Of a stretch of DNA of 64,000 nucleotides, positions 1-64,000 are shown one piece after another (position 1 is the stretch's first letter; every line of letters starts with the position of its first letter). Source of the stretch: an uncultured Flaviramulus sp. (lineage in GTDB: Bacteria; Bacteroidota; Bacteroidia; Flavobacteriales; Flavobacteriaceae). The DNA lies in the NCBI GenBank assembly GCA_947495125.1, contig CANLXL010000012.1, forward strand, positions 62,001 to 126,000, in the 5' to 3' direction. Below the pieces are notes generated by a model, which saw only the letters and a list, made by a program, of their open reading frames with translations, was not told the DNA's origin and did no database searches. Made by a program: the position numbers and the translations under genes.

Positions 1-255
1 GATTCCGGTAACACCGAGTTTTTGAGATGCTACCGTATAATATATGATATTTCCATCGGGGCTAAAACTCGTATTAAATTTGTCAATTTCTGTAGATACC
101 ATTTCCGGATGGAATTTAATCGGTTTATGGGGTATGGAATCTAACTTAAAGGGATGATTTAAAGTTTCCGGGTTTTGGTCTTCGCTTCCTTTTTTTTCGT
201 TTGAACAAGCCGCGCACAGCATAATGCCTAGGAGCAAAATCAATGGATTTCTCAT
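1..255 (-). CDS. Lipoprotein with probable WD40-like/PD40 repeat, 3' end outside window
   Basis: Only the first 85 codons are present; the gene runs off the left edge. The protein begins with a lipoprotein signal (hydrophobic LILLLGIMLCAAC, lipobox Cys at residue 17), so it is probably anchored in the envelope. The visible end has the pattern FNTSFSPDGNIIYYTV, typical of a PD40/TolB-type beta-propeller blade. It lies downstream of the STING-like gene on the same strand, about 150 bp away. Start: the ATG directly before the signal peptide. Fold assignment is inferred from a single blade motif; the rest of the protein is unseen. Confidence 0.7.
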   Translation of the reverse strand, partial: MRNPLILLLGIMLCAACSNEKKGSEDQNPETLNHPFKLDSIPHKPIKFHPEMVSTEIDKFNTSFSPDGNIIYYTVASQKLGVTGI

Positions 256-408
256 AGTGTTTATTATTTTGATTGATGATGATGACGTTTTTTCTGAAAT
301 ATGAGTACAGATTAAACGTTGATTTAAACACCTAATTTAGCAAATAAAAACCAACCTGCCTTCCGGTAGAAAACCGTCTTGATTTTTCCCGTATTACCGC
401 AAGTGCTT

Positions 409-1080
409 CTATACCATTTTAAAATTCAATTTATCATTGGAAATCTCACTCGAATGCTCAATTCGAAGCTGATCAATTTTCTCGCGAAAAAAACTATAAA
501 TCTTTTTCGAATTTTTTTCTGCACTTTTATGATCCATAAAGTCATCTTTTAAATATCGCGACAATGAGAATAGGGTACGTGGAAATTCATAAATAACTAA
601 ATTATTATCGTTGGTGGTTGCCCGTACCCAAAACGGTTCGCTAAAGGTGGCCTCCCTAACATATACGATATCATAACTATCTTCTACCATTTCGGCATAT
701 TTGTTTAAGGATTGGAGGTTTTTAGGCATTCCTACTTCTACCATAATTTGATCTGAAGTAAATGTTTTAATACTGTCGTCCGGAAATGAAAAATGAATTG
801 GAGTTCTGGTTCGAAGTAATTTTCCAAAACGTCCTGTAAAATTCATAAAGTAGCCGGTCGCAAGAATTTCTGCTAGAGACTTTTTATAGGCTTTAACGTT
901 CTCTCGATAGAATATCACAGCTAAAATGACCGAGAATAAAAGCCCAATACCAATGGCTACCCAAATATTGGGAAAAATCGTTGGAGCAACGCCTTCCAAA
1001 TAACCGCTATATGTCCCCACAGTAGGAAAAACAGAATAGAATAAATCTTTTATGGGTAAAAATTTAAAACTGAATCTCAT
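409..1080 (-). CDS. Membrane-anchored prokaryotic STING-like protein (TM-STING), no cyclase gene beside it
   Basis: 223 residues: a 36-residue N-terminal segment, one strong membrane helix (about 38-58), then a soluble domain that follows the STING cyclic-dinucleotide-binding domain from end to end. LAEILATGYFMNF (69-81) matches the helix that in human STING reads HGLAWSYYIGYL. QIMVEVGMPKNLQSL (111-125) matches the ILLPLDCGVPDNLS strand and turn. FWVRATT (150-156, R153) falls where the ligand-binding Arg of RVYSNS lies. VIYEFPRTLFSLSRYLKDDF (162-181) matches VLEYATPLQTLFAMSQYSQ and is followed by a matching final helix. Bacterial STINGs with membrane segments are CBASS effectors that sense cyclic dinucleotides. 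No CD-NTase is visible: the neighbours are an acetyltransferase and a lipoprotein. The fold call rests on a remembered alignment. Confidence 0.72.
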   Translation of the reverse strand: MRFSFKFLPIKDLFYSVFPTVGTYSGYLEGVAPTIFPNIWVAIGIGLLFSVILAVIFYRENVKAYKKSLAEILATGYFMNFTGRFGKLLRTRTPIHFSFPDDSIKTFTSDQIMVEVGMPKNLQSLNKYAEMVEDSYDIVYVREATFSEPFWVRATTNDNNLVIYEFPRTLFSLSRYLKDDFMDHKSAEKNSKKIYSFFREKIDQLRIEHSSEISNDKLNFKMV

Positions 1081-1168
1081 TTGGTTTTATGTAACTGTTC
1101 GTTGTGGTTTTAAAGTTACTAATTTTCCATTAAGTACAGAATTTAGCATCTTATAAGAAATTTGCCTT

Positions 1169-1251
1169 GGCTATCCTAAAATAGCCTTTCACATCGTATA
1201 AACAATTAATTATAGCCATAAAACAGTTTCTGTTCTAATGTCTTGGAACAG
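1169..1251. other. Two small inverted repeats between the STING-like and GNAT genes
   Basis: 1169-1186 is GGCTAT-N6-ATAGCC. 1230-1251 is CTGTTC-N10-GAACAG, lying 4 bases beyond the acetyltransferase stop codon, so on the minus strand it could end or stabilise that transcript. Neither is followed by a strong T-run. Confidence 0.4.
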
Positions 1252-1254
1252 CTG

Positions 1255-1725
1255 TTAGCGGTTCGGGCTTTTGCCTGCTGTTTCAAGTTTCATTCTCAAC
1301 AAAGGATATGCTTTTCCCTGGTCGTCTTTGTCTGTTCGTTCATATGTTTTGAATCCCAGTTTTTCGTAAAATTTAACGGCATTTGTGTTTTGTTCGTTTA
1401 CGTCCACTTTATCAGCCTTTAATTCTAAAAAAGCGAAGTCAGTTAACTTTCTGCCAAAACCTTTCCCGATATATTCAGGCGAAAAGAATAACATTTCTAT
1501 TTTCTGTTCAGCAACTCCAATAAATCCCAGCACTTTGTTGCTTTGTTTTAAGCAATAAACATCAAAATGATTAAAATCAATGGTCTTTACAAGTATCTTG
1601 ATTTCTTCAAAGTCAGTCGGTTTTAAGAAATCGTGGGTGGCCAATACGGATTTCTCCCAAACCTTGAGAATTTGCTCCTTGTCGTTATCCGTGTACGCTT
1701 CTATTTTAAAATCTTGATTTGACAT
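1255..1725 (-). CDS. GNAT-family N-acetyltransferase
   Basis: 156 residues, the usual size of a single GNAT domain. The acetyl-CoA loop is visible as SPEYIGKGFGRKL (about 82-94, pattern Q/RxxGxG/A), followed by the typical NTNAVKFYEKLGFKTYER helix-strand end of the fold. Family members transfer an acetyl group from acetyl-CoA to an amine; the substrate cannot be told. It is a lone gene with flanking inverted repeats and an IS3 scrap upstream, suggesting a single-gene insertion in an accessory region. Confidence 0.85.
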   Translation of the reverse strand: MSNQDFKIEAYTDNDKEQILKVWEKSVLATHDFLKPTDFEEIKILVKTIDFNHFDVYCLKQSNKVLGFIGVAEQKIEMLFFSPEYIGKGFGRKLTDFAFLELKADKVDVNEQNTNAVKFYEKLGFKTYERTDKDDQGKAYPLLRMKLETAGKSPNR

Positions 1726-1842
1726 ATTTGTTTAATTCCGGGTAATTCAACTTCTGCACTGTTAAATGTATCAATACATCTATATAATGTTTCCTTTTGT
1801 GCCAGTTTTAGGTTGACCGCTAAGGGTTGGTATATGCTTGAT

Positions 1843-1965
1843 TCAATAATAAATCGTGCTCCTATCGACTCCTAATTCTCGAGTCAACTCAGGAACATTA
1901 TTTCCTTGTTCGTTTTCTTTTAAAATCTTTAAGGTCCGATTCTCGGTAAATTTGCTATTTTTCAT
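1843..1965 (-). pseudogene. IS3-family transposase orfA remnant
   Basis: Forty codons begin MKNSKFTENRTLKILKENEQ and contain VPELTRELGVDRSTIYY, the helix-turn-helix start of an IS3/IS911 OrfA. A TGA stop falls where the intact protein would continue with a Trp-Lys-x-Lys-Tyr segment. No orfB and no terminal inverted repeats were seen around it. It is a scar of a former insertion sequence. Confidence 0.75.
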
Positions 1966-2133
1966 CTGACAGTTTAAAATTTAAAATTAGTAAATTCGAA
2001 TTTTATACGGTCTTATTTTTTAGGGAAGGCTACAAAACAGGATGGTCTACACTAGGATTAGCAGGAGGTTAGATCCAAAATTCAAATGGTGCCACGAGTT
2101 CATTTGAATGCATCTCACCAAAATAAAAGTCAG

Positions 2134-2162
2134 TTGCTCTTATTATAAATAAATTATATTTG
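2134..2162 (+). promoter_or_regulatory. Bacteroidota-type promoter of the NeuD-like gene
   Basis: TTG at 2134-2136, an 18-bp spacer, then TATATTTG at 2155-2162, a full match to the Bacteroidota primary sigma pattern TTG-N17..23-TAnnTTTG. The start codon is 78 bp downstream. Confidence 0.6.
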
Positions 2163-2240
2163 AAAGAGAAATACGTGCAATTAATTGTGTTTATTTCTTT
2201 GTTAGGGCTTATTTAGGATAGACCAGAAAATAAAAAAACT

Positions 2241-2906
2241 ATGGAGAACATAATATTAATTGGCGGAGGCAATCAAGCGCATTACACAATAGATATCATT
2301 GAGAAAGAAAACAAATATAATATCGTTGGAATTGTTGATTCAATACACAATGTTGGTTCAGATAGATTTGGATATAAAGTTATTGGTAGACTAGAAAATA
2401 TTTTAGAATTAATCAAAAGACATAAAATTTATGGTGGTATAATCTCTATAGGTGATAATTGGGGCAGATATTATGTGAGTGAACAAATAAAGCAAATAGC
2501 ACCAAACTTTGTATTTATTAATGCCATTCACCCATCGGTTATTATTGGTAATCATGTTGAAATTGGATGTGGGGTTGTTGCAATGGCCGGATGCATATTT
2601 AATCCAATGTCAAAGATAGGAGATTTTACTTTTTTTGCTACAGGAGCTCAAGTTGAGCATGATTGTGTTATTTCAAATTTTGCTAGCATTTCTGCCGGTT
2701 CGATAACTGGTGGCTATGTTGTTCTAGGCAAATATTCGGCAATAACTTTAGGAGTTACTGTAGTTGATAGATTGTCAATAGGAGAAAATAGTGTAATTGG
2801 TGCAGGCAGTTTGGTTGTTAAAAATATCCCGGATAATGTATTAGCATACGGTAATCCTTGTAAAATAATTAGAAAGAGAGAAAGTGGTGAAAAGTTTTTG
2901 AAATAG
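2241..2906 (+). CDS. NeuD/PglD-family sugar O-/N-acyltransferase
   Basis: 221 residues in two parts. The N-terminal Rossmann-like PglD_N domain opens with NIILIGGGNQAH (3-14). A left-handed beta-helix (about 95-205) of hexapeptide repeats follows (VIIGNHVEIGCGVVAM, KIGDF, VISNFASIS). The catalytic His of the family is H140 in AQVEHDC. Such enzymes acetylate nucleotide- or lipid-linked amino sugars or sialic acid for surface glycans, using acetyl-CoA. No other glycan gene is near, so it looks like a stray piece of a polysaccharide locus; its DNA appears more AT-rich than the core genes here. Confidence 0.85.
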   Translation: MENIILIGGGNQAHYTIDIIEKENKYNIVGIVDSIHNVGSDRFGYKVIGRLENILELIKRHKIYGGIISIGDNWGRYYVSEQIKQIAPNFVFINAIHPSVIIGNHVEIGCGVVAMAGCIFNPMSKIGDFTFFATGAQVEHDCVISNFASISAGSITGGYVVLGKYSAITLGVTVVDRLSIGENSVIGAGSLVVKNIPDNVLAYGNPCKIIRKRESGEKFLK

Positions 2907-2975
2907 AATAAAAATAAAACAGTCCTTGACAATGTGCATAATCATAAGGGGTTTCAGAGGTATTCGAAATAATAA

Positions 2976-3476
2976 ATGGAGTTAGAAGAAGATAAAATAG
3001 AAAAAGATATTGAAATTCTAAAGGACGGTCCAATATGCAAGTATTTCAAAAACGGAATTCTTGACGAAGATTTGAATTGGTTTAATAATAACAATTTTGA
3101 GATTATAGAAATGAATTGTCGGAATTGGAATCGCAAAAATGCTCATGAGAATTTAAAGGTTGCTCTTAATTTTCCAGATTATTATGGTGAAAACTTAAAT
3201 GCGTTTGCAGACTGTCTGACCGATATGTATAACAAAAAATATCGAGGATTGATTTTAGTTTTTAGACGCTATGACAATTTTGTAGAAGAAGATGGAAAAT
3301 TTGCCGAAGCAATTCTTGACATTATAGCAAGAGAATCTCGATTTTGGCTGCTGAGTGGGCAAAAATTAATCGGACTTATACAATCTGATGACCCTAATTT
3401 GAACTTTCCAAAACTTGGTGGAACGAGTCCAAGTTGGAATGGAGTTGAATGGTTAAATGAGAACAGAAAAAAATGA
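2976..3476 (+). CDS. Barstar-family (RNase inhibitor) protein
   Basis: 166 residues with a barstar core: a helix-strand start, then the hallmark FPDYYGENLNAFADCLTDM (66-84) and an LILVFRRYDNF strand. Barstars bind and block barnase-type ribonucleases and also act as immunity proteins to polymorphic toxins. No barnase or toxin gene is in the window, so this is an orphan. The first ~45 residues extend beyond the ~90-residue barstar fold. Its stop overlaps the start of the next gene by 4 bp (ATGA), so the two are translationally coupled. Confidence 0.8.
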   Translation: MELEEDKIEKDIEILKDGPICKYFKNGILDEDLNWFNNNNFEIIEMNCRNWNRKNAHENLKVALNFPDYYGENLNAFADCLTDMYNKKYRGLILVFRRYDNFVEEDGKFAEAILDIIARESRFWLLSGQKLIGLIQSDDPNLNFPKLGGTSPSWNGVEWLNENRKK

Positions 3477-4468
3477 CCACTTTCCCAACCATAGCCTCCA
3501 CCCTTTCTGCAAAAGCATTAGGTGAATTTGCCAAAGAAAAATATGGATTGCCTCAAAATTACGAATGCAGACTCTTTAGAACTGGAATGAATCATACTTA
3601 TTTTCTTTCCGATAACAAAACAACTTATGTTTTAAGAGTTTATAGTTACCATTGGCGATCGAAAAGCGAAATTAGCGAAGAACTCAACCTATTAAACTTA
3701 TTGAACGCGCATCATTTAGGTGTCTCTTTTCCTATTCCGGATAAACATGGTGAGCTCATTCAAGAGATCGATGCCCCTGAAGGCCTGCGGTATGCAGCGC
3801 TTTTCTCGTTTGCAAAGGGGGAAAAAATAAGGTTTCTGGACGAAGAGACTTGTTTTTCCATTGGTGCCCTGATGGCCAAAATTCATGATCTCACCGCTAA
3901 CAAAACGATCGATCGTATTTCTTATGATAAAGCATCCCTTATAACCCAACCTTATGAGCACTTAAAAACATGCTTTTCAGAAACATTGCCTGAAATGAAA
4001 TTTATCAAAGGGCTTGGTGAATTATTTCAGGATACCGATTTTGAAAATACACAAAAGGGTATTGTTCATTTAGACATTTGGTATGATAATATGGCTGTAA
4101 CCGATGACAAGGTCATCACGGTTTTTGACTTTGATTTTTGTGGAAATGGCATTCAGGTATTAGACGTTGGCTATTTTTGTAAACAATTATTTCATATTGA
4201 AACCGACAAGAAGACTTATGAACAGAAAAAGAAACAATTTTTAAAAGGCTATCAAAGTATTCGTCTGTTATCTGATCATGAATTGCAATTCATTCCTAAA
4301 GCAAGCCTGGCGGTTTTTGTATTCTATCTGGGTGTTCAGGCACAACGGTTCGATTGGTCGAATATCTTTTTATCTGAAAATTATCTAAAAATGTTCTATG
4401 TTGCCAGATTAAAATCCTGGATGGCATACCATAATATTGAAAAAATAGCTGTGACTGAAGATGGATAA
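3473..4468 (+). CDS. APH-fold phosphotransferase (aminoglycoside/homoserine/choline kinase family)
   Basis: 331 residues. The catalytic loop VHLDIWYDN has H199, D201 and N206 (the HxDxxxxN Brenner motif), and the metal-binding DFDF follows at 219-222. The N-lobe has TTYVLRVY (50-57), the usual nucleotide-binding strand. Relatives phosphorylate small hydroxylated molecules, including antibiotics and amino-sugars, with ATP or GTP; the substrate is not readable here. Coupled to the barstar gene by a 4-bp overlap and followed by a likely terminator. Confidence 0.85.
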   Translation: MTTFPTIASTLSAKALGEFAKEKYGLPQNYECRLFRTGMNHTYFLSDNKTTYVLRVYSYHWRSKSEISEELNLLNLLNAHHLGVSFPIPDKHGELIQEIDAPEGLRYAALFSFAKGEKIRFLDEETCFSIGALMAKIHDLTANKTIDRISYDKASLITQPYEHLKTCFSETLPEMKFIKGLGELFQDTDFENTQKGIVHLDIWYDNMAVTDDKVITVFDFDFCGNGIQVLDVGYFCKQLFHIETDKKTYEQKKKQFLKGYQSIRLLSDHELQFIPKASLAVFVFYLGVQAQRFDWSNIFLSENYLKMFYVARLKSWMAYHNIEKIAVTEDG

Positions 4469-4512
4469 GACAGCATGAGGCTTTTACCTTTTGTAGAAAG
4501 AGCTGTCTTTAT
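4467..4512 (+). terminator. Probable terminator after the barstar-kinase pair
   Basis: AAGACAGC (4467-4474) pairs with GCTGTCTT (4502-4509) across a 27-nt loop and is followed by TAT. The long loop makes this only moderately convincing. Confidence 0.45.
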
Positions 4513-4549
4513 TTGCTAGATATATTTAATTTTAAAAGCTTACTCTGAT

Positions 4550-5107
4550 TTGAAAAAAATACTGATCATTACACTTTGTTCAATTTTAGTTTCTTGTGGA
4601 ATTAAAACTGAAGAATCGGCATTTGACCAAATCATTGTGAACAATGAATTGCATAGCAATCTATTTAATTCAACCGAGTATATACTCAATCCTTTGACAT
4701 TAAAAACAGAATTTGGATATGACAATCTTCCGGATTCAACGCAATATATCGTAAAATCTAATGCGATTGTAAACAACGACAGTCTAAGGTTAATGAGGTT
4801 TGCGAAATTAAAAAGAATCCACTCCGACACACTTGAATTGAATATATTCGAGTTGAACCCGGCGTACAATCAGAATCTGACCATAAGAATAGCCAACAAC
4901 CAATTCGCAACGGCATTTGAATACCAAATGCCCGGACCACCAGTTGAACCAAAAATCAAAAGACTTAAACAAGAATTAATTGTGAGATCGATTCCCAAAC
5001 AAAAGGGAGAAATGATTTTTGGTAAATTCTATTTTAAAGGAATTTGCGAATCAGATTGTAAAGGAGGCATCGAAATAAAAGGTGATTTTAAAGCTGAATT
5101 GGAATAA
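4550..5107 (+). CDS. Unknown lipoprotein
   Basis: 185 residues starting at a TTG, with no ATG available before the signal peptide (KKILIITLCSILVSCG, lipobox Cys at 16). The mature part is a soluble, Asn-rich protein with no motif I recognise; a CESDC pair occurs near the end. It sits in a row with the Imm26-like and TraB/GumN genes and may be co-transcribed with them. Confidence 0.6.
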   Translation: MKKILIITLCSILVSCGIKTEESAFDQIIVNNELHSNLFNSTEYILNPLTLKTEFGYDNLPDSTQYIVKSNAIVNNDSLRLMRFAKLKRIHSDTLELNIFELNPAYNQNLTIRIANNQFATAFEYQMPGPPVEPKIKRLKQELIVRSIPKQKGEMIFGKFYFKGICESDCKGGIEIKGDFKAELE

Positions 5108-5126
5108 AAACGAACACGCCGCAAAG

Positions 5127-6347
5127 ATGGATAAAGTTAATCACAGTGAATTCGAATTAAATAATGAACAACGAAAATATTTAGGCCTGGAATTAGTTGC
5201 TGAAGCTTGGGACAAAGTCATACTAAAAGGGGATGTATATAGACCTGATTCGGTTCTATATTTTGATGAGGACACCATCAGGAAACAGATTGTTTCGACC
5301 GATTCAAAATACACAGAAACACAGTATAACGAGCAAACAAAAGACAGAGCGCTTCTTCTTCCAAAAACTCAAAAAGGTAAGCCAAAGAAACTAACTTCTG
5401 CCACTTTAGAAACTAAAACGCCTATAGGTGTTTACTTCGATTTTAGTATAAACGGTATCGTCATTGGAAACCACTCCACGCAAAACAGCTTTTATTCAAC
5501 TCATTTTGAAAATATCAAATTCAAAGACATTTCAGATTTAAGAAAATGGCTGACAAAATTTATCAAAAGTTCATCGGAAAACGATCTCAATGAAATAGAA
5601 CAGTTCGCCTCCAAGAAAAGGAAAAGAGTTAAACTAAAAGAAGGGGATTTTTTCACTTTTAAAGTGGATCGCAGGAATTATGGTTTTGGACGTTTAATTT
5701 GTGACCTAAGACCGCTCCGAAAAGATGCGAGGTTTCAAGCAAAAAAGAATTATGGAATCATGAATCTAATGACTCAACCTCTTGTGATTAAAGTTTATCA
5801 TTTTATGAGCCCATCAAAAATTGTCGATTTTGGAGAACTTAAAAAGTTAGCCTCTTTTCCATCTCAATATATAATGGACAATGCATTGTTTTATGGAGAT
5901 TATGAAATTATAGGAAATGAACCTCTATCGGAATTTGAATATGATTTTCCGATGTCCTATTCGAAAAGCATCCATTATGATGATTTAAGTACTGTTTACC
6001 TTCAATACGGTTTAATATTTAAAGAAACGACAACAAAGAAATACAACGAGCATTTAGCCCTTGAAAACCCAGATAAAAATGCTAAAATTTTAGAAGCTAA
6101 TCCATATCGCATGGAAGGCATTAGTGCCACATTAAATATTTCAAAGAAAATATTGGTAGATTGTATGGCGTCACATTCAAATCGCCCATATTGGGACGCT
6201 GATTATTATGAGCGTAAATTTGACTTACGAAACCCCAAAAACGAAAAGGTTAAAAACGATATTTTTAGGTTTTTCAATCTTAACCCCGACAAATCGTATT
6301 ATGAGAACTTAAAGAAGCTTCAAACTAACTTACAAACTAAACGATAA
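5127..6347 (+). CDS. Imm26-like immunity-family protein
   Basis: 406 residues from the ATG; a GTG 45 bp upstream (5082) is possible but would overlap the preceding gene. There is no signal peptide, so it should be cytoplasmic. From about residue 170, VKLKEGDFFTFKV then YGFGRLI (185-191) matches the opening of the Imm26 fold seen in immunity proteins of polymorphic toxin systems. The 165 residues before it form an unrecognised domain containing GVYFDFSINGIVIGNHS. No partner toxin is present. The family call is by motif resemblance only. Confidence 0.55.
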   Translation: MDKVNHSEFELNNEQRKYLGLELVAEAWDKVILKGDVYRPDSVLYFDEDTIRKQIVSTDSKYTETQYNEQTKDRALLLPKTQKGKPKKLTSATLETKTPIGVYFDFSINGIVIGNHSTQNSFYSTHFENIKFKDISDLRKWLTKFIKSSSENDLNEIEQFASKKRKRVKLKEGDFFTFKVDRRNYGFGRLICDLRPLRKDARFQAKKNYGIMNLMTQPLVIKVYHFMSPSKIVDFGELKKLASFPSQYIMDNALFYGDYEIIGNEPLSEFEYDFPMSYSKSIHYDDLSTVYLQYGLIFKETTTKKYNEHLALENPDKNAKILEANPYRMEGISATLNISKKILVDCMASHSNRPYWDADYYERKFDLRNPKNEKVKNDIFRFFNLNPDKSYYENLKKLQTNLQTKR

Positions 6348-6354
6348 GGAATCT

Positions 6355-7239
6355 ATGAAATCCTATTTACTTACATTTTTTGCATTAATCTTAATCGGAC
6401 ATGTTGGGTTTTCTAAGGAGTGCATTAAAAAAGATAGCCTAAAGACCAACACGGTTTTATATAAGGTAATACATCCTGAATTTAAAAAGACGTCCTATTT
6501 ATTTGGAACGCATCATGCCTTTGGAAAACCATTTTTTGATGGCTTAAAGATCGCCCGAGATGCTTTGACCGCTTCAGATGTTCTAATTAAAGAAAATTTA
6601 AATATCCCAGGACATCTGGCGATAGATATAATCAACAAACGAACAAAAGCAACCAACTGGAAAAAGTATCTGGATAAGGATGAATATCACTTTATTCTTA
6701 ATCTTTTTTCATCTAGCGATTTGACCTTTGACAAAATGACTCCTGCCGAATTATATGCTTTTTTAAGCAGACACCACAAAGAAGAGATCTGTATTGGCAA
6801 GGATTCTACGGCTACTTACTTTTCTCTTGACGACTATATTGCATCTGTGGCACGAGAACATCAGATGGATGTTATTGGTCTCGAAACCACAAAAGAACAA
6901 CTCGATCTAATAAATGGAGATGTTAAAGGAATGCCTCGCAAAGTTCATAAAAAAAGGCTTTCAAGAATGATAACGAGAATCAAATCCAAGTCCCTTGATC
7001 TATGCGCTGAAATCGATTGGTATAGACATATGAACTTTGATTTTAAGTTGAATCAACCTTGCCAAAACACATTGGTGCTAACTGATCGCAATCAGCGATG
7101 GATGATCGATTTGCTGGATCATTTTAAATCGAAGAACTGCTTCGTAGTTGTTGGGTTGAGCCACCTAATGTTCGAATGCGGATTAATAAATCAATTAACT
7201 CGGCTGGGGTATAATATCGAACCTATTGAGGTAAAATAA
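6355..7239 (+). CDS. TraB/GumN family protein, exported
   Basis: 294 residues with a signal peptide (about 1-20). The N-terminal SYLFGTHHAF (47-56) and C-terminal VVGLSHL (265-271, H270) are the two conserved His-containing motifs of the TraB/GumN fold, related to Tiki-type metalloproteases. The true substrate in bacteria is unknown. It starts 7 bp after the Imm26-like gene, so the two are probably one transcript. Confidence 0.8.
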   Translation: MKSYLLTFFALILIGHVGFSKECIKKDSLKTNTVLYKVIHPEFKKTSYLFGTHHAFGKPFFDGLKIARDALTASDVLIKENLNIPGHLAIDIINKRTKATNWKKYLDKDEYHFILNLFSSSDLTFDKMTPAELYAFLSRHHKEEICIGKDSTATYFSLDDYIASVAREHQMDVIGLETTKEQLDLINGDVKGMPRKVHKKRLSRMITRIKSKSLDLCAEIDWYRHMNFDFKLNQPCQNTLVLTDRNQRWMIDLLDHFKSKNCFVVVGLSHLMFECGLINQLTRLGYNIEPIEVK

Positions 7240-7324
7240 AGCGCACGAGCGGCGAACCAAAAAAAACGAATATCTTTAGTTGAACAACAACACCATCACT
7301 CAAAGTCATTATATATTCCAAAAT

Positions 7325-9652
7325 ATGCGAAACTCACAAAAACGATACTTGACAGCAGTTTGGATTATAGGACTATACTTTAATTTGCTAACATACGCAC
7401 AAACCCATAGTACAGCTACGAGTTATCTTGTAGACCAAATCGAAACCCTTGCAAAGCACTATCCTTCAGAATCAATATACTTACAAACCAGTAAAGGTAT
7501 TTATGAAACCGAAGAAGATGTTTGGTTTAAGGCTTATGTGCTAAATGCTCAATCCTTTATACCTTCAGTACAAAGTAAAACCTTGTTTGTCCAGCTTATA
7601 GATGATAAAACTCAACATGCCGTTTGGGAAGAGAAATATGAAATAGAAAATGGTTTTGTAGATGGTCATCTCTATTTGCAAGATTCGTTACAAACAGGAC
7701 GCTATACTTTAGCAGCTTATAGTGCGGGTTCATTTTACAGACATCCGGAAGCGATGAAAACCGTGCGGCAACTAAAAATTGTAAAAAGAATATCCGAAGA
7801 AAAAGAAATCGTTGAGGCAGACCGGGATAGTATACTCGACTTTAGGGTATTTCCGGAAGGGGGGCATTTAGTCTCCGGAATTCGAGGAGAGCTTGCTTTT
7901 AAAGCCGTCAACGGTAAGGGCTTGCCCGTAAGCGTATCCGGGACGCTCCTGGAAAACGACCGGCCGATACTGGAATTTAAAACGGAACACGCTGGTATGG
8001 GAAGCTTTGTATTTACCCCGGATATCAACAAACATTATCGTATCCAACTTTCAGATTCCTTAAACCCTAAAACCTACCCGATTCCTAATATCAAGCCCAA
8101 TGGAATTTCAATGCAGCTGACTGAAAATAATGAGAACTTTCTAATGGTTAAGCTGTCTCAAAATTCAAGTCGGGTTGCAAAGCACATTTATCTGAGCGTC
8201 CAAATACGGGGAGAGGTCCATAGTTTAGCCCATAGCCAATTAAAAGAGCAGGCAAAAATAAAGATTCCCCTAAAAAACCTACCCCAAGGCATTGCTGAAA
8301 TCACCATTTTCAATGAGAGTTTCGAGCCTATCTGTGAACGATTGGTTTATGTTAAAGCACATCAAAAATTAAATATAAAAACTTGGCTGAACCAAAGTGA
8401 GTATCAAACTAGAGAACAAGGAACCCTTAAAATAAAAGTTACAGACCATCAGGGGAACCCTGTTGTAGCACATTTAGGACTGAGTGTTTTTGATAAAATC
8501 TATGAGAACCCAAAAGATCCTAAAACTTTATTAACGCATTATTATCTCTCTACGCAGTTGAAGGGTTATATCTATAATCCGTCCTACTATTTTGATGCTA
8601 AAAACAAAAACAGAAAAGCAAACTTAGATCTATTGATGCTAACCCAAGGTTGGCGGCGTTATGTTTGGGCCTCGTCCCACATAAAAACACTAAGTCCCCA
8701 AAAACAAGCGATTTTTGAAACCATAAACGGGCAAGTTATATTTCCGAAGAAACAAAGAAAGCAACCTGCGGAAACACTACCAACATTAATGGCCTTTGCT
8801 CCTGAAAAAGAAGATCAAAGGGGTTTTGAAAATCTTATTCTTACAGATAGTACAGGCGCATTTACTATGATGCCTATGCATCTAAAACAAGGGAATCATG
8901 TTTACCTAAAACTAATGGTTCCTGAAGGTTCAAAGTATACGTTTAAAGCCAACGACGATGTGTTTAAAACGATTAATGCTTTAAGACTTCCGAAAACGAT
9001 ACATTACCCCATAGCTCCAACTCACAAAACAAGAAATGAAACCCCGGAACCCTTCAAATATCCTGCTGACATTAAAGTGCTGGATGAAGTGACACTAAAA
9101 ACGAAAAAAAGAAAAGTGTATCGCGATAAATATCTGGGGAAACTGGATAGTATTGCGAACCTCTGGAATAGGGATTATGTTGCCGTTTGTGGTGCTTTGA
9201 ATTGTTTTGTGCACGGTAGAAAAGGAAGTACAAAACCTGTAGATGGTGAAACGTATCGGGTCTTACTTGGTAAGAACAGGGAACAATTAGGCGAGTTCTA
9301 TAGCCAATCTACCTATTATGGCGAAACCCGGATCACCTATAAAAGACCTAAATATTCTGAAGCTTTTCTTTTAAAAAAATTCAACCTCATTAGAGTAAAG
9401 GGTTACTATGGTAAAAAAGAATTTTACCAACCTATCTATGACACTGAAACTCTAAATGATCCTTTTCCTGATAATCGCAATACTTTGCTCTGGAAACCCG
9501 ATATTATAACCGATACAAATGGTGAAGCAACGATTCGTTTTTCTTGTTCTGATATTAACACCAGATTCGTAGGCATTATAGAAGCTGTTGATAATACAGG
9601 TTTATTAGGACATGAGACTTTTGAGTTTTTGGTGCGAAAACGAGGCAATTAA
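7325..9652 (+). CDS. Exported MG2/alpha-2-macroglobulin-type repeat protein
   Basis: 775 residues from the ATG with a signal peptide ending near LLTYAQ. Early in the mature part comes SIYLQTSKGIYETEEDVWFK, the hallmark of MG2 (macroglobulin) domains in Bacteroidota envelope proteins. The last 60 residues (DTNGEATIRFSCSDINTRF) resemble the closing domain of the same family. These proteins usually carry a TonB-plug or carboxypeptidase-regulatory region; no plug is obvious here. The role is unknown, perhaps in envelope defence or surface assembly. A TATCTTTA box at 7271-7278 lies upstream and disfavours the earlier TTG at 7280. Confidence 0.7.
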   Translation: MRNSQKRYLTAVWIIGLYFNLLTYAQTHSTATSYLVDQIETLAKHYPSESIYLQTSKGIYETEEDVWFKAYVLNAQSFIPSVQSKTLFVQLIDDKTQHAVWEEKYEIENGFVDGHLYLQDSLQTGRYTLAAYSAGSFYRHPEAMKTVRQLKIVKRISEEKEIVEADRDSILDFRVFPEGGHLVSGIRGELAFKAVNGKGLPVSVSGTLLENDRPILEFKTEHAGMGSFVFTPDINKHYRIQLSDSLNPKTYPIPNIKPNGISMQLTENNENFLMVKLSQNSSRVAKHIYLSVQIRGEVHSLAHSQLKEQAKIKIPLKNLPQGIAEITIFNESFEPICERLVYVKAHQKLNIKTWLNQSEYQTREQGTLKIKVTDHQGNPVVAHLGLSVFDKIYENPKDPKTLLTHYYLSTQLKGYIYNPSYYFDAKNKNRKANLDLLMLTQGWRRYVWASSHIKTLSPQKQAIFETINGQVIFPKKQRKQPAETLPTLMAFAPEKEDQRGFENLILTDSTGAFTMMPMHLKQGNHVYLKLMVPEGSKYTFKANDDVFKTINALRLPKTIHYPIAPTHKTRNETPEPFKYPADIKVLDEVTLKTKKRKVYRDKYLGKLDSIANLWNRDYVAVCGALNCFVHGRKGSTKPVDGETYRVLLGKNREQLGEFYSQSTYYGETRITYKRPKYSEAFLLKKFNLIRVKGYYGKKEFYQPIYDTETLNDPFPDNRNTLLWKPDIITDTNGEATIRFSCSDINTRFVGIIEAVDNTGLLGHETFEFLVRKRGN

Positions 9653-9679
9653 ATCTTAATTTTAAATATAAAAGCGTAA

Positions 9680-9707
9680 TTGCCTTATGGCAAATACCTT
9701 ATATTTG
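9680..9707 (+). promoter_or_regulatory. Promoter of the methyltransferase gene
   Basis: TTG (9680-9682), a 17-bp spacer and TATATTTG (9700-9707) match the Bacteroidota promoter consensus fully. The predicted start of transcription, about 9713, rules out any start codon before it. A short TTGCC-TTAT-GGCAA hairpin overlaps the -33 region. Confidence 0.6.
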
Positions 9708-9775
9708 AGAGTAAAATACATATGCGTAAAGTGCATTATTTAAATGCGTTACCGGTAAACTCAAAAGCTGTTCCC

Positions 9776-10582
9776 ATGGAGGTGAAATATGATAAAATAG
9801 GAATTGATTACAATCTGACCAGAAAAGCAGATAAGTATTTAGCCGAACAATTACGCCTTCATTTACAACCAACTAAAAACGGTAAATATTTAGATATTGG
9901 TTGTGGGACAGGAAACTATACTAATGAATTTCAAAAAAACGGATTTGATTTTATTGGCATAGACCCTTCCGAAGTTATGTTGGAAAAAGCAAAAACCAGG
10001 AATAACAATGTTGATTGGAAAATCGGTTCCGCAGAAAGAACTGAATTGCCCAGGAACTTTGTGGATGGCATAATTGCATCCCTAACCATACATCATTGGA
10101 CTGACCTGGAAAATGGGTTTTCAGAATTACATCGAGTTCTGAAATCAAACGGGAAAATTGTAATCTTTACTTCAACTCCCAAACAAATGAATGGGTATTG
10201 GTTAAATCATTATTTTCCTAAAATGCTATCAGACTCAATTGCTCAAATGCCAACTTTAGAACACGTAAAAAAAGCAATGCGAAATAATGGTATTGAGGTC
10301 TTAAAAACCTATAAGTATTTTATCAAACCAGATTTACAAGACCAGTTTTTATATTGTGGAAAACAGAATCCGGAGTTATATTTCGATGAGCAGATCAGAC
10401 ATGGGATTTCTTCTTTTTCTGCTCTGTCTAATCGCGTTGAAGTTGCGCAGGGATTATCAAAATTGAGAAAAGACATTGACAGTGGAAAAATCAATGAGAT
10501 TATTAAATCTTATAAAAATGATTTTGGAGACTATTTATATATCGTTGGGAAGAAACTAAGGATTAACAAAAGACAAACTTAA
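9776..10582 (+). CDS. Class I SAM-dependent methyltransferase
   Basis: 268 residues from the ATG at 9776, chosen because relatives begin MEVKYDKIG; the in-frame ATG at 9722 is also downstream of the promoter and cannot be excluded. Motif I is LDIGCGTGNYT (39-49), the acidic end of strand 2 is FIGIDPSEVM, and motif IV is GIIASLTIHHW. This is the UbiE/Methyltransf_11 layout, using S-adenosylmethionine on an unknown small molecule. It stands alone with its own promoter. Confidence 0.85.
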   Translation: MEVKYDKIGIDYNLTRKADKYLAEQLRLHLQPTKNGKYLDIGCGTGNYTNEFQKNGFDFIGIDPSEVMLEKAKTRNNNVDWKIGSAERTELPRNFVDGIIASLTIHHWTDLENGFSELHRVLKSNGKIVIFTSTPKQMNGYWLNHYFPKMLSDSIAQMPTLEHVKKAMRNNGIEVLKTYKYFIKPDLQDQFLYCGKQNPELYFDEQIRHGISSFSALSNRVEVAQGLSKLRKDIDSGKINEIIKSYKNDFGDYLYIVGKKLRINKRQT

Positions 10583-10668
10583 GATGTGCATAATTCATAC
10601 TTAATCCTTATTGAAGCAGAAGTTCTTTCGTGTGGTTTAAAAAACGCTTCCAACCAATATTCCCCTTC

Positions 10669-12021
10669 TTACAATTTCAATCGAAACGTCGTTGCCGTTT
10701 GAGATGTAGAAGCGAGCAACAAACTCCCGCCATGAAGCCGCATAATATGTTTAGACAAACTTAAACCTATACCTGTACCGGCTTCTTTCGTTGTAAAAAA
10801 CGGTATAAATATCTGATCTTGAATGTCCAAAGGAATCCCGGGTCCGTTATCGGTAACGCTTAAGATCACATTGCTTTGGTCATCTTTTTCTGCTTCCAGC
10901 TGAATACACCCCTGAATATCTGTTTTATGTATCGATTGGATGGCATTTTTAACAAGATTCAATAAAACCTGAATGATTTGCTTTTCATCAGCATAAATTT
11001 CTAAATCATTGGGTTTTATAGCCACCACAAACTTTATATCCTGAAACCCGTCTTCCTGACTCGATAGAATCCGTATTTTATTAACTAGAGTTTCAACAAG
11101 AACAATCTCTTTTTCCGGTTTAGGTATTTTAGTAAGCGACCTATAGGATTCCACAAATTTGGTAAGATCTTTCCCTTGATCCTTAATAACATCGAGCCCC
11201 TTAATGGTCTTTTCAATGTTCTTTTCGTTCAATTCTGACGGTCGTACCGCTTTATTGTCTCTGGTATAAATGGTCGATAAGGTTTCAGATAACGAGGTTA
11301 TGGGTGCAATGGAATTCATGATCTCATGTGTTAATACCCTAAAAAGCTTTATCCAGGCATCGGTTTCTTTTTCATCTAATTCATTGTTAATGTTTTGAAC
11401 TATAATTAAAATTAAATTTTCGTTGCCAATGGTTATAGGTTTAGAACGTATGGTTAATTGTGTGGTTTCACGCTCGTTGGTGATCGTTGTGAGTTTCTGG
11501 TCGAAAGGTTTTAATTGCGAAACTAAGGCAAACAGCTTTTCATCTACACGTTTTAGTTGTTCCACATGGGTTAGTTGCTCGTAATTAAGTAGCTTTTTTG
11601 CCGTTTTATTGGCCAATAGAATATGCCCTTTTTCATTTAATGTGAGTAACCCCACTGCAGCCTGTTCTAAAATGGAATGATAGTATTGTTCCTGCTGTTT
11701 GTTTTCAATTTTTATTTTCTGAATTAAAAAATTAACCCTATTTAAACTTTTATGTAAATCTTTTATCGACTTGTCTTCAATATGTGTAGGAAAATGAATG
11801 GCAGAATCATCATTCTCTACCGCATCAAAAAAGAAGGCGATTTTGCGATTCGTTCTATTTAAGAATTTAATTAAACCGGCCACCTGAAAACACAAAATAA
11901 TCCCCATATAAATACCATAATCCAGATGCTTATTTATACTAAAGTAAGCTAACCCGAAAGCTGTTAACGTGATGATAAGCACTCCAACAACGATTTTATA
12001 ATATAAGTGTTTGCTAGCCAT
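10669..12021 (-). CDS. Sensor histidine kinase with PAS domain (NtrB/AtoS-like)
   Basis: 450 residues: two membrane helices (about 8-28 and 36-53) with almost no periplasmic loop, so it probably senses from within the membrane or cytoplasm. A PAS domain (about 112-215) follows, then the phospho-acceptor helix RVLTHEIMNSIAP with H232. The catalytic domain has the N-box LLNLVKNA (353-360), DNGPGIP (391-397) and GTGIGLSLSK (415-424). It starts 2 bp after the response regulator gene, so both are on one transcript, and it should phosphorylate that sigma-54 activator. Confidence 0.9.
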   Translation of the reverse strand: MASKHLYYKIVVGVLIITLTAFGLAYFSINKHLDYGIYMGIILCFQVAGLIKFLNRTNRKIAFFFDAVENDDSAIHFPTHIEDKSIKDLHKSLNRVNFLIQKIKIENKQQEQYYHSILEQAAVGLLTLNEKGHILLANKTAKKLLNYEQLTHVEQLKRVDEKLFALVSQLKPFDQKLTTITNERETTQLTIRSKPITIGNENLILIIVQNINNELDEKETDAWIKLFRVLTHEIMNSIAPITSLSETLSTIYTRDNKAVRPSELNEKNIEKTIKGLDVIKDQGKDLTKFVESYRSLTKIPKPEKEIVLVETLVNKIRILSSQEDGFQDIKFVVAIKPNDLEIYADEKQIIQVLLNLVKNAIQSIHKTDIQGCIQLEAEKDDQSNVILSVTDNGPGIPLDIQDQIFIPFFTTKEAGTGIGLSLSKHIMRLHGGSLLLASTSQTATTFRLKL

Positions 12022-12023
12022 AA

Positions 12024-13388
12024 TTAAATCCCATAACGTTTTATCTTGTTGTACAAGGTTTGTCTCGTAATCCCCAATTGATGAGCCGCTGCGCTAAAGT
12101 TCTGTTCGTGTTTCAATAAGGCATTTTCGATCATGGTTTTTTCCATATCACCCAACGTCGTATCCATTTTTTGAGATGCTGAAAAAGCCTGTTTTTTAAA
12201 TACAAAATCGTTAGAGGTGAGGGTATTATGTTCACTTAATATCACACTGCGTTCAATGGTATGCTGAAGCTCCCTAATATTCCCCGGCCATTGATGGTTT
12301 TGTAATTTCTTTTTAGCTGAAGCATTCAGTTTTAATCCCGGTTTTCCGTACTTATTAGCATAACTGTTCAAAAAATACGTTGCTAGTAAAAGCACATCAT
12401 CATCCCGAAATCGCAACGGTGGAACCTCAATTTGAATGGTGTTGATCCTATATAATAAATCTTCTCTAAATAAGCCTTCTTCCACCATCTGTTCTAAGTT
12501 ACAGTTGGTAGCACAAACCAATCTAATATCTACGGGAATGGGATTGTTGGAACCCACTCTAAAAAGGACTCTGTTTTGTAAAACGGCTAATAATTTAGCC
12601 TGCAATGCTAAACTAAGGTTACCAATTTCGTCAAGGAACAGTGTACCCCCATTGGCTGTTTCAAATTTCCCCGCATGGTCGTCATGAGCATCTGTAAAAG
12701 CCCCTTTAGAATGTCCAAAAAGTTCACTTTCAAAAAGGCTTTCGGTAATAGCGCCCATATCTACAGTTACTAAAACCTCTTCCCGTCTTGAAGATCCCTT
12801 GTGTATGGCTTGGGCAATAAGCTCTTTTCCAGTGCCGTTTTCTCCCGTTATTAAAATATTAGCCTTTGTTTTGGCCACTTTTTGGGTGACTTTTAACACC
12901 TGATTAATGGCTTTAGAATTTCCGATAATCGGACTATCATTTTTATTGATAAGCTGTTTTAAGTGTTTTGTTTTTTGTTTTAAATGACTGACTTCCTTTT
13001 TGGATTGCTGCAACTGGTATGCAGATTGTACGGTACTTAAGAGTTTATGGTTATCCCAAGGTTTCAATATAAAGTCTGTAGCACCTTCTTTTAAAGCGCG
13101 AACAGCTAATTCGACACCTCCGTATGCGGTCATCATAATAACCGAGGTGTTTGGCGTCAATGCCTTAATACGCTTTAGCCAATAAAATCCTTCATTCCCT
13201 GTATTTACACCGGCCGAAAAATTCATGTCCAATAATATCACGTTATAGCTTTTTAGTTCTGAAACAGACGTGATACCATTAGGGTTAGCTAATGTGGTTA
13301 CGGTTTTGTACTCAGACTGTAGTAACAGTTCCAAAGCACTTAATACGCTTTTTTTATCGTCTACAATAAGAATTTTTCCTTGTTTCAT
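12024..13388 (-). CDS. NtrC-family sigma-54-dependent response regulator
   Basis: 454 residues from the ATG; an upstream TTG start is less likely. The receiver domain has D54 (ILLDMNF), T87 and K109 (ILKPWD). The AAA+ domain has Walker A GENGTGKE (182-189) and Walker B LFLDEIG (250-256), and the sigma-54 contact loop reads GAFTDA instead of GAFTGA. A Fis-type helix-turn-helix ends the protein (LGITRQTLYNKIKRYGI). It should activate a -24/-12 promoter, and exactly such a promoter precedes the divergent exporter operon. The inverted repeat between them is the natural binding site. Confidence 0.92.
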   Translation of the reverse strand: MKQGKILIVDDKKSVLSALELLLQSEYKTVTTLANPNGITSVSELKSYNVILLDMNFSAGVNTGNEGFYWLKRIKALTPNTSVIMMTAYGGVELAVRALKEGATDFILKPWDNHKLLSTVQSAYQLQQSKKEVSHLKQKTKHLKQLINKNDSPIIGNSKAINQVLKVTQKVAKTKANILITGENGTGKELIAQAIHKGSSRREEVLVTVDMGAITESLFESELFGHSKGAFTDAHDDHAGKFETANGGTLFLDEIGNLSLALQAKLLAVLQNRVLFRVGSNNPIPVDIRLVCATNCNLEQMVEEGLFREDLLYRINTIQIEVPPLRFRDDDVLLLATYFLNSYANKYGKPGLKLNASAKKKLQNHQWPGNIRELQHTIERSVILSEHNTLTSNDFVFKKQAFSASQKMDTTLGDMEKTMIENALLKHEQNFSAAAHQLGITRQTLYNKIKRYGI

Positions 13389-13436
13389 GTGCGTAAACTT
13401 GTCACTCAAAACTAAGCAATAGTAGCATTCACTTTT

Positions 13437-13482
13437 AAAAAGTGTAAAATATTTTTACACTTTTTGTCAATTAATTTTACAC
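13437..13482. promoter_or_regulatory. Inverted-repeat operator/enhancer between regulator and exporter operons
   Basis: A perfect 13-bp inverted repeat with a 3-bp centre (13437-13449 and 13453-13465) has the core GTGTAAAA...TTTTACAC. A third half-site, TTTTACAC, lies at 13475-13482. The centre is about 120 bp upstream of the predicted sigma-54 transcription start, a normal enhancer distance, and about 60 bp from the regulator's own start codon, so autoregulation is also possible. Confidence 0.75.
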
Positions 13483-13546
13483 ACGGTTATAGATTTACAA
13501 TCTCTAACTACTCCTAAAGCTCTGTTTATCAGTATATTTTAAGTTA

Positions 13547-13562
13547 TGGCACACCCTTGGCA
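13547..13562 (+). promoter_or_regulatory. Sigma-54 (-24/-12) promoter of the exporter operon
   Basis: TGGCACACCCTTGGCA matches the TGGCAC-N5-TTGCA pattern with the GG and GC dinucleotides at the required spacing (GG at 13548-13549, GC at 13560-13561); only one T of the -12 element is changed. The predicted start near 13573 gives a leader of about 14 nt before the TolC ATG at 13587. Confidence 0.75.
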
Positions 13563-13586
13563 TAACAAAAGGAAACTGGTTAAAAG

Positions 13587-14951
13587 ATGTTTCAAAGAAC
13601 ACTATGGATTTTTGTTTTTGGATTATTATTATTTCCTTTTCAGGGGATTTCCCAAAAAGCATGGACATTAGAGGATTGCATCGCTTATGCTTTAGAGCAT
13701 AATCTTTTACAGGAAACACAGCATTACAATACCAAAATTAGTCAAGAACGATGGCGACAAAGTAAGCGCAATATGCTACCAAGTATTGGCATCTCATATC
13801 CTAGTTATAATGTAAGTTTCGGGCGCACCCTAGACCCGGTTACCAACAATTTTGTGGACACGCGGTTTGTGTCCGGTTTAAGTGGAGGATTATCTTCTTC
13901 ATTAACCCTTTTCGAATCTTTTAAAAAATGGCACACTTTATCTTACCAGAAGCTACTCTATGAATCTAGTCAGTTTGATACACAGCAAGCACAATACGAT
14001 TTAGCCTTTAGAGTTATGGATTTATTTAATAGTGTCCTATTTCAGGAAGGCACGTTGGAACTCATAAAAGAGCAGCATACATCCAATCTATTACATCAAA
14101 AGACCATTACCAAAAAGGTCGAGCTAGGCCTGGTCGCCAAGGCCGATTTTTACGAAATAGAGGCCGCTACAAGTGCAGGTGCCTTAGACCTATTAAAAGC
14201 TGAAAACGCACTTAAAGCGGCCAAGCTAGCCCTTGTTCAGGAAATGAATTTGGAGGCATCAGACATTAATATCCTGCAAGATATATCAATGCTCCAACCT
14301 TTTGACAATGACAAATCGTTGCAGATTGAAACCATATTTGGAGCCTCGCAAGAAATATTGCCCAGTCTTCAGAAAAGTAAAATAAGTGTAGAAACCGCTA
14401 AAAAAGACTTGGCGATAAAGAAAACGGCCCGATTTCCCAGGTTGAGTTTGAGTGCAGGTATTTCGTCCAGGTTTTCAGACAACTTTAAAGATCCTGCAGG
14501 AAGTACCGTTCCTTTTAGAGAACAGATAAAGAATAACCAATCTCAGTTTATAGGCTTATCTCTTAACTATCCTATTTTTGGCAATGGCAGAACGCGAAGC
14601 AATATCAAAATAGCCAAAATTCAATTAGAAAAAGCACAAACGCAATTAAAAATTGAGGAGCAGCGCACCTATAAAATCATCCAGGAATTACTACAAAAAA
14701 ATGAGGCCCTTATGGCTGAAGAACAGCTTAACTTTAAAAAGATAAAGGCCAAAGAGAAAGCCTATAATATTGCCCAAAAGAAATATGAAAAAGAATTGAT
14801 CAACCTCTACGAATTACAATTGGCAAGTAACACCTATTTATCGGCGAAGATCGAACAGGTACGATTAATGGCACAAATGGCTATGCAAAAACATACCATA
14901 GATTTTTATAACGGTACATTTTCATTGCCAACCTTAACCCCATCAAACTAA
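13587..14951 (+). CDS. TolC-family outer membrane efflux protein
   Basis: 454 residues with a signal peptide (about 1-22). The mature start WTLEDCIAYALEHN is the classic TolC-family opening, and two long helical coiled-coil halves repeat the pattern. TolC trimers form the outer membrane duct of tripartite exporters. First gene of the sigma-54-controlled operon; the adaptor gene follows after 4 bp. Confidence 0.9.
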   Translation: MFQRTLWIFVFGLLLFPFQGISQKAWTLEDCIAYALEHNLLQETQHYNTKISQERWRQSKRNMLPSIGISYPSYNVSFGRTLDPVTNNFVDTRFVSGLSGGLSSSLTLFESFKKWHTLSYQKLLYESSQFDTQQAQYDLAFRVMDLFNSVLFQEGTLELIKEQHTSNLLHQKTITKKVELGLVAKADFYEIEAATSAGALDLLKAENALKAAKLALVQEMNLEASDINILQDISMLQPFDNDKSLQIETIFGASQEILPSLQKSKISVETAKKDLAIKKTARFPRLSLSAGISSRFSDNFKDPAGSTVPFREQIKNNQSQFIGLSLNYPIFGNGRTRSNIKIAKIQLEKAQTQLKIEEQRTYKIIQELLQKNEALMAEEQLNFKKIKAKEKAYNIAQKKYEKELINLYELQLASNTYLSAKIEQVRLMAQMAMQKHTIDFYNGTFSLPTLTPSN

Positions 14952-14955
14952 CACT

Positions 14956-16206
14956 ATGGACACCAAAATAGAAAAGAAAAAAGGGATTAAACCAAAACAT
15001 ATTGTTATTGGAAGTCTGGTATTAGTATTCCTCTATTTTTTAGGGTATCTCATTTTTAATGATTCGGGATCTACATTAAAAGTAGAAAAAGATAAGCTCA
15101 CCATTTCTACCACCATTAACGATAAGTTTAACGATTACATCAGTATTAGTGGTTTGGTAAAACCCATAAGTACGGTATATTTAGATGCTTATGAAGGTGG
15201 TCGAGTGCTTCAAATACTCATAGAAGAGGGCAACATGGTAAAAAAAGGCGATGTTATTTTAAAGTTGGAAAACCGAGAACTGTATGGTCAAATTTTAAAT
15301 AGTGAAACCAATTTAGCTTTAAAACAAAATGACCTCAGGCAAACTCAAATTAATTTTGAATCGAAACGTATTGGCGGACAAAAGAGCTTATTAGAATCGG
15401 AATTTCAACTTAAAAAAGCCAAACGAAAATTTGAACAAAATCAGGCTTTATACAAAGAAGAATTAATTGCAGGTGAAGAATTCTTGCAAGCTGAAGAAAG
15501 CTATGAACTTGCACAAAAGAATCATGAGGTTAATAAATTTCAGGTCAAACAGGATTCATTATTAAGCACTGGTAGTATCAAAGAGTTGGTAAACGATTTG
15601 GCCAGAATGAAACAAACATTAAGTATGGCCTACGAGCGCATAGAGAATTTAAACGTAAAAGCACCTATCGACGGGCAGTTAGGTATGTTGGATGCCGAAA
15701 TAGGGAAACAAATAGGTCGCGGACAAAGTATCGCACAAGTTAATGTATTAACCGATTTTAAGATTGAATCTATGGCCGACGAGCACTATATAGATCGCAT
15801 AAAAAGAGGATTAACCGGCTCGTTTGAACGTGGTAACACCGCCTATGATGTTAATTTAAAAAAAGTATATCCTGAAGTTAGAGAAGGCAAATTTAAAATA
15901 GATATGGTTTTTGCCGGAGATAAACCAAACAATATAAGAACGGGACAAAACTATTATATAAAATTGCAATTGGGTACGCCTACCGAAGCCTTATTGTTAC
16001 CCCGTGGTGCTTTTTTTCAAAGTACCGGTGGCCAATGGGTGTATGTTGTTGATGCTTCGGGCGAATTTGCCACGAAGCGTTCAGTAAAAATAGGGAAACA
16101 AAACCCTCAATATTATGAGGTCTTAGAAGGTTTACAGGAAGGAGAGCAGGTCATAACTTCGGGGTATGATGCTTTTGGCGAGAGTGATCGGTTGATTTTG
16201 AAATAA
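14956..16206 (+). CDS. HlyD/MacA-type periplasmic adaptor
   Basis: 416 residues with one N-terminal membrane anchor (about 14-34). A biotinyl-lipoyl half-motif (YEGGRVLQILIEEGNMVKKG) follows, then a helical hairpin and a second lipoyl half (NVKAPIDGQLGMLD). The C-terminal beta-barrel ends EVLEGLQEGEQVITSGYDAF, usual for MacA/RND adaptors. It links the TolC duct with the inner membrane permeases encoded next. Confidence 0.9.
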   Translation: MDTKIEKKKGIKPKHIVIGSLVLVFLYFLGYLIFNDSGSTLKVEKDKLTISTTINDKFNDYISISGLVKPISTVYLDAYEGGRVLQILIEEGNMVKKGDVILKLENRELYGQILNSETNLALKQNDLRQTQINFESKRIGGQKSLLESEFQLKKAKRKFEQNQALYKEELIAGEEFLQAEESYELAQKNHEVNKFQVKQDSLLSTGSIKELVNDLARMKQTLSMAYERIENLNVKAPIDGQLGMLDAEIGKQIGRGQSIAQVNVLTDFKIESMADEHYIDRIKRGLTGSFERGNTAYDVNLKKVYPEVREGKFKIDMVFAGDKPNNIRTGQNYYIKLQLGTPTEALLLPRGAFFQSTGGQWVYVVDASGEFATKRSVKIGKQNPQYYEVLEGLQEGEQVITSGYDAFGESDRLILK

Positions 16207-16249
16207 TAGAGCACATACCAGTACTGACACAAACAAATGAAAAGTTGAT

Positions 16250-18682
16250 ATGATTTTAAAAATATTAAAAGAATACATTCGAAGAATTAGTAGAAATTAT
16301 AAGATCTACGCCATTTCTATTTTAGGAATGAGTATCGCCGTGATTGCTTCTTTTCATATTTATCATTTTGTTTATAAAGAGTTGAGTGTTGACGGGTTTC
16401 ATACAAAGCGGAAGGACGTTTATAGGGTCTTAAATGCAAATGCAACATCAACGAATAGAACCCTTCTTACAATTCCGGCATTAGGTGAGTATTTGTATGA
16501 AAAAGTTCCCGAAGTCAAAGAGTATTGTCAGATTATGTCAGGCTCTACGAGTATTTATAATAATGATGTTAAAACTGAAGAACCAATCATACATACAGAT
16601 TCTTCTTTTTTCAAATTATTTGATTTTCAAATCCTGTTGGGTGATATTAAATCATTTCAGAATAAAACAAATGGTATTGTAATATCCAATAGAAAATCAA
16701 AAATACTATTTGGAGATCAAAGCCCTATTGGTAAAAGTTTAATGGTTTCAAAGAGAGGTTCTGAAAAAAAGGCATATGAAGTTGTTGCTGTAATCACAGA
16801 TTTTCCGGAAACCTCAACTTTACAACCTGATTTTATTTTTAATAAAGATGAGCTGGCTTTTTTAAAATCTGAAGACGTTAAATGGACCGTAGGAATTATC
16901 TCTTTATATATTTATGCTCCTGATATTGATGATATTAATGAATTTAACAGGAAAATAACAGATACTTATTTTGAAAGAAATAATCAATCACCTGGTACTG
17001 AATATGATATAAATTCATTTAAAGAGAAAACTATTAAAAGATCGAATTGGTTAGAAGCGCAGAGGCTGGATAAGATTTACTTTAATTCGGAAGATGTATT
17101 AAATCAAAAACGCAAGGGTTCTATCCAATATTTACAAGCCCTAATAATTGTTGGATTTTTAGCTTTAGTATTGGCTGTTTTCAATTTTATAGTAATGAAT
17201 CTAGGTCTGAACCTAAACCGCATGAAAGAGTTTCATACAAAGCGCTTTTTGGGAGGTTCTAAAACTGTAATTCTGGGTCAATTAAGTTTGGAATCTGTTT
17301 GTAATACTTTAATTTGTTTTTTACTAACACTCGTTACATTTCCCATTCTTATAAAGCCTTTAAAACAAATTACCGGTTTCGATTATGAACTACACCCAAA
17401 AACAGATCTGTGGTTATTGCTAATTTTTTTCATTGCTATGGTTGTGTTGGGTATTCTGGTAGGAGCTTTACAATATGTTTTTTCATATCGTGCCATTTTT
17501 AAAAGTACTAAAAATAAAATATTTGCAAAACCACAAAAAGTAATGGTTGCTGCCCAACTTATGCTATTTATAGGGGTTTTAAGTTGCTTTTTGTTTTTGC
17601 AAAAACAACTTCATTATATACAAACCCAGGATTATGGTTATCATAAAGATCAAGTTGCTATTTTAAATGCGTACGGATTTGATGAGGTCGTGATAAACGA
17701 ACTAAAGTCAAAAAGTTATATAAAAAATGTAGCCCTAGGAGAAATGCTTTTTCGGCATTCGATAAATTTACAGCCCATTAAAATACTTAAAAAACAAGAT
17801 AGTCTTAATGCTATGGTTATTATTGGAGACGCCAATTATTTAGACACTTATGGCATGGAGTTAATAGAAGGCAAAAACTTAAACTCTAATAATAAATTAA
17901 AATATAGTGGTCATATCTCTTTTGGAGTTGCTTTCAAGAAGAACGAACACCCTGTAGAGGTTCTTGTTAATCAAAAGTTTGTTAAAGATGCTAATTTGAA
18001 CTTCCCCATAGGCACAATGATCGAAGGAACAAATTTTAATAAAGCTATTATTGTAGGCGTGTTTAAAGATGTTTACAATACCCCTTTTTATAATCCTATT
18101 CAACCAATCATACTGGGTCACGGATTTAATAACATGCTTCAAACCAGTGTTTTAGCTTCTTATGATAAGTCAAGAAAAAAAGAATTGAAGTCCTTTTTAA
18201 AGCATCTATATGTAAAAAAAGGGATGCCGAATATTGAAAGTTTAAAAGATTATTTTTTCCATTTAAACCTTAACAACATCTACAAAAAAGAATTCCAATT
18301 GAAACGCTTATTAGAAGCTTTTACCATAATAGTCCTATTTATCGCACTGTTAGGTTTGATAGCCATTAGCCTATTTATCACCGAAAGTAAAACCAAAGAA
18401 ATAGGTATTAGAAAAGTAAACGGAGCCACCATAAAGGAAATCATGCTCATGCTCAATAAAGACTTTATAAAATGGGTGTTTCTCGCTTTTATTATAGCAT
18501 GTCCCATAGCCTATTACGCCATGAGCAAATGGCTAGAGAATTTTGCTTATAAAACAACATTAAGTTGGTGGGTGTTTGCTTTGGCGGGTGCTTTTACATT
18601 AATAATCGCTCTCTTAACCGTGAGTTGGCAAACCTATAGAGCGGCAACTCAAAACCCTGTAGAATCATTGCGCGACGAATAA
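16250..18682 (+). CDS. MacB/FtsX-type ABC transporter permease 1
   Basis: 810 residues. A first membrane helix (about 20-40) is followed by a large periplasmic MacB-PCD region, then three helices, and a repeat of this layout ending in a core with KTKEIGIRKVNGATIKEIM and the terminal ATQNPVESLRDE. There is no ATPase domain; the ATP-binding protein is separate. Its first 46 residues and last ~130 residues are nearly identical to permease 2 while the periplasmic parts differ. Family members move lipoproteins, peptides or lipids out through TolC. Confidence 0.88.
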   Translation: MILKILKEYIRRISRNYKIYAISILGMSIAVIASFHIYHFVYKELSVDGFHTKRKDVYRVLNANATSTNRTLLTIPALGEYLYEKVPEVKEYCQIMSGSTSIYNNDVKTEEPIIHTDSSFFKLFDFQILLGDIKSFQNKTNGIVISNRKSKILFGDQSPIGKSLMVSKRGSEKKAYEVVAVITDFPETSTLQPDFIFNKDELAFLKSEDVKWTVGIISLYIYAPDIDDINEFNRKITDTYFERNNQSPGTEYDINSFKEKTIKRSNWLEAQRLDKIYFNSEDVLNQKRKGSIQYLQALIIVGFLALVLAVFNFIVMNLGLNLNRMKEFHTKRFLGGSKTVILGQLSLESVCNTLICFLLTLVTFPILIKPLKQITGFDYELHPKTDLWLLLIFFIAMVVLGILVGALQYVFSYRAIFKSTKNKIFAKPQKVMVAAQLMLFIGVLSCFLFLQKQLHYIQTQDYGYHKDQVAILNAYGFDEVVINELKSKSYIKNVALGEMLFRHSINLQPIKILKKQDSLNAMVIIGDANYLDTYGMELIEGKNLNSNNKLKYSGHISFGVAFKKNEHPVEVLVNQKFVKDANLNFPIGTMIEGTNFNKAIIVGVFKDVYNTPFYNPIQPIILGHGFNNMLQTSVLASYDKSRKKELKSFLKHLYVKKGMPNIESLKDYFFHLNLNNIYKKEFQLKRLLEAFTIIVLFIALLGLIAISLFITESKTKEIGIRKVNGATIKEIMLMLNKDFIKWVFLAFIIACPIAYYAMSKWLENFAYKTTLSWWVFALAGAFTLIIALLTVSWQTYRAATQNPVESLRDE

Positions 18683-18711
18683 CAAAAAGTGAGAAAGCAT
18701 AAAACAAAGAC

Positions 18712-21129
18712 ATGATTTTTAAAATATTAAAAGAATACATCCGAAGAATTAGTAGAAACTATAGGATCTACGCCATTTCTATTTTAGGGATGAGTATTGC
18801 TGTTATTGCTTCTTTTCATATTTATCATTTTGTTTATAAAGAGTTGCGTGTTGATAAATTTCATGAAAACCGAAAAGAACTGTACAGGCTTGTAAATACC
18901 CACGAAAATTCTAGTTCTAAATCTACCCAAACCTTTCTTCCTCTCGGCCCTATTCTTAAAGAAAAAATGCCCGAAGTTAAAGATTTTGTGCGGATGACCA
19001 TACATGAAGAAGCCCATAGAATAAAAGGAGCTAATGATCAAGAAACTCAAGCAACTCCCAAGTTTGTAGACCCCTCATTTTTTGAAGTGTTCAATTTTAA
19101 TTTGATTGAAGGGTCTTTAGCAAAGTTCAAAGATACACCACATGGTATCATTATTTCTGAAAAAGCATCCAGGCAATTGTTCGGAAACGAAAGCCCTATT
19201 GGAAAACCCTTAACCATATCTAAGTATCGAAACACCGACGAGTGGTCTTTAGAGATCGTTGGTGTTATGCAAAATATGCCTAAAGAATCAACCATTCAAG
19301 GTGATTATTTCATAAACATTAATAGTTTAGAAATATTGGTCGGGGAAGGCTATAAACAAAGCCTTTGGAACTTTATGATGGTTGAATTGTATATACATGC
19401 CCCTAATATTAAAGACCTAAAAGAATTTACGGAAAAAGTAAAAGATATAACCTTAGACCAAGCCAATCTCATACGGAATCCTAATTATCCCATGAAGAGG
19501 GTCCATTTAAATATCCAATTTCAAAGGATGGATGATATCTACTTTAATTCTTTGGATGTAAGGGGACAACAACAAAAAGGATCATTTCAATTTTTGAAAA
19601 TTATTCTGCTAATAGGCATATTAACCCTTCTTCTGGCCATTACAAATTACATTATAATGAATTTAGGCTTAAGTATTTCTCGTGCAGATGAATTTAGAAT
19701 AAAACGCTATTCCGGGGCTACAAAGCAAAATATTTTCTATCAATTTATCATTGAATCTTTCATCAATGCTTTTATATGTTTTTTTATAGCTATGATAACC
19801 TACCCTATACTAAGCGATTTTATGGGGGAATTAATAGGTTTTGAATATCGCTTAACTTTTAAAAACGATTTACTCCTTATTTTAACATTCTTCACATTAA
19901 TGCTATTGTTAGGTTTTATAATAGGTGCTTTTCAATATTTACTGTCATATAAAAATATTTTCTCTGAACAACAATGGTCAAATAGAATTAATTCTTGGTC
20001 TTCAAAGAGGATAATGATCTGCTTTCAATTATGCATTTTTATTGCGCTAATCATTGGTGTTACTTTTATTGGAAAACAAGTTAATTATATAGAACAAAAA
20101 GATATTGGATTCAAATTCGACAATGTTTTAGGAGTTATTCCTGCTGAGTATGGAGAAGCGTTAAAAAACGAATTGACTTCAAAAAGCTATGTAAAAGGAA
20201 TTGCGGGAGGAGAAACTCTTTTTAAAACAGAATACCGATTAAGCGATATTACTATAAAGACTACCCAAGAAAAAGTGAAATCAATAGTCGTCTTAGGAGA
20301 CGCAAACTATTTAGATGTTTATGATATAAAACTACTCTATGGTAAAACCTTAAACCCTTCTAAACTTCAAACGTTTTATAACTGGACAGGACAAAATGCT
20401 CAAAGAGGTCTAGTAGAAGTGCTGGTTAATGAAGAGTTTGTAAAAAAAGCTAATCTAAAGAACCCCATTGGGACAGCTTTGTTTGTAAATAGTAATTCTG
20501 TTATTGTAGGGGTTTTTAAAAACATAAATAACACACCTCTTTACGATCCTATTCAACCAATCATTATAGGCTATAATTTTTCTTTTTTCACTCCAAGGTT
20601 TCAAGTGCGTTTCGAAGAAGGTTATAAAGACCAAGTTATTGCCGATATAAATTCTGTTTATAAAAAACATGGCGTTTCTTTTGATTACTACAAGAATTTC
20701 ATTGAATATATTGATTACAAGGACATCTACAAAAAAGAGTTTCAGCTAAAACAGTTATTAGAAGCTTTTACCATAATAGTCCTATTTATATCTCTGTTAG
20801 GCTTAGTAGCCATTAGCCTATTTATTACCGAAAGTAAAACCAAAGAAATAGGCATTCGTAAAATAAACGGAGCTTCCATTAAAGAAATTATGATTATGCT
20901 TAATAAAGACTTTATAAAATGGGTGTTAATCGCTTTTGCAATAGCATGCCCCATGGCCTATTACGCCATGAGCAAATGGTTGGAAAGTTTCGCTTATAAA
21001 ACAGCATTAAGTTGGTGGGTGTTTGCAATAGCAGGCGCATTTACATTAATCATAGCATTGCTTACCGTGAGTTGGCAAACCTATAGAGCAGCAACACAAA
21101 ACCCTGTCGAATCACTTCGAGACGAGTGA
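18712..21129 (+). CDS. MacB/FtsX-type ABC transporter permease 2
   Basis: 805 residues with the same layout as permease 1 and clearly its tandem duplicate. The first 46 residues (MIFKILKEYIRRISRN onward) and the last ~130 residues are nearly the same even at DNA level. The periplasmic segments have drifted, suggesting a different cargo or partner face. It starts 29 bp after permease 1. Confidence 0.88.
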   Translation: MIFKILKEYIRRISRNYRIYAISILGMSIAVIASFHIYHFVYKELRVDKFHENRKELYRLVNTHENSSSKSTQTFLPLGPILKEKMPEVKDFVRMTIHEEAHRIKGANDQETQATPKFVDPSFFEVFNFNLIEGSLAKFKDTPHGIIISEKASRQLFGNESPIGKPLTISKYRNTDEWSLEIVGVMQNMPKESTIQGDYFININSLEILVGEGYKQSLWNFMMVELYIHAPNIKDLKEFTEKVKDITLDQANLIRNPNYPMKRVHLNIQFQRMDDIYFNSLDVRGQQQKGSFQFLKIILLIGILTLLLAITNYIIMNLGLSISRADEFRIKRYSGATKQNIFYQFIIESFINAFICFFIAMITYPILSDFMGELIGFEYRLTFKNDLLLILTFFTLMLLLGFIIGAFQYLLSYKNIFSEQQWSNRINSWSSKRIMICFQLCIFIALIIGVTFIGKQVNYIEQKDIGFKFDNVLGVIPAEYGEALKNELTSKSYVKGIAGGETLFKTEYRLSDITIKTTQEKVKSIVVLGDANYLDVYDIKLLYGKTLNPSKLQTFYNWTGQNAQRGLVEVLVNEEFVKKANLKNPIGTALFVNSNSVIVGVFKNINNTPLYDPIQPIIIGYNFSFFTPRFQVRFEEGYKDQVIADINSVYKKHGVSFDYYKNFIEYIDYKDIYKKEFQLKQLLEAFTIIVLFISLLGLVAISLFITESKTKEIGIRKINGASIKEIMIMLNKDFIKWVLIAFAIACPMAYYAMSKWLESFAYKTALSWWVFAIAGAFTLIIALLTVSWQTYRAATQNPVESLRDE

Positions 21130-21401
21130 CAAGAAGTGTAGAGATCAAGCCAAAGGCAAAATAAAAAGTTTAAAGAAATAAAAGTAAAGCAATGTCATTG
21201 TGAAGGAGTCAAGATTTTATAACAAGTATCAAAGGTAAAAAAACCACTTAGGTCGTCTGCTCGAGCAGTGGGTGCTCTTTTCTTGTTGAGAGTGAGAATA
21301 GCGCATAAATAGCCTTACAACAAGTGCTAGTTTGAGTGAAGTCGAAAGACTCCTTCTAATGACAAAAAAATGAAACAACAACAATTAAATACTTTAAAAA
21401 A
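21130..21401. other. Spacer with dispersed palindromic repeat fragments inside the exporter locus
   Basis: 272 bp without a gene. It contains a perfect 12-bp palindrome CTGCTCGAGCAG (21257-21268) and GAGTGAAGTCGAAAGACTC (21334-21352), a member of a dispersed repeat family also seen near 49.8 and 55.0 kb. No promoter box or sigma-54 site was found here, so the ATPase may be read through from upstream. Confidence 0.55.
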
Positions 21402-22091
21402 ATGATAAAAACTGAAGCACTTACAAAAATTTTTAGAACCGAAGAGATCGAGACCAAAGCACTTAACAATGTCAACTTACATGTTAAAGAAGGCGAGTTT
21501 GTTGCCATAATGGGGCCGTCCGGATGTGGTAAATCAACCTTGTTAAATATTATAGGCATGTTAGACAACCCTAGCGAAGGCACATATGTGTTTAACGGCA
21601 AAGAAGTTGGGGGCTTAAAAGAAAGTAAACGCACCCAAGAACGTAAAGGGAATGTTGGTTTTGTATTCCAGAGTTTTAATTTAATTGATGAGCTTACTGT
21701 TTACGAAAACGTAGAACTACCCTTAATCTACCTAAAAATTAAAGCTAGCGAGCGTAAACGTATGGTTACAGATGTGTTGGGGCGTATGAAAATGGGGCAC
21801 CGTATTAAACACTTTCCTCAGCAACTATCGGGTGGCCAGCAACAACGTGTCGCTATAGCTCGTGCCGTAGTGGCAAACCCTAAATTATTGCTGGCGGATG
21901 AGCCTACGGGAAACTTAGATTCCACAAATGGTCGGGAAGTTATGAACTTGCTCACCGAACTCAATCAGGAAGGTACAACCATTGTTATGGTAACGCACTC
22001 CGACCGTGATGCCAATTACTCACACAGAATCATTAACCTATTTGATGGTAAAATTGTAACCGAAACTCGAAAAGATCCTGCTTTGGTATAA
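21402..22091 (+). CDS. ABC transporter ATP-binding protein (MacB/LolD type)
   Basis: 229 residues, one nucleotide-binding domain. Walker [10 protein letters not shown] (38-46), Q-loop VFQSFNL, signature [14 protein letters not shown], Walker [11 protein letters not shown], and the switch His in MVTHSD are all intact. It is the only ATPase in a locus with four permeases and probably energises all of them. Two permease genes lie on each side of it. Confidence 0.93.
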
Positions 22092-22161
22092 GGGCTAAGC
22101 AGTGTAAATACATAATGAGAAAGAAACAAGGACTTATTGATGTCTATCAAATAACAAAACC

Positions 22162-24549
22162 ATGCTAAAACATTATATAATATTCGCTTTTAGAAACTTT
22201 AAATCTAACAAAGTTATTTTTGCCGGAAGCCTGGCAACACTTTGTTTGGGAGCCTTGTGCATTTCTTTATTATTCTCCTTCGTTCACAACGAACTTACTA
22301 TGGATAATTTCCATAAATGGAAGAAAGATATTTTTATGGTGGTAATGAAACAGTCGCCAAAGAGTGATTGGAGTATCCCATATAAATTTACCCCTGAAGA
22401 ATATCCTGAAATTGAAAGTGCTACATCCCTGATTTTTTTTAGAGATGATGAAACAAAACTAAAATACAAACAGAACGTATATTTACCTAAAGGCGTTGTT
22501 GCAGATAGTAGTTTTTTTAAAGTTTTTAATTTTAGTTTATCCACTGGAGATAGGAACACGGTTCTTGATGATCCTCAAACCATTATTTTAAGTGAAGACT
22601 TTAGCAAAAAACTCTTTGGTGACTCTAATGCTATAGGTCAAGAAGTTGATTTTGAGATACGCATGCACCAAGGCGTCCATAAAGTTGGAGGCATCATAAA
22701 AATACCGTCCAATAGCTCAATTAAATTTGATTATTTAATTCCAAAAGTAAAAGACCATTACGGCCGAGGGGGTACTCCTTTTTTTAAAGCTAAAAGCAAT
22801 ATTAACGTTGATTTATTCAAAAACAAAATAAAGAATTCTAATAACAAAGTTCCTAATTTTTATCCGCAGTTAACCGAAAGCTTAACCTCTATAAAAAGTC
22901 TTCATGATTTATACTTTAGTTCTGAGTTAAATAGCTTGAAAAAGTACACGCAATTTAGTTCTGGAAACAAAAAAAATGTGGATATCCTATTAGTAATAAT
23001 GTTTGTTATACTACTGGTATCTATTCTTAATTATTCGAATATTCAAATAGTTAACACAAACGCCGTACTTAAAAACATTGCTATTTCTAAGGTAAATGGT
23101 GCTTTAAAGCGACACATTATAGGACAAAAAATTGTTGAAACCTTAATAATAATAATTTTATCAACGATACTCATTACATTAAGCTACAACTTCCTATTGC
23201 CTTGGTTTAATAATTTTGTCGGAGTTTCGCTAGCGCCTCCAATATGGAAAATATTTTTAATTAACGCCGGTATTCTTTCTATAATAACACTTATTGGTTT
23301 AGTATACCCTATGCTAATTATAAATCGCTTTTCTACAATTAAAAACCTAAAAAGAAATACGTCAATATCTCAAAAACTAACGGGCAAACAAGTTACCGTT
23401 GTTTTACAGTTTACAATGTCTCTTCTGTTATTAATATCCTCAATTATAGTGAATAATCAACTAAAGCTCATGTTAGACAAAGACCTTGGTTTTAATCATG
23501 ATAATATTTTGAAGGTGAAACTTTACTATCAACCTCCATATAATCCCGAGAGCAGAAAATGGACCAAAGAGCAGCTAATTGAAGAAAGAGAAAAGGCTCT
23601 GAAAATACCGAAATTTATAAATGATCAACTGGAATCGTTTTCAGGAATAAACAAGTTGTCCCAAGGGAGCTCTCCTATAGACGTTTTCCCTATCGATTGG
23701 AAACCTAAAGCAGGTGATTTTGAGTTTGAAACAATCAATTCATTGGTTGTAACGCCAAATCATCAAAACATATTTAATTTTAATTTAGTCGAAGGGCGTT
23801 TTTTTGAAGAAGGCACAGATAAACAACGTGGTAAAAAAATTGTAATTAATGAAGCTACTAAAAAGCATTGGGGTATAGACGATATAGAAACTACAATAAT
23901 TGGTAATAGGAATTGGGGGGAATATGAAATAATAGGAGTTGTTAAAGATTTTAATTATGAACATTTATCAGCAAAACCCAAACCGCTTATAATGGTTTAT
24001 TTTGAAGACTTTGAAGCCGAATACTTTATTAAATTTCATAAAAACAAAACACAAGAAGGCATTCAATATATAGAGGCATTATTCAAAGAAGTAAATCCTA
24101 ACCAGATTTTTGATTACACTTTTTTAAGCGATGAAATTGCCGCTTTATACCAAAAAGAAAAGCGCTTAAGCCTTATTTATATTGCATTTACCATTATTGC
24201 CTTACTAATCTCGGCTATTGGCTTATTTACCATTGCGCTATACGATACACAGCGTCGTATAAAAGAAATAGGCATTCGCAAAGTAAATGGAGCCTCCATA
24301 TCCGATATCATGCTCATGCTCAACAAGGATTTTGTAAAATGGGTATTGGTTTCTTTTGTAATAGCTTGCCCTATTGCATATTACGCTATGAGTAAATGGT
24401 TAGAAAGTTTTGCCTATAAAACGTCCTTAAGCTGGCGGGTATTTGCTATGGCTCTAGTATTCATGTTAATAATAGCACTATTAACCGTAAGCCTGCAAAC
24501 CTTTAGTGCAGCAACCAGGAACCCTGTGGAGAGCTTACGAGATGAATAA
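22162..24549 (+). CDS. MacB/FtsX-type ABC transporter permease 3
   Basis: 795 residues with the same topology as permeases 1 and 2 but a different N-terminal type (MLKHYIIFAFRNFKSNKVIF). The C-terminal ~130 residues still carry the shared block (EIGIRKVNGASISDIMLMLN to RNPVESLRDE). It forms a second pair with permease 4. Confidence 0.88.
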   Translation: MLKHYIIFAFRNFKSNKVIFAGSLATLCLGALCISLLFSFVHNELTMDNFHKWKKDIFMVVMKQSPKSDWSIPYKFTPEEYPEIESATSLIFFRDDETKLKYKQNVYLPKGVVADSSFFKVFNFSLSTGDRNTVLDDPQTIILSEDFSKKLFGDSNAIGQEVDFEIRMHQGVHKVGGIIKIPSNSSIKFDYLIPKVKDHYGRGGTPFFKAKSNINVDLFKNKIKNSNNKVPNFYPQLTESLTSIKSLHDLYFSSELNSLKKYTQFSSGNKKNVDILLVIMFVILLVSILNYSNIQIVNTNAVLKNIAISKVNGALKRHIIGQKIVETLIIIILSTILITLSYNFLLPWFNNFVGVSLAPPIWKIFLINAGILSIITLIGLVYPMLIINRFSTIKNLKRNTSISQKLTGKQVTVVLQFTMSLLLLISSIIVNNQLKLMLDKDLGFNHDNILKVKLYYQPPYNPESRKWTKEQLIEEREKALKIPKFINDQLESFSGINKLSQGSSPIDVFPIDWKPKAGDFEFETINSLVVTPNHQNIFNFNLVEGRFFEEGTDKQRGKKIVINEATKKHWGIDDIETTIIGNRNWGEYEIIGVVKDFNYEHLSAKPKPLIMVYFEDFEAEYFIKFHKNKTQEGIQYIEALFKEVNPNQIFDYTFLSDEIAALYQKEKRLSLIYIAFTIIALLISAIGLFTIALYDTQRRIKEIGIRKVNGASISDIMLMLNKDFVKWVLVSFVIACPIAYYAMSKWLESFAYKTSLSWRVFAMALVFMLIIALLTVSLQTFSAATRNPVESLRDE

Positions 24550-24605
24550 ATATAATGACGTTTCGAACAATGAAATGAAGTTTATAAAAACGAATAAAAT
24601 TTACC

Positions 24606-26999
24606 ATGCTAAAACATTATGTAAAATTCGCTTTTAGAAACTTCAGGTCTAACAAGGTTATTTTTGCCGGAAGTCTTGCAACACTTTGTTTAGGAGCGTT
24701 GTGTATCTCATTACTGTTCTCTTATGTTCATAATGAACTGACTATGGATGATTTCCATGAGCGGAAGCAGGATATTTATATGGTAATTATGAAGCAATCT
24801 CCTAAAAGCGACTGGAGCTACCCATATAATTTTACACCTGAAGTTTATCCTGAAATTGAAAGTGCTACATCCTTAATTTTTTATAAAGAGAATGATACAA
24901 AATTAAAATATAATGAAAATATTTATTTACCTAAAGGTATCGTGGCAGATACTAGTTTTTTTAAGGTATTCGATTTTAAACTTAAGTATGGTAATAAAAA
25001 TACCCTTTTAGAAGATCCTGAATCTATAATTTTAAGTGAGGATTACAGTAGGAAACTTTTTGGAGATAGTAATCCTATTGGGCAAAGTGTTTATATAGAA
25101 ACACAAAGACATCAAAGGACTCATACGGTAAAAGGTATCATTAAAATACCATCCAATAGCTCTTTAAAGTTCGATTATATTATTCCTTATGAGAAAAAGA
25201 CTTATGGCTATGGCCGCATTATTTTCACCTTTTTTAAAGGGCAAATTGGATTTAATAAAAATGATTTTGGCGAAAAAATAAAAGCGTCTAATAATAACCT
25301 TCCATATGTTATACCGAAGTTAACTGAAAGTATCACTTCCATAAAAAGTCTTGATGATTTATACTTTAGTACAGAATTCAATGGTTTAAAAAAGTATTCG
25401 GAATTTAGTTCAGGGAATAAAAAAAATATAGATATCCTAATTGTTATTATGTTAGTTGTACTGCTTGTATCTATACTAAATTATTCTAATATTCAGATAG
25501 TTAACATCAATTCGGCGCTTAAAAACATTGCTATATCTAAAGTAAATGGTGCTTTAAAACGGCATATTGCAGGGCAAAAAATTATTGAAACCTTAATTAT
25601 TATCATACTGTCTACGTTGCTTATTAGTATAGGTTACAACTTGATACTTCCTTGGTTTAATGATTTTGTTGGAGTTTCGTTAGCGCCTCCAATTTGGAAA
25701 ATATTTTTAATTAATGCTGCTATTCTTTCTGTTACAACGCTAATAGGTTTAATATATCCTATGCTTATTATTAATAGGTTTTCAGCAATTAAAAATCTTA
25801 AGCGAAATAATTCTATATCTAAAAAATTAATAGGAAAACAAGTTACTGTTGTTTTGCAATATGCCTTGGCTTTTCTATTATTAATATCTTCCATTATAGT
25901 AAACAATCAGTTAAAATTAATGCTAGATAAAGACCTTGGTTTTAATTATGATGGCACCTTGAAAGTGAAACTTTTATACGCCCCCCCTTTTAATACTGAA
26001 ACTGCAAATTGGAGCAAGGAAAAAAGAAAAGAAGAAAGAGAAAAAAATAAAACAAATGCACCAAAGTATATAAATGACAGACTAGCAGAAATATCTGAAA
26101 TAGATAAATGGACTCAAGGGGATTCACCAATAGATGTTTCTCCTATAGATTGGAAACCTAAAGCAGGTGATATTGAATTTGAAACACTTAATTCACTTAA
26201 AGTAAAACCTAACCATCAAGATATATTCAATTTTGAGATGGTTGAGGGTCATTTTTTTGAAGAAGACCTAGATAAATATTGGATTAAAAAAATTGTAATT
26301 AATGAATCGGCTAAAAAACATTGGAATATAAAAAATATAAAAACGACAATTAGTAATAGAAGCTGGGGTGATTATGAGATAATTGGTGTTGTTAAAGATT
26401 TTAATTACGAGCATTTATCAGCAAAACCTAAACCACTTGTTATGGTTTATTTTGAAAGTTTATTTACCGAATATTTTATAAAATTTCATAAAGGGGCAAC
26501 TTCTCAAGGCATTCAGAAAATAGAAGCTTTGTTTAAAGAAATAAACCCAAACCAGACATTTAAGTACTCCTTTTTAAGCGATAAAATAGCAGCACTCTAC
26601 CAAAAAGAAAAACGTCTAAGTACCATATATATGCTATTTACCATCATTGCATTACTAATCTCTGCTATTGGCTTATTTACCATTGCATTATACGATACCC
26701 AAAGACGCATTAAGGAAATAGGCATCCGCAAAGTAAATGGTGCTACCATAAAAGAAATCATGCTTATGCTTAACAAAGACTTTATAAAATGGGTGCTTAA
26801 AGCATTTGTGATTGCCAGCCCCATAGCGTATTATGCCATGAGTGTCTGGTTGGAGAATTTTGCCTATAAAACAAGTCTAAGCTGGTGGGTCTTTGCCCTG
26901 GCCGGAGTGTTTACTTTAATAATAGCGGCGCTTACTGTTAGTTGGCAGAGTTATAGAGCGGCTACCCAAAACCCTGTGGAGAGCTTAAGAGATGAGTAA
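24606..26999 (+). CDS. MacB/FtsX-type ABC transporter permease 4
   Basis: 797 residues and the tandem partner of permease 3 (MLKHYVKFAFRNFRSNKVIF). Both halves of the protein are similar to permease 3, while the last ~130 residues also match permeases 1 and 2. It is the last gene of the locus; the next gene is preceded by a 190-bp gap. Confidence 0.88.
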   Translation: MLKHYVKFAFRNFRSNKVIFAGSLATLCLGALCISLLFSYVHNELTMDDFHERKQDIYMVIMKQSPKSDWSYPYNFTPEVYPEIESATSLIFYKENDTKLKYNENIYLPKGIVADTSFFKVFDFKLKYGNKNTLLEDPESIILSEDYSRKLFGDSNPIGQSVYIETQRHQRTHTVKGIIKIPSNSSLKFDYIIPYEKKTYGYGRIIFTFFKGQIGFNKNDFGEKIKASNNNLPYVIPKLTESITSIKSLDDLYFSTEFNGLKKYSEFSSGNKKNIDILIVIMLVVLLVSILNYSNIQIVNINSALKNIAISKVNGALKRHIAGQKIIETLIIIILSTLLISIGYNLILPWFNDFVGVSLAPPIWKIFLINAAILSVTTLIGLIYPMLIINRFSAIKNLKRNNSISKKLIGKQVTVVLQYALAFLLLISSIIVNNQLKLMLDKDLGFNYDGTLKVKLLYAPPFNTETANWSKEKRKEEREKNKTNAPKYINDRLAEISEIDKWTQGDSPIDVSPIDWKPKAGDIEFETLNSLKVKPNHQDIFNFEMVEGHFFEEDLDKYWIKKIVINESAKKHWNIKNIKTTISNRSWGDYEIIGVVKDFNYEHLSAKPKPLVMVYFESLFTEYFIKFHKGATSQGIQKIEALFKEINPNQTFKYSFLSDKIAALYQKEKRLSTIYMLFTIIALLISAIGLFTIALYDTQRRIKEIGIRKVNGATIKEIMLMLNKDFIKWVLKAFVIASPIAYYAMSVWLENFAYKTSLSWWVFALAGVFTLIIAALTVSWQSYRAATQNPVESLRDE

Positions 27000-27190
27000 T
27001 ACATAACGAAGGGGTTCCCACTTAATTCTATAGATCTCAGGCATGGTTTTGGAAACATAAAAATGTTAAAACAATCTTAAAACTTATATGTTCTTTCGAT
27101 GTTTTTACTTTCAACGATTCAAATTAAATTTCAAATTAAGTATATTTAGTTTTTTGAAAGGCCATTTATTTTTATTCAGAACCTGAACGT

Positions 27191-29035
27191 ATGTTATTTC
27201 AACTATCTAATTTCAAGTCATTTATACGTCAATTAAAATCAGTTCTATGGTGTATCCTAATGACTTGTATGTTCATGCAATGTACTCAAATCAAAGACAT
27301 CCCACTACCTCCGGGAGACTCCGATAACGGCGGGTTATTCCTTCCCGAAGGTTTTGAAGCTGTGGTTGTGGTCGATAGTATTGGTCCTTCACGACATTTG
27401 GCAATTAATGATAATGGTGATATCTATGTGAAAATGCGTTATGCCGATCCGGCTGGTGAAAATATGGTGCTTAGAGATACTACGAACGACGGAAAGGCGG
27501 ATATTCAAAAACGCTTTGGAGTGTTCGACCAACGCGGTTACTACGCCACCGCAATGCGAATTTATAATGATTATCTGTATTATAGTACTGCGAGTAAGGT
27601 GATGCGACAAAAACTGACGCCCGGCAAAATGGTTCCTGAAAGCGACGTTGAAGTCATACTTACCGACGATTATCGAAGCTCGGAATATGGCTATTCACAT
27701 ATCGCCAAACCTTTAACCTTTGATAACGAAGGTCATATGTATGTTCCATTTGGTTCTCCGGGAGATATATGCAAGACCAAGGCATTGAAGCGCGTCCCCG
27801 GCACATTAGCTGTTAACCCCTGCCCCGAACTCGAATGGCATGCCGGTATTTGGCGATTTGACGCCAATAAACCCAATCAGTTACAAAAGGACGGATATCG
27901 CTATGCCACCGGAATAAGAAGTATCGTTGGTATGGATTGGAATCATGCCGATAATACCTTGTATGCCTTACAACATGGAAGAGATAATTTGAATCGCATG
28001 TGGGAAGATTTATTCAGTCCATGGGAAAGTGCCATGCTACCTGCGGAAGAATTTCTTCGTATTGAGGAAGGTGCTGATGCCGGTTGGCCCTATTATTACT
28101 ACGATCAAATGAAGGGTAAAAAGTTACTAAATCCGGAATATGGCGGTGACGGAATCATAGAACGTGATGGTGCAGATTTTACGCAACCACTCATTGGATT
28201 CCCCGGGCATTGGGCACCCAATGATCTTCATTTTTATCAAGGCGATCAATTTCCTGAACGTTATAAAAACGGTGCTTTTATCGCTTTCCATGGCTCAACG
28301 ATTCGAACGCCCTTCCCTCAGAGTGGTTATTTTGTGGCCTTCGTTCCATTTGAAAATGGTAAACCCGGAGCATGGGAGGTTTTTGCTGATGGTTTTATCC
28401 AAAAGGAGAAACTTGTGGATACCGATGATGCGGGTTATAGACCGATGGGCATCGCGATGGGTCCGGACGGGTCGCTGTATTTAAGTGAAAGTGAAGAAGG
28501 CAAAATTTGGCGCGTCATGTATAAGGGGGACAAAACCAATTTTGGTTCGGAACAACTGGCGCTTATGGAAGAACGTAAAGCCCTACCACATATTAGAACA
28601 CCCGATAAAATAAATGATGATCTCACGCCTGCGAGAGCCGAGGCCGGTGCAGTTTTATATAATCAGCATTGCGGCGCTTGTCATATGTCCAGTGGTAAAG
28701 GTGATGGCAGTCGATTTCCGCCACTTACAGGATCCGAATGGGTGACAGGCGATCAAAAGCGACTTATCAATGTGGTTCTGGAAGGGTTACAAGGCCCCAT
28801 TAAAGTTAATGGCAAACCCTTTGACGGTATCATGCCTCCGGTAGCACATCTGGAAAATGAAGAGATTGCTCAGATATTGACCTACGTGCGTAAAGAATTT
28901 GGCGACGATGCCGCTCCGGTAAGTTCCTATTATGTGAAAGTTGGCCGGTATTATTTAGAAAGAGGTCGTGGTAAATATAGTGATGAATCTCCTGAAGATG
29001 ATGATACCAACGACGAAGAGGACGATGTAGACTAA
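27191..29035 (+). CDS. PQQ-type sugar (sorbosone) dehydrogenase fused to cytochrome c
   Basis: 614 residues with a lipoprotein signal (lipobox at MQC). A six-bladed beta-propeller of the soluble glucose/sorbosone dehydrogenase type follows (GIWRFDANKPNQLQKDGYR, GIRSIVGMDWN, GWPYYYYDQM, PMGIAMGPDGSLYLSE). A class I cytochrome c domain comes next, with CGACH haem attachment and a distal Met in GIMPPV. The tail is very acidic (DDDTNDEEDDVD). It probably oxidises a sugar or aldehyde in the periplasm and passes electrons to the haem. Propeller residues for PQQ binding were not checked individually. Confidence 0.75.
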   Translation: MLFQLSNFKSFIRQLKSVLWCILMTCMFMQCTQIKDIPLPPGDSDNGGLFLPEGFEAVVVVDSIGPSRHLAINDNGDIYVKMRYADPAGENMVLRDTTNDGKADIQKRFGVFDQRGYYATAMRIYNDYLYYSTASKVMRQKLTPGKMVPESDVEVILTDDYRSSEYGYSHIAKPLTFDNEGHMYVPFGSPGDICKTKALKRVPGTLAVNPCPELEWHAGIWRFDANKPNQLQKDGYRYATGIRSIVGMDWNHADNTLYALQHGRDNLNRMWEDLFSPWESAMLPAEEFLRIEEGADAGWPYYYYDQMKGKKLLNPEYGGDGIIERDGADFTQPLIGFPGHWAPNDLHFYQGDQFPERYKNGAFIAFHGSTIRTPFPQSGYFVAFVPFENGKPGAWEVFADGFIQKEKLVDTDDAGYRPMGIAMGPDGSLYLSESEEGKIWRVMYKGDKTNFGSEQLALMEERKALPHIRTPDKINDDLTPARAEAGAVLYNQHCGACHMSSGKGDGSRFPPLTGSEWVTGDQKRLINVVLEGLQGPIKVNGKPFDGIMPPVAHLENEEIAQILTYVRKEFGDDAAPVSSYYVKVGRYYLERGRGKYSDESPEDDDTNDEEDDVD

Positions 29036-29082
29036 GACTATGGGATACTAAATTAATCGGTTTAGTTAGATCAGGATTTATG

Positions 29083-29235
29083 TCATTGATTTTTTAACCA
29101 CTCCGCCAGTCCGTCAAGTTCCGTATTTGGATAACTTACTAAAAGTATTTTACTCAACCAATAAATAGCACTTTGTAGTTGTTCACTTTTATAATGTCTT
29201 TTTTCTAATTGGGTGAGCAGCGTTATACATTCCAC
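29083..29235 (-). pseudogene. Truncated copy of the hypothetical gene at 29822-30106
   Basis: The last 50 codons of that gene are repeated here (ECITLLTQLEKRHYKSEQLQ ... ELDGLAEWLKNQ) with the stop in frame. Differences are largely silent, so this came from a working relative rather than a decaying copy. It begins right behind the toxin gene's stop codon; the missing N-terminal half suggests a recombination scar. Confidence 0.7.
29095..29234 (+). repeat. Direct repeat, left copy, flanking the toxin-antitoxin pair
   Basis: 140 bp aligned without gaps to 29831-29970 (offset 736 bp), roughly 85% identical by eye. The two copies have the same orientation and bracket the toxin and antitoxin genes. 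Confidence 0.75.
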
Positions 29236-29243
29236 TTAGGTCA

Positions 29244-29567
29244 TTACTTGTTTTTATTTGGATGTTGTCTGGAATCAAAAACTCGTACAACGTAAAACTT
29301 GGTCTTGCCTTCTCGATAGGTAATTTTACAATAATCATTAATGAGCTTTCTATAAATTCGTTTTAGGTGTGAAAAAGTTTCGTCTACAGCACCTAATTTC
29401 GAAGTATCTACATTTGTACTTTCGAGTATTTCTGTACTTTGACGAAGTTCTGTTACAATTTTTCTGGCTTTAGTATGCCCATAAAGTTTAATATAAAACT
29501 TTGTTATTTTCTCTAAATCTTTAATCGCTCTGGATGACCAAACTACCGATTTTATTCTTTTGTCCAA
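29244..29567 (-). CDS. RelE/ParE-superfamily toxin
   Basis: 107 residues. VVWSSRAIKDLEKITKFYIK (8-27) is the usual N-terminal strand-helix of ParE/RelE, and ITYREGKTKFYVVRVFDSRQ (83-102) is the closing strand pair with its Arg. Family members cut ribosome-bound mRNA or block gyrase; which one cannot be told. The start overlaps the end of the antitoxin gene by 16 bp, the normal arrangement. Confidence 0.85.
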   Translation of the reverse strand: MDKRIKSVVWSSRAIKDLEKITKFYIKLYGHTKARKIVTELRQSTEILESTNVDTSKLGAVDETFSHLKRIYRKLINDYCKITYREGKTKFYVVRVFDSRQHPNKNK

Positions 29568-29764
29568 CCTTCAATCATTTTTTGTACTTCATCCTGATCA
29601 TGTACACGTCCCGCTTTTATATCTTCTTCCCCCTCAGCAATCATTCGGTCTAATCGCTTTTGTTCAATATACGACTGAGCCGTTTTATGCAGGGCTTTTA
29701 AAAAGTTACTATCACCTATTTCTATATATTTGCGTAGCTCTTCCCGTAGTTCTAATGCTCCCAT
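29552..29764 (-). CDS. Antitoxin of the RelE/ParE module
   Basis: 70 residues, mostly helical, starting MGALELREELRKYIE and ending DQDEVQKMIEGWTKE. This is the pattern of short antitoxins paired with ParE-like toxins in Bacteroidota. It lies upstream of and overlaps the toxin gene. A TATCTTTA box on the minus strand (29795-29802) lies about 30 bp upstream and could be the module's promoter. Confidence 0.8.
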   Translation of the reverse strand: MGALELREELRKYIEIGDSNFLKALHKTAQSYIEQKRLDRMIAEGEEDIKAGRVHDQDEVQKMIEGWTKE

Positions 29765-29821
29765 AACTTCGATATTTCTATATTTAAGTTATTGTAAAGA
29801 TACAATTTCTCTTCCATTTCT

Positions 29822-30106
29822 TTATTGTTTTAACCATTCCGCCAAGCCATCCAATTCGCTATGTGGGTAACTGACCATAAGTATTTTACTCAACCAATAG
29901 ATGGCACTTTGCAGCTGTTCGCTTTTATAGTGTCTTTTTTCTAATTGGGTGAGCAGCATTATACATTCCAATAAGGACTCTTGTATATAGGCCAGTTCGT
30001 TGAGGTCGCTAATGGGTAGTTTTATATGGTTTCGAAGAGCCTGTCCACCCTTAAGGTCTGTTTGTAGGGTTTGGCTATGACGGGACTTAAATTCTTCTGG
30101 ATCCAT
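29822..30106 (-). CDS. Small hypothetical helical protein
   Basis: 94 residues, no signal or membrane segment, predicted all-helical (ESLLECIMLLTQLEKRHYKS, QSAIYWLSKILMVSYP). I do not recognise the family. A truncated relative at 29083-29235 keeps the protein sequence while its DNA has changed, which argues that the gene is real and under selection. Confidence 0.6.
   Translation of the reverse strand: MDPEEFKSRHSQTLQTDLKGGQALRNHIKLPISDLNELAYIQESLLECIMLLTQLEKRHYKSEQLQSAIYWLSKILMVSYPHSELDGLAEWLKQ
29831..29970 (+). repeat. Direct repeat, right copy, flanking the toxin-antitoxin pair
   Basis: Matches 29095-29234 without gaps. It lies within the coding region of the intact 94-residue gene. Confidence 0.75.
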
Positions 30107-30126
30107 AAGGGACTATTTTAAAAGAG

Positions 30127-30258
30127 TTATAAAGTATCTCTGTCTTTGATTTTCTGTTTGGTATAAACACAGAGCACATGCTTATATACTAATATAAAGG
30201 CGGTAAGAATCGTATGCTCGTGATAGTTTTCGTTTTTTGATTTGGGTGATTTTGACAT
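30127..30258 (-). CDS. Possible 43-residue peptide
   Basis: An ATG opens a frame beginning MSKSPKSKNENYHEHTILT, followed by a moderately hydrophobic stretch (ILTAFILVYKHVLCVY) and a charged end. It lies just upstream of the 94-residue gene on the same strand. No family is recognised; it may be chance. Confidence 0.25.
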   Translation of the reverse strand: MSKSPKSKNENYHEHTILTAFILVYKHVLCVYTKQKIKDRDTL

Positions 30259-30346
30259 GGGGTTTTGGATTTGGTTTTCAAATATAATAAAGGTTGGGAT
30301 ATATCGTAACATTTAAATTACTTTTTATAAAGATATTGTTCATTAA

Positions 30347-30568
30347 ATGAACAATAAGGATCAAAAATATCTAAATCAAGTAGGCAAAAACATTTCTAGA
30401 ATCAGAAAAGCGAAAAAATTAACCCAAGAAGATGTTTGCACTGAATTGGAAATGGATAAACCTTATTTGTCTAGTATAGAAAATGGTAGACAGAATCCGA
30501 CTTTACTTACTCTTAAAAAGCTTGCGGATGCTATTGGGGTTGAAACGAGCGCGTTTCTTGATATTTAA
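30347..30568 (+). CDS. XRE-family transcriptional regulator
   Basis: 73 residues, a single Cro/CI helix-turn-helix: ISRIRKAKKLTQEDVCTELE then MDKPYLSSIENGRQNPTLLT, closing KKLADAIGVETSAFLDI. It binds DNA, target unknown. Followed after 9 bp by a second small XRE gene, so both are probably one transcript. Confidence 0.85.
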   Translation: MNNKDQKYLNQVGKNISRIRKAKKLTQEDVCTELEMDKPYLSSIENGRQNPTLLTLKKLADAIGVETSAFLDI

Positions 30569-30577
30569 TTTTTTGAT

Positions 30578-30829
30578 GTGATAGAATTATCTGAAAATAA
30601 ATTAAAAGAGCTGAAGCAATCCATACCAAAAAAAATTGGTAGTCGGGTACGATTTTTTAGAAAGCAAAAAGGATTAACCCAAACTCAACTGGCAGAATTG
30701 GTTGGTAAAGACAGGCAATATTTATATAAAATTAAAAAAGCTGTGGTGACACCTAATGTAGTGACCGTATCTGCATTGGCAATTGCCTTGGAAGTCCCGC
30801 TAAAAGAATTTTTTGATATCGGACTGTAA
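30578..30829 (+). CDS. Second XRE-family transcriptional regulator
   Basis: 83 residues from a GTG start. The helix-turn-helix reads VRFFRKQKGLTQTQLAELVG and DRQYLYKIKKAVVTPNVVT; the usual IENG turn between recognition helix and tail is replaced by IKKA. It ends ALEVPLKEFFDIGL as in its neighbour. The pair could form a heterodimer or act at separate sites. Confidence 0.75.
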   Translation: MIELSENKLKELKQSIPKKIGSRVRFFRKQKGLTQTQLAELVGKDRQYLYKIKKAVVTPNVVTVSALAIALEVPLKEFFDIGL

Positions 30830-31144
30830 TTTTCATAGCTTCAAATTTATTGATTAAGTATTATTCCACACGAAAGGATTCGTTCGGGAGCGGGGGATGT
30901 GTTTGACTCATAATGTATTTGAATCAAAGCCGTAGTGGTATGTCAGTTCGAGTGGGGCCCGATTTTTTTATCGGGACTGTATCGAGAACCAATCAATGTC
31001 CTGAAATTAATTCCCGATAGCTATCGGGAGAAAATCAAATTTTTTAACTTTAAACCTGCTCTCGATACCTGCCTATCGGCAGGCAGGCGATCACGCTCTG
31101 GTGTGACACTCGAACTGGCATTCCGTTTTCATCATTGCCTCATG
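30830..31144. other. Gene-free stretch holding a MITE-like element
   Basis: 315 bp between the second XRE gene and a minus-strand gene. Most of it (30941-31120) is a nested palindromic element; the rest shows no gene. Confidence 0.6.
30941..31120. repeat. MITE-like nested palindromic repeat, copy 1
   Basis: Outer arms TGTCAGTTCGAGTG (30941-30954) and CACTCGAACTGGCA (31107-31120) are inverted with one mismatch. Inside lie three hairpins: CCCGAT-N6-ATCGGG (30958-30975), the perfect 18-bp palindrome TCCCGATAGCTATCGGGA (31012-31029), and CCTGCC-TATC-GGCAGG (31068-31083). It has no coding capacity, so it would be mobilised, if at all, by an enzyme elsewhere. Confidence 0.7.
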
Positions 31145-31492
31145 TTAATATTTATTTCGAAACCAAACCTTCTGCCATTCCCTTTTTAAAATCAAAAAAG
31201 AGACTTGTTCAGACAGTTTAAGCGTATCGCTCCCATCTAAAGCTTTAACCTGCTTTTCAGGGACATCGATAATATAAAGTAAGTTGAGATACTCTGCGAA
31301 TTTCTCCTGGATAAGTTGATATACGGTTTCATGAAGCAGCAGCTTTAAACTGGTTGGTAGAATGTCTTCATGAAAATCCAGATCGATATTCGCTAGCAGA
31401 AAATCCTTATTCAGCTGAAGCACCAATTTTTTATACAGATTCAACTGATTGGCTTCAGCAATAAGAGTATCAAAAGTGGTGGGTATTTGCAT
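31145..31492 (-). CDS. Hypothetical protein next to the polyprenyl synthetase
   Basis: 115 residues, no signal peptide, mostly helical (FDTLIAEANQLNLYKKLVLQ, LHETVYQLIQEKFAEYLNLL). Its start codon is at the stop of the prenyl synthetase gene, so the two are translated from the same message. Its function is unknown. Confidence 0.7.
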   Translation of the reverse strand: MQIPTTFDTLIAEANQLNLYKKLVLQLNKDFLLANIDLDFHEDILPTSLKLLLHETVYQLIQEKFAEYLNLLYIIDVPEKQVKALDGSDTLKLSEQVSFLILKREWQKVWFRNKY

Positions 31493-32466
31493 CAGGTATT
31501 TCTGTTCATAAGATAATTTCCAAAGGCTTTAAGCAGATCCTTTTTGTCTTCAGAAATATTTAAAGGTTCTAAAACCGAAAAGGCTTTAGCAGTATATTCT
31601 TTGATGGCTTCTTTAGTAGCATCGGACGAACCGGAAGACTTAAAAAGCTGTTTTGCGGTTTCCACTTTGCTTTCGGTGTCGGCCGTATTTCCGTTAAATA
31701 AATGTTCTAAAGTTTGCTTATCCGCGTCGTTCGAAAACTCCAGAGCCTTCAAATACAAATAGGTTTTTTTATTTTCAATAATATCACCACCCACTTGTTT
31801 TCCAAAGGTTTCAGGGTCTCCAAAAGCATCTAAATAATCATCTTGCAATTGAAAGGCGATTCCCAGGTTTTTACCAAACTCATAGATATTATTTTGATCT
31901 GCTTCAGAAACACCGGCAACAATAGCCCCCATTTTCATAGCCGCACCTACTAAAACAGCTGTTTTATACTCGATCATTTTTAAATATTCGGGAATGGTCA
32001 CATCGCTTCTGGTTTCAAAATCCACGTCGTATTGTTGTCCTTCACAAACTTCCAAGGCGGTTTTTCCAAACAACTTCGCCAAAGCCTGAAAAGTATTGAC
32101 TTCATAATTTTCGAATAATTGATAAGCCATAATGAGCATGGCATCGCCGGAAAGAATCCCGGTATTGACATTCCACTTCTTGTGCACTGTTTCTTTCCCT
32201 CTTCGCAATGGGGCGTCATCCATAATATCGTCGTGAACCAACGAAAAATTGTGAAATACCTCAATACTTAATGCTGCAGGTAATGCATTTTTGTAATCGG
32301 TGTTAAAAATTTCCGCCGCCATTAGTGTCAAGACCGGACGAAGACGTTTGCCTCCTAAACTTAAAATATATTGGATGGGGTTGTACAGGTTTTCAGGTTC
32401 CTTAACCACCGAGTACTCCTGCAAATAATCGATAAAAACGGCTTGATATTTTTCTATTGAAAGCAT
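31492..32466 (-). CDS. Short-chain polyprenyl (geranylgeranyl-type) diphosphate synthase
   Basis: 324 residues. The first Asp-rich motif is DDIMD (79-83), followed by RRG (88-90); the second is DDYLD (209-213) in FQLQDDYLDAFGD. It also has GGKRLRP (38-44) for isopentenyl diphosphate binding. The residue five before the first motif is Phe (F74), which in this family limits chain length, so C15-C20 products are likely. It condenses isopentenyl diphosphate with allylic diphosphates, feeding carotenoid or quinone synthesis, and uses the isoprenoid pathway begun by dxs at 51.4 kb. Confidence 0.92.
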   Translation of the reverse strand: MLSIEKYQAVFIDYLQEYSVVKEPENLYNPIQYILSLGGKRLRPVLTLMAAEIFNTDYKNALPAALSIEVFHNFSLVHDDIMDDAPLRRGKETVHKKWNVNTGILSGDAMLIMAYQLFENYEVNTFQALAKLFGKTALEVCEGQQYDVDFETRSDVTIPEYLKMIEYKTAVLVGAAMKMGAIVAGVSEADQNNIYEFGKNLGIAFQLQDDYLDAFGDPETFGKQVGGDIIENKKTYLYLKALEFSNDADKQTLEHLFNGNTADTESKVETAKQLFKSSGSSDATKEAIKEYTAKAFSVLEPLNISEDKKDLLKAFGNYLMNRNT

Positions 32467-32540
32467 AAAACAAAAATAAATTAATTCATGGCATTAGAAA
32501 GCTTTGAAGTAAATTATGTGTTAAATAATTGTAAAACCTT

Positions 32541-32581
32541 GGAAACTATTTTTGTTTTTAAAGTTTCCTTTCGTAGTTTTG
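32541..32581 (+). promoter_or_regulatory. tetR-efflux operon promoter overlapped by an inverted-repeat operator
   Basis: TTTG (32551-32554), 19 bp, then TAGTTTTG (32574-32581) is a full Bacteroidota promoter. GGAAACT (32541-32547) and AGTTTCC (32562-32568) form a perfect inverted repeat around the -33 box, the natural site for the TetR repressor encoded next. Predicted leader is only about 4 nt. Confidence 0.7.
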
Positions 32582-32590
32582 TGCCCGATT

Positions 32591-33196
32591 ATGAGAGAAA
32601 AAATATTATTAGGTGCTACCGATTTGTTTTTAACCTATGGGTTTAAAAGTGTTACCATGGACGACATTGCCAACGCTTTGGGCATGTCCAAGAAAACCAT
32701 TTATCAGCATTTTGATAACAAAACGAAACTGGTAGAGGCCACCACATTGAACTTATTTGAATTCATTTCACACGGTATAGACCATATTTGTGCTTTGGAA
32801 AAAAACCCGATTGAAGAAATATTCAGTATCAAGCAGTTTGTGATGGAACATCTAAAAGATGAAAAGTCTTCACCACAATACCAACTGCAAAAATATTACC
32901 CCGGTATATATAATTCCCTAAAGGCGAAACAATTTGAAGTGATGAAATCCTGCGTCACAGACAATTTAAATAAAGGCGTGCAGCAACAATTATACAGAAA
33001 TACCATCGATGTTGAGTTTATTGCGAGAATCTATTTTAATGGCATGCTGGCCATAAAAGACAAGGATTTGTTTCCGCTAAAAAAATTCTCCATGAACGTA
33101 TTAATGAGTAATTATTTGGAATATCATTTACGCGGTATTTGCACCCCTAAAGGACTTGAAATATTAAAGACATTCATAACATCAAATCAATCATAA
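32591..33196 (+). CDS. TetR-family repressor of the RND efflux operon
   Basis: 201 residues from the ATG 9 bp after the promoter; an upstream TTG would fall inside the promoter. The DNA-binding part is TMDDIANALGMSKKTIYQHF (about 24-43), and the C-terminal ligand domain is diverged as usual. First gene of the operon, 12 bp before the TolC gene, and probably self-regulated through the inverted repeat over its promoter. Confidence 0.9.
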   Translation: MREKILLGATDLFLTYGFKSVTMDDIANALGMSKKTIYQHFDNKTKLVEATTLNLFEFISHGIDHICALEKNPIEEIFSIKQFVMEHLKDEKSSPQYQLQKYYPGIYNSLKAKQFEVMKSCVTDNLNKGVQQQLYRNTIDVEFIARIYFNGMLAIKDKDLFPLKKFSMNVLMSNYLEYHLRGICTPKGLEILKTFITSNQS

Positions 33197-33208
33197 ACAA
33201 ACACTAAA

Positions 33209-34537
33209 ATGAAAAACAAACTAATATTAATTTTTAGTTTATTATGCTCTATGGCTCTGTTTTCTCAAGAGGGAATACAAAAATTTTCCTTGCAGGAAGC
33301 GATTGACTATGCTTTGGAACATAACAGAAACATTAAGAATGCTGACTTAAATATTCGTGCAGCTGAAAAACAAGTATGGGAAACTACGGCTCGCGGATTA
33401 CCGCAAATAAGTGGTGCCGTCGATTATTCCATAAACATTAAAGCTCCATTTGATATTTCGGAATTAGATGAAGGTGATCCTTTTGTCTTTTTATTTCCGA
33501 AACACAATTTAACACCTAGTGTAACCTTAAACCAGTTATTGTTTGATGGAGGTTATATTGTAGGCTTACAATCTAATAAGGTCTTTTTAGAGATTTCCCA
33601 AAATGCTAAAGGCAAGACGAAAAACGATGTTGAAACCTTTGTTGTCAATGCATATAACAATGCACTACTCACCAAAGAAAGTATCGATATAACAAAGAAT
33701 AACATTGCCGTTTTAAAGTCTAATCTCGATGAAACCACGAAAATTTTTGAAAATGGTTTAACAGAAGAAGAAGACGTAGAGCAACTGCAATTAACACTCT
33801 CCAGTTTAGAAATAAATCTGAAAAACTTAGAGACGCTTTACGGTATTTCTAAAGGCTATGTGAAAATATTATTAGGTTTAGATCCCAGCGATCCCATAGA
33901 ACTTACAGATACACTAAACGATCTTATCACAGAAAACATTTCACTGGATCTTATTAGTTCAGAATATCCCATTACCAATAATATAGACTATAAAATTGCA
34001 GCTAACGAAGCCGTAAGCAAAGGGTTGGAATACAAGTTGGAAAAATCGGAACAGTTACCAAAGTTAAACGCATTTGTGACTTCAAATTATTTGGGTTACA
34101 GTAATCAAGCTTCAAATTACTTTAAGCCGGAGCAAGAATGGTTATTCACTACCGTAGGCGGATTTAAATTAACGGTTCCCATTTTTAGTTCTTTTGGAGG
34201 CAAGGCTAAACGTCAAAAAGCAAAAATCGAATGGGATATTGCTAAAAACAATCTGATCATTAAAGAAAATGAACTGGAACTGGAATTCCAAAACGTTAAA
34301 AACGAATACAATTTAGCCATCGAGACCTATGCGAATAAGCAGAAAAATTTAGCATTAGCAGAAAAAATAGAAAGAAAAAATACGATTAAATACCGGGAAG
34401 GTATTGCCAGTAGTTTTGATTTACGACAGGCACAAACGCAACTATACTCCAATCAACAGGAGTACTTACAAGCCATCATTGATGTTATTAACAAGAAGGC
34501 TGAGTTAAAAAACTTATTAAACACTAAAAACAACTAA
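33209..34537 (+). CDS. TolC-family outer membrane protein of the RND pump
   Basis: 442 residues with a signal peptide ending MALFSQ. The mature start FSLQEAIDYALEHNRN and the later repeat of the long-helix pattern define a TolC subunit. It forms the outer membrane channel for the adaptor and RND pump encoded downstream. Confidence 0.92.
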   Translation: MKNKLILIFSLLCSMALFSQEGIQKFSLQEAIDYALEHNRNIKNADLNIRAAEKQVWETTARGLPQISGAVDYSINIKAPFDISELDEGDPFVFLFPKHNLTPSVTLNQLLFDGGYIVGLQSNKVFLEISQNAKGKTKNDVETFVVNAYNNALLTKESIDITKNNIAVLKSNLDETTKIFENGLTEEEDVEQLQLTLSSLEINLKNLETLYGISKGYVKILLGLDPSDPIELTDTLNDLITENISLDLISSEYPITNNIDYKIAANEAVSKGLEYKLEKSEQLPKLNAFVTSNYLGYSNQASNYFKPEQEWLFTTVGGFKLTVPIFSSFGGKAKRQKAKIEWDIAKNNLIIKENELELEFQNVKNEYNLAIETYANKQKNLALAEKIERKNTIKYREGIASSFDLRQAQTQLYSNQQEYLQAIIDVINKKAELKNLLNTKNN

Positions 34538-34551
34538 ATATCAATCATAAA

Positions 34552-35721
34552 ATGAAAAACATATATTCATTATTAATCGTAACAATTATATTGACGTCAT
34601 GTGGAGGCGGGAACAAAGCTTCTGTTGAAGATATTATAGCTTCTAATAATTTAGAGGACATTAGAGCACGAAAAGCACAATTGGATGTCGAGCAGGTTGC
34701 TATTGTCGCTCAACTTAAACAACTTGAATCAAAAATTAAGGAATTAGATCCGCAAGAGCGCATCCCTTTAATCACCACTTTTGAGGCCAAAGAATCTGTA
34801 TTTAACCACTTTGTGGAACTTCAGGGAAATGTAAGCACCAAACAAAATCTGGTGATCTTTCCGGAATATTCGGGGATCTTATCCCGTGTTTATGTCAAAG
34901 AAGGACAACGCGTTTCTAAAGGTCAAAAGCTAGCTAAAATTGATGATGGTGGCTTGAGTCAGCAATTAGCACAACTACAAATTCAGGCGGATCTGGCAAA
35001 AACAACTTTTGAGCGTCAGGCACGACTTTGGAAGCAAAAAATTGGCAGTGAAATTCAATACCTGCAAGCAAAGTCTACATACGAAGCACAGCAACAAGCA
35101 GTAAGCCAGTTACAACAACAAATGAGTAAAACTATTGTTCGTGCTCCGTTTTCAGGAACCATCGATGATGTGATCACAGACCAAGGTAGTGTTGTTGCTC
35201 CGGGTCAATCACAGTTATTCAGAATTGTAAACCTGAGAGACATGTACATTGAAACCGATGTACCGGAACGTTATATTACAAATGTGGTTCCCGGAAAAGA
35301 TGTTCAGGTTCAATTTCCTATTCTTGGGAAATCTATGGATGCGAAAGTCAGACAAGCCGGTAACTTTATTAATCCTGCGAATAGAACATTCAAGGTCGAA
35401 GTGGCTATCGCTAACAAAGAAGCTGATATTAAACCCAACCTGACGGCTAAGCTTAAGATCAATGATTATACCAATGACAATGCCATATTGATACCGCAAA
35501 GTATTATTTCTGAAAATGCTAAAGGAGAACAATATGTTTACGTGATTGCCGATAAAGCAGACCAAAAAGCTAAAGCGAAAAGAGCTATTATAGAAACGGG
35601 GAAAACACAGGGTGATGACATCGAAGTCCTTTCGGGAATAAAAAATGGCGATGAAATTATTAAAGAAGGTGCTCGTAGTGTGAAAGATGGACAGGATGTT
35701 AAAATCTTAATTAGTCAGTAG
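34552..35721 (+). CDS. RND efflux periplasmic adaptor (lipoprotein)
   Basis: 389 residues with a lipobox (TSCGG, Cys at 17). An N-terminal coiled coil (about 24-64) precedes the lipoyl halves (YSGILSRVYVKEGQRVSKGQ and TIVRAPFSGTIDDV) and the beta-barrel (NLRDMYIETDVPERYI). The end KNGDEIIKEGARSVKDGQDV is the usual adaptor tail. It couples the RND pump to TolC. Confidence 0.92.
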   Translation: MKNIYSLLIVTIILTSCGGGNKASVEDIIASNNLEDIRARKAQLDVEQVAIVAQLKQLESKIKELDPQERIPLITTFEAKESVFNHFVELQGNVSTKQNLVIFPEYSGILSRVYVKEGQRVSKGQKLAKIDDGGLSQQLAQLQIQADLAKTTFERQARLWKQKIGSEIQYLQAKSTYEAQQQAVSQLQQQMSKTIVRAPFSGTIDDVITDQGSVVAPGQSQLFRIVNLRDMYIETDVPERYITNVVPGKDVQVQFPILGKSMDAKVRQAGNFINPANRTFKVEVAIANKEADIKPNLTAKLKINDYTNDNAILIPQSIISENAKGEQYVYVIADKADQKAKAKRAIIETGKTQGDDIEVLSGIKNGDEIIKEGARSVKDGQDVKILISQ

Positions 35722-35761
35722 TCTCTAGACGCTAGTTCATAGAAAATTGGAAACTATAAAG

Positions 35762-36145
35762 ATGAAAGAAATAAAATTCAACTTTGAAGATTTAAAAGTA
35801 TATCAAAAGGCATTGGACTTCATTGATACCACCTATAAATCAACCAATAATTTTCCTAAAAAAGAAGAGTATGGCTTAAGCTCTCAATTTAGAAGGGCAT
35901 CAACATCCATTGCTTTAAATATAGCCGAAGGGTCTGGAGACACCAATTTACAGTTTAACAGATTTTTGAGCATTTCGAATGGATCAATAAAAGAATGTGT
36001 AGTATGCTCTACCATTGCTAAGAGACTTGGATATATTAACAATGAAGAAGATTACAATAATAGAGTAGTTCTGGAAGAGTTGTCAAAAATGACTTCCAGT
36101 CTTCAAAAATATCTAAAGTCCAACAAATCAAATTCTAACAACTAA
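35762..36145 (+). CDS. Four-helix-bundle protein (S23/23S rRNA intervening-sequence family)
   Basis: 127 residues from the ATG. FEDLKVYQKALDFI (8-21), SSQFRRASTSIALNIAEGSG (40-59) and the SIKECVVCSTIAKRLGY helix are the hallmarks of the IVP/S23 family, which also includes the Avd proteins of diversity-generating retroelements. The role of family members is unknown. It splits the adaptor and pump genes of an efflux operon, with short AT-rich flanks. Confidence 0.88.
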   Translation: MKEIKFNFEDLKVYQKALDFIDTTYKSTNNFPKKEEYGLSSQFRRASTSIALNIAEGSGDTNLQFNRFLSISNGSIKECVVCSTIAKRLGYINNEEDYNNRVVLEELSKMTSSLQKYLKSNKSNSNN

Positions 36146-36158
36146 AGACTATTAACTA

Positions 36159-39100
36159 ATGACTCGTAATAATAAAAAGAAAAAAGTAGATAAGGAATTT
36201 GGATTATCATCGTGGGCAATTAACAATAAAACCACCATGTATGTTTTAATTGCCGTAATACTTTTCCTTGGAGCCGGCGCTTACTTTAGCATGCCTAGAG
36301 AAAATTTCCCGGAAATTAAAGAAACCAAAATTTACATTAGTTCTGTGTATCCCGGTAATACTGCCGAAGATATTGAAAAACTAATCACCGATCCTATTGA
36401 GGACAAACTAAAAACGGTAAGCAACGTTATTGAAATTACCTCAACCTCGCAAGAAGACTACTCGATCATAATTGTAGAGTTCGATGAGAACATTACAGTG
36501 GATGCCGCAAAACAGAAGGTTAAAGACGAAGTAGACACGGAAACTTCCGGTGAAGATTGGCCAACCTTTAATGGAGCCAAAGTGGAGCCGAATATTTTCG
36601 ATCTCAGTATGTCTGAAGAGATCCCTATTCTAAACATTAATATCTCCGGAGATTACCCGGTAGATAAACTAAAGGAATATGGTGAATATCTTGAAGACGA
36701 AATTGAAAGTCTACAGGAAATCAAGCAAGTCGACATTCGGGGTGCTCAGGAAAAAGAAGTAGAAGTTGCCGTAGATATTTATAAAATGATGGCCGCCCAG
36801 GTGAGTTTTGATGATATCATCAATACTATCAGCCGAGAAAATATGACCATGTCTGCAGGAAATTTAATTACCAGCGGACAACGACGTACCATTAGAATTC
36901 TGGGTGAAATTGAAGACCCTAACGAACTTAAAAATTTCGTGGTCAAGTCTGAAATGAATAATCCCATCTATTTAAAGGATGTCGCAGTGGTGACCTTTAA
37001 AGATGAAGATAAAACCACCTATGCCAGAGAGTTTGGAGAACCAGTTGTGATGCTCGACGTTAAAAAACGCGCCGGAAAAAACATGGTGGCTGCTGCAGAA
37101 CAGATCGACGTAATCATTAAAGATGCTGTGGCTAATATATTTCCACCGGACCTAACCGTTACCGTGGCCAATGATCAATCGTCAAAAACTATCGGACAGG
37201 TGGATGATTTGGTAAACAATATCATCTTTGGTATCATTCTCGTTGTCACCGTATTAATGTTCTTCTTAGGGTTTAAGAATGCTTTGTTTGTTGGATTTGC
37301 CATCCCGATGTCCATGTTTATGTCTTTAATGATTTTAAATATGTTTGGGTACACCATGAATACCATGATTCTTTTCGGACTCATTATGGGACTTGGTATG
37401 CTGGTGGACAATGGTATTGTTGTCGTTGAAAATGTATACCGATTAATGGACCAGGAAGGGCTAAGTCGTATTCAAGCCGCTAAAAAGGGTATTGGTGAAA
37501 TTGCATTCCCTATAATTATTTCAACAGCAACGACGGTAGCGGCCTTTATACCACTCGGATTATGGCCAGGCGTTATGGGGCAATTCATGATTTATTTTCC
37601 GATTACGCTATCTGTGGTTTTGGGATCGTCATTATTCGTGGCTATCTTCTTTAACTCAGTTATGGTATCTCAGTTTATGACTACCGAAGATAAAGACATG
37701 CCTTTAAAAAACATCATCAAAATTTCTGCGGTTGTCGGGGGTACTGGCTTACTCATAATGCTTGTTGGTGGTAGTTCCAGAGGCTTAGGAACTTTAATGA
37801 TAGTAACGGTTATTTTACTCTGGATGTATCGCCTATTCCTAAGAGGTTGGGCCAATGGGTTTCAAAACAGAATATTACCGAAATGGGAGCGGTTTTACGA
37901 AAGATCGCTGCGTGCAGCATTAAGTGGAAGAAAACCCGCATTTATTGCTATCGGTACTTTTATTTTACTTATTGTCGCTTTTATGGGCTTTGGGGCATCC
38001 GTTGGTAGCCAGCGTACCAAAGTAGAATTCTTTCCGGACAATACGCCAAATCAAATTATTGTATATATAGAATACCCTGAAGGAACCGATATTGAAAAAA
38101 CCAATACGATTACGTCAGACATAGAACAACGTGTTTATAAAATTATCAATGAAGAAGCTTATATGCATGGTGATTTTAATTTCTTAACCGAAAGCGCCGT
38201 ATCTCAGGTAGGTGAAGGTGCTGGAAATCCGCAAACTGACGGAGGCTCTCAAGCAGAAATGCCTCATCGTGGTAAGATTACCGCAACCATGCGTGAATAC
38301 AAGTTTAGAGATGGTGCTGATAGTAATATATTACTTAAAAAAGTACAGGAAGATTTAAAAGGAGTCTACCCGGGCGTTGCGATATCGGTTGAAAAGGATG
38401 CTGTTGGTCCACCGGCAGGATACCCTATAAATTTAGAATTAGAGGGTAATGATTATACCGAATTAATTGCTACCGCTGAAAAGATGCGGGACTATATCAA
38501 CTCGAAAAACATTCAGGGTATTGATGAGTTAAAGATTGATGTTAACAAATCAAAACCCTCAATGCAAGTGCATGTCGATCGTAAAAAAGCGGGGGAACTT
38601 GGTGTCAATTCCGGACAGGTAGGACAACAATTGCGTAATGCCATCTTTGGAGCCAAAGCCGGTATTTATAAAGAAGATGGTGAAGATTATGATATTTATG
38701 TGCGTTTTAATGCAGAAAACCGATATAACAAAAGTGCTATTTTCAATCAGAAAATCACATTTAGAGACATGGCATCAGGGCAAATCAAAGAAGTCCCTGT
38801 ATCCGCCGTGGCTAATCAAAATAACACCTCCGGTTTTAGTGCTATAAAACATAAAGATGTAAGACGTGTGGTAACCTTGTATTCGGCGCTAGCACCTGGG
38901 TTTACAGATGCCGCTGCTATCGTATCGAAAATTCAAAATGAGATGCAAAGCTTTACCGAAAAACCGGCAACTGTAAAAGTGGATTATACCGGCCAAATTG
39001 AAGAGCAAAACAAACAAATGGCTTTTTTAATGGGGGCTTTCTTTACAGGTTTAGGTTTGATCTTCTTTATTTTGATCTTCCAGTTTAACTCGGTTTCAAA

Positions 39101-39680
39101 ACCAGCGATCATCATGCTTGCCATCTTCTTAAGTTTAATAGGTGTATTTGGAGGTATTGTGATTACAGGAAGTGCTTTCGTTATTATGATGACGATGATG
39201 GGTATTATTTCCTTGGCTGGAATTGTAGTAAATAACGGGGTGGTACTTTTAGATTACACCCAACTATTGATCGACAGAAAGAAAGTTGAACACGATCTGG
39301 AAGACGATCAGTATTTGGAAACTACGGATTTATTAGAGGCCATTATTAAAGGTGGAAAGGCACGTTTACGTCCGGTATTATTAACCGCCATTACCACGAT
39401 CTTAGGATTGATCCCTTTAGCGACCGGTTTTAATATTAATTTCTTTACGTTGTTTAGTGAGTTTGATCCGAACATTTATATGGGTGGAGATAACGTGATC
39501 TTTTGGGGACCATTGGCCTGGACCGTTATTTACGGTTTGTTCGTTGCAACATTTTTAACATTAATAGTGGTACCCATACTGTTCTACTTAGTAACCAAAT
39601 TCAAAATGTGGTTATATAATAAAAGAGTAGCGAAATATAGCGAGGTCGCTGTTCAAGAGGTTTTGAGCGTAGATAAATAA
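36159..39680 (+). CDS. RND-family efflux pump (AcrB/CzcA superfamily)
   Basis: 1173 residues, slightly longer than the usual ~1050. TM1 is near residues 27-45. The porter domains are present in each half, and the proton-relay helix GLGMLVDNGIVVVENVYRL (about 415-433) carries the key Asp. The second half repeats this (GIISLAGIVVNNGVVLLDYT). It should use the proton gradient to expel drugs or metal ions through the TolC partner; the substrate is unknown. Last gene of the operon, followed by a terminator. Confidence 0.92.
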   Translation: MTRNNKKKKVDKEFGLSSWAINNKTTMYVLIAVILFLGAGAYFSMPRENFPEIKETKIYISSVYPGNTAEDIEKLITDPIEDKLKTVSNVIEITSTSQEDYSIIIVEFDENITVDAAKQKVKDEVDTETSGEDWPTFNGAKVEPNIFDLSMSEEIPILNINISGDYPVDKLKEYGEYLEDEIESLQEIKQVDIRGAQEKEVEVAVDIYKMMAAQVSFDDIINTISRENMTMSAGNLITSGQRRTIRILGEIEDPNELKNFVVKSEMNNPIYLKDVAVVTFKDEDKTTYAREFGEPVVMLDVKKRAGKNMVAAAEQIDVIIKDAVANIFPPDLTVTVANDQSSKTIGQVDDLVNNIIFGIILVVTVLMFFLGFKNALFVGFAIPMSMFMSLMILNMFGYTMNTMILFGLIMGLGMLVDNGIVVVENVYRLMDQEGLSRIQAAKKGIGEIAFPIIISTATTVAAFIPLGLWPGVMGQFMIYFPITLSVVLGSSLFVAIFFNSVMVSQFMTTEDKDMPLKNIIKISAVVGGTGLLIMLVGGSSRGLGTLMIVTVILLWMYRLFLRGWANGFQNRILPKWERFYERSLRAALSGRKPAFIAIGTFILLIVAFMGFGASVGSQRTKVEFFPDNTPNQIIVYIEYPEGTDIEKTNTITSDIEQRVYKIINEEAYMHGDFNFLTESAVSQVGEGAGNPQTDGGSQAEMPHRGKITATMREYKFRDGADSNILLKKVQEDLKGVYPGVAISVEKDAVGPPAGYPINLELEGNDYTELIATAEKMRDYINSKNIQGIDELKIDVNKSKPSMQVHVDRKKAGELGVNSGQVGQQLRNAIFGAKAGIYKEDGEDYDIYVRFNAENRYNKSAIFNQKITFRDMASGQIKEVPVSAVANQNNTSGFSAIKHKDVRRVVTLYSALAPGFTDAAAIVSKIQNEMQSFTEKPATVKVDYTGQIEEQNKQMAFLMGAFFTGLGLIFFILIFQFNSVSKPAIIMLAIFLSLIGVFGGIVITGSAFVIMMTMMGIISLAGIVVNNGVVLLDYTQLLIDRKKVEHDLEDDQYLETTDLLEAIIKGGKARLRPVLLTAITTILGLIPLATGFNINFFTLFSEFDPNIYMGGDNVIFWGPLAWTVIYGLFVATFLTLIVVPILFYLVTKFKMWLYNKRVAKYSEVAVQEVLSVDK

Positions 39681-39720
39681 GCATAATGATTAATTGAGTG
39701 ACTAATTCGATTAATAGCAG

Positions 39721-39758
39721 AACTCCAGATTTTCAATGATGAAAGTCTGGGGTTTCTT
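39721..39758 (+). terminator. Terminator of the TetR-RND operon
   Basis: CTCCAGATTTTC and GAAAGTCTGGGG pair around a 6-nt loop (AATGAT) with two G-T pairs, followed by TTTCTT. Confidence 0.65.
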
Positions 39759-39816
39759 ATGTTTTGGATGATCTGAGTTGATTAATAGCGTTCTTTTCAA
39801 AACATAGTACAATGGC

Positions 39817-39947
39817 TGTCAGTTCGATAATTTGTGAGGAACGAACGAATTAGTTCCCGATAGCTATCGGGAGAGAACTATTGAAATAAGCTTCCCGATA
39901 CATTTTCTGCAATCTTCGAAAACACGGGAAGTGACACCTTGTAAAAG
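39817..39947. repeat. MITE-like palindromic repeat, copy 2
   Basis: It shares TGTCAGTTCGA (39817-39827) and the perfect palindrome TCCCGATAGCTATCGGGA (39855-39872) with the element at 30941-31120, plus a CTTCCCG...CGGGAAG pair and a terminal GTGACAC. It is shorter and more diverged than copy 1. Confidence 0.6.
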
Positions 39948-39980
39948 TTCGTTTTCGAAAATATTAGTTAAAATCGAAAA

Positions 39981-42566
39981 TCACTTCCACTCAAAGTCTC
40001 CGGTGGCTACAGACCAGTCATTACCAAAAAATCCTGCACATTTAACTTCAGAAATGCCATCGACAAGTACATGGTCATCAAACAACAAGACATCCGGGAA
40101 CGTCGTCCCGTTAACCAAATAATGATTCATATAAGCAGCTTTCATACCTTTTTCTCCCGTTGCCGTTACAACACCGACACTAGCTTTGTCTGAATCTTTT
40201 CGAGGTACAATAAAGTACATCCCCCATTGCTTTCCCGAAATTAATTTCCCATCAAAATTCACCTGATTATGCTTTACTTGTATCGGGCAATCTTTTAAAA
40301 GTAAGTCCCATGCACTATGGTTGTCTTTGTTACCATAAACCACCACATTCCGATTGGCATACTTTGCTAATGTAAAATCTACATCTCTAACCACCTCAAC
40401 ATTTCCATTGGCACGATACCAAAATGTCTCAGCATCAAAACGGGCACGGTTTAAATACCAATCGTTTTCATATCTTGTCCCTCTCGTGGCATAAACCAAT
40501 ACCACGTTATTATTAAAAGCATCTTTAAAACCCCCATTTCTATGAGGTCCTTTTTCTTTTAAATCGGGCGAATCTGCAGCTTTCCATTGACCATCAGTTT
40601 TCTTAAAGAAAAGCTTTTGATCTCCTGAAACATGTAACTCCGTACCATCAATTTCAATCATATCTTTGGTGTCTTCTAAATTGGAATAATCCACCTCAAG
40701 AAAAGCCGTATTGTTAGTTTCTATAGTTGGTTTTTCTCCTTTTGAAAACTTAAAAGAACTTGTTTTAAACGGTGCTTCTTGCTGATGGATCTTTATAAAA
40801 TGTGATCCCGAAGACACGCCCGGCGATCCGGTATAAAATTCCAGTTTTTTAATGTCTTTATCTTCTTTGATAGTGCGTTGTTTGAATAGGTCGAAAATAG
40901 GGTCCCAGTCTACACTGTGGTTCCCATACCAATGGGTTCCGTCAGGGTACTCATAATAGGTGAAATCCGGATGGAATTTCCCTAACCGCTCACGCATATC
41001 GCGGGCAATATAAGTCGGTACCACATTGTCAATTTCGCCATGTAACACATAAACACCATGATGTAAATAATTCCGGATCAGCTCCAGCGTTCTACTTGGT
41101 GCCCCCGCTCTAAAGATCATATCCTCCATGGCTGTTGGTTTTGGTTTATTTTTGATACGCTCAAGGACTTTAGGTGTCATTCCAAATCTTGCCAATTGCT
41201 GTGGCGACATGCTTAACATACGCTTCATAAAACCATCTCGATATAATAATAGATCGGGATATCCCGCACAAGGAGCAATGGCCGCAAAATGATCAGGATA
41301 TGTGGCGCCTAAATACCAGGTACCATGACCTCCCATAGAGTGTCCGGTTAAATAAATTCTTTGGCTATCCGGCTTGTAAATGGATTTCGCATCAGCTAAA
41401 ACTTCTAAGGCATCCAAACGGCCCCAGTCTTCCCAGGCAAAACCAAATGGACGACGATTGGTTGGTGCTATTAAATGCCCCCAATCCTTTTTCTTATAAG
41501 CATTGGCTTGGTTGACCGCTTCTACGGAAGCTCCATGAACAGATAAAAATAAGGCCTGTGAGTCTGACTTTTTATCCGTGGAAGGTGCCACACTATAATA
41601 TTGCACACTACCATCAACCTGACTTATTAATGTACGTTTATGATGCGTATACTTAGATTTTACAGTAACATCCAAGGTTTTAGAACTCACCGTTTTTTTA
41701 CTTCTGTTCGCTAAACTTAATCTTAAACTCGTTTTGCCAATTTGAATGGCGTCAGTAACCGATGCTATTTCAACAGGAACTTTTCTAACACTCATCGGCG
41801 GAATATCTGGGACTTTTGATGTGATCCGCTTGCCTTCAATTTCTGATGTGATCGCATAATTTTTAACCCAGGTATCAGTGGCATTTATAACACGTATCCC
41901 ACCAACATAGGTTTTATCTTCCTCCACCAAAATATCCGGCATAGTTAAATCTCTGGTCGTCAATTGTACTTTAGGCAACGGATCGATCAATCGTGCTCTA
42001 ATTCTCGGGAAACGTCCCACCTTTAAAACAAATTTATTCAGTCCTTTTTTTAGTTTTAAAGGAATTAAATTCCATCCAAAATCGTAATGGTCACCCTCAT
42101 GTGGCAACCCATTTATTAAAACTAACGAATGCCCCGAAGCCTCAAAAAGCACCGTTCTGGCACTGCCGGAACGATAACTTAAATAGACATAACTCGACCG
42201 TAAATTTCGATCATTAAAGCTATTTGTCGAATCGGTCGTTATGGGTTTCCATTTTTGTTCATTCCCCAAAAAATCAACATCGAAAGTTTCATTATTTGAA
42301 GGCTCATATTGTGGTTCGTTCAAAAACTTGCTAAAAACCTGATCTTTTGGAAAGGCCGAAGAATTGAAATTAAAACTTTGAATTTTTAAGGCTAATCCTG
42401 TTTTAAAGACATGTAATAGTTGGCCTTCCTTAATATCATTAACCTTCTCTTTTCCAAAATACTCAACAATATTTCCTGTTTTTTGCTGTGCCAATACTAT
42501 GGACGGTACAAAACATAAACATAAACATAAAATGATTCTCAGAATTTTAACTTTGATGACTTTCAT
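39981..42566 (-). CDS. Secreted prolyl-oligopeptidase-family / feruloyl-esterase-like hydrolase
   Basis: 861 residues with a signal peptide ending IVLAQQ. The first ~350 residues are beta-rich accessory domains. An alpha/beta-hydrolase domain follows with nucleophile elbow YLTGHSMGGHGTWYLG, an acidic region HGEIDNVVPTYIARDM and a catalytic His in YPDGTHWYG. The C-terminal ~250 residues are another beta-rich region. It probably cleaves peptides or ester-linked carbohydrate decorations in the periplasm. It lies downstream of the TonB receptor on the same strand, with a terminator between them, so it is a separate transcript. Confidence 0.75.
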   Translation of the reverse strand: MKVIKVKILRIILCLCLCFVPSIVLAQQKTGNIVEYFGKEKVNDIKEGQLLHVFKTGLALKIQSFNFNSSAFPKDQVFSKFLNEPQYEPSNNETFDVDFLGNEQKWKPITTDSTNSFNDRNLRSSYVYLSYRSGSARTVLFEASGHSLVLINGLPHEGDHYDFGWNLIPLKLKKGLNKFVLKVGRFPRIRARLIDPLPKVQLTTRDLTMPDILVEEDKTYVGGIRVINATDTWVKNYAITSEIEGKRITSKVPDIPPMSVRKVPVEIASVTDAIQIGKTSLRLSLANRSKKTVSSKTLDVTVKSKYTHHKRTLISQVDGSVQYYSVAPSTDKKSDSQALFLSVHGASVEAVNQANAYKKKDWGHLIAPTNRRPFGFAWEDWGRLDALEVLADAKSIYKPDSQRIYLTGHSMGGHGTWYLGATYPDHFAAIAPCAGYPDLLLYRDGFMKRMLSMSPQQLARFGMTPKVLERIKNKPKPTAMEDMIFRAGAPSRTLELIRNYLHHGVYVLHGEIDNVVPTYIARDMRERLGKFHPDFTYYEYPDGTHWYGNHSVDWDPIFDLFKQRTIKEDKDIKKLEFYTGSPGVSSGSHFIKIHQQEAPFKTSSFKFSKGEKPTIETNNTAFLEVDYSNLEDTKDMIEIDGTELHVSGDQKLFFKKTDGQWKAADSPDLKEKGPHRNGGFKDAFNNNVVLVYATRGTRYENDWYLNRARFDAETFWYRANGNVEVVRDVDFTLAKYANRNVVVYGNKDNHSAWDLLLKDCPIQVKHNQVNFDGKLISGKQWGMYFIVPRKDSDKASVGVVTATGEKGMKAAYMNHYLVNGTTFPDVLLFDDHVLVDGISEVKCAGFFGNDWSVATGDFEWK

Positions 42567-42686
42567 TACTACTAATTTTGATTTTCAATAAAATTACTTT
42601 TTTTAATTCATATCAAAATATTTTTCGACCAACAACGGAAAGTAAGCTTTGAAGACAATTCAAACTTAAAGGATAAAGTAACTTAC

Positions 42687-42719
42687 AAAAAAACCCGAAG
42701 CATGGTACTTCGGGTTTTT
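42687..42719 (-). terminator. Terminator of the TonB-dependent receptor gene
   Basis: CCCGAAG (42694-42700) and CTTCGGG (42108 bases into the window's last third, at 42708-42714) pair around a 7-nt loop with A- and T-runs on both sides. Read on the minus strand it ends in seven T, 21 bp after the receptor stop codon. Confidence 0.85.
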
Positions 42720-42740
42720 CTAGTTTAAATCTTAAAAAGG

Positions 42741-45602
42741 TTATTTCAACTTAAAGCTTAATCTGGCAAAAAGGAATCGCCCGGCGACCCCAAACTGCTG
42801 AGAACGTCTGGACCAATCGAAACGTCCACTACTTCGGTTTGCTTCAATAGTTCTATCCGGATAAACGTCCAAAAGGTTATTAGCCCCAATCGTGAGTGTT
42901 AAATTATCTGAAGCTTTATAACCAAAAGATAAATCGGTTACGAGTTTAGAACCATACACTTGTTGATTATCAATATTGGTGGTGGCTTCTGAAACTTCAC
43001 CAAACCAGACATTTCTCAAGAATATATTAAACTTACCCGTAGATAAATTGTTGGATAAATTTACTTTAGTTCTTGGCACCGCTTCTTCCAGGTAAATTCT
43101 ACTGTCTTCAGGAAAATACGTCCCTACTAAACCTGCGTCTTCAAGTACCTGAGATGCTTTAATATCGCCTACTTTTTTCGTTTTAGAGAATGTTCCTGAT
43201 AAATCCGATTTCAATCTGGCATTCGTTCCAACATCGGTTTTATGGGTTAATACAATGTCCAGACCTTTGGATTCTGTATCAATGGCATTCGCAAAAAATG
43301 ATGCAGCAGAAGCATTGGCCTGAGAAAGTAAATTATCCAACTCTGTTCCCGTTCCCGGGCCTCTGAATTGTCCTGTATATACTACTCTATCGTCAATAGA
43401 CACAAAGTAACCATCAACCGTAAGCGTTAAATTCGCATCCGGCATCTTTGCCGTAAAACCAACAGAGATACTCTGGGAAGTCTCTTCTTTTAATTGTGGA
43501 ATACCTAAGAGATTTGCCGCACGACTATCGTTTGAAAACGTACCCACTTCAACAGGTATTCCGTCTTGAAAGATCGTAGAAGTAGAATTAAAATTTAACT
43601 GATGTAAAGAAGGCGCTCTAAAACCCGTATTTAAGGCTGCTCTTATATTTACATTGTCACTTGCCTTTAACAAGGTTGCCAGTTTAAAGTTTATCGTAGA
43701 TCCGAAATCGGAATAATTCTCAAAGCGCGCAGCAAAACTCGCCAAAAATGTTTCCGAAAAATCTGCTTCCAAATCAAAATATCCTGCAATACTGCTTCGA
43801 TCTCTGGAAAGTTCATTCGCAGGACTAAAGCCCGGAAATACTTGAGACCCTCCCGGCCTTCCATTCCCGAAGAAATCCTGTGACGGACTCTGAGTTGGCA
43901 GGGTTATTAACTCACCTTCAGCGGTATATTGACCATAAGACGCTTCCTCCCCGGCGATAATCTCATAATTTTCTAATCGGTACTCCGCACCAAAAGCGAT
44001 ATTCAAACCATTCATAATATCATCATAAAATTGGTTGACATCCAGATTAACCGTATTCTGCATAAAGTTAAATCCTCCGGCATCAAAAGTTGTTGGTGAA
44101 GCATTTTGTCTTGACGCATTGAATGTATTTCCAATCGTATATAAGAATCCATTTTTTCCCCAGGTATTACTCAGATCTACATTCCAGTCATTTATTTTTC
44201 CTTTTATACCAACGGCAAAAGACTTATCGGTAATGGTCGAATTAATTTCCGGTAAAAAGCCATCAATATATGCCGGTGTAAACGTTCTACTTTGATTGGG
44301 CAATCTATAAAACCCTGCCGAATTTCCTTTACGAGAACTGGCGCCTGCAAAAGAATATAGCTCTGTACCATTATCATCTAATGGTATAGACAGATTAGCA
44401 AAAAAGCGACCTCCGCGCAATTCAGATTGACCAACACGCATGTTAAAATCACTTCTTACCAGGTTTCGCGCGGCTAACTCTGCTGTTGTATTATCAGCAT
44501 TTAAAATGCCTTGTAAATCTGCTTTAGTTGCTAAAGGATCTAAACCAAGTCCGGCAGCATTACCATATTGAATAACATCCGACACATCATCATCCAGTAA
44601 TTGCGTTAAATCATAACCATCATTGCTGGCAAATCGTTCAACCGTATTATAAAGATTAAAGATATTACCTTCCCATTCTCTCATTCTACTATAATGCTCG
44701 CGATAATCAAAGTCACCGGTAAAATTAATGAACCCGCCATTCTCTCCCAAGGCAACGCCGTAGTTGGCGCTTACGTTAACCGTTTCTCCATCTACTCCTC
44801 CCGTCTGGCCATTGGCATTTTCGGTGAAATTAGCTCCTGTCGTTACATTCAAAGTAAGTTCGTCTACATTATCTTTTAAAACAATATTGATAACACCCGC
44901 AATCGCATCCGACCCGTATTGGGCAGCTGCCCCATCACGCAAAACCTCTAATCTTTGAATGGACCCCGATGGTATCGCATTTAAATCGGTCCCAACACTT
45001 CCTCGTCCGAAGGTCCCATTAACATTCACCAAAGACGAATTATGCCTACGCTTTCCGTTAATCAATACTAAAACCTGATCTGGTCCCAAACCTCTTAGGG
45101 AGGCAGGATCGATATGATCTGTTCCATCAGAAATGGTTTGTGTATTAGAAGTAAATGAAGGTGCTACAAAGTTTAAAATTTGGTTTAGATTTACCTGAGG
45201 TCCTTTCGAGGTTAACTCAGAAACATCGATAACATCGACCGGAACCGGTGTATCGACAGCCGTTCTACTGGGATTTCTGGACCCAATGAGTACAACCTCA
45301 CCCAAGGCAACACCAGATTGCATGGTCACATTAAGTGTGCTCCCGGAAATTGTGATTTCCTGAGTGTCATAGCCAACATAAGAAAAGATAAGAACATCCC
45401 CGTTATTGGCCTCAATGGCATAATTTCCGTCAAAATCTGTTGTTGTCCCGGATGTGGTTCCTTTAAGAACGACCGATACGCCGGGCAATGGTTGATTGGT
45501 GTCGTCAATAACGGTTCCTGAAACCTCTTGAGCTCCCATAAAGTTTGATGTCCCTATAAACATCAAAAGCATGAATAATTTAATAGGTAATAGTTTACTC
45601 AT
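42741..45602 (-). CDS. TonB-dependent receptor with carboxypeptidase-regulatory N-domain
   Basis: 953 residues, signal peptide about 1-24. A carboxypeptidase-regulatory-like domain comes first (EVSGTVIDDTNQPLPGVSVV, DFDGNYAIEANNGDVLIFSY). The plug follows (TPVPVDVIDVSEL, LRGLGPDQVLVLINGKRRHN, LEVLRDGAAAQYGSDAIAGV). A long beta-barrel ends with a Phe/Leu-rich strand (RFLFARLSFKLK). It takes up a large or scarce nutrient across the outer membrane with TonB energy. No SusD partner is next to it, so it is not a typical polysaccharide-utilisation pair. Confidence 0.93.
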   Translation of the reverse strand: MSKLLPIKLFMLLMFIGTSNFMGAQEVSGTVIDDTNQPLPGVSVVLKGTTSGTTTDFDGNYAIEANNGDVLIFSYVGYDTQEITISGSTLNVTMQSGVALGEVVLIGSRNPSRTAVDTPVPVDVIDVSELTSKGPQVNLNQILNFVAPSFTSNTQTISDGTDHIDPASLRGLGPDQVLVLINGKRRHNSSLVNVNGTFGRGSVGTDLNAIPSGSIQRLEVLRDGAAAQYGSDAIAGVINIVLKDNVDELTLNVTTGANFTENANGQTGGVDGETVNVSANYGVALGENGGFINFTGDFDYREHYSRMREWEGNIFNLYNTVERFASNDGYDLTQLLDDDVSDVIQYGNAAGLGLDPLATKADLQGILNADNTTAELAARNLVRSDFNMRVGQSELRGGRFFANLSIPLDDNGTELYSFAGASSRKGNSAGFYRLPNQSRTFTPAYIDGFLPEINSTITDKSFAVGIKGKINDWNVDLSNTWGKNGFLYTIGNTFNASRQNASPTTFDAGGFNFMQNTVNLDVNQFYDDIMNGLNIAFGAEYRLENYEIIAGEEASYGQYTAEGELITLPTQSPSQDFFGNGRPGGSQVFPGFSPANELSRDRSSIAGYFDLEADFSETFLASFAARFENYSDFGSTINFKLATLLKASDNVNIRAALNTGFRAPSLHQLNFNSTSTIFQDGIPVEVGTFSNDSRAANLLGIPQLKEETSQSISVGFTAKMPDANLTLTVDGYFVSIDDRVVYTGQFRGPGTGTELDNLLSQANASAASFFANAIDTESKGLDIVLTHKTDVGTNARLKSDLSGTFSKTKKVGDIKASQVLEDAGLVGTYFPEDSRIYLEEAVPRTKVNLSNNLSTGKFNIFLRNVWFGEVSEATTNIDNQQVYGSKLVTDLSFGYKASDNLTLTIGANNLLDVYPDRTIEANRSSGRFDWSRRSQQFGVAGRFLFARLSFKLK

Positions 45603-45960
45603 AATAAAGTTATTTTGAATTAGTTCCGACTAAGATAAGTATATAAAACAGTTTTTTGGTGCAAAAAACCACATATATTGTGCGTGCATACTATTTTTTG
45701 ATAAAAAAAATGTTAAAAAAATACAAATTCATCATTAATTCATGTCTTAAATTAAGATAATATCAAAAAGTGTTGGTTTGCATCTATTCGTGTACTTTCA
45801 TTAAAACCCAAAACCAAAGACAACATATTAAGCCTTATTAAACAACCGATCTGCGTAACATTTCTAGTATTCGTTTAGCTTTTCAGAGGCAATAAAAAAA
45901 CGCGTTATAAAGATTTAAACTCAATTGGATTTCATTAAATTTGCACTTCAATTTTTATCT
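45603..45960. other. Divergent promoter region between the receptor and aspS
   Basis: 358 bp, very AT-rich and without coding potential. It holds the aspS promoter box near 45936; no clear box was found for the minus-strand receptor. Confidence 0.5.
45936..45943 (+). promoter_or_regulatory. -7 box of aspS
   Basis: TAAATTTG matches TAnnTTTG and lies 17 bp before the ATG at 45961. It puts the transcription start after any earlier possible start codon and so supports the chosen one. Confidence 0.55.
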
Positions 45961-47715
45961 ATGTACAGAAGTCATCATTGTGGTGAATTAAGAGCATCAC
46001 ATATCCATACAGAAGTAACACTTTCGGGCTGGGTTCAAAAATCTCGTGACAAAGGATTTATTGTTTGGGTCGATTTACGTGACCGTTACGGAATAACCCA
46101 ATTGGTTTTTGATGAAGAGCGCTCTTCAAAGTCCATGCTGGAACAGGCCCAAAAATTGGGTCGCGAGTTTGTCATTCAGGTTAAAGGAACTGTTATTGAG
46201 CGTGCTTCAAAAAATCCTAAAATGCCAACAGGAGACATTGAAATACTGGTTTCTGAATTGACTATTTTGAATGAAGCTATGCTTCCTCCTTTTACTATTG
46301 AAGATGATACCGACGGTGGCGAGGATATCCGAATGAAATATCGTTATCTGGACATTCGTCGCAATCCTGTAAAAGAAAGTTTGATTTTTAGACATAAGGT
46401 CACCCAGGAGGTTCGAAATTATTTATCTGCTGAAGGGTTTATAGAAGTTGAAACCCCGTATTTAATAAAATCCACACCTGAAGGTGCACGTGATTTTGTG
46501 GTGCCTTCACGAATGAATGAAGGTCAGTTTTACGCCTTACCACAATCACCGCAAACCTTTAAACAACTGCTTATGGTTGGCGGTATGGATAAATATTTTC
46601 AGATCGTAAAATGCTTTAGAGATGAAGATCTACGAGCCGACAGGCAGCCTGAATTCACACAAATAGATTGTGAAATGGCCTTTATCGAGCAAGAAGATAT
46701 CCTAAATGCTTTTGAAGGATTAACACGTCACTTACTCAAGGAAGTGAATGGCGTTGAAGTCGACAAATTCCCAAGAATGCTGTACGATGATGCCATACGT
46801 TTATACGGAAACGATAAACCGGATATTCGATTCGGCATGGCGTTTGGCGAATTGAACGAAGTCGCTCAACATAAAGACTTTGGTATTTTTAATAATGCAG
46901 AATTGGTTGTGGGTATTGCCGTACCAGGTGGTAATAGCTATACACGAAAGGATATTGATAAGCTCACGAATTGGGTAAAACGACCACAAGTAGGAGCCTT
47001 AGGCATGGTCTATTGTCGTTGTAACGAGGATGGTAGTTTTAAATCCTCGGTCGATAAGTTTTACGATCAGGAGGACTTGGCTAAATGGGCCGAAGTTACC
47101 GGAGCAAAAGCCGATGATCTAATATGTGTACTCTCCGGAGATAAAAATAAGGTAAGAACGCAATTAAGTGCCTTACGTATGGAATTAGCCGAACGTTTAG
47201 GTTTACGTAAACCGGATGAATTTGCACCACTTTGGGTTATGGATTTTCCACTTTTGGAATGGGACGAAGAAACAGAACGCTACCACGCCATGCACCATCC
47301 ATTTACATCTCCAAAACCAGGTCAGTTAGACTTATTAAAAACAGATCCCGGAGCGGTAAAAGCCAATGCCTACGATCTGGTATTGAACGGGAACGAGATT
47401 GGTGGTGGTTCTATTAGAATTCACGATAAAGAAACCCAATCGTTAATGTTCGACTATTTAGGTTTTACGCCTGAAGAAGCAAAAGCGCAATTTGGGTTTT
47501 TAATGGAAGCCTTTCAATATGGTGCTCCTCCGCATGGCGGATTAGCTTTTGGTCTGGATCGGTTAGTGGCTATTTTAGGTGGGCAGGAAACGATCAGAGA
47601 TTTTATCGCCTTCCCAAAAAACAATTCGGGTCGCGATGTGATGATCGATGCCCCATCACCCATTGATGATGACCAACTCAAAGAACTTAGTTTAAAACTA
47701 AGCCTGAAATCATAA
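45961..47715 (+). CDS. aspS: Aspartyl-tRNA synthetase
   Basis: 584 residues, the usual bacterial length. An N-terminal OB-fold anticodon domain ([20 protein letters not shown]) is followed by class II motifs: motif 2 [20 protein letters not shown] and motif 3 [13 protein letters not shown]. The GAD insertion domain lies between them. It charges tRNA-Asp in the cytoplasm. It has its own promoter and a strong terminator. Confidence 0.97.
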
Positions 47716-47720
47716 AATTA

Positions 47721-47746
47721 AAATCCTGCTTATTGCAGGATTTTTT
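47721..47746 (+). terminator. aspS terminator
   Basis: A stem of TCCTGC and GCAGGA, with extra A-T pairs, around a TTATT loop ends in six T, starting 6 bp after the stop codon. Confidence 0.85.
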
Positions 47747-47760
47747 AGTAGTTTTAATAC

Positions 47761-49539
47761 ATGCCTAAAAAGCCTTTCATAAAACGCTTGCTTATTTTAA
47801 GATATAAGTATATATCTCAAAAGAACTTTGTGTTTTTCTTGAGTATTCTCATAGGGCTGCTTTCAGGTTTGGTTTCTGTAACCATTAAGAATATTACCTA
47901 TAGTATCGAATGGGTTTTAGAAAAAATTGCCGTTTTAACACAAAACAGTGTTTATTTTATACTTCCTATTTTAGGATTATGGCTTGTTTATTTATTCGTA
48001 AAACACGTTTCCAAAAAAAAGATCGAACACGCCATTCCCTCCATACTTTTTTCATTGTCTAAAAAGAATGGCTTAATAAAACGCAGTAAAATATTTTTGC
48101 CCCTCATAACCGCCCCGTTAACAGTTGGATTTGGTGGTTCTGTAGGGTTGCTCGGGCCGGCGATTGCCTCGGCATCGGCGGTAAGCTCTAACATTGGTCA
48201 ATTGTTTCATGTCGATAGAAAAATAAGGAACTTACTTATTGGATGTGCAGCGGCAGGGGCGATTGCTTCCATATTTAAATCTCCCATTGCAGCCATCATT
48301 TTTGCTATTGAAGTTTTTAGTTTGGATTTAACTTTTGCATCATTACTTCCATTATTAATTGCTTCCGTGTCTTCGGTATTAACGTCCTACTTTTTTTTAG
48401 GTGACGAAGTCCTTTTCAATTTTACAATTTCAGATAAATTTACCATAAACGACACCTTGTTTTATATTGTTTTAGGTATCGGCACCGGTGTTGCTTCTAT
48501 TTATTTTTCAAAGATCTACTTTGCTATTAACAGGTTTTTTGAAAGGTTTAAAACAAGCGGGCAAAAACTTATTTTTGGGGGTTTGGCTATTGGTATCATG
48601 CTTTATTTTATTCCACCTTTATACGGTGAAGGTTTCGGATTTATAAATGATCTTTTTAGTGGTGACCACTTAAAAGCTTTGGGCAAAACACCTTTTGATG
48701 CTTATACTGAGAATATTTGGGTGGTTATCGCCCTCCTTTTTGGTGTTACTATTTTTAAAGCGGTCGCCATGACCACTACTTTTGCTGCCGGTGGAGCCGG
48801 TGGGATTATCATTCCAACCATGGTTATGGGCAGCGCCTTAGGAAATGTGGTAGCCAAGATGATTAATAATATCGGACTAGGGTTTCAGGTTTCTGAAGCT
48901 AATTTTACCCTTATTGGTATGGCCGGTTTGATTGCCGGCGTATTGCATGCTCCGCTTACTGCCATTTTCTTAATTGCTGAAATTACCGGAGGTTATGAAC
49001 TGTTCGTCCCACTAATGATTACAGTTTCCATGTCTTTTATCATTACAAAGAACGTTGTTGAACATACCATATATACGAAAGAGTTAGCAGAAAAAGGCGC
49101 GCTACTTACACATGACAAAGATCAAAGTGTACTCACACTCATGAAATTAGATAGTGTGATTGAGAAGAACTTTACCAAGCTCCATCCTGAAATGTCTTTA
49201 GGGGATATGGTTCATGAGGGGGTTGCAAAATCCAGCCGTAACTTATTCCCGGTAGTAGATAAGCAAAACCGTTTGGTTGGTATTATTTTGTTGGATGATA
49301 TTAGAACGGTAATGTTCGATCAGTCGCTTTATAATTCAACATCGGCAGAAACATTTATGCATAATCCACCGGACTATATTAACTATGAAGTGGACTCCAT
49401 GCAAAAGGTTATGAAAAAATTTCAGGATTCCGGTGCATGGAACCTACCGGTTCTTAAAAACGGAAGCTATTTAGGCTTTGTTTCGAAATCAAAATTATTA
49501 ACAGCGTACCGCCGCGAACTCATTAATTATACGACTTAA
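47761..49539 (+). CDS. CLC-family chloride channel with CBS domains, gating glutamate absent
   Basis: 592 residues: about ten membrane helices, then two CBS domains (about 460-590). The selectivity-filter regions are recognisable: EHAIPSIL (89-96, usually GSGIP), GGAGGIIIPTMVMG and GVLHAPLTAIFLIAEITGGY. The GREGP motif reads GLLGP (129-133), so Leu-131 replaces the external gating Glu. The internal proton-path Glu is also Val (FAIEVF, V185 after E184). By family knowledge this favours a passive anion channel over an H+-coupled antiporter. The CBS pair may sense nucleotides. Confidence 0.85.
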   Translation: MPKKPFIKRLLILRYKYISQKNFVFFLSILIGLLSGLVSVTIKNITYSIEWVLEKIAVLTQNSVYFILPILGLWLVYLFVKHVSKKKIEHAIPSILFSLSKKNGLIKRSKIFLPLITAPLTVGFGGSVGLLGPAIASASAVSSNIGQLFHVDRKIRNLLIGCAAAGAIASIFKSPIAAIIFAIEVFSLDLTFASLLPLLIASVSSVLTSYFFLGDEVLFNFTISDKFTINDTLFYIVLGIGTGVASIYFSKIYFAINRFFERFKTSGQKLIFGGLAIGIMLYFIPPLYGEGFGFINDLFSGDHLKALGKTPFDAYTENIWVVIALLFGVTIFKAVAMTTTFAAGGAGGIIIPTMVMGSALGNVVAKMINNIGLGFQVSEANFTLIGMAGLIAGVLHAPLTAIFLIAEITGGYELFVPLMITVSMSFIITKNVVEHTIYTKELAEKGALLTHDKDQSVLTLMKLDSVIEKNFTKLHPEMSLGDMVHEGVAKSSRNLFPVVDKQNRLVGIILLDDIRTVMFDQSLYNSTSAETFMHNPPDYINYEVDSMQKVMKKFQDSGAWNLPVLKNGSYLGFVSKSKLLTAYRRELINYTT

Positions 49540-49545
49540 AAAAGC

Positions 49546-49782
49546 ATGAAGTATTTGATTATTTTCTTTTTACTGATATCAGTTGGATTAATAACCTGTG
49601 GCTTCCTTATGGATACTGAACATTCGCAAAAATTGATTGGTTTTGGCGTCGTTGGTTTATTTTTGATTGTATTTCCATTGTTCTCTTATTACCGATGGAA
49701 AGATAAAGACCTCAAAGATTATATGATTACCAAGGAGAATTTGGATAAAATGCGGGAATCGCAGAAGGAGAATAAATATTGA
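49546..49782 (+). CDS. Small membrane protein
   Basis: 78 residues with two membrane helices (about 2-21 and 31-48) and a charged C-terminal tail. It starts 6 bp after the CLC gene and is probably co-transcribed with it. No family recognised. Confidence 0.6.
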   Translation: MKYLIIFFLLISVGLITCGFLMDTEHSQKLIGFGVVGLFLIVFPLFSYYRWKDKDLKDYMITKENLDKMRESQKENKY

Positions 49783-49837
49783 TTATGTTTTTTAAAATAT
49801 GAGACTCAAGAATCAGTTCAGATTGACTTCATGAACA

Positions 49838-49856
49838 TTTCGACGAGCTCAATGTA
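49838..49856 (+). repeat. Dispersed TTCGAC...GCTCA repeat fragment
   Basis: TTTCGACGAGCTCAATG core, one of three related pieces in the window (others at 21334-21352 and 55017-55035), all in intergenic DNA. Confidence 0.5.
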
Positions 49857-49864
49857 ACTTCCGG

Positions 49865-50314
49865 TTAATTCAAATTTCGCTTTTCAATAAAGAAACGTTT
49901 TAGGATTTCTGAGGCTTCATCGGCTAAAACACCACCTTTCATATTGGTTTTTGGATGGAGCTTTGTATTCATGTTAATACAACCACGTTCCTTGTCTCTG
50001 GCACCATAAACAATATTGGAAATCTGACTCCAGTACAAGGCTCCGGCACACATCTGACAAGGCTCTAAAGTCACATATAAAGTACAATTCTGAAGGTATT
50101 TACCACCCAAAAAATTCGCTGCTGCCGTTATGGCTTGCATTTCTGCATGGGCTGTTACATCGTTTAAAGTTTCGCTAAGGTTATGTCCTCGGGCTATAAT
50201 TTTATTATCAATTACGATGACGGCACCAACAGGTATTTCGCCCTTATCGAAAGCCGCTTCAGCCTCCTGGAGGGCGCGTTTCATGAAATATGTGTCGTCG
50301 AAGGGTTCTATCAT
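49865..50314 (-). CDS. tadA: tRNA-specific adenosine deaminase
   Basis: 149 residues. The zinc site is complete: HAEMQA (H56, E58) and PCQMCAG (C86, C89). The GEIPVGAVIV start is typical of TadA. It converts A34 to inosine in tRNA-Arg. The minus-strand box TATTTTTG (50320-50327) ends 5 nt before the ATG, so the mRNA is probably leaderless or nearly so. Confidence 0.93.
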   Translation of the reverse strand: MIEPFDDTYFMKRALQEAEAAFDKGEIPVGAVIVIDNKIIARGHNLSETLNDVTAHAEMQAITAAANFLGGKYLQNCTLYVTLEPCQMCAGALYWSQISNIVYGARDKERGCINMNTKLHPKTNMKGGVLADEASEILKRFFIEKRNLN

Positions 50315-50319
50315 AAATG

Positions 50320-50327
50320 CAAAAATA
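50320..50327 (-). promoter_or_regulatory. -7 box of tadA
   Basis: TATTTTTG on the minus strand is a full TAnnTTTG match 5 nt before the start codon. Confidence 0.55.
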
Positions 50328-50388
50328 CAATTAAAGGTTTAAATATTTTCGGCAAGAAGTTTGATAATTAGTATTCAAAGCCTTCATC

Positions 50389-51381
50389 ATGAAAAATTAT
50401 TATTCAATCTCAATCCCAGAACCATGTCACGAGGATTGGAAAATCATGACCCCCAAAGAAAAAGGTAGATTCTGCGATTCTTGTGCAAAAACCGTCATCG
50501 ATTTTACCAAAATGAAAGATTTCGAAATTCAGGATTTTATTCATAACAACAAAAATAATCGTATTTGTGGTCATTTTAGACAAACACAATTGGATAGCAT
50601 TAATCTATGCATTCCCTCTCAAGTATTAATAAAACAGCAAAGTTTCCATAAGTTCTTTTTATTGGCCTTGTTGATTACAATGGGAACGTCACTATTTAAT
50701 TGTACAAATAAGAATGGTAATAAACAAAAAATTGACAGCATTGAAGTTGTTGATTCTATTGATAACAAAGTCATTGATATTCTTGGAGGTTCTAATACCA
50801 TTGTAGAAGATTCTATTCAAAATAAAACTTGTAAGACTTCTTCAAAAGATGCAACTTTCACTGATGTCGTAACTGATGGCGAATTATTTATTACAACCGT
50901 TGGGGATACTGAAATAATTGAACAACATCCAATTGTAATTGATTCTATTCAAGTGGTAGAGCCTCCGGAAATTGATGGTAACATCGAAATAACAGGAATT
51001 ATGCTTCCCGAAGAGGAGGAAGACTTAGTCATTCCTTATTTAATAGTCGAAAACCCACCTGAGTTTAAAAATACACCTGCAGACTTTTCAAAAGAAGAAA
51101 AACGTGAGTATATGTCAAAACAAATAACAAAGATTGTTTCTAAAAACTTCAACATCTCAGTCTGTCTTAATTTAAAAGGCAGGCAAATAATACAAACACT
51201 ATTCGAAATAGATTCTTTAGGGTTTGTTAAAAATATTAAAGCGAGAGCTTCACATCCTAAATTAGAAAAAGAAGCGAAGCGAGTCATTAAACTTTTACCC
51301 CAATTCATTCCTGCAAGACAAAAAGATAAATCAGTAAATATTTCATACGCATTACCAATCGTTTTTCAAGTAGAAGAATAA
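50389..51381 (+). CDS. TonB-like energy transducer with cytosolic Cys-rich N-domain
   Basis: 330 residues. The N-terminus (EPCHEDWKIM, GRFCDSCAKTVIDFT, NRICGHF; C13, C29, C32, C60) is a small Cys-rich module, perhaps metal-binding, in front of a membrane helix (about 88-105). A long linker and a C-terminal TonB_C-type domain (SVCLNLKGRQIIQTLFEIDS, FIPARQKDKSVNISYALPIV) follow. It probably contacts outer membrane transporters from the inner membrane. The Cys module could sense redox or metal state; that part is inference. Confidence 0.75.
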   Translation: MKNYYSISIPEPCHEDWKIMTPKEKGRFCDSCAKTVIDFTKMKDFEIQDFIHNNKNNRICGHFRQTQLDSINLCIPSQVLIKQQSFHKFFLLALLITMGTSLFNCTNKNGNKQKIDSIEVVDSIDNKVIDILGGSNTIVEDSIQNKTCKTSSKDATFTDVVTDGELFITTVGDTEIIEQHPIVIDSIQVVEPPEIDGNIEITGIMLPEEEEDLVIPYLIVENPPEFKNTPADFSKEEKREYMSKQITKIVSKNFNISVCLNLKGRQIIQTLFEIDSLGFVKNIKARASHPKLEKEAKRVIKLLPQFIPARQKDKSVNISYALPIVFQVEE

Positions 51382-51391
51382 TAAATTCTCG

Positions 51392-51399
51392 TACTTTTG
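51392..51399 (+). promoter_or_regulatory. -7 box of dxs
   Basis: TACTTTTG, a full TAnnTTTG match, ends 4 nt before the GTG start, predicting a leaderless transcript. Confidence 0.55.
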
Positions 51400-51403
51400 C
51401 TTC

Positions 51404-53185
51404 GTGCAAAACAACATACTCAACTATATAAACACCCCCAAAGAACTCCGTCTTTTAAAACAGGAAGACCTACCGCAACTCGCCAAAGAATTGCGTCAAT
51501 TTATCATCAACATTGTCGCCACAAAACAAGGGCATTTGGGAGCCAGTTTAGGTGTTGTTGAACTTACCATTGCGTTGCACTATGTATTTAACACCCCAAA
51601 AGACCAACTTATTTGGGATGTTGGGCATCAGGCTTACGGGCACAAAATTTTAACAGGCCGCAAAGACATCTTCGATTCTAATCGCCAATTTGGTGGGATT
51701 AGTGGTTTCCCAAAACGAGAAGAAAGTGAATATGATACCTTTGGTGTCGGGCATGCGTCTACGTCCATTTCGGCCGGTTTAGGGATGGCGATCGCTTCAC
51801 AATTAAAGGGTGAAGACAAGCAACATATTGCCGTTATAGGCGATGCCTCTATTGCCAGTGGGATGGCCTTTGAAGGTCTAAATCATGCCGGGGTCACCAA
51901 TGCCAACCTACTCGTTATTTTAAACGATAATGCTATCGGTATAGACCCCAGTGTTGGTGCGCTTAAAATGTATTTAACTAATGTTAAAAAAGGCACACAA
52001 AAACAAGACAACATTTTTGAGGCTTTAAATTTTGACTATTCAGGACCTATTGATGGTCATGATATAAACGCTGTTATTGCGGAATTAAAACGATTAAAAA
52101 CTGTTAAAGGCCCTAAGTTTTTACACGTCATCACCACCAAAGGTAAAGGTTTAAAACAAGCTGAAGAAGACCAGGTGAAATACCACGCGCCGGGAAAATT
52201 TGATGCTAAAACAGGTGATATTATTGTAAAAGGAGAAGTTATACAGCCTCCAAAATATCAAGATGTTTTTGGACATACTATTGTGGAACTTGCCAAGCAA
52301 AATAAAAATATTGTAGGGATTACACCGGCCATGCCCACGGGAAGTTCTTTAAAATATATGATGGCAGAAATTCCGGAACGGGCCTTCGATGTGGGTATTG
52401 CCGAACAGCATGCCGTAACACTGGCCGCCGGCATGGCAACACAGGGACTTATCCCTTTTTGTAACATCTATTCTACTTTTTTACAACGCGCTTACGATCA
52501 GGTGATTCATGACGTGGCTTTACAAAAACTACCCGTAATTTTTTGTTTGGATCGTGCAGGTATGGTTGGTGAAGACGGCGCTACCCATCATGGGGTTTAT
52601 GACTTATCCTATTTACGATGTGTCCCCAACCTCATCATTTTTGCGCCAAGAAATGAAATGGCATTGCGAAACATCATGTATACGGCACAATTAGGCCTAG
52701 AACAACCTATTGCTATCCGTTACCCACGAGGCCGTGGCGTTACTATTGATTGGAAACAACCTTTTGAAACCATCGAAATTGGAAAAGGGGTTCAACTTAA
52801 AGAAGGTTCTAAAATAGCAGTTTTAAGCATCGGAACAATGGCAAAAAACGTAAGTATGGCTATTGAAAACTCTAAACATTCAAACGAGATGGCCCATTAT
52901 GATATGCGTTTTGTGAAACCTTTGGATGAAAACCTGCTTCATTCCATATTTAAAACATATACAACCGTTATTACAGTTGAAGATAATGCTATTAATGGCG
53001 GCTTTGGAAGTGCTATTTTAGAATTTGCTTCTATACATCGTTATAAAACCGACATCAAGGTCTTAGGAATTCCGGATGCTTTTGTTGAGCATGGTAGTGT
53101 TACCCAATTACAGAAATCTGTTGGTTTGGATGCTGAGCGTTTGACTAAGGTATTTAGTCGTTTATTTGTAAAGACCCTTTCTTAA
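51404..53185 (+). CDS. dxs: 1-deoxy-D-xylulose-5-phosphate synthase
   Basis: 593 residues from a GTG; relatives begin with the same ..NYINTPKELR segment and no ATG fits. Thiamine diphosphate binding is visible as GDASIASGMAFEGLNHAG through NDNAIGI. The transketolase central part has GVYDLSYLRC and the C-terminal half YPRGRGV. It condenses pyruvate and glyceraldehyde 3-phosphate, the first step of the MEP isoprenoid pathway that supplies the prenyl synthetase at 31.5 kb. Confidence 0.96.
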   Translation: MQNNILNYINTPKELRLLKQEDLPQLAKELRQFIINIVATKQGHLGASLGVVELTIALHYVFNTPKDQLIWDVGHQAYGHKILTGRKDIFDSNRQFGGISGFPKREESEYDTFGVGHASTSISAGLGMAIASQLKGEDKQHIAVIGDASIASGMAFEGLNHAGVTNANLLVILNDNAIGIDPSVGALKMYLTNVKKGTQKQDNIFEALNFDYSGPIDGHDINAVIAELKRLKTVKGPKFLHVITTKGKGLKQAEEDQVKYHAPGKFDAKTGDIIVKGEVIQPPKYQDVFGHTIVELAKQNKNIVGITPAMPTGSSLKYMMAEIPERAFDVGIAEQHAVTLAAGMATQGLIPFCNIYSTFLQRAYDQVIHDVALQKLPVIFCLDRAGMVGEDGATHHGVYDLSYLRCVPNLIIFAPRNEMALRNIMYTAQLGLEQPIAIRYPRGRGVTIDWKQPFETIEIGKGVQLKEGSKIAVLSIGTMAKNVSMAIENSKHSNEMAHYDMRFVKPLDENLLHSIFKTYTTVITVEDNAINGGFGSAILEFASIHRYKTDIKVLGIPDAFVEHGSVTQLQKSVGLDAERLTKVFSRLFVKTLS

Positions 53186-53247
53186 TTTTATAAGAAAAAT
53201 TAGCTAACTTCGTTTAACAATCGATAAAGTTCATTGAAACGGGGTTT

Positions 53248-53255
53248 TATCTTTG
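53248..53255 (+). promoter_or_regulatory. -7 box of the PhoD-like gene
   Basis: TATCTTTG matches TAnnTTTG and places the transcript start after 53255, so the lipoprotein ATG at 53279 is the likely start. No 11-bp heptamer array precedes it. Confidence 0.5.
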
Positions 53256-53278
53256 TATTAGGCAACCTTGACCGCACC

Positions 53279-54790
53279 ATGATAAAATCAATTATAATAA
53301 CCCTTCTGATCGCCACACTTATTGTCTCATGCAAACCCAAGATTCAGAACATTTATCTTGGACAAGGAATTATGGCTGGTGAAGCAACTTCATCATCTGT
53401 AATCTTACAATCGAGATTAACAGCTTCTGACACCTTGATCAACGGTGATTTAACTGGTGAAAAAGGGCTTGCGAGATTTGAAATTGATAAGGATTCTACT
53501 TTTGACAATCCTTTGTATTCAGACTTTACTCTAGCTCTATCAGAGAATGACTTTATTATTAAAAAGAAAATTGAAGGTCTGGAGCCGGGAAATAAATACT
53601 TCTATCGTCTCCAATTTGGTACGGACAAGAATTCTCTTTTTGAAAGTGAAATAGCAACATTTAAAACCTTGCCCGGACCGAATAGCAGTACAAAATTATC
53701 ATTGGTCGTAGTATCTGGTATGAACTACAATTTTTTCCATTTCGGAAATTATGAAGATGGCACAGCGTATTCAGGAAAAGACAAGCTTCAAGGGTATCCG
53801 GCATTGAGGGCTATCCAAAACCTGAACCCAGATTACTTTATTGGTACGGGTGATAACGTTTACTTTGACCATCCTAACAAGAGGAGCTTTGATAGAGCAG
53901 TTAAAGCTGGGAAGAACCCGAGCCCCGGAAGATATAAGGGGATGGAAGTTGTGGATGAAAAAGGAATGCGCAGGAAATACCATGAACAATTTGTTCAACC
54001 AAGGTTTCGAGAGCTTTTTAGCAAGGTGGTAACCTACTGGGAAAAGGATGATCATGATTATAGATTCAATGATGCTGATCCCTGCCAGAAGTTTCCTATA
54101 TCCCATGAATTGGGGATTAAGAATTTTAAGGAGCAACTACCTGTGGTGAATCCAGATGACATAAACGCAAAAACGTATCGTACGCATCGCATGAGCCGAG
54201 ACCTCCAAATTTGGCTGTTAGAAGGAAGAGATTATAGAAGTCCTAATCAAATGAAAGATGGCCCCGACAAAACTCTTTTGGGAACTGAGCAATTAAATTG
54301 GCTTAAGGAAACATTAATGGAGAGTGACGCTAGTTTTAAGCTCATAATTTCACCTACTCCAATGGTAGGACCCGATGATGCCTACAAAAGAGATAATCAT
54401 GTAAATCATGAAGGTTTCAGGTATGAAGGAGAAGCCATTTTCAAATGGTTAATTGATAATGGTTTCCTTGAAAAAAATCTTTATATCATATGTGGCGACA
54501 GACATTGGCAATACCATGCCATGCACCCGAGTGGAATCGAAGAATTCTCTACAGGCGCCTTGATTGATAATAATTCACGCCCCGGGCGCCTAGCAGGAGA
54601 CCCCAATTCGACTGATCCCGATGAATTGATTAAACAATACTATATTCAAGGGGATATGGAGTCTGCAAGTGGTGGGTTTTTGTCAATTACAGTGAAAAGA
54701 AAAGAAAGTATTCCAATGGCATCCTTTCAATATTATGATGAACAGGGAAATTTACTTTATGAGACAAAAAAACTAGCCGTAATTAAATAA
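53279..54790 (+). CDS. PhoD-like alkaline phosphatase/phosphodiesterase (lipoprotein)
   Basis: 503 residues, lipobox Cys at 18 (LIVSC). An N-terminal beta-sandwich (YLGQGIMAGEATSSSVILQS) precedes the PhoD metallophosphatase core. Metal-binding patterns are IGTGDNVYFDHP, WEKDDHDYRFND, ICGDRHWQYHA and the FSTGAL end. It probably releases phosphate from phosphoesters at the cell surface. It stands 1.8 kb before the phosphate-type regulon but lacks the heptamer array found there. Confidence 0.85.
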   Translation: MIKSIIITLLIATLIVSCKPKIQNIYLGQGIMAGEATSSSVILQSRLTASDTLINGDLTGEKGLARFEIDKDSTFDNPLYSDFTLALSENDFIIKKKIEGLEPGNKYFYRLQFGTDKNSLFESEIATFKTLPGPNSSTKLSLVVVSGMNYNFFHFGNYEDGTAYSGKDKLQGYPALRAIQNLNPDYFIGTGDNVYFDHPNKRSFDRAVKAGKNPSPGRYKGMEVVDEKGMRRKYHEQFVQPRFRELFSKVVTYWEKDDHDYRFNDADPCQKFPISHELGIKNFKEQLPVVNPDDINAKTYRTHRMSRDLQIWLLEGRDYRSPNQMKDGPDKTLLGTEQLNWLKETLMESDASFKLIISPTPMVGPDDAYKRDNHVNHEGFRYEGEAIFKWLIDNGFLEKNLYIICGDRHWQYHAMHPSGIEEFSTGALIDNNSRPGRLAGDPNSTDPDELIKQYYIQGDMESASGGFLSITVKRKESIPMASFQYYDEQGNLLYETKKLAVIK

Positions 54791-55080
54791 CACCTAAATT
54801 CAATAATCTACTGACTAGCAAAAGATAAAATGCATTGAAACGCACTTTATCAAAGACCTTAAACCAAACTCCAAAATTTCTGATTCATTGATAAAAGACC
54901 AAATGAATCAAACCTTAGCAAATAAGCAAGACTTCTATAATGAAAACTGTTTTGACGGATAAGCGTGTTAGGGATTGAAGCGGCATCCTTTTTTGAGGCA
55001 CGAGAAAAAGATATAGCCCTTCGACTGCGCTCAGGATTAACTCCAAGCCCGACCCTTGTGGTAGCACCCAAAATAACAAT
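54791..55080. other. Gene-free spacer between PhoD-like gene and dgt
   Basis: 290 bp with no gene. It contains the dispersed repeat piece at 55017-55035. Confidence 0.5.
55017..55035 (+). repeat. Dispersed CCCTTCGACTGCGCTCAGG repeat
   Basis: A short element of a kind common in Bacteroidota intergenic DNA and related to the pieces at 21.3 and 49.8 kb. Its reverse translation gives a spurious NPERSRR peptide. Confidence 0.55.
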
Positions 55081-56421
55081 TTAAAATTCTATGCCTCTTA
55101 TTTTCTTATAATCTAGTATCGCCTTACTATCTGACAGTAACGACACGTAATAACAAACACTGGATAATCGCTTATATAAACCAGAGTCGTTAACACTAAT
55201 AGTCTTGGGTAAACTTTTTAAAATAAGTTTATCATAATTTGAAGCCGTATTATTGAAACCATTATTGATGGCATTTGTATATGTTTTTAACAATGTATTG
55301 ATCACACCATAACCTGCAATTTCTTTATCAACAACGTCATCAGATTGATAAATATTTTCAACACTAATCTTAATAATATCGTTGATCTGTGCTTCATATT
55401 TACTTTTATCCAATAAGGCACAATCAAAATCACCTTTTAAAATCGCGTCTTCATGCTTCATAAAAATATCTACCGCCTCGTTTATAAGTGATCCAATGGC
55501 CAAAGCACGTAAATAACCTATACGATCTTCTTTAGTAGAAAGTGCATAATAATTTTCAGGTCTTATATTATCTCTAATTATTTTCGATAGGTACTCTAAA
55601 GCAAACTCTTCCTGTATCAGGCCCAGATTGATACCATCTTCAAAATCAATAATGGTGTAACAAATATCATCGGCCGCTTCCACCAAAAACGCCAAAGGAT
55701 GACGGGAATAACTAACATCCCTGGAGCTTCGCTTTAATAATCCCAGCTCGTTCGCTATATCCTGAAAAGCCTCTTTTTCACTTTGAAAAAAGCCATATTT
55801 CTTATCTGCAATATGTCTGGTTGGCTTTTTAGGTAAGGATTCTTTGGGATATTTCATAAAAGCACCAAGTGTGGCATAACTTAAGCGCAACCCGCCATGA
55901 CGTCCTGCTCTATTTTCGGTTAGAATTTTAAAGCCATTAGCATTACCTTCAAAATCACATAGATCCTGATATTCTTTAGCTGTTAACTGATTCTTATATA
56001 TTTTTCCTTCACCGGTTTTAAAAAACTCCCCAATAGCCTTTTCTCCGGAATGCCCAAAAGGCGGGTTCCCAATATCATGCGCCAAAGCTGCCGCCGCTAC
56101 AATGGCTCCAAAATCGTTGGCCTGATACCCATGAACCGTTTGTAAATGCGGATGCTTCTCCAATAACTTTTGTCCCACACGTCTTCCCAAAGAACGCCCG
56201 ACCACGCTAACTTCCAAACTGTGTGTTAAACGTGTATGCACAAAGTCGGTTTCAGATAGTGGAATGACCTGGGTTTTATCCTGAAGGCTTCTAAATTCGG
56301 AAGAAAAGATCACACGATCATAATCAACTTCAAACCCCAGCCGGGTTTCATCCTGTTCTTTTCTAATGCGTTTGTTTGTATCGCCAAAGCGTTTTAAAGA
56401 GAGTAATTGTTCCCAGTTCAT
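55081..56421 (-). CDS. dgt: Deoxyguanosinetriphosphate triphosphohydrolase (dGTPase)
   Basis: 446 residues, HD superfamily. RLTHSLEVS (64-72, H67), AHDIGNPPFGHSGE (114-127, HD pair 115-116, H124) and EAADDICYTIIDFEDG give the metal site. It hydrolyses dGTP to deoxyguanosine and tripolyphosphate, balancing nucleotide pools and, in some bacteria, limiting phages. It is divergent from the phosphate-type regulon. Confidence 0.93.
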   Translation of the reverse strand: MNWEQLLSLKRFGDTNKRIRKEQDETRLGFEVDYDRVIFSSEFRSLQDKTQVIPLSETDFVHTRLTHSLEVSVVGRSLGRRVGQKLLEKHPHLQTVHGYQANDFGAIVAAAALAHDIGNPPFGHSGEKAIGEFFKTGEGKIYKNQLTAKEYQDLCDFEGNANGFKILTENRAGRHGGLRLSYATLGAFMKYPKESLPKKPTRHIADKKYGFFQSEKEAFQDIANELGLLKRSSRDVSYSRHPLAFLVEAADDICYTIIDFEDGINLGLIQEEFALEYLSKIIRDNIRPENYYALSTKEDRIGYLRALAIGSLINEAVDIFMKHEDAILKGDFDCALLDKSKYEAQINDIIKISVENIYQSDDVVDKEIAGYGVINTLLKTYTNAINNGFNNTASNYDKLILKSLPKTISVNDSGLYKRLSSVCYYVSLLSDSKAILDYKKIRGIEF

Positions 56422-56481
56422 TTTTAAAATTTAAGAACAGGCAAGATAACCAAATTCGGTAAAACCAGAACTTGAATTTGT

Positions 56482-56558
56482 TAACATTAAAGTAACATTT
56501 TAATCATTGTTGTTTAATGATTAGATAACATTTCAATAAAAGTAAAGCTATTAATTTG
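56482..56558 (+). promoter_or_regulatory. Pho-box-like array and promoter of the stand-alone regulatory-domain gene
   Basis: Heptamers at exact 11-bp steps: TAACATT (56482), TAACATT (56493), TCATTGT (56504), TAATGAT (56515), TAACATT (56526), TAAAAGT (56537). The last one ends 7 bp before TTAATTTG (56551-56558), a near-consensus -7 box. The ATG follows 21 bp after the box. Confidence 0.75.
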
Positions 56559-56579
56559 GGGTATTATTAAAACTGTACC

Positions 56580-56969
56580 ATGAAGCATCTAGTTACTTTA
56601 TTCATCATACTTTTTACACCACTTTGTTTTGCCCAAAATACGGGTATGATCGTGGGTAAAATTTTAGATAAAGAGTTTTCTGAAAATCCATTGGTGCTTG
56701 CCAATGTATCTGTAAAAGGGACTTCTATTAGCGCTAATACCGATTTAACCGGTCTATTTGTTATCGAGAATTTGGAAGATGGCATCTATACTTTGGTTTG
56801 TAGTTTTACCGGTTATGAAACTAAAGAACTTAAGGTTGAGGTGTCTTCAGATAACGCTACCAACGTAAAATTAGCGCTGGGAGCAAGTAGTATTTCTTTG
56901 GCTGATCTCGCATCACTTGGCAACACTGCTGAAAATGAAGATCAAAAAAGAACAACAGAATTAAAATAA
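56580..56969 (+). CDS. Stand-alone carboxypeptidase-regulatory-like domain protein
   Basis: 129 residues: signal peptide (1-19), then one beta-sandwich domain (MIVGKILDKEFSENPLVLAN, TDLTGLFVIENLEDGIYTLV) and a short charged tail. It resembles the N-terminal domain of the receptor encoded next, as though that domain were copied out on its own. It has its own array promoter and its own terminator, so it is an independent transcript. Function unknown; it might bind TonB or the same partner as the receptor's domain. Confidence 0.8.
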   Translation: MKHLVTLFIILFTPLCFAQNTGMIVGKILDKEFSENPLVLANVSVKGTSISANTDLTGLFVIENLEDGIYTLVCSFTGYETKELKVEVSSDNATNVKLALGASSISLADLASLGNTAENEDQKRTTELK

Positions 56970-57001
56970 AGCACACTTTAAATTCATCATATTTATTAAA
57001 G

Positions 57002-57028
57002 GCCGGAACATTGCGTTCCGGCTTTTTT
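57002..57028 (+). terminator. Terminator of the stand-alone domain gene
   Basis: GCCGGAAC and GTTCCGGC form a perfect 8-bp stem with a 5-nt loop followed by six T. Confidence 0.9.
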
Positions 57029-57110
57029 CATATCGCATCTTTTATTATTTATCCATGACTTTCCAATGTTAAATTATTGTTTACAATCTTAAAAACAAAC
57101 GCAAATATCA

Positions 57111-57187
57111 TAACATTCGCATAACGCTTTTATTACGGTTCTTTAATCTCTTAGTAACATAGTGTTTACATATGCTGTCTTTCTTTG
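57111..57187 (+). promoter_or_regulatory. Pho-box-like array and promoter of the TonB receptor gene
   Basis: Six heptamers at exact 11-bp steps: TAACATT (57111), TAACGCT (57122), TTACGGT (57133), TAATCTC (57144), TAACATA (57155), TTACATA (57166). The last ends 7 bp before TTTCTTTG (57180-57187). The ATG at 57209 is 21 bp after the box. Confidence 0.8.
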
Positions 57188-57208
57188 CAAAAAATAATTA
57201 AGAACATA

Positions 57209-59950
57209 ATGAAAAAAATATCACTATTATTAGTGCTAATTACGTCGACACTTACATTTGCACAGAACACGGGTTCTGTCGTAGGGAAACTAATAGATAA
57301 GGAATACAATAACGAGCCCTTAGCTTTTGCTAATGTATTGATTAAGGGCACCACTAAAGGAACCACATCGGATTTTGATGGCTTATATGGGTTTAACGAT
57401 TTAGATGCCGGATCCTATACTTTAGTCTTCAGTTTTGTAGGTTACGAAACTCAGGAAATAGCTGTGACCGTTGTTGCAGGAAAAGTTACCGAATTAAATG
57501 TTCCTATGGGAGCCAGTGCAGCCTCTTTGGATGAGATCGTCATTACAACTACAACCAAGAGAGAAAGTGAAACCGCACTACTATTAGAGCAGAAGAAAGC
57601 CACCGTTATCAAAGAAAGTATCGGAGCAGAAAGACTATCTAAAATAGGAGTTTCTGATGCCGCTGCAGCGACTACAAAAATTTCTGGGGTTACTAAAAGT
57701 GAAGGTTCCGGAGATATTTATATCAGAGGTCTTGGTGACCGCTATTTATCTACCACCATGAATGGATTGCCTATTCCTTCCGATAATGTGGATAATAAAA
57801 ATATAAACCTTAACCTGTTCTCTACCAATATCATTGAAAATGTTGGTATTAGTAAGACCTATGCAACCTCAGGGTATGCCGATCAAACTTCAGGAAATGT
57901 AGACATCACATCTAAAGAATATTCAAAAAAACAAGTCTCTGTAAGTGTTGGTACAGGATATAACACTAATGTTTTAGGATTGGACGGTGATTTCAAAAGA
58001 AGTATTGCTACAGAAGATGTAACCTTAGGGTTCCATAAGAAGCAGTTTGCCACGGTTGACCTGATTACAAGACAAAGTTGGGCTCCTGTAGTTCAAAACA
58101 GTACGGCAAACTATAGTTTATCGGTATCCGGTGGAAGAAAATTTGATGTTTTCGGAAAAAAACTATCTGTATTTGTCGCCGGTTCTCACTCGAATGCCTA
58201 TGAGTACCAGGATGGTTTATTCAGAAGTTACAGATCTAACATCTTGGATAACGAATTTACCGATGTGGAATCGTTTACGACCAAAACAAACTCCACGGGG
58301 TATATCAATCTCGGGCTTAAATTAAATGACAACCACAGGATTAAAATTAGCAGTTTATCGGTAAATAAAAGTACAGATAATGTTTATGAGCAAGGTAGGA
58401 ATGGATTGGGCTATGTTTTCGATCAGGATCCTCAGGAAGATGGTGCTTTTGTAAGAGATCAAAATTTCAAGCAAACTAAAATGCTTGTTAACCAAATCAT
58501 CGGGAATCACAAAACAAGTGAATTCAATACCATTACATGGGCTGCAGGCTACAATTTCGTTTTGGCCGAGGAGCCTAATCGTGTTAGAAATGAAGCCAAT
58601 ATTTTAGATGCGAATACAGTTCAGTATGCACACGTTGGTGATTTTCAACAAAGAAAATCGAATCAGAAAATTGAAGATGTTGAGTATAACGCTTACCTAA
58701 AAGACGCCCTGAGCTTTGGCCAGTTAGATGAAGATGAAAACAAACCATTTAAACTTCATGTTGGTGCTAATGTTCGTAAAAAGGAACGTGTATTCAGTTC
58801 TCTATTTATCGGTGTTAGAGCCAGAGATTTTCAAGTCCCTTCTGTGGACGACTTTTCACTGACGTTTACCGAAGCTAATTTTAGCAATGGTTTGGTTTTA
58901 AGAGAAAGAGATCCGGATAGATACGATGCCGATCTAACCATTTTCTCCGGGTATGCAAACTTAGACTTTGGGTTAAATAAAAAATTCTCTGGAAACATTG
59001 GTATCCGCTATGAAAGAGATGAGATCAATGTATTGTGGGATGTGGCTAACTTCGTTGGACGTGTTGGTTCCATAGCTAAAGAATATAATGATATTTATCC
59101 GAGCATTAATTTAAAATACGAACTCGGCGAAAATACGTTTTTACGTTTTGCCTCAAGTTTAACCCAAACCCTTCCGGAATTTAAAGAACTGTCTCCATTT
59201 GAATATGTGTCTCCAACGGGTCGTGTGACCAGAGGAGATCCAAATTTGGAAAAATCGGATGTTTTTAATGCAGATTTAAAATGGGAATTTTTTCCTAAAA
59301 AAAGCGAGTTGGTTTCTGCTACAGCCTTTTACAAGCAAATTAAAAACCCTATTAATTTAGCACTTACAAGAGGGTCTGCCGGAATCTTCCAATTCTCGAA
59401 TACCGGTGAAAAAGCCAATGTCTTTGGTGTTGAGTTTGAGACAAGATTGAATCTGATTGAAAATGAAGATGAAAAACCAATGCTAAACTTCAATACAAAC
59501 ATCACCAAAATGTGGTTTAATCAGGATTTACTGGAAGAATTCCAGTACAAGAACATTACGGAATCTGATCTGCAAGGGGCTTCCGATTTAATCCTGAATG
59601 GATCTTTAGGCTATAACAATCAAAAAGAAAGAGAATTTATAGCCACAATTACCGGTAACTACTCATCAGATAAAATATTTGCCTTAGGAGCTCCGGAAGA
59701 TTTTGCCAATAGTGCGGTATTGTATAATGATGAAATTATTGAAAAAGGCTTTTTTGCTATGGATTTAGTGGTAAGCAAACAAATAACCGATAAGTTATTA
59801 CTAAAATTTGTAGGTAGAAATCTTCTTAATCCGAGCATTGAGCAAACACAATTAATCAGAGACATTAATACCGGTGTTGAGACTAACGAAGTTGTCAGTT
59901 CTTATAAAAAAGGAAGCCTGTTGAGCCTAAATTTAAAATACACATTCTAA
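57209..59950 (+). CDS. TonB-dependent receptor, probable phosphate-regulated
   Basis: 913 residues from the ATG; an earlier TTG at 57185 would fall in the promoter. A signal peptide and a carboxypeptidase-regulatory domain come first (VVGKLIDKEYNNEPLAFANV, SDFDGLYGFNDLDAGSYTLV). The plug follows (KISGVTKSEGSGDIYIRGLG), then a beta-barrel ending SLLSLNLKYTF. It is not the SusC kind: there is no SusD beside it. With an adjacent beta-helix lipoprotein and porin, and the shared array promoter, it probably imports a phosphorus compound; that role is inference. Confidence 0.9.
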   Translation: MKKISLLLVLITSTLTFAQNTGSVVGKLIDKEYNNEPLAFANVLIKGTTKGTTSDFDGLYGFNDLDAGSYTLVFSFVGYETQEIAVTVVAGKVTELNVPMGASAASLDEIVITTTTKRESETALLLEQKKATVIKESIGAERLSKIGVSDAAAATTKISGVTKSEGSGDIYIRGLGDRYLSTTMNGLPIPSDNVDNKNINLNLFSTNIIENVGISKTYATSGYADQTSGNVDITSKEYSKKQVSVSVGTGYNTNVLGLDGDFKRSIATEDVTLGFHKKQFATVDLITRQSWAPVVQNSTANYSLSVSGGRKFDVFGKKLSVFVAGSHSNAYEYQDGLFRSYRSNILDNEFTDVESFTTKTNSTGYINLGLKLNDNHRIKISSLSVNKSTDNVYEQGRNGLGYVFDQDPQEDGAFVRDQNFKQTKMLVNQIIGNHKTSEFNTITWAAGYNFVLAEEPNRVRNEANILDANTVQYAHVGDFQQRKSNQKIEDVEYNAYLKDALSFGQLDEDENKPFKLHVGANVRKKERVFSSLFIGVRARDFQVPSVDDFSLTFTEANFSNGLVLRERDPDRYDADLTIFSGYANLDFGLNKKFSGNIGIRYERDEINVLWDVANFVGRVGSIAKEYNDIYPSINLKYELGENTFLRFASSLTQTLPEFKELSPFEYVSPTGRVTRGDPNLEKSDVFNADLKWEFFPKKSELVSATAFYKQIKNPINLALTRGSAGIFQFSNTGEKANVFGVEFETRLNLIENEDEKPMLNFNTNITKMWFNQDLLEEFQYKNITESDLQGASDLILNGSLGYNNQKEREFIATITGNYSSDKIFALGAPEDFANSAVLYNDEIIEKGFFAMDLVVSKQITDKLLLKFVGRNLLNPSIEQTQLIRDINTGVETNEVVSSYKKGSLLSLNLKYTF

Positions 59951-59954
59951 TTAA

Positions 59955-59984
59955 CATTAAGATAACAAAACCCTGGTCTTAATG
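59955..59984 (+). terminator. Possible weak terminator after the receptor
   Basis: CATTAAGA and TCTTAATG are inverted around a 14-nt loop just after the receptor stop codon; no T-run follows. Confidence 0.35.
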
Positions 59985-59993
59985 GGATAAAAG

Positions 59994-60048
59994 TAACTTA
60001 TGTTTAATATTCTGTTAAAGAAGAAGAAAAGTCGAATCCTGTTCTTTG
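59994..60048 (+). promoter_or_regulatory. Pho-box-like array and promoter of the beta-helix lipoprotein gene
   Basis: Weaker heptamers at 11-bp steps: TAACTTA (59994), TAATATT (60005), TAAAGAA (60016), AAAAGTC (60027). The last ends 7 bp before GTTCTTTG (60041-60048), the same -7 octamer as at the porin gene. Confidence 0.55.
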
Positions 60049-60084
60049 CATAAGAATATATATCATAAAAATTAACTATTAAAA

Positions 60085-62124
60085 ATGAAAAAATTATCTT
60101 TAAAATTATTCAGTCTGGCCTTAGTATTTACTGCTAGTCATTTAACAAGCTGTAGTTCTGATGACCCGGCCCCCATAGTAGCCTCTAAGGGAGAAGTTAT
60201 CGAAGACCTGGATGCAGGTACGATGAAAGGAACTTTAGACGAAGACTATACACTTGATGCTTCAACGGTTTATAATTTAACCGGACAGTTCATTATTGAA
60301 GAGGGAGCTACTTTAAATATTCCTGCCGGAACAAGAATTCTTGCTGACAATGGTGGTACAGATGTCTATATTGCCGTTTTACAAGGTGGAGAAATAAATA
60401 TAAACGGCAATGCGGGTAACCCTGTGGTGATGTCTTCTGCCGATGGAAACCCCGGAGACTGGGGTGGTTTAACCTTATGCGGAAAGGCAACAACAACTGC
60501 CGGAGTAGATGCACAAGCTGAAGTTGGAGGCTTTATTTACGGAGGGAATGACGATACCGACAGTTCCGGAATTATAAGGTACCTGCAAATTGTTGGTACA
60601 GGTGCTCAAATCAACACAGAGTCTCAATATAATGGTGTGTCTTTTTACGCTGTTGGTTCAAGTACATTGGTAGACCATGTTGCCGTAATAAACGGATCTG
60701 ATGATGGGGTTGAGTTTTTTGGAGGAACAGTTTCTGCATCTAACTTATACTTAGAGAACAACGATGATGATTCCATCGACTGGACTGAAGGGTGGAATGG
60801 AACAGTTACAAATGCCTATATTTCTCATACGGTTGCAGGTTTCTCAACAGTTTTTGAAGGGGATAAGGATAACGGAAACCCTAAATTCAATAATATTACA
60901 GCGATCTCGACGGTTGGAGGTACCGCTTTACAATTCAAAAAACAATCTGGTGGAACCATTACAGGTTTGTCCTTAAGTGGTTATGATACTGATTTAGACA
61001 TGAAAGATGGTGGGGATCCAGCCAATGTTATTTTTAACGATGGTTACGCTCCTGTGGCCTTTGCAACTCCTGAAAAGCAAGTAGAAACGGGTGACTATTT
61101 TTACGCTTTAAATACTTCGGTTCTGCCTACAGTAGATGCTTCCGATTTTGATTGGGTAGATTCAAATCTATCATTTGAAACCAGTGTCCTACAAGGTGCT
61201 GTTACGGGTAATGTTACATTAGATGCTTCTGTAAATTACACGCTTAACTCTTCTTACATTGTACAAAGCGGTGGAAAATTAACCATTCCTGCCGGTACTA
61301 AAATTACGGCCAGAGATGGTGGAACAGGCGTTTACATCGCTGTGTTACAAGGTGGAGAAATCGATATTCAAGGTACAGCATCAGATCCTGTTGTTATTGC
61401 TTCTGCAAATGCGCAAGGTGGTGACTGGGGTGGTTTAACGATCTGTGGAAACGCAACGACTACAGCTGGTGTTGATGCGGTTGCAGAAGTTGGAGGCTTC
61501 GTTTATGGAGGTACTCTGGATACGGACAATTCCGGTTCCATAAAATATTTAGTGCTTAAAGGTACCGGTGCTCAAATTAACTCTGAATCTCAATACAACG
61601 GGCTTTCTTTATATGCCGTTGGCTCCGGAACAACCATTGAAAATATCGCTGTAATCAATGGTTCCGATGATGGTGTTGAATTCTTTGGAGGTACAGTTTC
61701 TGCATCGAGCTTATATTTGGAAAACAATGATGACGATTCTATAGACTGGACTGAAGGGTGGAGTGGTTCTGTTACCAATGCTTATATTTCTCATACTGTT
61801 GCCGGTTTTTCGACCGTTTTTGAAGGCGATAAAGACAATGGAAACCCAACATTTACAAACATTACAGCTATCTCTAGTGTAGGCGGTACAGGCTTACAGT
61901 TTAAAAAGCAATCTGGCGGAACTATTACCGGTTTACACTTGGTAGGTTACGATGTAGATCTGGACATGAAAGATGGTGGCGCTTTAGCTAACGTTCAAAT
62001 TGAAGGTGCAGATGCTGATGCAACTCTAATTACCGGAGAAACTAAAAAGTACACTTTAAATTCCGGAAAAGATGCTACGGCCATAGATATTTCCGGATGG
62101 ACCTGGAAAAATGCTAATTTATAA
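60085..62124 (+). CDS. Exported lipoprotein with two tandem beta-helix repeats
   Basis: 679 residues, lipobox at TSCSS. Two copies of a ~270-residue unit (about 45-315 and 370-640) are very alike, sharing GGDWGGLTICGNATTTAGVD-type, YNGVSFYAVG/YNGLSLYAVG, NGSDDGVEFFGGTVSAS and FEGDKDNGNP blocks. Short repeats rich in Gly/Asn/Asp suggest a right-handed beta-helix. The DNA of the copies is also alike, so the duplication is recent or kept homogeneous. It is probably surface-exposed and works with the receptor before it. Function unknown. Confidence 0.7.
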   Translation: MKKLSLKLFSLALVFTASHLTSCSSDDPAPIVASKGEVIEDLDAGTMKGTLDEDYTLDASTVYNLTGQFIIEEGATLNIPAGTRILADNGGTDVYIAVLQGGEININGNAGNPVVMSSADGNPGDWGGLTLCGKATTTAGVDAQAEVGGFIYGGNDDTDSSGIIRYLQIVGTGAQINTESQYNGVSFYAVGSSTLVDHVAVINGSDDGVEFFGGTVSASNLYLENNDDDSIDWTEGWNGTVTNAYISHTVAGFSTVFEGDKDNGNPKFNNITAISTVGGTALQFKKQSGGTITGLSLSGYDTDLDMKDGGDPANVIFNDGYAPVAFATPEKQVETGDYFYALNTSVLPTVDASDFDWVDSNLSFETSVLQGAVTGNVTLDASVNYTLNSSYIVQSGGKLTIPAGTKITARDGGTGVYIAVLQGGEIDIQGTASDPVVIASANAQGGDWGGLTICGNATTTAGVDAVAEVGGFVYGGTLDTDNSGSIKYLVLKGTGAQINSESQYNGLSLYAVGSGTTIENIAVINGSDDGVEFFGGTVSASSLYLENNDDDSIDWTEGWSGSVTNAYISHTVAGFSTVFEGDKDNGNPTFTNITAISSVGGTGLQFKKQSGGTITGLHLVGYDVDLDMKDGGALANVQIEGADADATLITGETKKYTLNSGKDATAIDISGWTWKNANL

Positions 62125-62160
62125 ATTAGTGAATTTCAAGTTAACACAACATTAAATACA

Positions 62161-62192
62161 AAAAAAGCATCCTAATTTAGGATGCTTTTTTT
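62161..62192. terminator. Bidirectional terminator
   Basis: AAGCATCCTAA and TTAGGATGCTT form a perfect stem with A- and T-runs at both ends. It lies between the convergent lipoprotein gene (+) and the MORN-repeat gene (-) and can end both. Confidence 0.9.
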
Positions 62193-62211
62193 ATGTTTAA
62201 TATGCTTTTGT

Positions 62212-62565
62212 TTAAAATCCTTGATTCGTTTTATTAATTTCAGATTCTTTTAAACCAGCAATAGCGTTTGCGCTATAATCTACTTCTTTTACTGTTTCTT
62301 TAGTCCAGTAAAACCATTTGCCGACTTTCTTACCATTATCATAATTTGCAGAAACTACTTTTTTGCCTTCTGTGTTAAAGCTTAACCACTCACCGTGTAA
62401 TTTACCATCTGCTGTGTAAGTCCCTGTTTGGCTTACAGCACCATTGTCATGATAATAAACAACTTCAATTAAGTTGGTGTCTTTGTTAAGTTTTAAATCT
62501 CTCTTTTGTTGTCCAAAAGATACCACAGTAATTAAAAAGGCAAAACATAAAATTGTGTTCTTCAT
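62212..62565 (-). CDS. Exported MORN-repeat-variant protein
   Basis: 117 residues with a signal peptide ending VVSFGQQ. The mature part has MORN/YwqK-type repeats (YYHDNGAVSQTGTYTADGKL, GEWLSFNTEGKKVVSANYDN, GKKVGKWFYW). Such proteins are often called YwqK-type antitoxins, but here export makes an envelope role more likely. A full TATCTTTG box on the minus strand lies 27 bp upstream. Confidence 0.8.
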   Translation of the reverse strand: MKNTILCFAFLITVVSFGQQKRDLKLNKDTNLIEVVYYHDNGAVSQTGTYTADGKLHGEWLSFNTEGKKVVSANYDNGKKVGKWFYWTKETVKEVDYSANAIAGLKESEINKTNQGF

Positions 62566-62591
62566 AATTATGGGGGTTTAACATTATACAT

Positions 62592-62599
62592 CAAAGATA
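62592..62599 (-). promoter_or_regulatory. -7 box of the MORN-repeat gene
   Basis: Minus-strand TATCTTTG, a full TAnnTTTG match, just inside the edge of the heptamer array at 62598-62659. Confidence 0.55.
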
Positions 62600-62659
62600 A
62601 GTTTTAGATAACACTAACGCAACACTTACGTAACATTAAATTAACATTAGAATAGTATT
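62598..62659 (+). promoter_or_regulatory. Pho-box-like heptamer array upstream of the MORN-repeat gene
   Basis: Heptamers at 11-bp steps on the plus strand: TAAGTTT (62598), TAACACT (62609), CAACACT (62620), TAACATT (62631), TAACATT (62642), TAGTATT (62653). They point away from the minus-strand gene whose promoter they abut. No -7 box was found 7 bp after the last one on the plus strand. Confidence 0.6.
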
Positions 62660-62706
62660 GATATGATTATCAATGTTTTAAAAAATAAAATTTAACATTG
62701 GAAGTT

Positions 62707-62761
62707 TAATAATTACTTAATATTAGGGTTACATTAAGATTAATTTAAACCATGATATTTG
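62707..62761 (+). promoter_or_regulatory. Pho-box-like array and promoter of the putative small RNA
   Basis: TAATAAT (62707), TAATATT (62718), TTACATT (62729), TTAATTT (62740) at 11-bp steps. The last ends 7 bp before GATATTTG (62754-62761), the register used at the neighbouring promoters. Confidence 0.55.
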
Positions 62762-62766
62762 TGATG

Positions 62767-62868
62767 TCTTAAGACAAAATAATTAGTATTTCATATAATC
62801 TATTAGTTTTTGTCGACTACATTATTATGATTTCTAACTGAGGTTGCCTTGGCCAAGGCAACCTTTTT
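62767..62868 (+). ncRNA. Putative ~100-nt small RNA under the array promoter
   Basis: A promoter-like register ends at 62761 and a strong plus-strand terminator lies at 62842-62868, with no open reading frame longer than a few codons between them. The minus-strand gene runs the other way, so the terminator has no other plus-strand transcript to end. A perfect palindrome TGTCTTAAGACA (62765-62776) marks the predicted 5' end. Existence of the RNA is inferred; ends are approximate. Confidence 0.5.
62842..62868 (+). terminator. Terminator before the porin gene
   Basis: A perfect palindrome: 9-bp stem GGTTGCCTT with AAGGCAACC around GGCC, followed by five T on the plus strand only. Confidence 0.85.
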
Positions 62869-62878
62869 AGTTAAAATT

Positions 62879-62922
62879 TAATCATTAGGAAACATTAAGT
62901 TAACATTGGTTTTAGTTCTTTG
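62879..62922 (+). promoter_or_regulatory. Pho-box-like array and promoter of the porin gene
   Basis: TAATCAT (62879), AAACATT (62890), TAACATT (62901) at 11-bp steps. The last ends 7 bp before GTTCTTTG (62915-62922). The ATG at 62947 is 24 bp after the box. Confidence 0.7.
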
Positions 62923-62946
62923 CAGCGACAAAAACTAATACTTATA

Positions 62947-64000
62947 ATGAAGTTTAAAATTACCTGTATTGCACTATGTCTTTTTGCAATACTGACATCG
63001 CACTCACAAGAGGTTAAATCACCTAAGTTTGGAAAAGGCCTCTTTAATCTTGTTGGACAAGATAGTAGTTGGACCATGAAAATTGGCGCCAGAATGCAAT
63101 TTTTAGCAATTTCTAACTGGGAAGACGGCGCAGATAACGAAGCGAATTTTTTAGTAAGACGAGCTCGTTTAAAATTTGATGGCTACGCCTTTACACCAAA
63201 ACTTAAATATAAAATAGAGCTGGGGTTATCTAATCGGGACATCTCCGGTGCATCACAATTTACAAGTAACGCTCCCCGATATATCTTAGACGCCGTAATG
63301 AAATGGAACTTTGCACCGGGTTTCGAACTTTGGTTTGGACAAACTAAACTCCCCGGTAACAGAGAACGTGTGGTTTCTTCAGCTAATCTGCAGCAAGTCG
63401 ATCGTTCACTTTTGAACAGTCGATTCAATATTGACCGAGATGTGGGCATTCAATTAAAACATAAGTTTAATTTAAGTGACACATTTGTTGTAAAAGAGAC
63501 CTTTTCTATTGCCCAGGGTGAAGGTAGAAACGTAACGACCGGGAATTTAGGAGGACATCAATTTACCGGACGCGTCGAACTCTACCCGTTTGGAAATTTT
63601 GCCAGTAAAGGCGACTATAAAGGTTCTGATTTAAAACGCGAACAAAAACCGAAATTAGCCTTAGGTGTGAGTTACGACCATAATAATAATGCCGTTAAGA
63701 CGCGAAGTAACATGGGCTCTTATATGGTTACGGATACCGGTTTTTTTGAAACGAATATCAATACCCTTTTTATAGACGCGATGTTTAAGTACAGAGGCTT
63801 CTCTTTGATGGCTGAATATGCCGATAGAGATGCTAAAGATCCATTTGCAAAAAACTCCGATGGTACCCTTACGGGAGACGCGGTTCAGGTGGGTAAAGGT
63901 TTAAACTTACAAGCCGGTATTTTATGTAAAAACGATTGGGAAATTTCGGGACGTTTTACAAACATTCATTTAATTAAAAGCATTACCGGGAAGAATAACG
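62947..64000 (+). CDS. OprO/OprP-type phosphate-selective porin, 3' end outside window
   Basis: The first ~351 codons are present. A signal peptide (1-20, ending LTSHSQ) is followed by the family start: WTMKIGARMQFLAISNWEDG, FLVRRARLKFDGYAFTPKLK and APGFELWFGQTKLPGNRERV, as in Bacteroidota phosphate-selective porins O and P. Alternating strands form an outer membrane barrel. The family typically takes up phosphate or polyphosphate and commonly sits before Pst genes, which would lie beyond the right edge. It carries the array promoter. Confidence 0.88.
   Translation, partial: MKFKITCIALCLFAILTSHSQEVKSPKFGKGLFNLVGQDSSWTMKIGARMQFLAISNWEDGADNEANFLVRRARLKFDGYAFTPKLKYKIELGLSNRDISGASQFTSNAPRYILDAVMKWNFAPGFELWFGQTKLPGNRERVVSSANLQQVDRSLLNSRFNIDRDVGIQLKHKFNLSDTFVVKETFSIAQGEGRNVTTGNLGGHQFTGRVELYPFGNFASKGDYKGSDLKREQKPKLALGVSYDHNNNAVKTRSNMGSYMVTDTGFFETNINTLFIDAMFKYRGFSLMAEYADRDAKDPFAKNSDGTLTGDAVQVGKGLNLQAGILCKNDWEISGRFTNIHLIKSITGKNN

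Follow-up and report, generated by a model that had tools for sequence, protein, structure and literature searches.

Phosphate-uptake genes of a Flaviramulus species lie behind boxes that look like phosphate-starvation switches, together with a small RNA that appears to pair with the start of the porin mRNA

An uncultured Flaviramulus sp. carries repeated boxes resembling phosphate-starvation switches before a cluster of phosphate-uptake genes. Judging from sequence, a small RNA (sRNA) under one of these switches appears to pair with the extreme 5' end of the mRNA of the neighbouring porin. The whole stretch of DNA analysed, called the window here, comprises 64,000 nt (GCA_947495125.1, CANLXL010000012.1, positions 62,001 to 126,000, forward strand). 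Its locus and 80 public loci were included in a survey of promoter classes. Arrays of heptamers with a period of 11 bp precede the target genes, the sRNA belongs to a family found in relatives, and its complementarity to the porin leader is conserved and co-varies. The preferred reading, held at a probability of roughly 0.76, is that these elements form a phosphate-starvation regulatory module of Flavobacteriaceae, comprising uptake genes, a porin and a porin-braking sRNA, all driven by phosphorylated PhoB.

In this module phosphorylated PhoB, probably the regulator encoded on contig C1, would bind 11-bp units (near TTAACATTAAN) head to tail and recruit RNA polymerase to weak -7 boxes (xTTnTTTG, without the TA of TAnnTTTG). 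The stand-alone domain protein, the TonB receptor, the lipoprotein, the porin-PHO4 operon and the sRNA of ~103 nt would thereby be switched on. The sRNA stretch UUAGUUUUUGUCG would then pair with GACAAAAACUAA, the 12-15 nt that are predicted to open the 20-nt porin leader. In these bacteria, which make no use of Shine-Dalgarno pairing, the duplex would most likely interfere with ribosome loading and, as a net effect, brake the porin through an incoherent feed-forward loop. We infer PhoB as the binder, the transcription starts, the expression and the direction in which the two regulations act; starts were placed from a box position of -12 to -5, as given in passages of PMC9723704. One oddity of the proposal, counted against it, is that a single activator would raise both the porin and its brake. 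The features are listed in Table 1.

Table 1. Features of the window, in order of position. Unit quality is the number of matches to TAACATT out of 7.
Feature	Position	Strand	Details
Array before stand-alone gene	56482..56543	+	6 units, two poor; 7,7,3,4,7,5 of 7
-7-type octamer TTAATTTG, stand-alone gene	56551..56558	+	
Stand-alone CarboxypepD_reg-like domain protein, 129 aa	56580..56969	+	PF13715, 5.7e-19
Array before TonB receptor	57111..57172	+	6 units; 7,5,4,4,6,5 of 7
-7-type octamer TTTCTTTG, TonB receptor	57180..57187	+	
TonB-dependent receptor, CarboxypepD_reg and Plug domains	57209..59950	+	Domain scan from codon 2
Weak array before lipoprotein	59994..60033	+	5,6,3,3 of 7
-7-type octamer GTTCTTTG, lipoprotein	60041..60048	+	
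Lipoprotein	60085..62124	+	Corresponds, judged by gene set, to F. johnsoniae FII (beta-helix, IPR011050)
Small MORN-like protein	62212..62565	-	PF07661, 22.6 bits, under the 29.6 cut-off
Full-consensus -7 box TATCTTTG, MORN-like gene	62592..62599	-	
Reversed array at MORN-like gene	62609..62659	+	5 units; 6,5,7,7,5 of 7
sRNA promoter array	62707..62746	+	4 units; 5,6,6,4 of 7, last degenerate
-7-type octamer GATATTTG, sRNA	62754..62761	+	Predicted start 62766
sRNA, ~103 nt	62766..62868	+	GUCUUAAGAC to terminator T run
sRNA seed TTAGTTTTTGTCGACT	62803..62818	+	62803-62815 complements porin mRNA 5' end
Porin promoter array	62879..62907	+	3 units; 4,6,7 of 7
-7-type octamer GTTCTTTG, porin	62915..62922	+	Predicted start 62927
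GACAAAAACTAA, predicted first 12 nt of 20-nt porin leader	62927..62938	+	Complements sRNA seed
Porin O/P	62947..64000	+	Runs on to about 64137, beyond the window

Arrays and -7 octamers

A preliminary description of this DNA had proposed 11-bp-phased heptamers at five promoters, locked at 7 bp from a -7 box. Four of the five arrays lie far beyond chance: when each stretch was shuffled 2000 times with dinucleotides preserved and scored on array plus TTTG, 0/2000 shuffles matched the observed score at the stand-alone gene, the receptor, the sRNA (62660-62790; a wider stretch peaked at the MORN-side array instead) and the porin. The lipoprotein site is weak. Its array was reached by 8/2000 and 13/2000 shuffles in two runs (113/2000 with 3 units), and better units exist at 59952 and 59963, both out of phase with it. 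Several middle units are also poor in the 6-unit arrays.

Across the survey, the fraction of promoters scoring at least 17/22 was 0.91 for porins (n=80), 0.71 for receptors (n=42), 0.76 for stand-alone genes (n=25), 1.00 for the stand-alone-like class, meaning short frames matching the receptor (n=15), 0.59 for sRNAs (n=56) and 0.32 for lipoproteins (n=28). Among controls it was 0.02 for other genes (n=335) and 0.00 for HD genes (n=51). Arrays are thus not equally abundant in AT-rich flavobacterial intergenic DNA, the objection that the preliminary description had raised against itself. Only period 11 gives a signal, as the other periods from 7 to 15 reach at most 0.07 in every class. The 7-bp lock stands for porin, receptor, stand-alone-like and PHO4 promoters, where a single-offset peak was found, and is weak for the lipoprotein; it is not established as general in the stand-alone and sRNA classes, since the offset scan has no peak there.

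Forward array promoters mostly lack the Bacteroidota sigma-A -7 box TAnnTTTG. Where TTTG is present, the octamer begins with TA in only 2/154 cases (porin 1/69, receptor 0/30, stand-alone 0/15 and 0/9, lipoprotein 0/7, sRNA 1/24). The TA is present in 5/7 of the PHO4 genes' own promoters and in 24/37 MORN promoters with a reversed array and TTTG. This missing TA of the forward octamers had previously been overlooked.

Within the 5.36 Mb Flaviramulus genome, the best four R2 matches all fall in this locus, two of them outside the training set. The porin array is the best match (E 1.7e-11) and the receptor array reaches E 1.8e-7, both sites of this stretch being in the training set. Simple pattern scans of the same genome were noisy (32 matches vs 13 for the reversed control; 24 vs 19). 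Of the non-window matches inspected by eye, some fall within genes and the others precede genes not evidently connected with phosphate, with one exception inside a PHO4-type gene (L042), so a wider regulon was not found in this genome.

The candidate regulator and the reversed array

The arrays appear to be a Pho-type operator of an OmpR-family regulator placed before a Bacteroidota -7 box, as had been proposed earlier: the geometry, the phosphate genes and the arrays of relatives all agree with it. Two marks of a Pho regulon, 11-bp direct repeats and a position before phosphate uptake genes, are found here. The gene content also fits, with porin O/P and, downstream of it beyond the window, a PHO4 phosphate permease of 777 aa. 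The unit TTAACAT is indeed different from the E. coli CTGTCAT, the one box with which the preliminary description compared it; the PhoP box of B. subtilis, TTAACA, resembles it closely. The expected arrays before named pho genes were found in part. In Lutibacter, pstS follows an array of this geometry at three loci (L135, L142, L195; 19/25 each), but the R2 match upstream of PhoD in the window (53234-54790) has only 5.1 bits (E 2.4). No PstS scored over the cut-off in the Flaviramulus genome.

Known Pho boxes, according to passages of PMC4415409, are head-to-tail 11-bp direct repeats (7 conserved and 4 less conserved positions) at phosphate genes, with a consensus that differs between species. 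The 11-bp head-to-tail units before phosphate genes described here resemble them. They differ from the E. coli box in the unit itself (TTAACATTAAN against CTGTCAT) and from Pho boxes in the 7-bp lock before a Bacteroidota octamer mostly lacking TA, in having up to six units, and in the reversed array before the MORN-like gene. Within the phylum, B. fragilis PhoB binds a pst promoter fragment, a likeness limited to the passages of PMC3547664, which define no box sequence. In F. johnsoniae the phoBR cluster PUSIV brings together OprP, a TonB receptor and the beta-helix lipoprotein FII, and the receptor and lipoprotein are strongly induced under phosphate depletion (PMC8115612). The terms 'pho box', 'motif' and 'promoter' do not occur in the main text of that paper. 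The set of OprP, receptor and lipoprotein is common to both species, but here the PhoB/PhoR-like pair lies on contig C1, outside the cluster. The lipoprotein of the window had no Pfam or NCBIfam match at the thresholds applied. No Pho box for Flavobacteriaceae was found in a literature search, and a candidate sequence-level operator for the family is now given.

The best PhoB/PhoR-like pair in the genome, an OmpR-family regulator with an adjacent kinase at 956 kb on contig C1, probably supplies the protein that binds the arrays. This candidate falls under both PhoB equivalog NCBIfam cut-offs (223 of 296 and 218 of 270 bits), and three further Trans_reg_C proteins, all best fitted by the RprY model, are encoded in the genome. 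Binding by one of these or another OmpR-family regulator is nevertheless given only a slim chance, as the array targets are phosphate genes, and in a genome from another family (G029) a PhoB-like gene is divergent from an array preceding a lipoprotein. The G029 protein is itself under the cut-off, but its 67% identity to the candidate makes another regulator less likely, and it raised confidence in the PhoB-driven module. The 260 nt upstream of the candidate contain no forward array; two reversed GTGTTA units are found there, 11 bp apart.

A sixth array, missed in the preliminary description, is reversed relative to the MORN-like gene, which is divergent from the sRNA and the porin. At the spacing seen elsewhere, the + strand carries the octamer TATTGATA and no TTTG box. 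Relatives carry the reversed array at 44/53 MORN promoters. Through these units, reversed before a full-consensus box, PhoB probably represses this gene. The combination of a weak -7 box with forward units and of a full one with reversed units makes activation versus repression by one regulator testable.

The sRNA and the porin leader

The sRNA, previously called merely putative, is likely the centre of the locus and appears to belong to a conserved RNA family. By sequence alone it has its own promoter and an intrinsic terminator (hairpin at 62842-62863). Its folding z is -3.84 (62768-62872) and its R1 score 96 bits, with its own sequence in the training set; R1 is in effect a sequence profile because the terminators are misregistered in the MAFFT alignment of 27 sRNAs. 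No Rfam family passed the gathering threshold for the sRNA, and no earlier description was found in a literature search. Rfp18 is likewise a conserved sRNA of Flavobacterium, but its reported targets, proteases and an adhesin bound via a third stem-loop (abstract and passages of PMC9723704), differ from the porin proposed here.

Within the sRNA, TTAGTTTTTGTCG is complementary to GACAAAAACTAA, the 12 nt with which the porin mRNA is predicted to begin. Complementarity of this kind is widespread in the relatives. In the 77/80 loci with enough upstream DNA, the best match between leader and upstream region averaged 29.6 vs 16.9 after shuffling, and was above all 610 shuffles in 51/77; a score of at least 26 was reached by 54/76 porin genes vs 5/721 other genes. 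Seed and leader motif are both present in 81/97 loci and the pair is missing in 16, 2 of these for want of upstream DNA. The exact seed occurs in 51/149 family genomes (reversed control: 0), and 29/37 exact leader matches sit 114-208 bp downstream of an exact seed.

The two stretches also change together. Among 34 distinct seed-leader combinations the pairing score was 163.5 vs 141.5 (sd 3.7) when permuted, a value reached in 0/20,000 permutations, even with one wrong T-run pick (L073) left in the set and counting against pairing. Joint changes were found in L235 (CAAAG/CTTTG), L071 (CTTTA/TAAAG), L140 (CGA/TCG), L174 and L161, and one-sided changes preserving a G-U pair in L122, L171, L175, L178 and L067. 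Pairing is thus conserved as in a trans-acting sRNA, the distant cases pairing imperfectly: in Lutibacter L134, L135 and L142, where ~3.4 kb and opposite-strand genes separate the sRNA from the porin, the pairing includes a wobble, a bulge and a mismatch, respectively. The seed, the leader, the predicted start and the natural compensatory variants provide a target pair for the study of sRNA control without Shine-Dalgarno sequences.

A wider form of the proposal, in which a family-wide phosphate-switched sRNA silences a single porin by capping the 5'-terminal 12-15 nt of the transcript and operator orientation sets activation or repression, is put forward tentatively, at somewhat less than even odds. 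If true, it would be an sRNA strategy for a phylum without Shine-Dalgarno pairing, in which the usual sRNA target site is absent.

The sRNA could instead activate or stabilise the porin mRNA, its pairing at the 5' end shielding the transcript from 5'-end-dependent decay. The predicted pairing does begin at nt +1 of the mRNA (itself a predicted start), and the porin and sRNA are apparently under a common activator, which fits a cooperative role. This reading is nonetheless unlikely, as pairing would occupy the mRNA within -20 of the start codon, where F. johnsoniae mRNAs show low structure according to passages of PMC6847099. In addition, OprP RNA of F. johnsoniae is uninduced (-1.3, adjusted p 0.25) while its neighbours are strongly up, in a species that may lack the sRNA (PMC8115612).

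There is a poor chance that the porin leader is a decoy and the true targets are elsewhere. One genome (G014) retains the sRNA without an exact leader, its two porin paralogues lacking the motif, and in L195 a second gene, an outer-membrane barrel gene before pstS, has the variant leader; but the leader occurs once per genome in 33/35 genomes having any, in a search for exact matches.

The Lutibacter arrangement and the G-U-preserving changes were the main grounds for rejecting two further readings. A cis-acting long-range hairpin in read-through transcripts, hiding the porin leader with no trans-acting sRNA involved, would suit the position of both arms on one strand in most loci and the 114-140 bp spacing of 26/29 exact pairs. 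It is very improbable, given that a terminator hairpin separates the arms, that the sRNA possesses its own array and box, and that the arms are far apart in Lutibacter. Equally hard to sustain, and a shade less probable still, is a reading of the arms as a pair of half-sites for another DNA-binding protein: a DNA operator could likewise evolve in step, but one arm lies within the sRNA and the other at the predicted +1, RNA pairing favours the G-U-keeping changes, and no further exact seed or leader was found in the Flaviramulus genome.

Returning to the proposed braking sRNA, the predicted fold of the copy in the window pairs its seed with its own 5' arm. The seed would therefore have to open, which lowered confidence in the module, and the idea of an exposed seed was abandoned. 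RNAduplex energy does not discriminate (-26.9 vs a shuffle mean of -19.0, best -30.0), and RNAalifold on alignment A2 (27 sRNAs) gave almost no consensus structure, with 4 pairs, none compensatory. The R1 sRNA was not found near the leader-like motif in the sequence searched from L125, L133, L153, L167, L181, L183 and L184. Over 65 sRNAs, the mean unpaired probability is 0.54 for the seed vs 0.40 for the whole RNA, and the terminator hairpins give 49 distinct best helices, a few of them evidently misplaced. The helix flanking the seed is modestly above shuffles (13.9 vs 11.7).

Phased arrays at the locus promoters

The array of TAACATT-like 7-base units at 11-bp steps is a Pho-box-type operator: it is of the same operator type as the Pho box, but differs from it in the sequence of the unit and in a promoter geometry of the Bacteroidota kind. 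In the source genome (5.36 Mb, 58 contigs; window C12:62001-126000, G+C 36%) the array score counted 7-base units repeating every 11 bp together with TTTG at a fixed distance, and was compared with dinucleotide shuffles of the same stretch. All five arrays that the preliminary description had reported were confirmed at the places claimed. The observed score was reached by 0 of 2000 shuffles at each of the stand-alone domain, TonB receptor, small RNA (sRNA) and porin sites, and by 8 or 13 of 2000 (two runs) at the lipoprotein site. With three-unit scoring these counts were 2 (stand-alone), 13 (receptor), 113 (lipoprotein) and 1 (sRNA promoter) of 2000. The lipoprotein array is a weak site.

For comparison, the best 80 of 475 public loci gathered by porin alignment were used. 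Blast searches with the window proteins uncovered a conserved gene order: HD, stand-alone domain, TonB receptor, lipoprotein, MORN-like, porin, PHO4. The 81 loci including the source genome's own, some of which end early at contig ends, contain porin (81), PHO4 (78), HD (58), MORN (53), receptor-matching frames (52), lipoprotein (49) and stand-alone (25) genes. With the count limited to genes having 90 nt or more of upstream DNA, the 11-bp array marks the promoters of the locus gene classes versus 2% of 335 other genes, and none of the alternative periods from 7 to 15 marks them as 11 bp does. The claimed lock to the box holds in part: it was found for porin, receptor, stand-alone-like (short receptor-matching) frames and PHO4, was weak for the lipoprotein, and was not visible in the stand-alone and sRNA classes. 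In the relatives L135, L142 and L195 a separate array and box precede pstS. In the window, the profile of array promoters (R2) gave only a 5.1-bit match upstream of the PhoD-type phosphatase that adjoins the locus, and therefore no clear Pho-type array precedes this gene. Taken with the 11-bp array and the fixed box distance in four classes, the pstS arrays support the earlier reading of a Pho-type geometry adapted to Bacteroidota promoters.

R2 was built from 41 array promoters and searched against the whole source genome. Its top four matches all lie within the locus (porin, receptor, the array beside the MORN-like gene, stand-alone), the porin and receptor sites being members of the training set. 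Nine weaker matches outside the locus, inspected by eye, showed no evident phosphate gene. In 25 genomes, R2 found 25 matches at E <= 0.001, spread over 15 genomes. Classed by coordinates and neighbouring genes, these are 8 porins, 9 receptor, stand-alone or lipoprotein genes, 3 in the stretch of the MORN-like gene and sRNA, 2 next to MORN-like genes at other places (L281, L291), 2 unassigned (L277, L290) and one in the gap that separates a PhoB-like gene from a lipoprotein gene (L282, genome G029).

Coordinates of the features discussed
Feature	Sequence	Position
PhoD-type phosphatase	window	53234-54790
Reversed array and box, MORN side	window	62592-62659
Predicted sRNA start	window	62766
Predicted porin mRNA start	window	62927
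Trans_reg_C protein beside PhoR-like kinase	source genome C1	956 kb
Two reversed GTGTTA units, 11 bp apart	L032 (source genome)	93 nt upstream of 8829
Extended sRNA-leader complementarity	L147	about 190-310
Second outer-membrane barrel gene	L195	13254-14279
Seed-leader pair, first	G164:C1	1063402-1063536
Seed-leader pair, second	G164:C1	1180669-1180805
Facing seeds	G099:C1	55349-55487
Facing seeds	G071:C32	9573-9712

Array orientation and the candidate regulator

PMC9723704 gives the sigma-A consensus as TAnnTTTG at -12 to -5. Octamers of the forward promoters include GTTATTTG, GTTCTTTG and TTTCTTTG. Among promoters with an array of at least 13/18 and TTTG (porin 69/80, receptor 30/42, stand-alone-like 15/15, stand-alone 9/25, lipoprotein 7/28, sRNA 24/56), the octamer begins with TA in 1 of 69, 0 of 30, 0 of 15, 0 of 9, 0 of 7 and 1 of 24, respectively. 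The exception is PHO4, whose own promoters start with TA in 5 of 7 (7 counted of 16).

Of 53 MORN-like gene promoters, 44 carry a 4-unit array in reverse; among 335 other genes the fraction is 0.00. TTTG follows the array in 37 of the 44, with a TA start in 24 of these 37. The reversed array could be a mere by-product of divergence, as for HD genes (fraction 0.25 of 51), which have such arrays because they are divergent from forward arrays. However, the MORN-like gene in L281 and L291 retains its array though no porin locus follows. The MORN-like gene is likely under a different control mode, and we infer from the sequences that forward arrays would mean activator dependence and reversed arrays repression.

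The source genome encodes four Trans_reg_C proteins. The one beside a PhoR-like kinase fits the PhoB model best (TIGR02154, 223 bits, cut-off 296); for the remaining three the best model is RprY, under its cut-off, with L034 matched in the C-terminal part only. A PhoB-like protein adjoining an array in G029, from another family, is also fitted best by PhoB models, whose cut-offs are not reached, and is 67% identical to the source genome's candidate over 227 residues. On account of the model fit, the kinase neighbour and the G029 protein, PhoB is the likely putative binder of the arrays. Upstream of the source genome's phoB-like gene a forward array is absent and there are two reversed units only, possibly reflecting autoregulation or chance.

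Predicted pairing of the putative sRNA with the porin leader

In the porin upstream regions of relatives, TTAGTTTTTGTCGACT lies within the putative sRNA and is complementary to GACAAAAACTAA, which directly follows the porin box. Both transcript starts were predicted by placing the boxes at -12 to -5, which would put the start of the porin mRNA at the G of GACAAAAACUAA and give a 20-nt leader. Over 77 of 80 loci (three had too little upstream DNA), the mean score of the best gapless pairing between leader and upstream DNA is 29.6, versus 16.9 for shuffled upstream DNA (sd 2.4, maximum 29.5, 610 trials), and 51 of the 77 exceed that maximum. With real neighbouring genes as null, a score of 26 or more was found for 54/76 porin genes versus 5/721. 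In the fold predicted for the sRNA of the window, the seed (the leader-complementary stretch) is paired with the RNA's own 5' arm, which resembles the porin leader; access of the seed to the porin mRNA would require this pairing to open. In L147, the complementarity comprises 25 perfect pairs and runs on into the -7 box, which looks like a recent copying of one arm.

Seed and leader are both present in 81 of 97 loci (14 lack the pair and two lack usable upstream DNA). At six bases outside the core, in 34 distinct combinations, own-partner pairing is 163.5 versus 141.5 when permuted (sd 3.7; 0/20,000), a strong covariation signal though not a calibrated probability, since the permutation ignores kinship. 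Double changes are clear in L235 (CAAAG with CTTTG), L071 (CTTTA with TAAAG), L140 (CGA with TCG), L174 and, within the core, L161 (GACTAAAA with TTTTAGTC). In L068 pairing is confined to the core.

Three Lutibacter loci (L134, L135, L142) have the sRNA near 5.5 kb and the porin near 9.0 kb, separated by opposite-strand genes including a sulfate-permease-type gene (Pfam for L135). The distant pairing is imperfect in each, with a wobble in L134, a bulge in L135 and a mismatch in L142. Downstream of the porin in L135 (Pfam) and L142 (by eye) are pstS, pstC, pstA, pstB and phoU. In L195 the sRNA has a variant core, and two genes carry the variant leader, the porin and another outer-membrane barrel gene that stands before pstS, each leader with one more A than the seed's U count. 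This second gene also has an array and, judging from the shared motif, is a possible second sRNA target.

Pairing over -20 to -9 of the porin mRNA should hinder ribosome loading. Low structure between -20 and +20, together with adenines at -3, -6, -12 and -13, tunes initiation in F. johnsoniae, which proceeds without Shine-Dalgarno sequences (PMC6847099). Under phosphate depletion in that species, the receptor (8.0) and lipoprotein (9.9) are both induced and OprP RNA is not (FC -1.3, adjusted p 0.25; PMC8115612). The uninduced OprP RNA would fit an sRNA brake and likewise other causes; the effect of the sRNA on the porin could also be the opposite of a brake.

Distribution of the sRNA and its seed

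The sRNA had no match in Rfam, and searches of open-licence literature found neither it nor a flavobacterial Pho-box sequence. The nearest flavobacterial sRNA found there, judged by its published description, is Rfp18. Of 59 relatives, 15 gave a match to the sRNA profile (R1) at E <= 0.001; the profile overlooks some readable ones (G003, G042, G046). An exact copy of the 16-mer seed was found in 51 of 149 family genomes (56 matches, of which two are leader-like; reversed control 0) and the exact leader pattern in 35 of 149 (37 matches; reversed control 7). For 29 of these 37 leaders an exact seed lies 114-208 bp upstream; in 23 genomes the seed stands without an exact leader, and in 7 the reverse holds. 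The source genome has the leader pattern once at up to one mismatch (control 3).

Genome G164 has the exact seed-leader pair twice, at sites about 117 kb from each other, and therefore two module copies. G099 and G071 each have exact 16-mer seeds in facing orientation with about 125 bp between them; a leader there would therefore complement the full 16-mer, including GACT.
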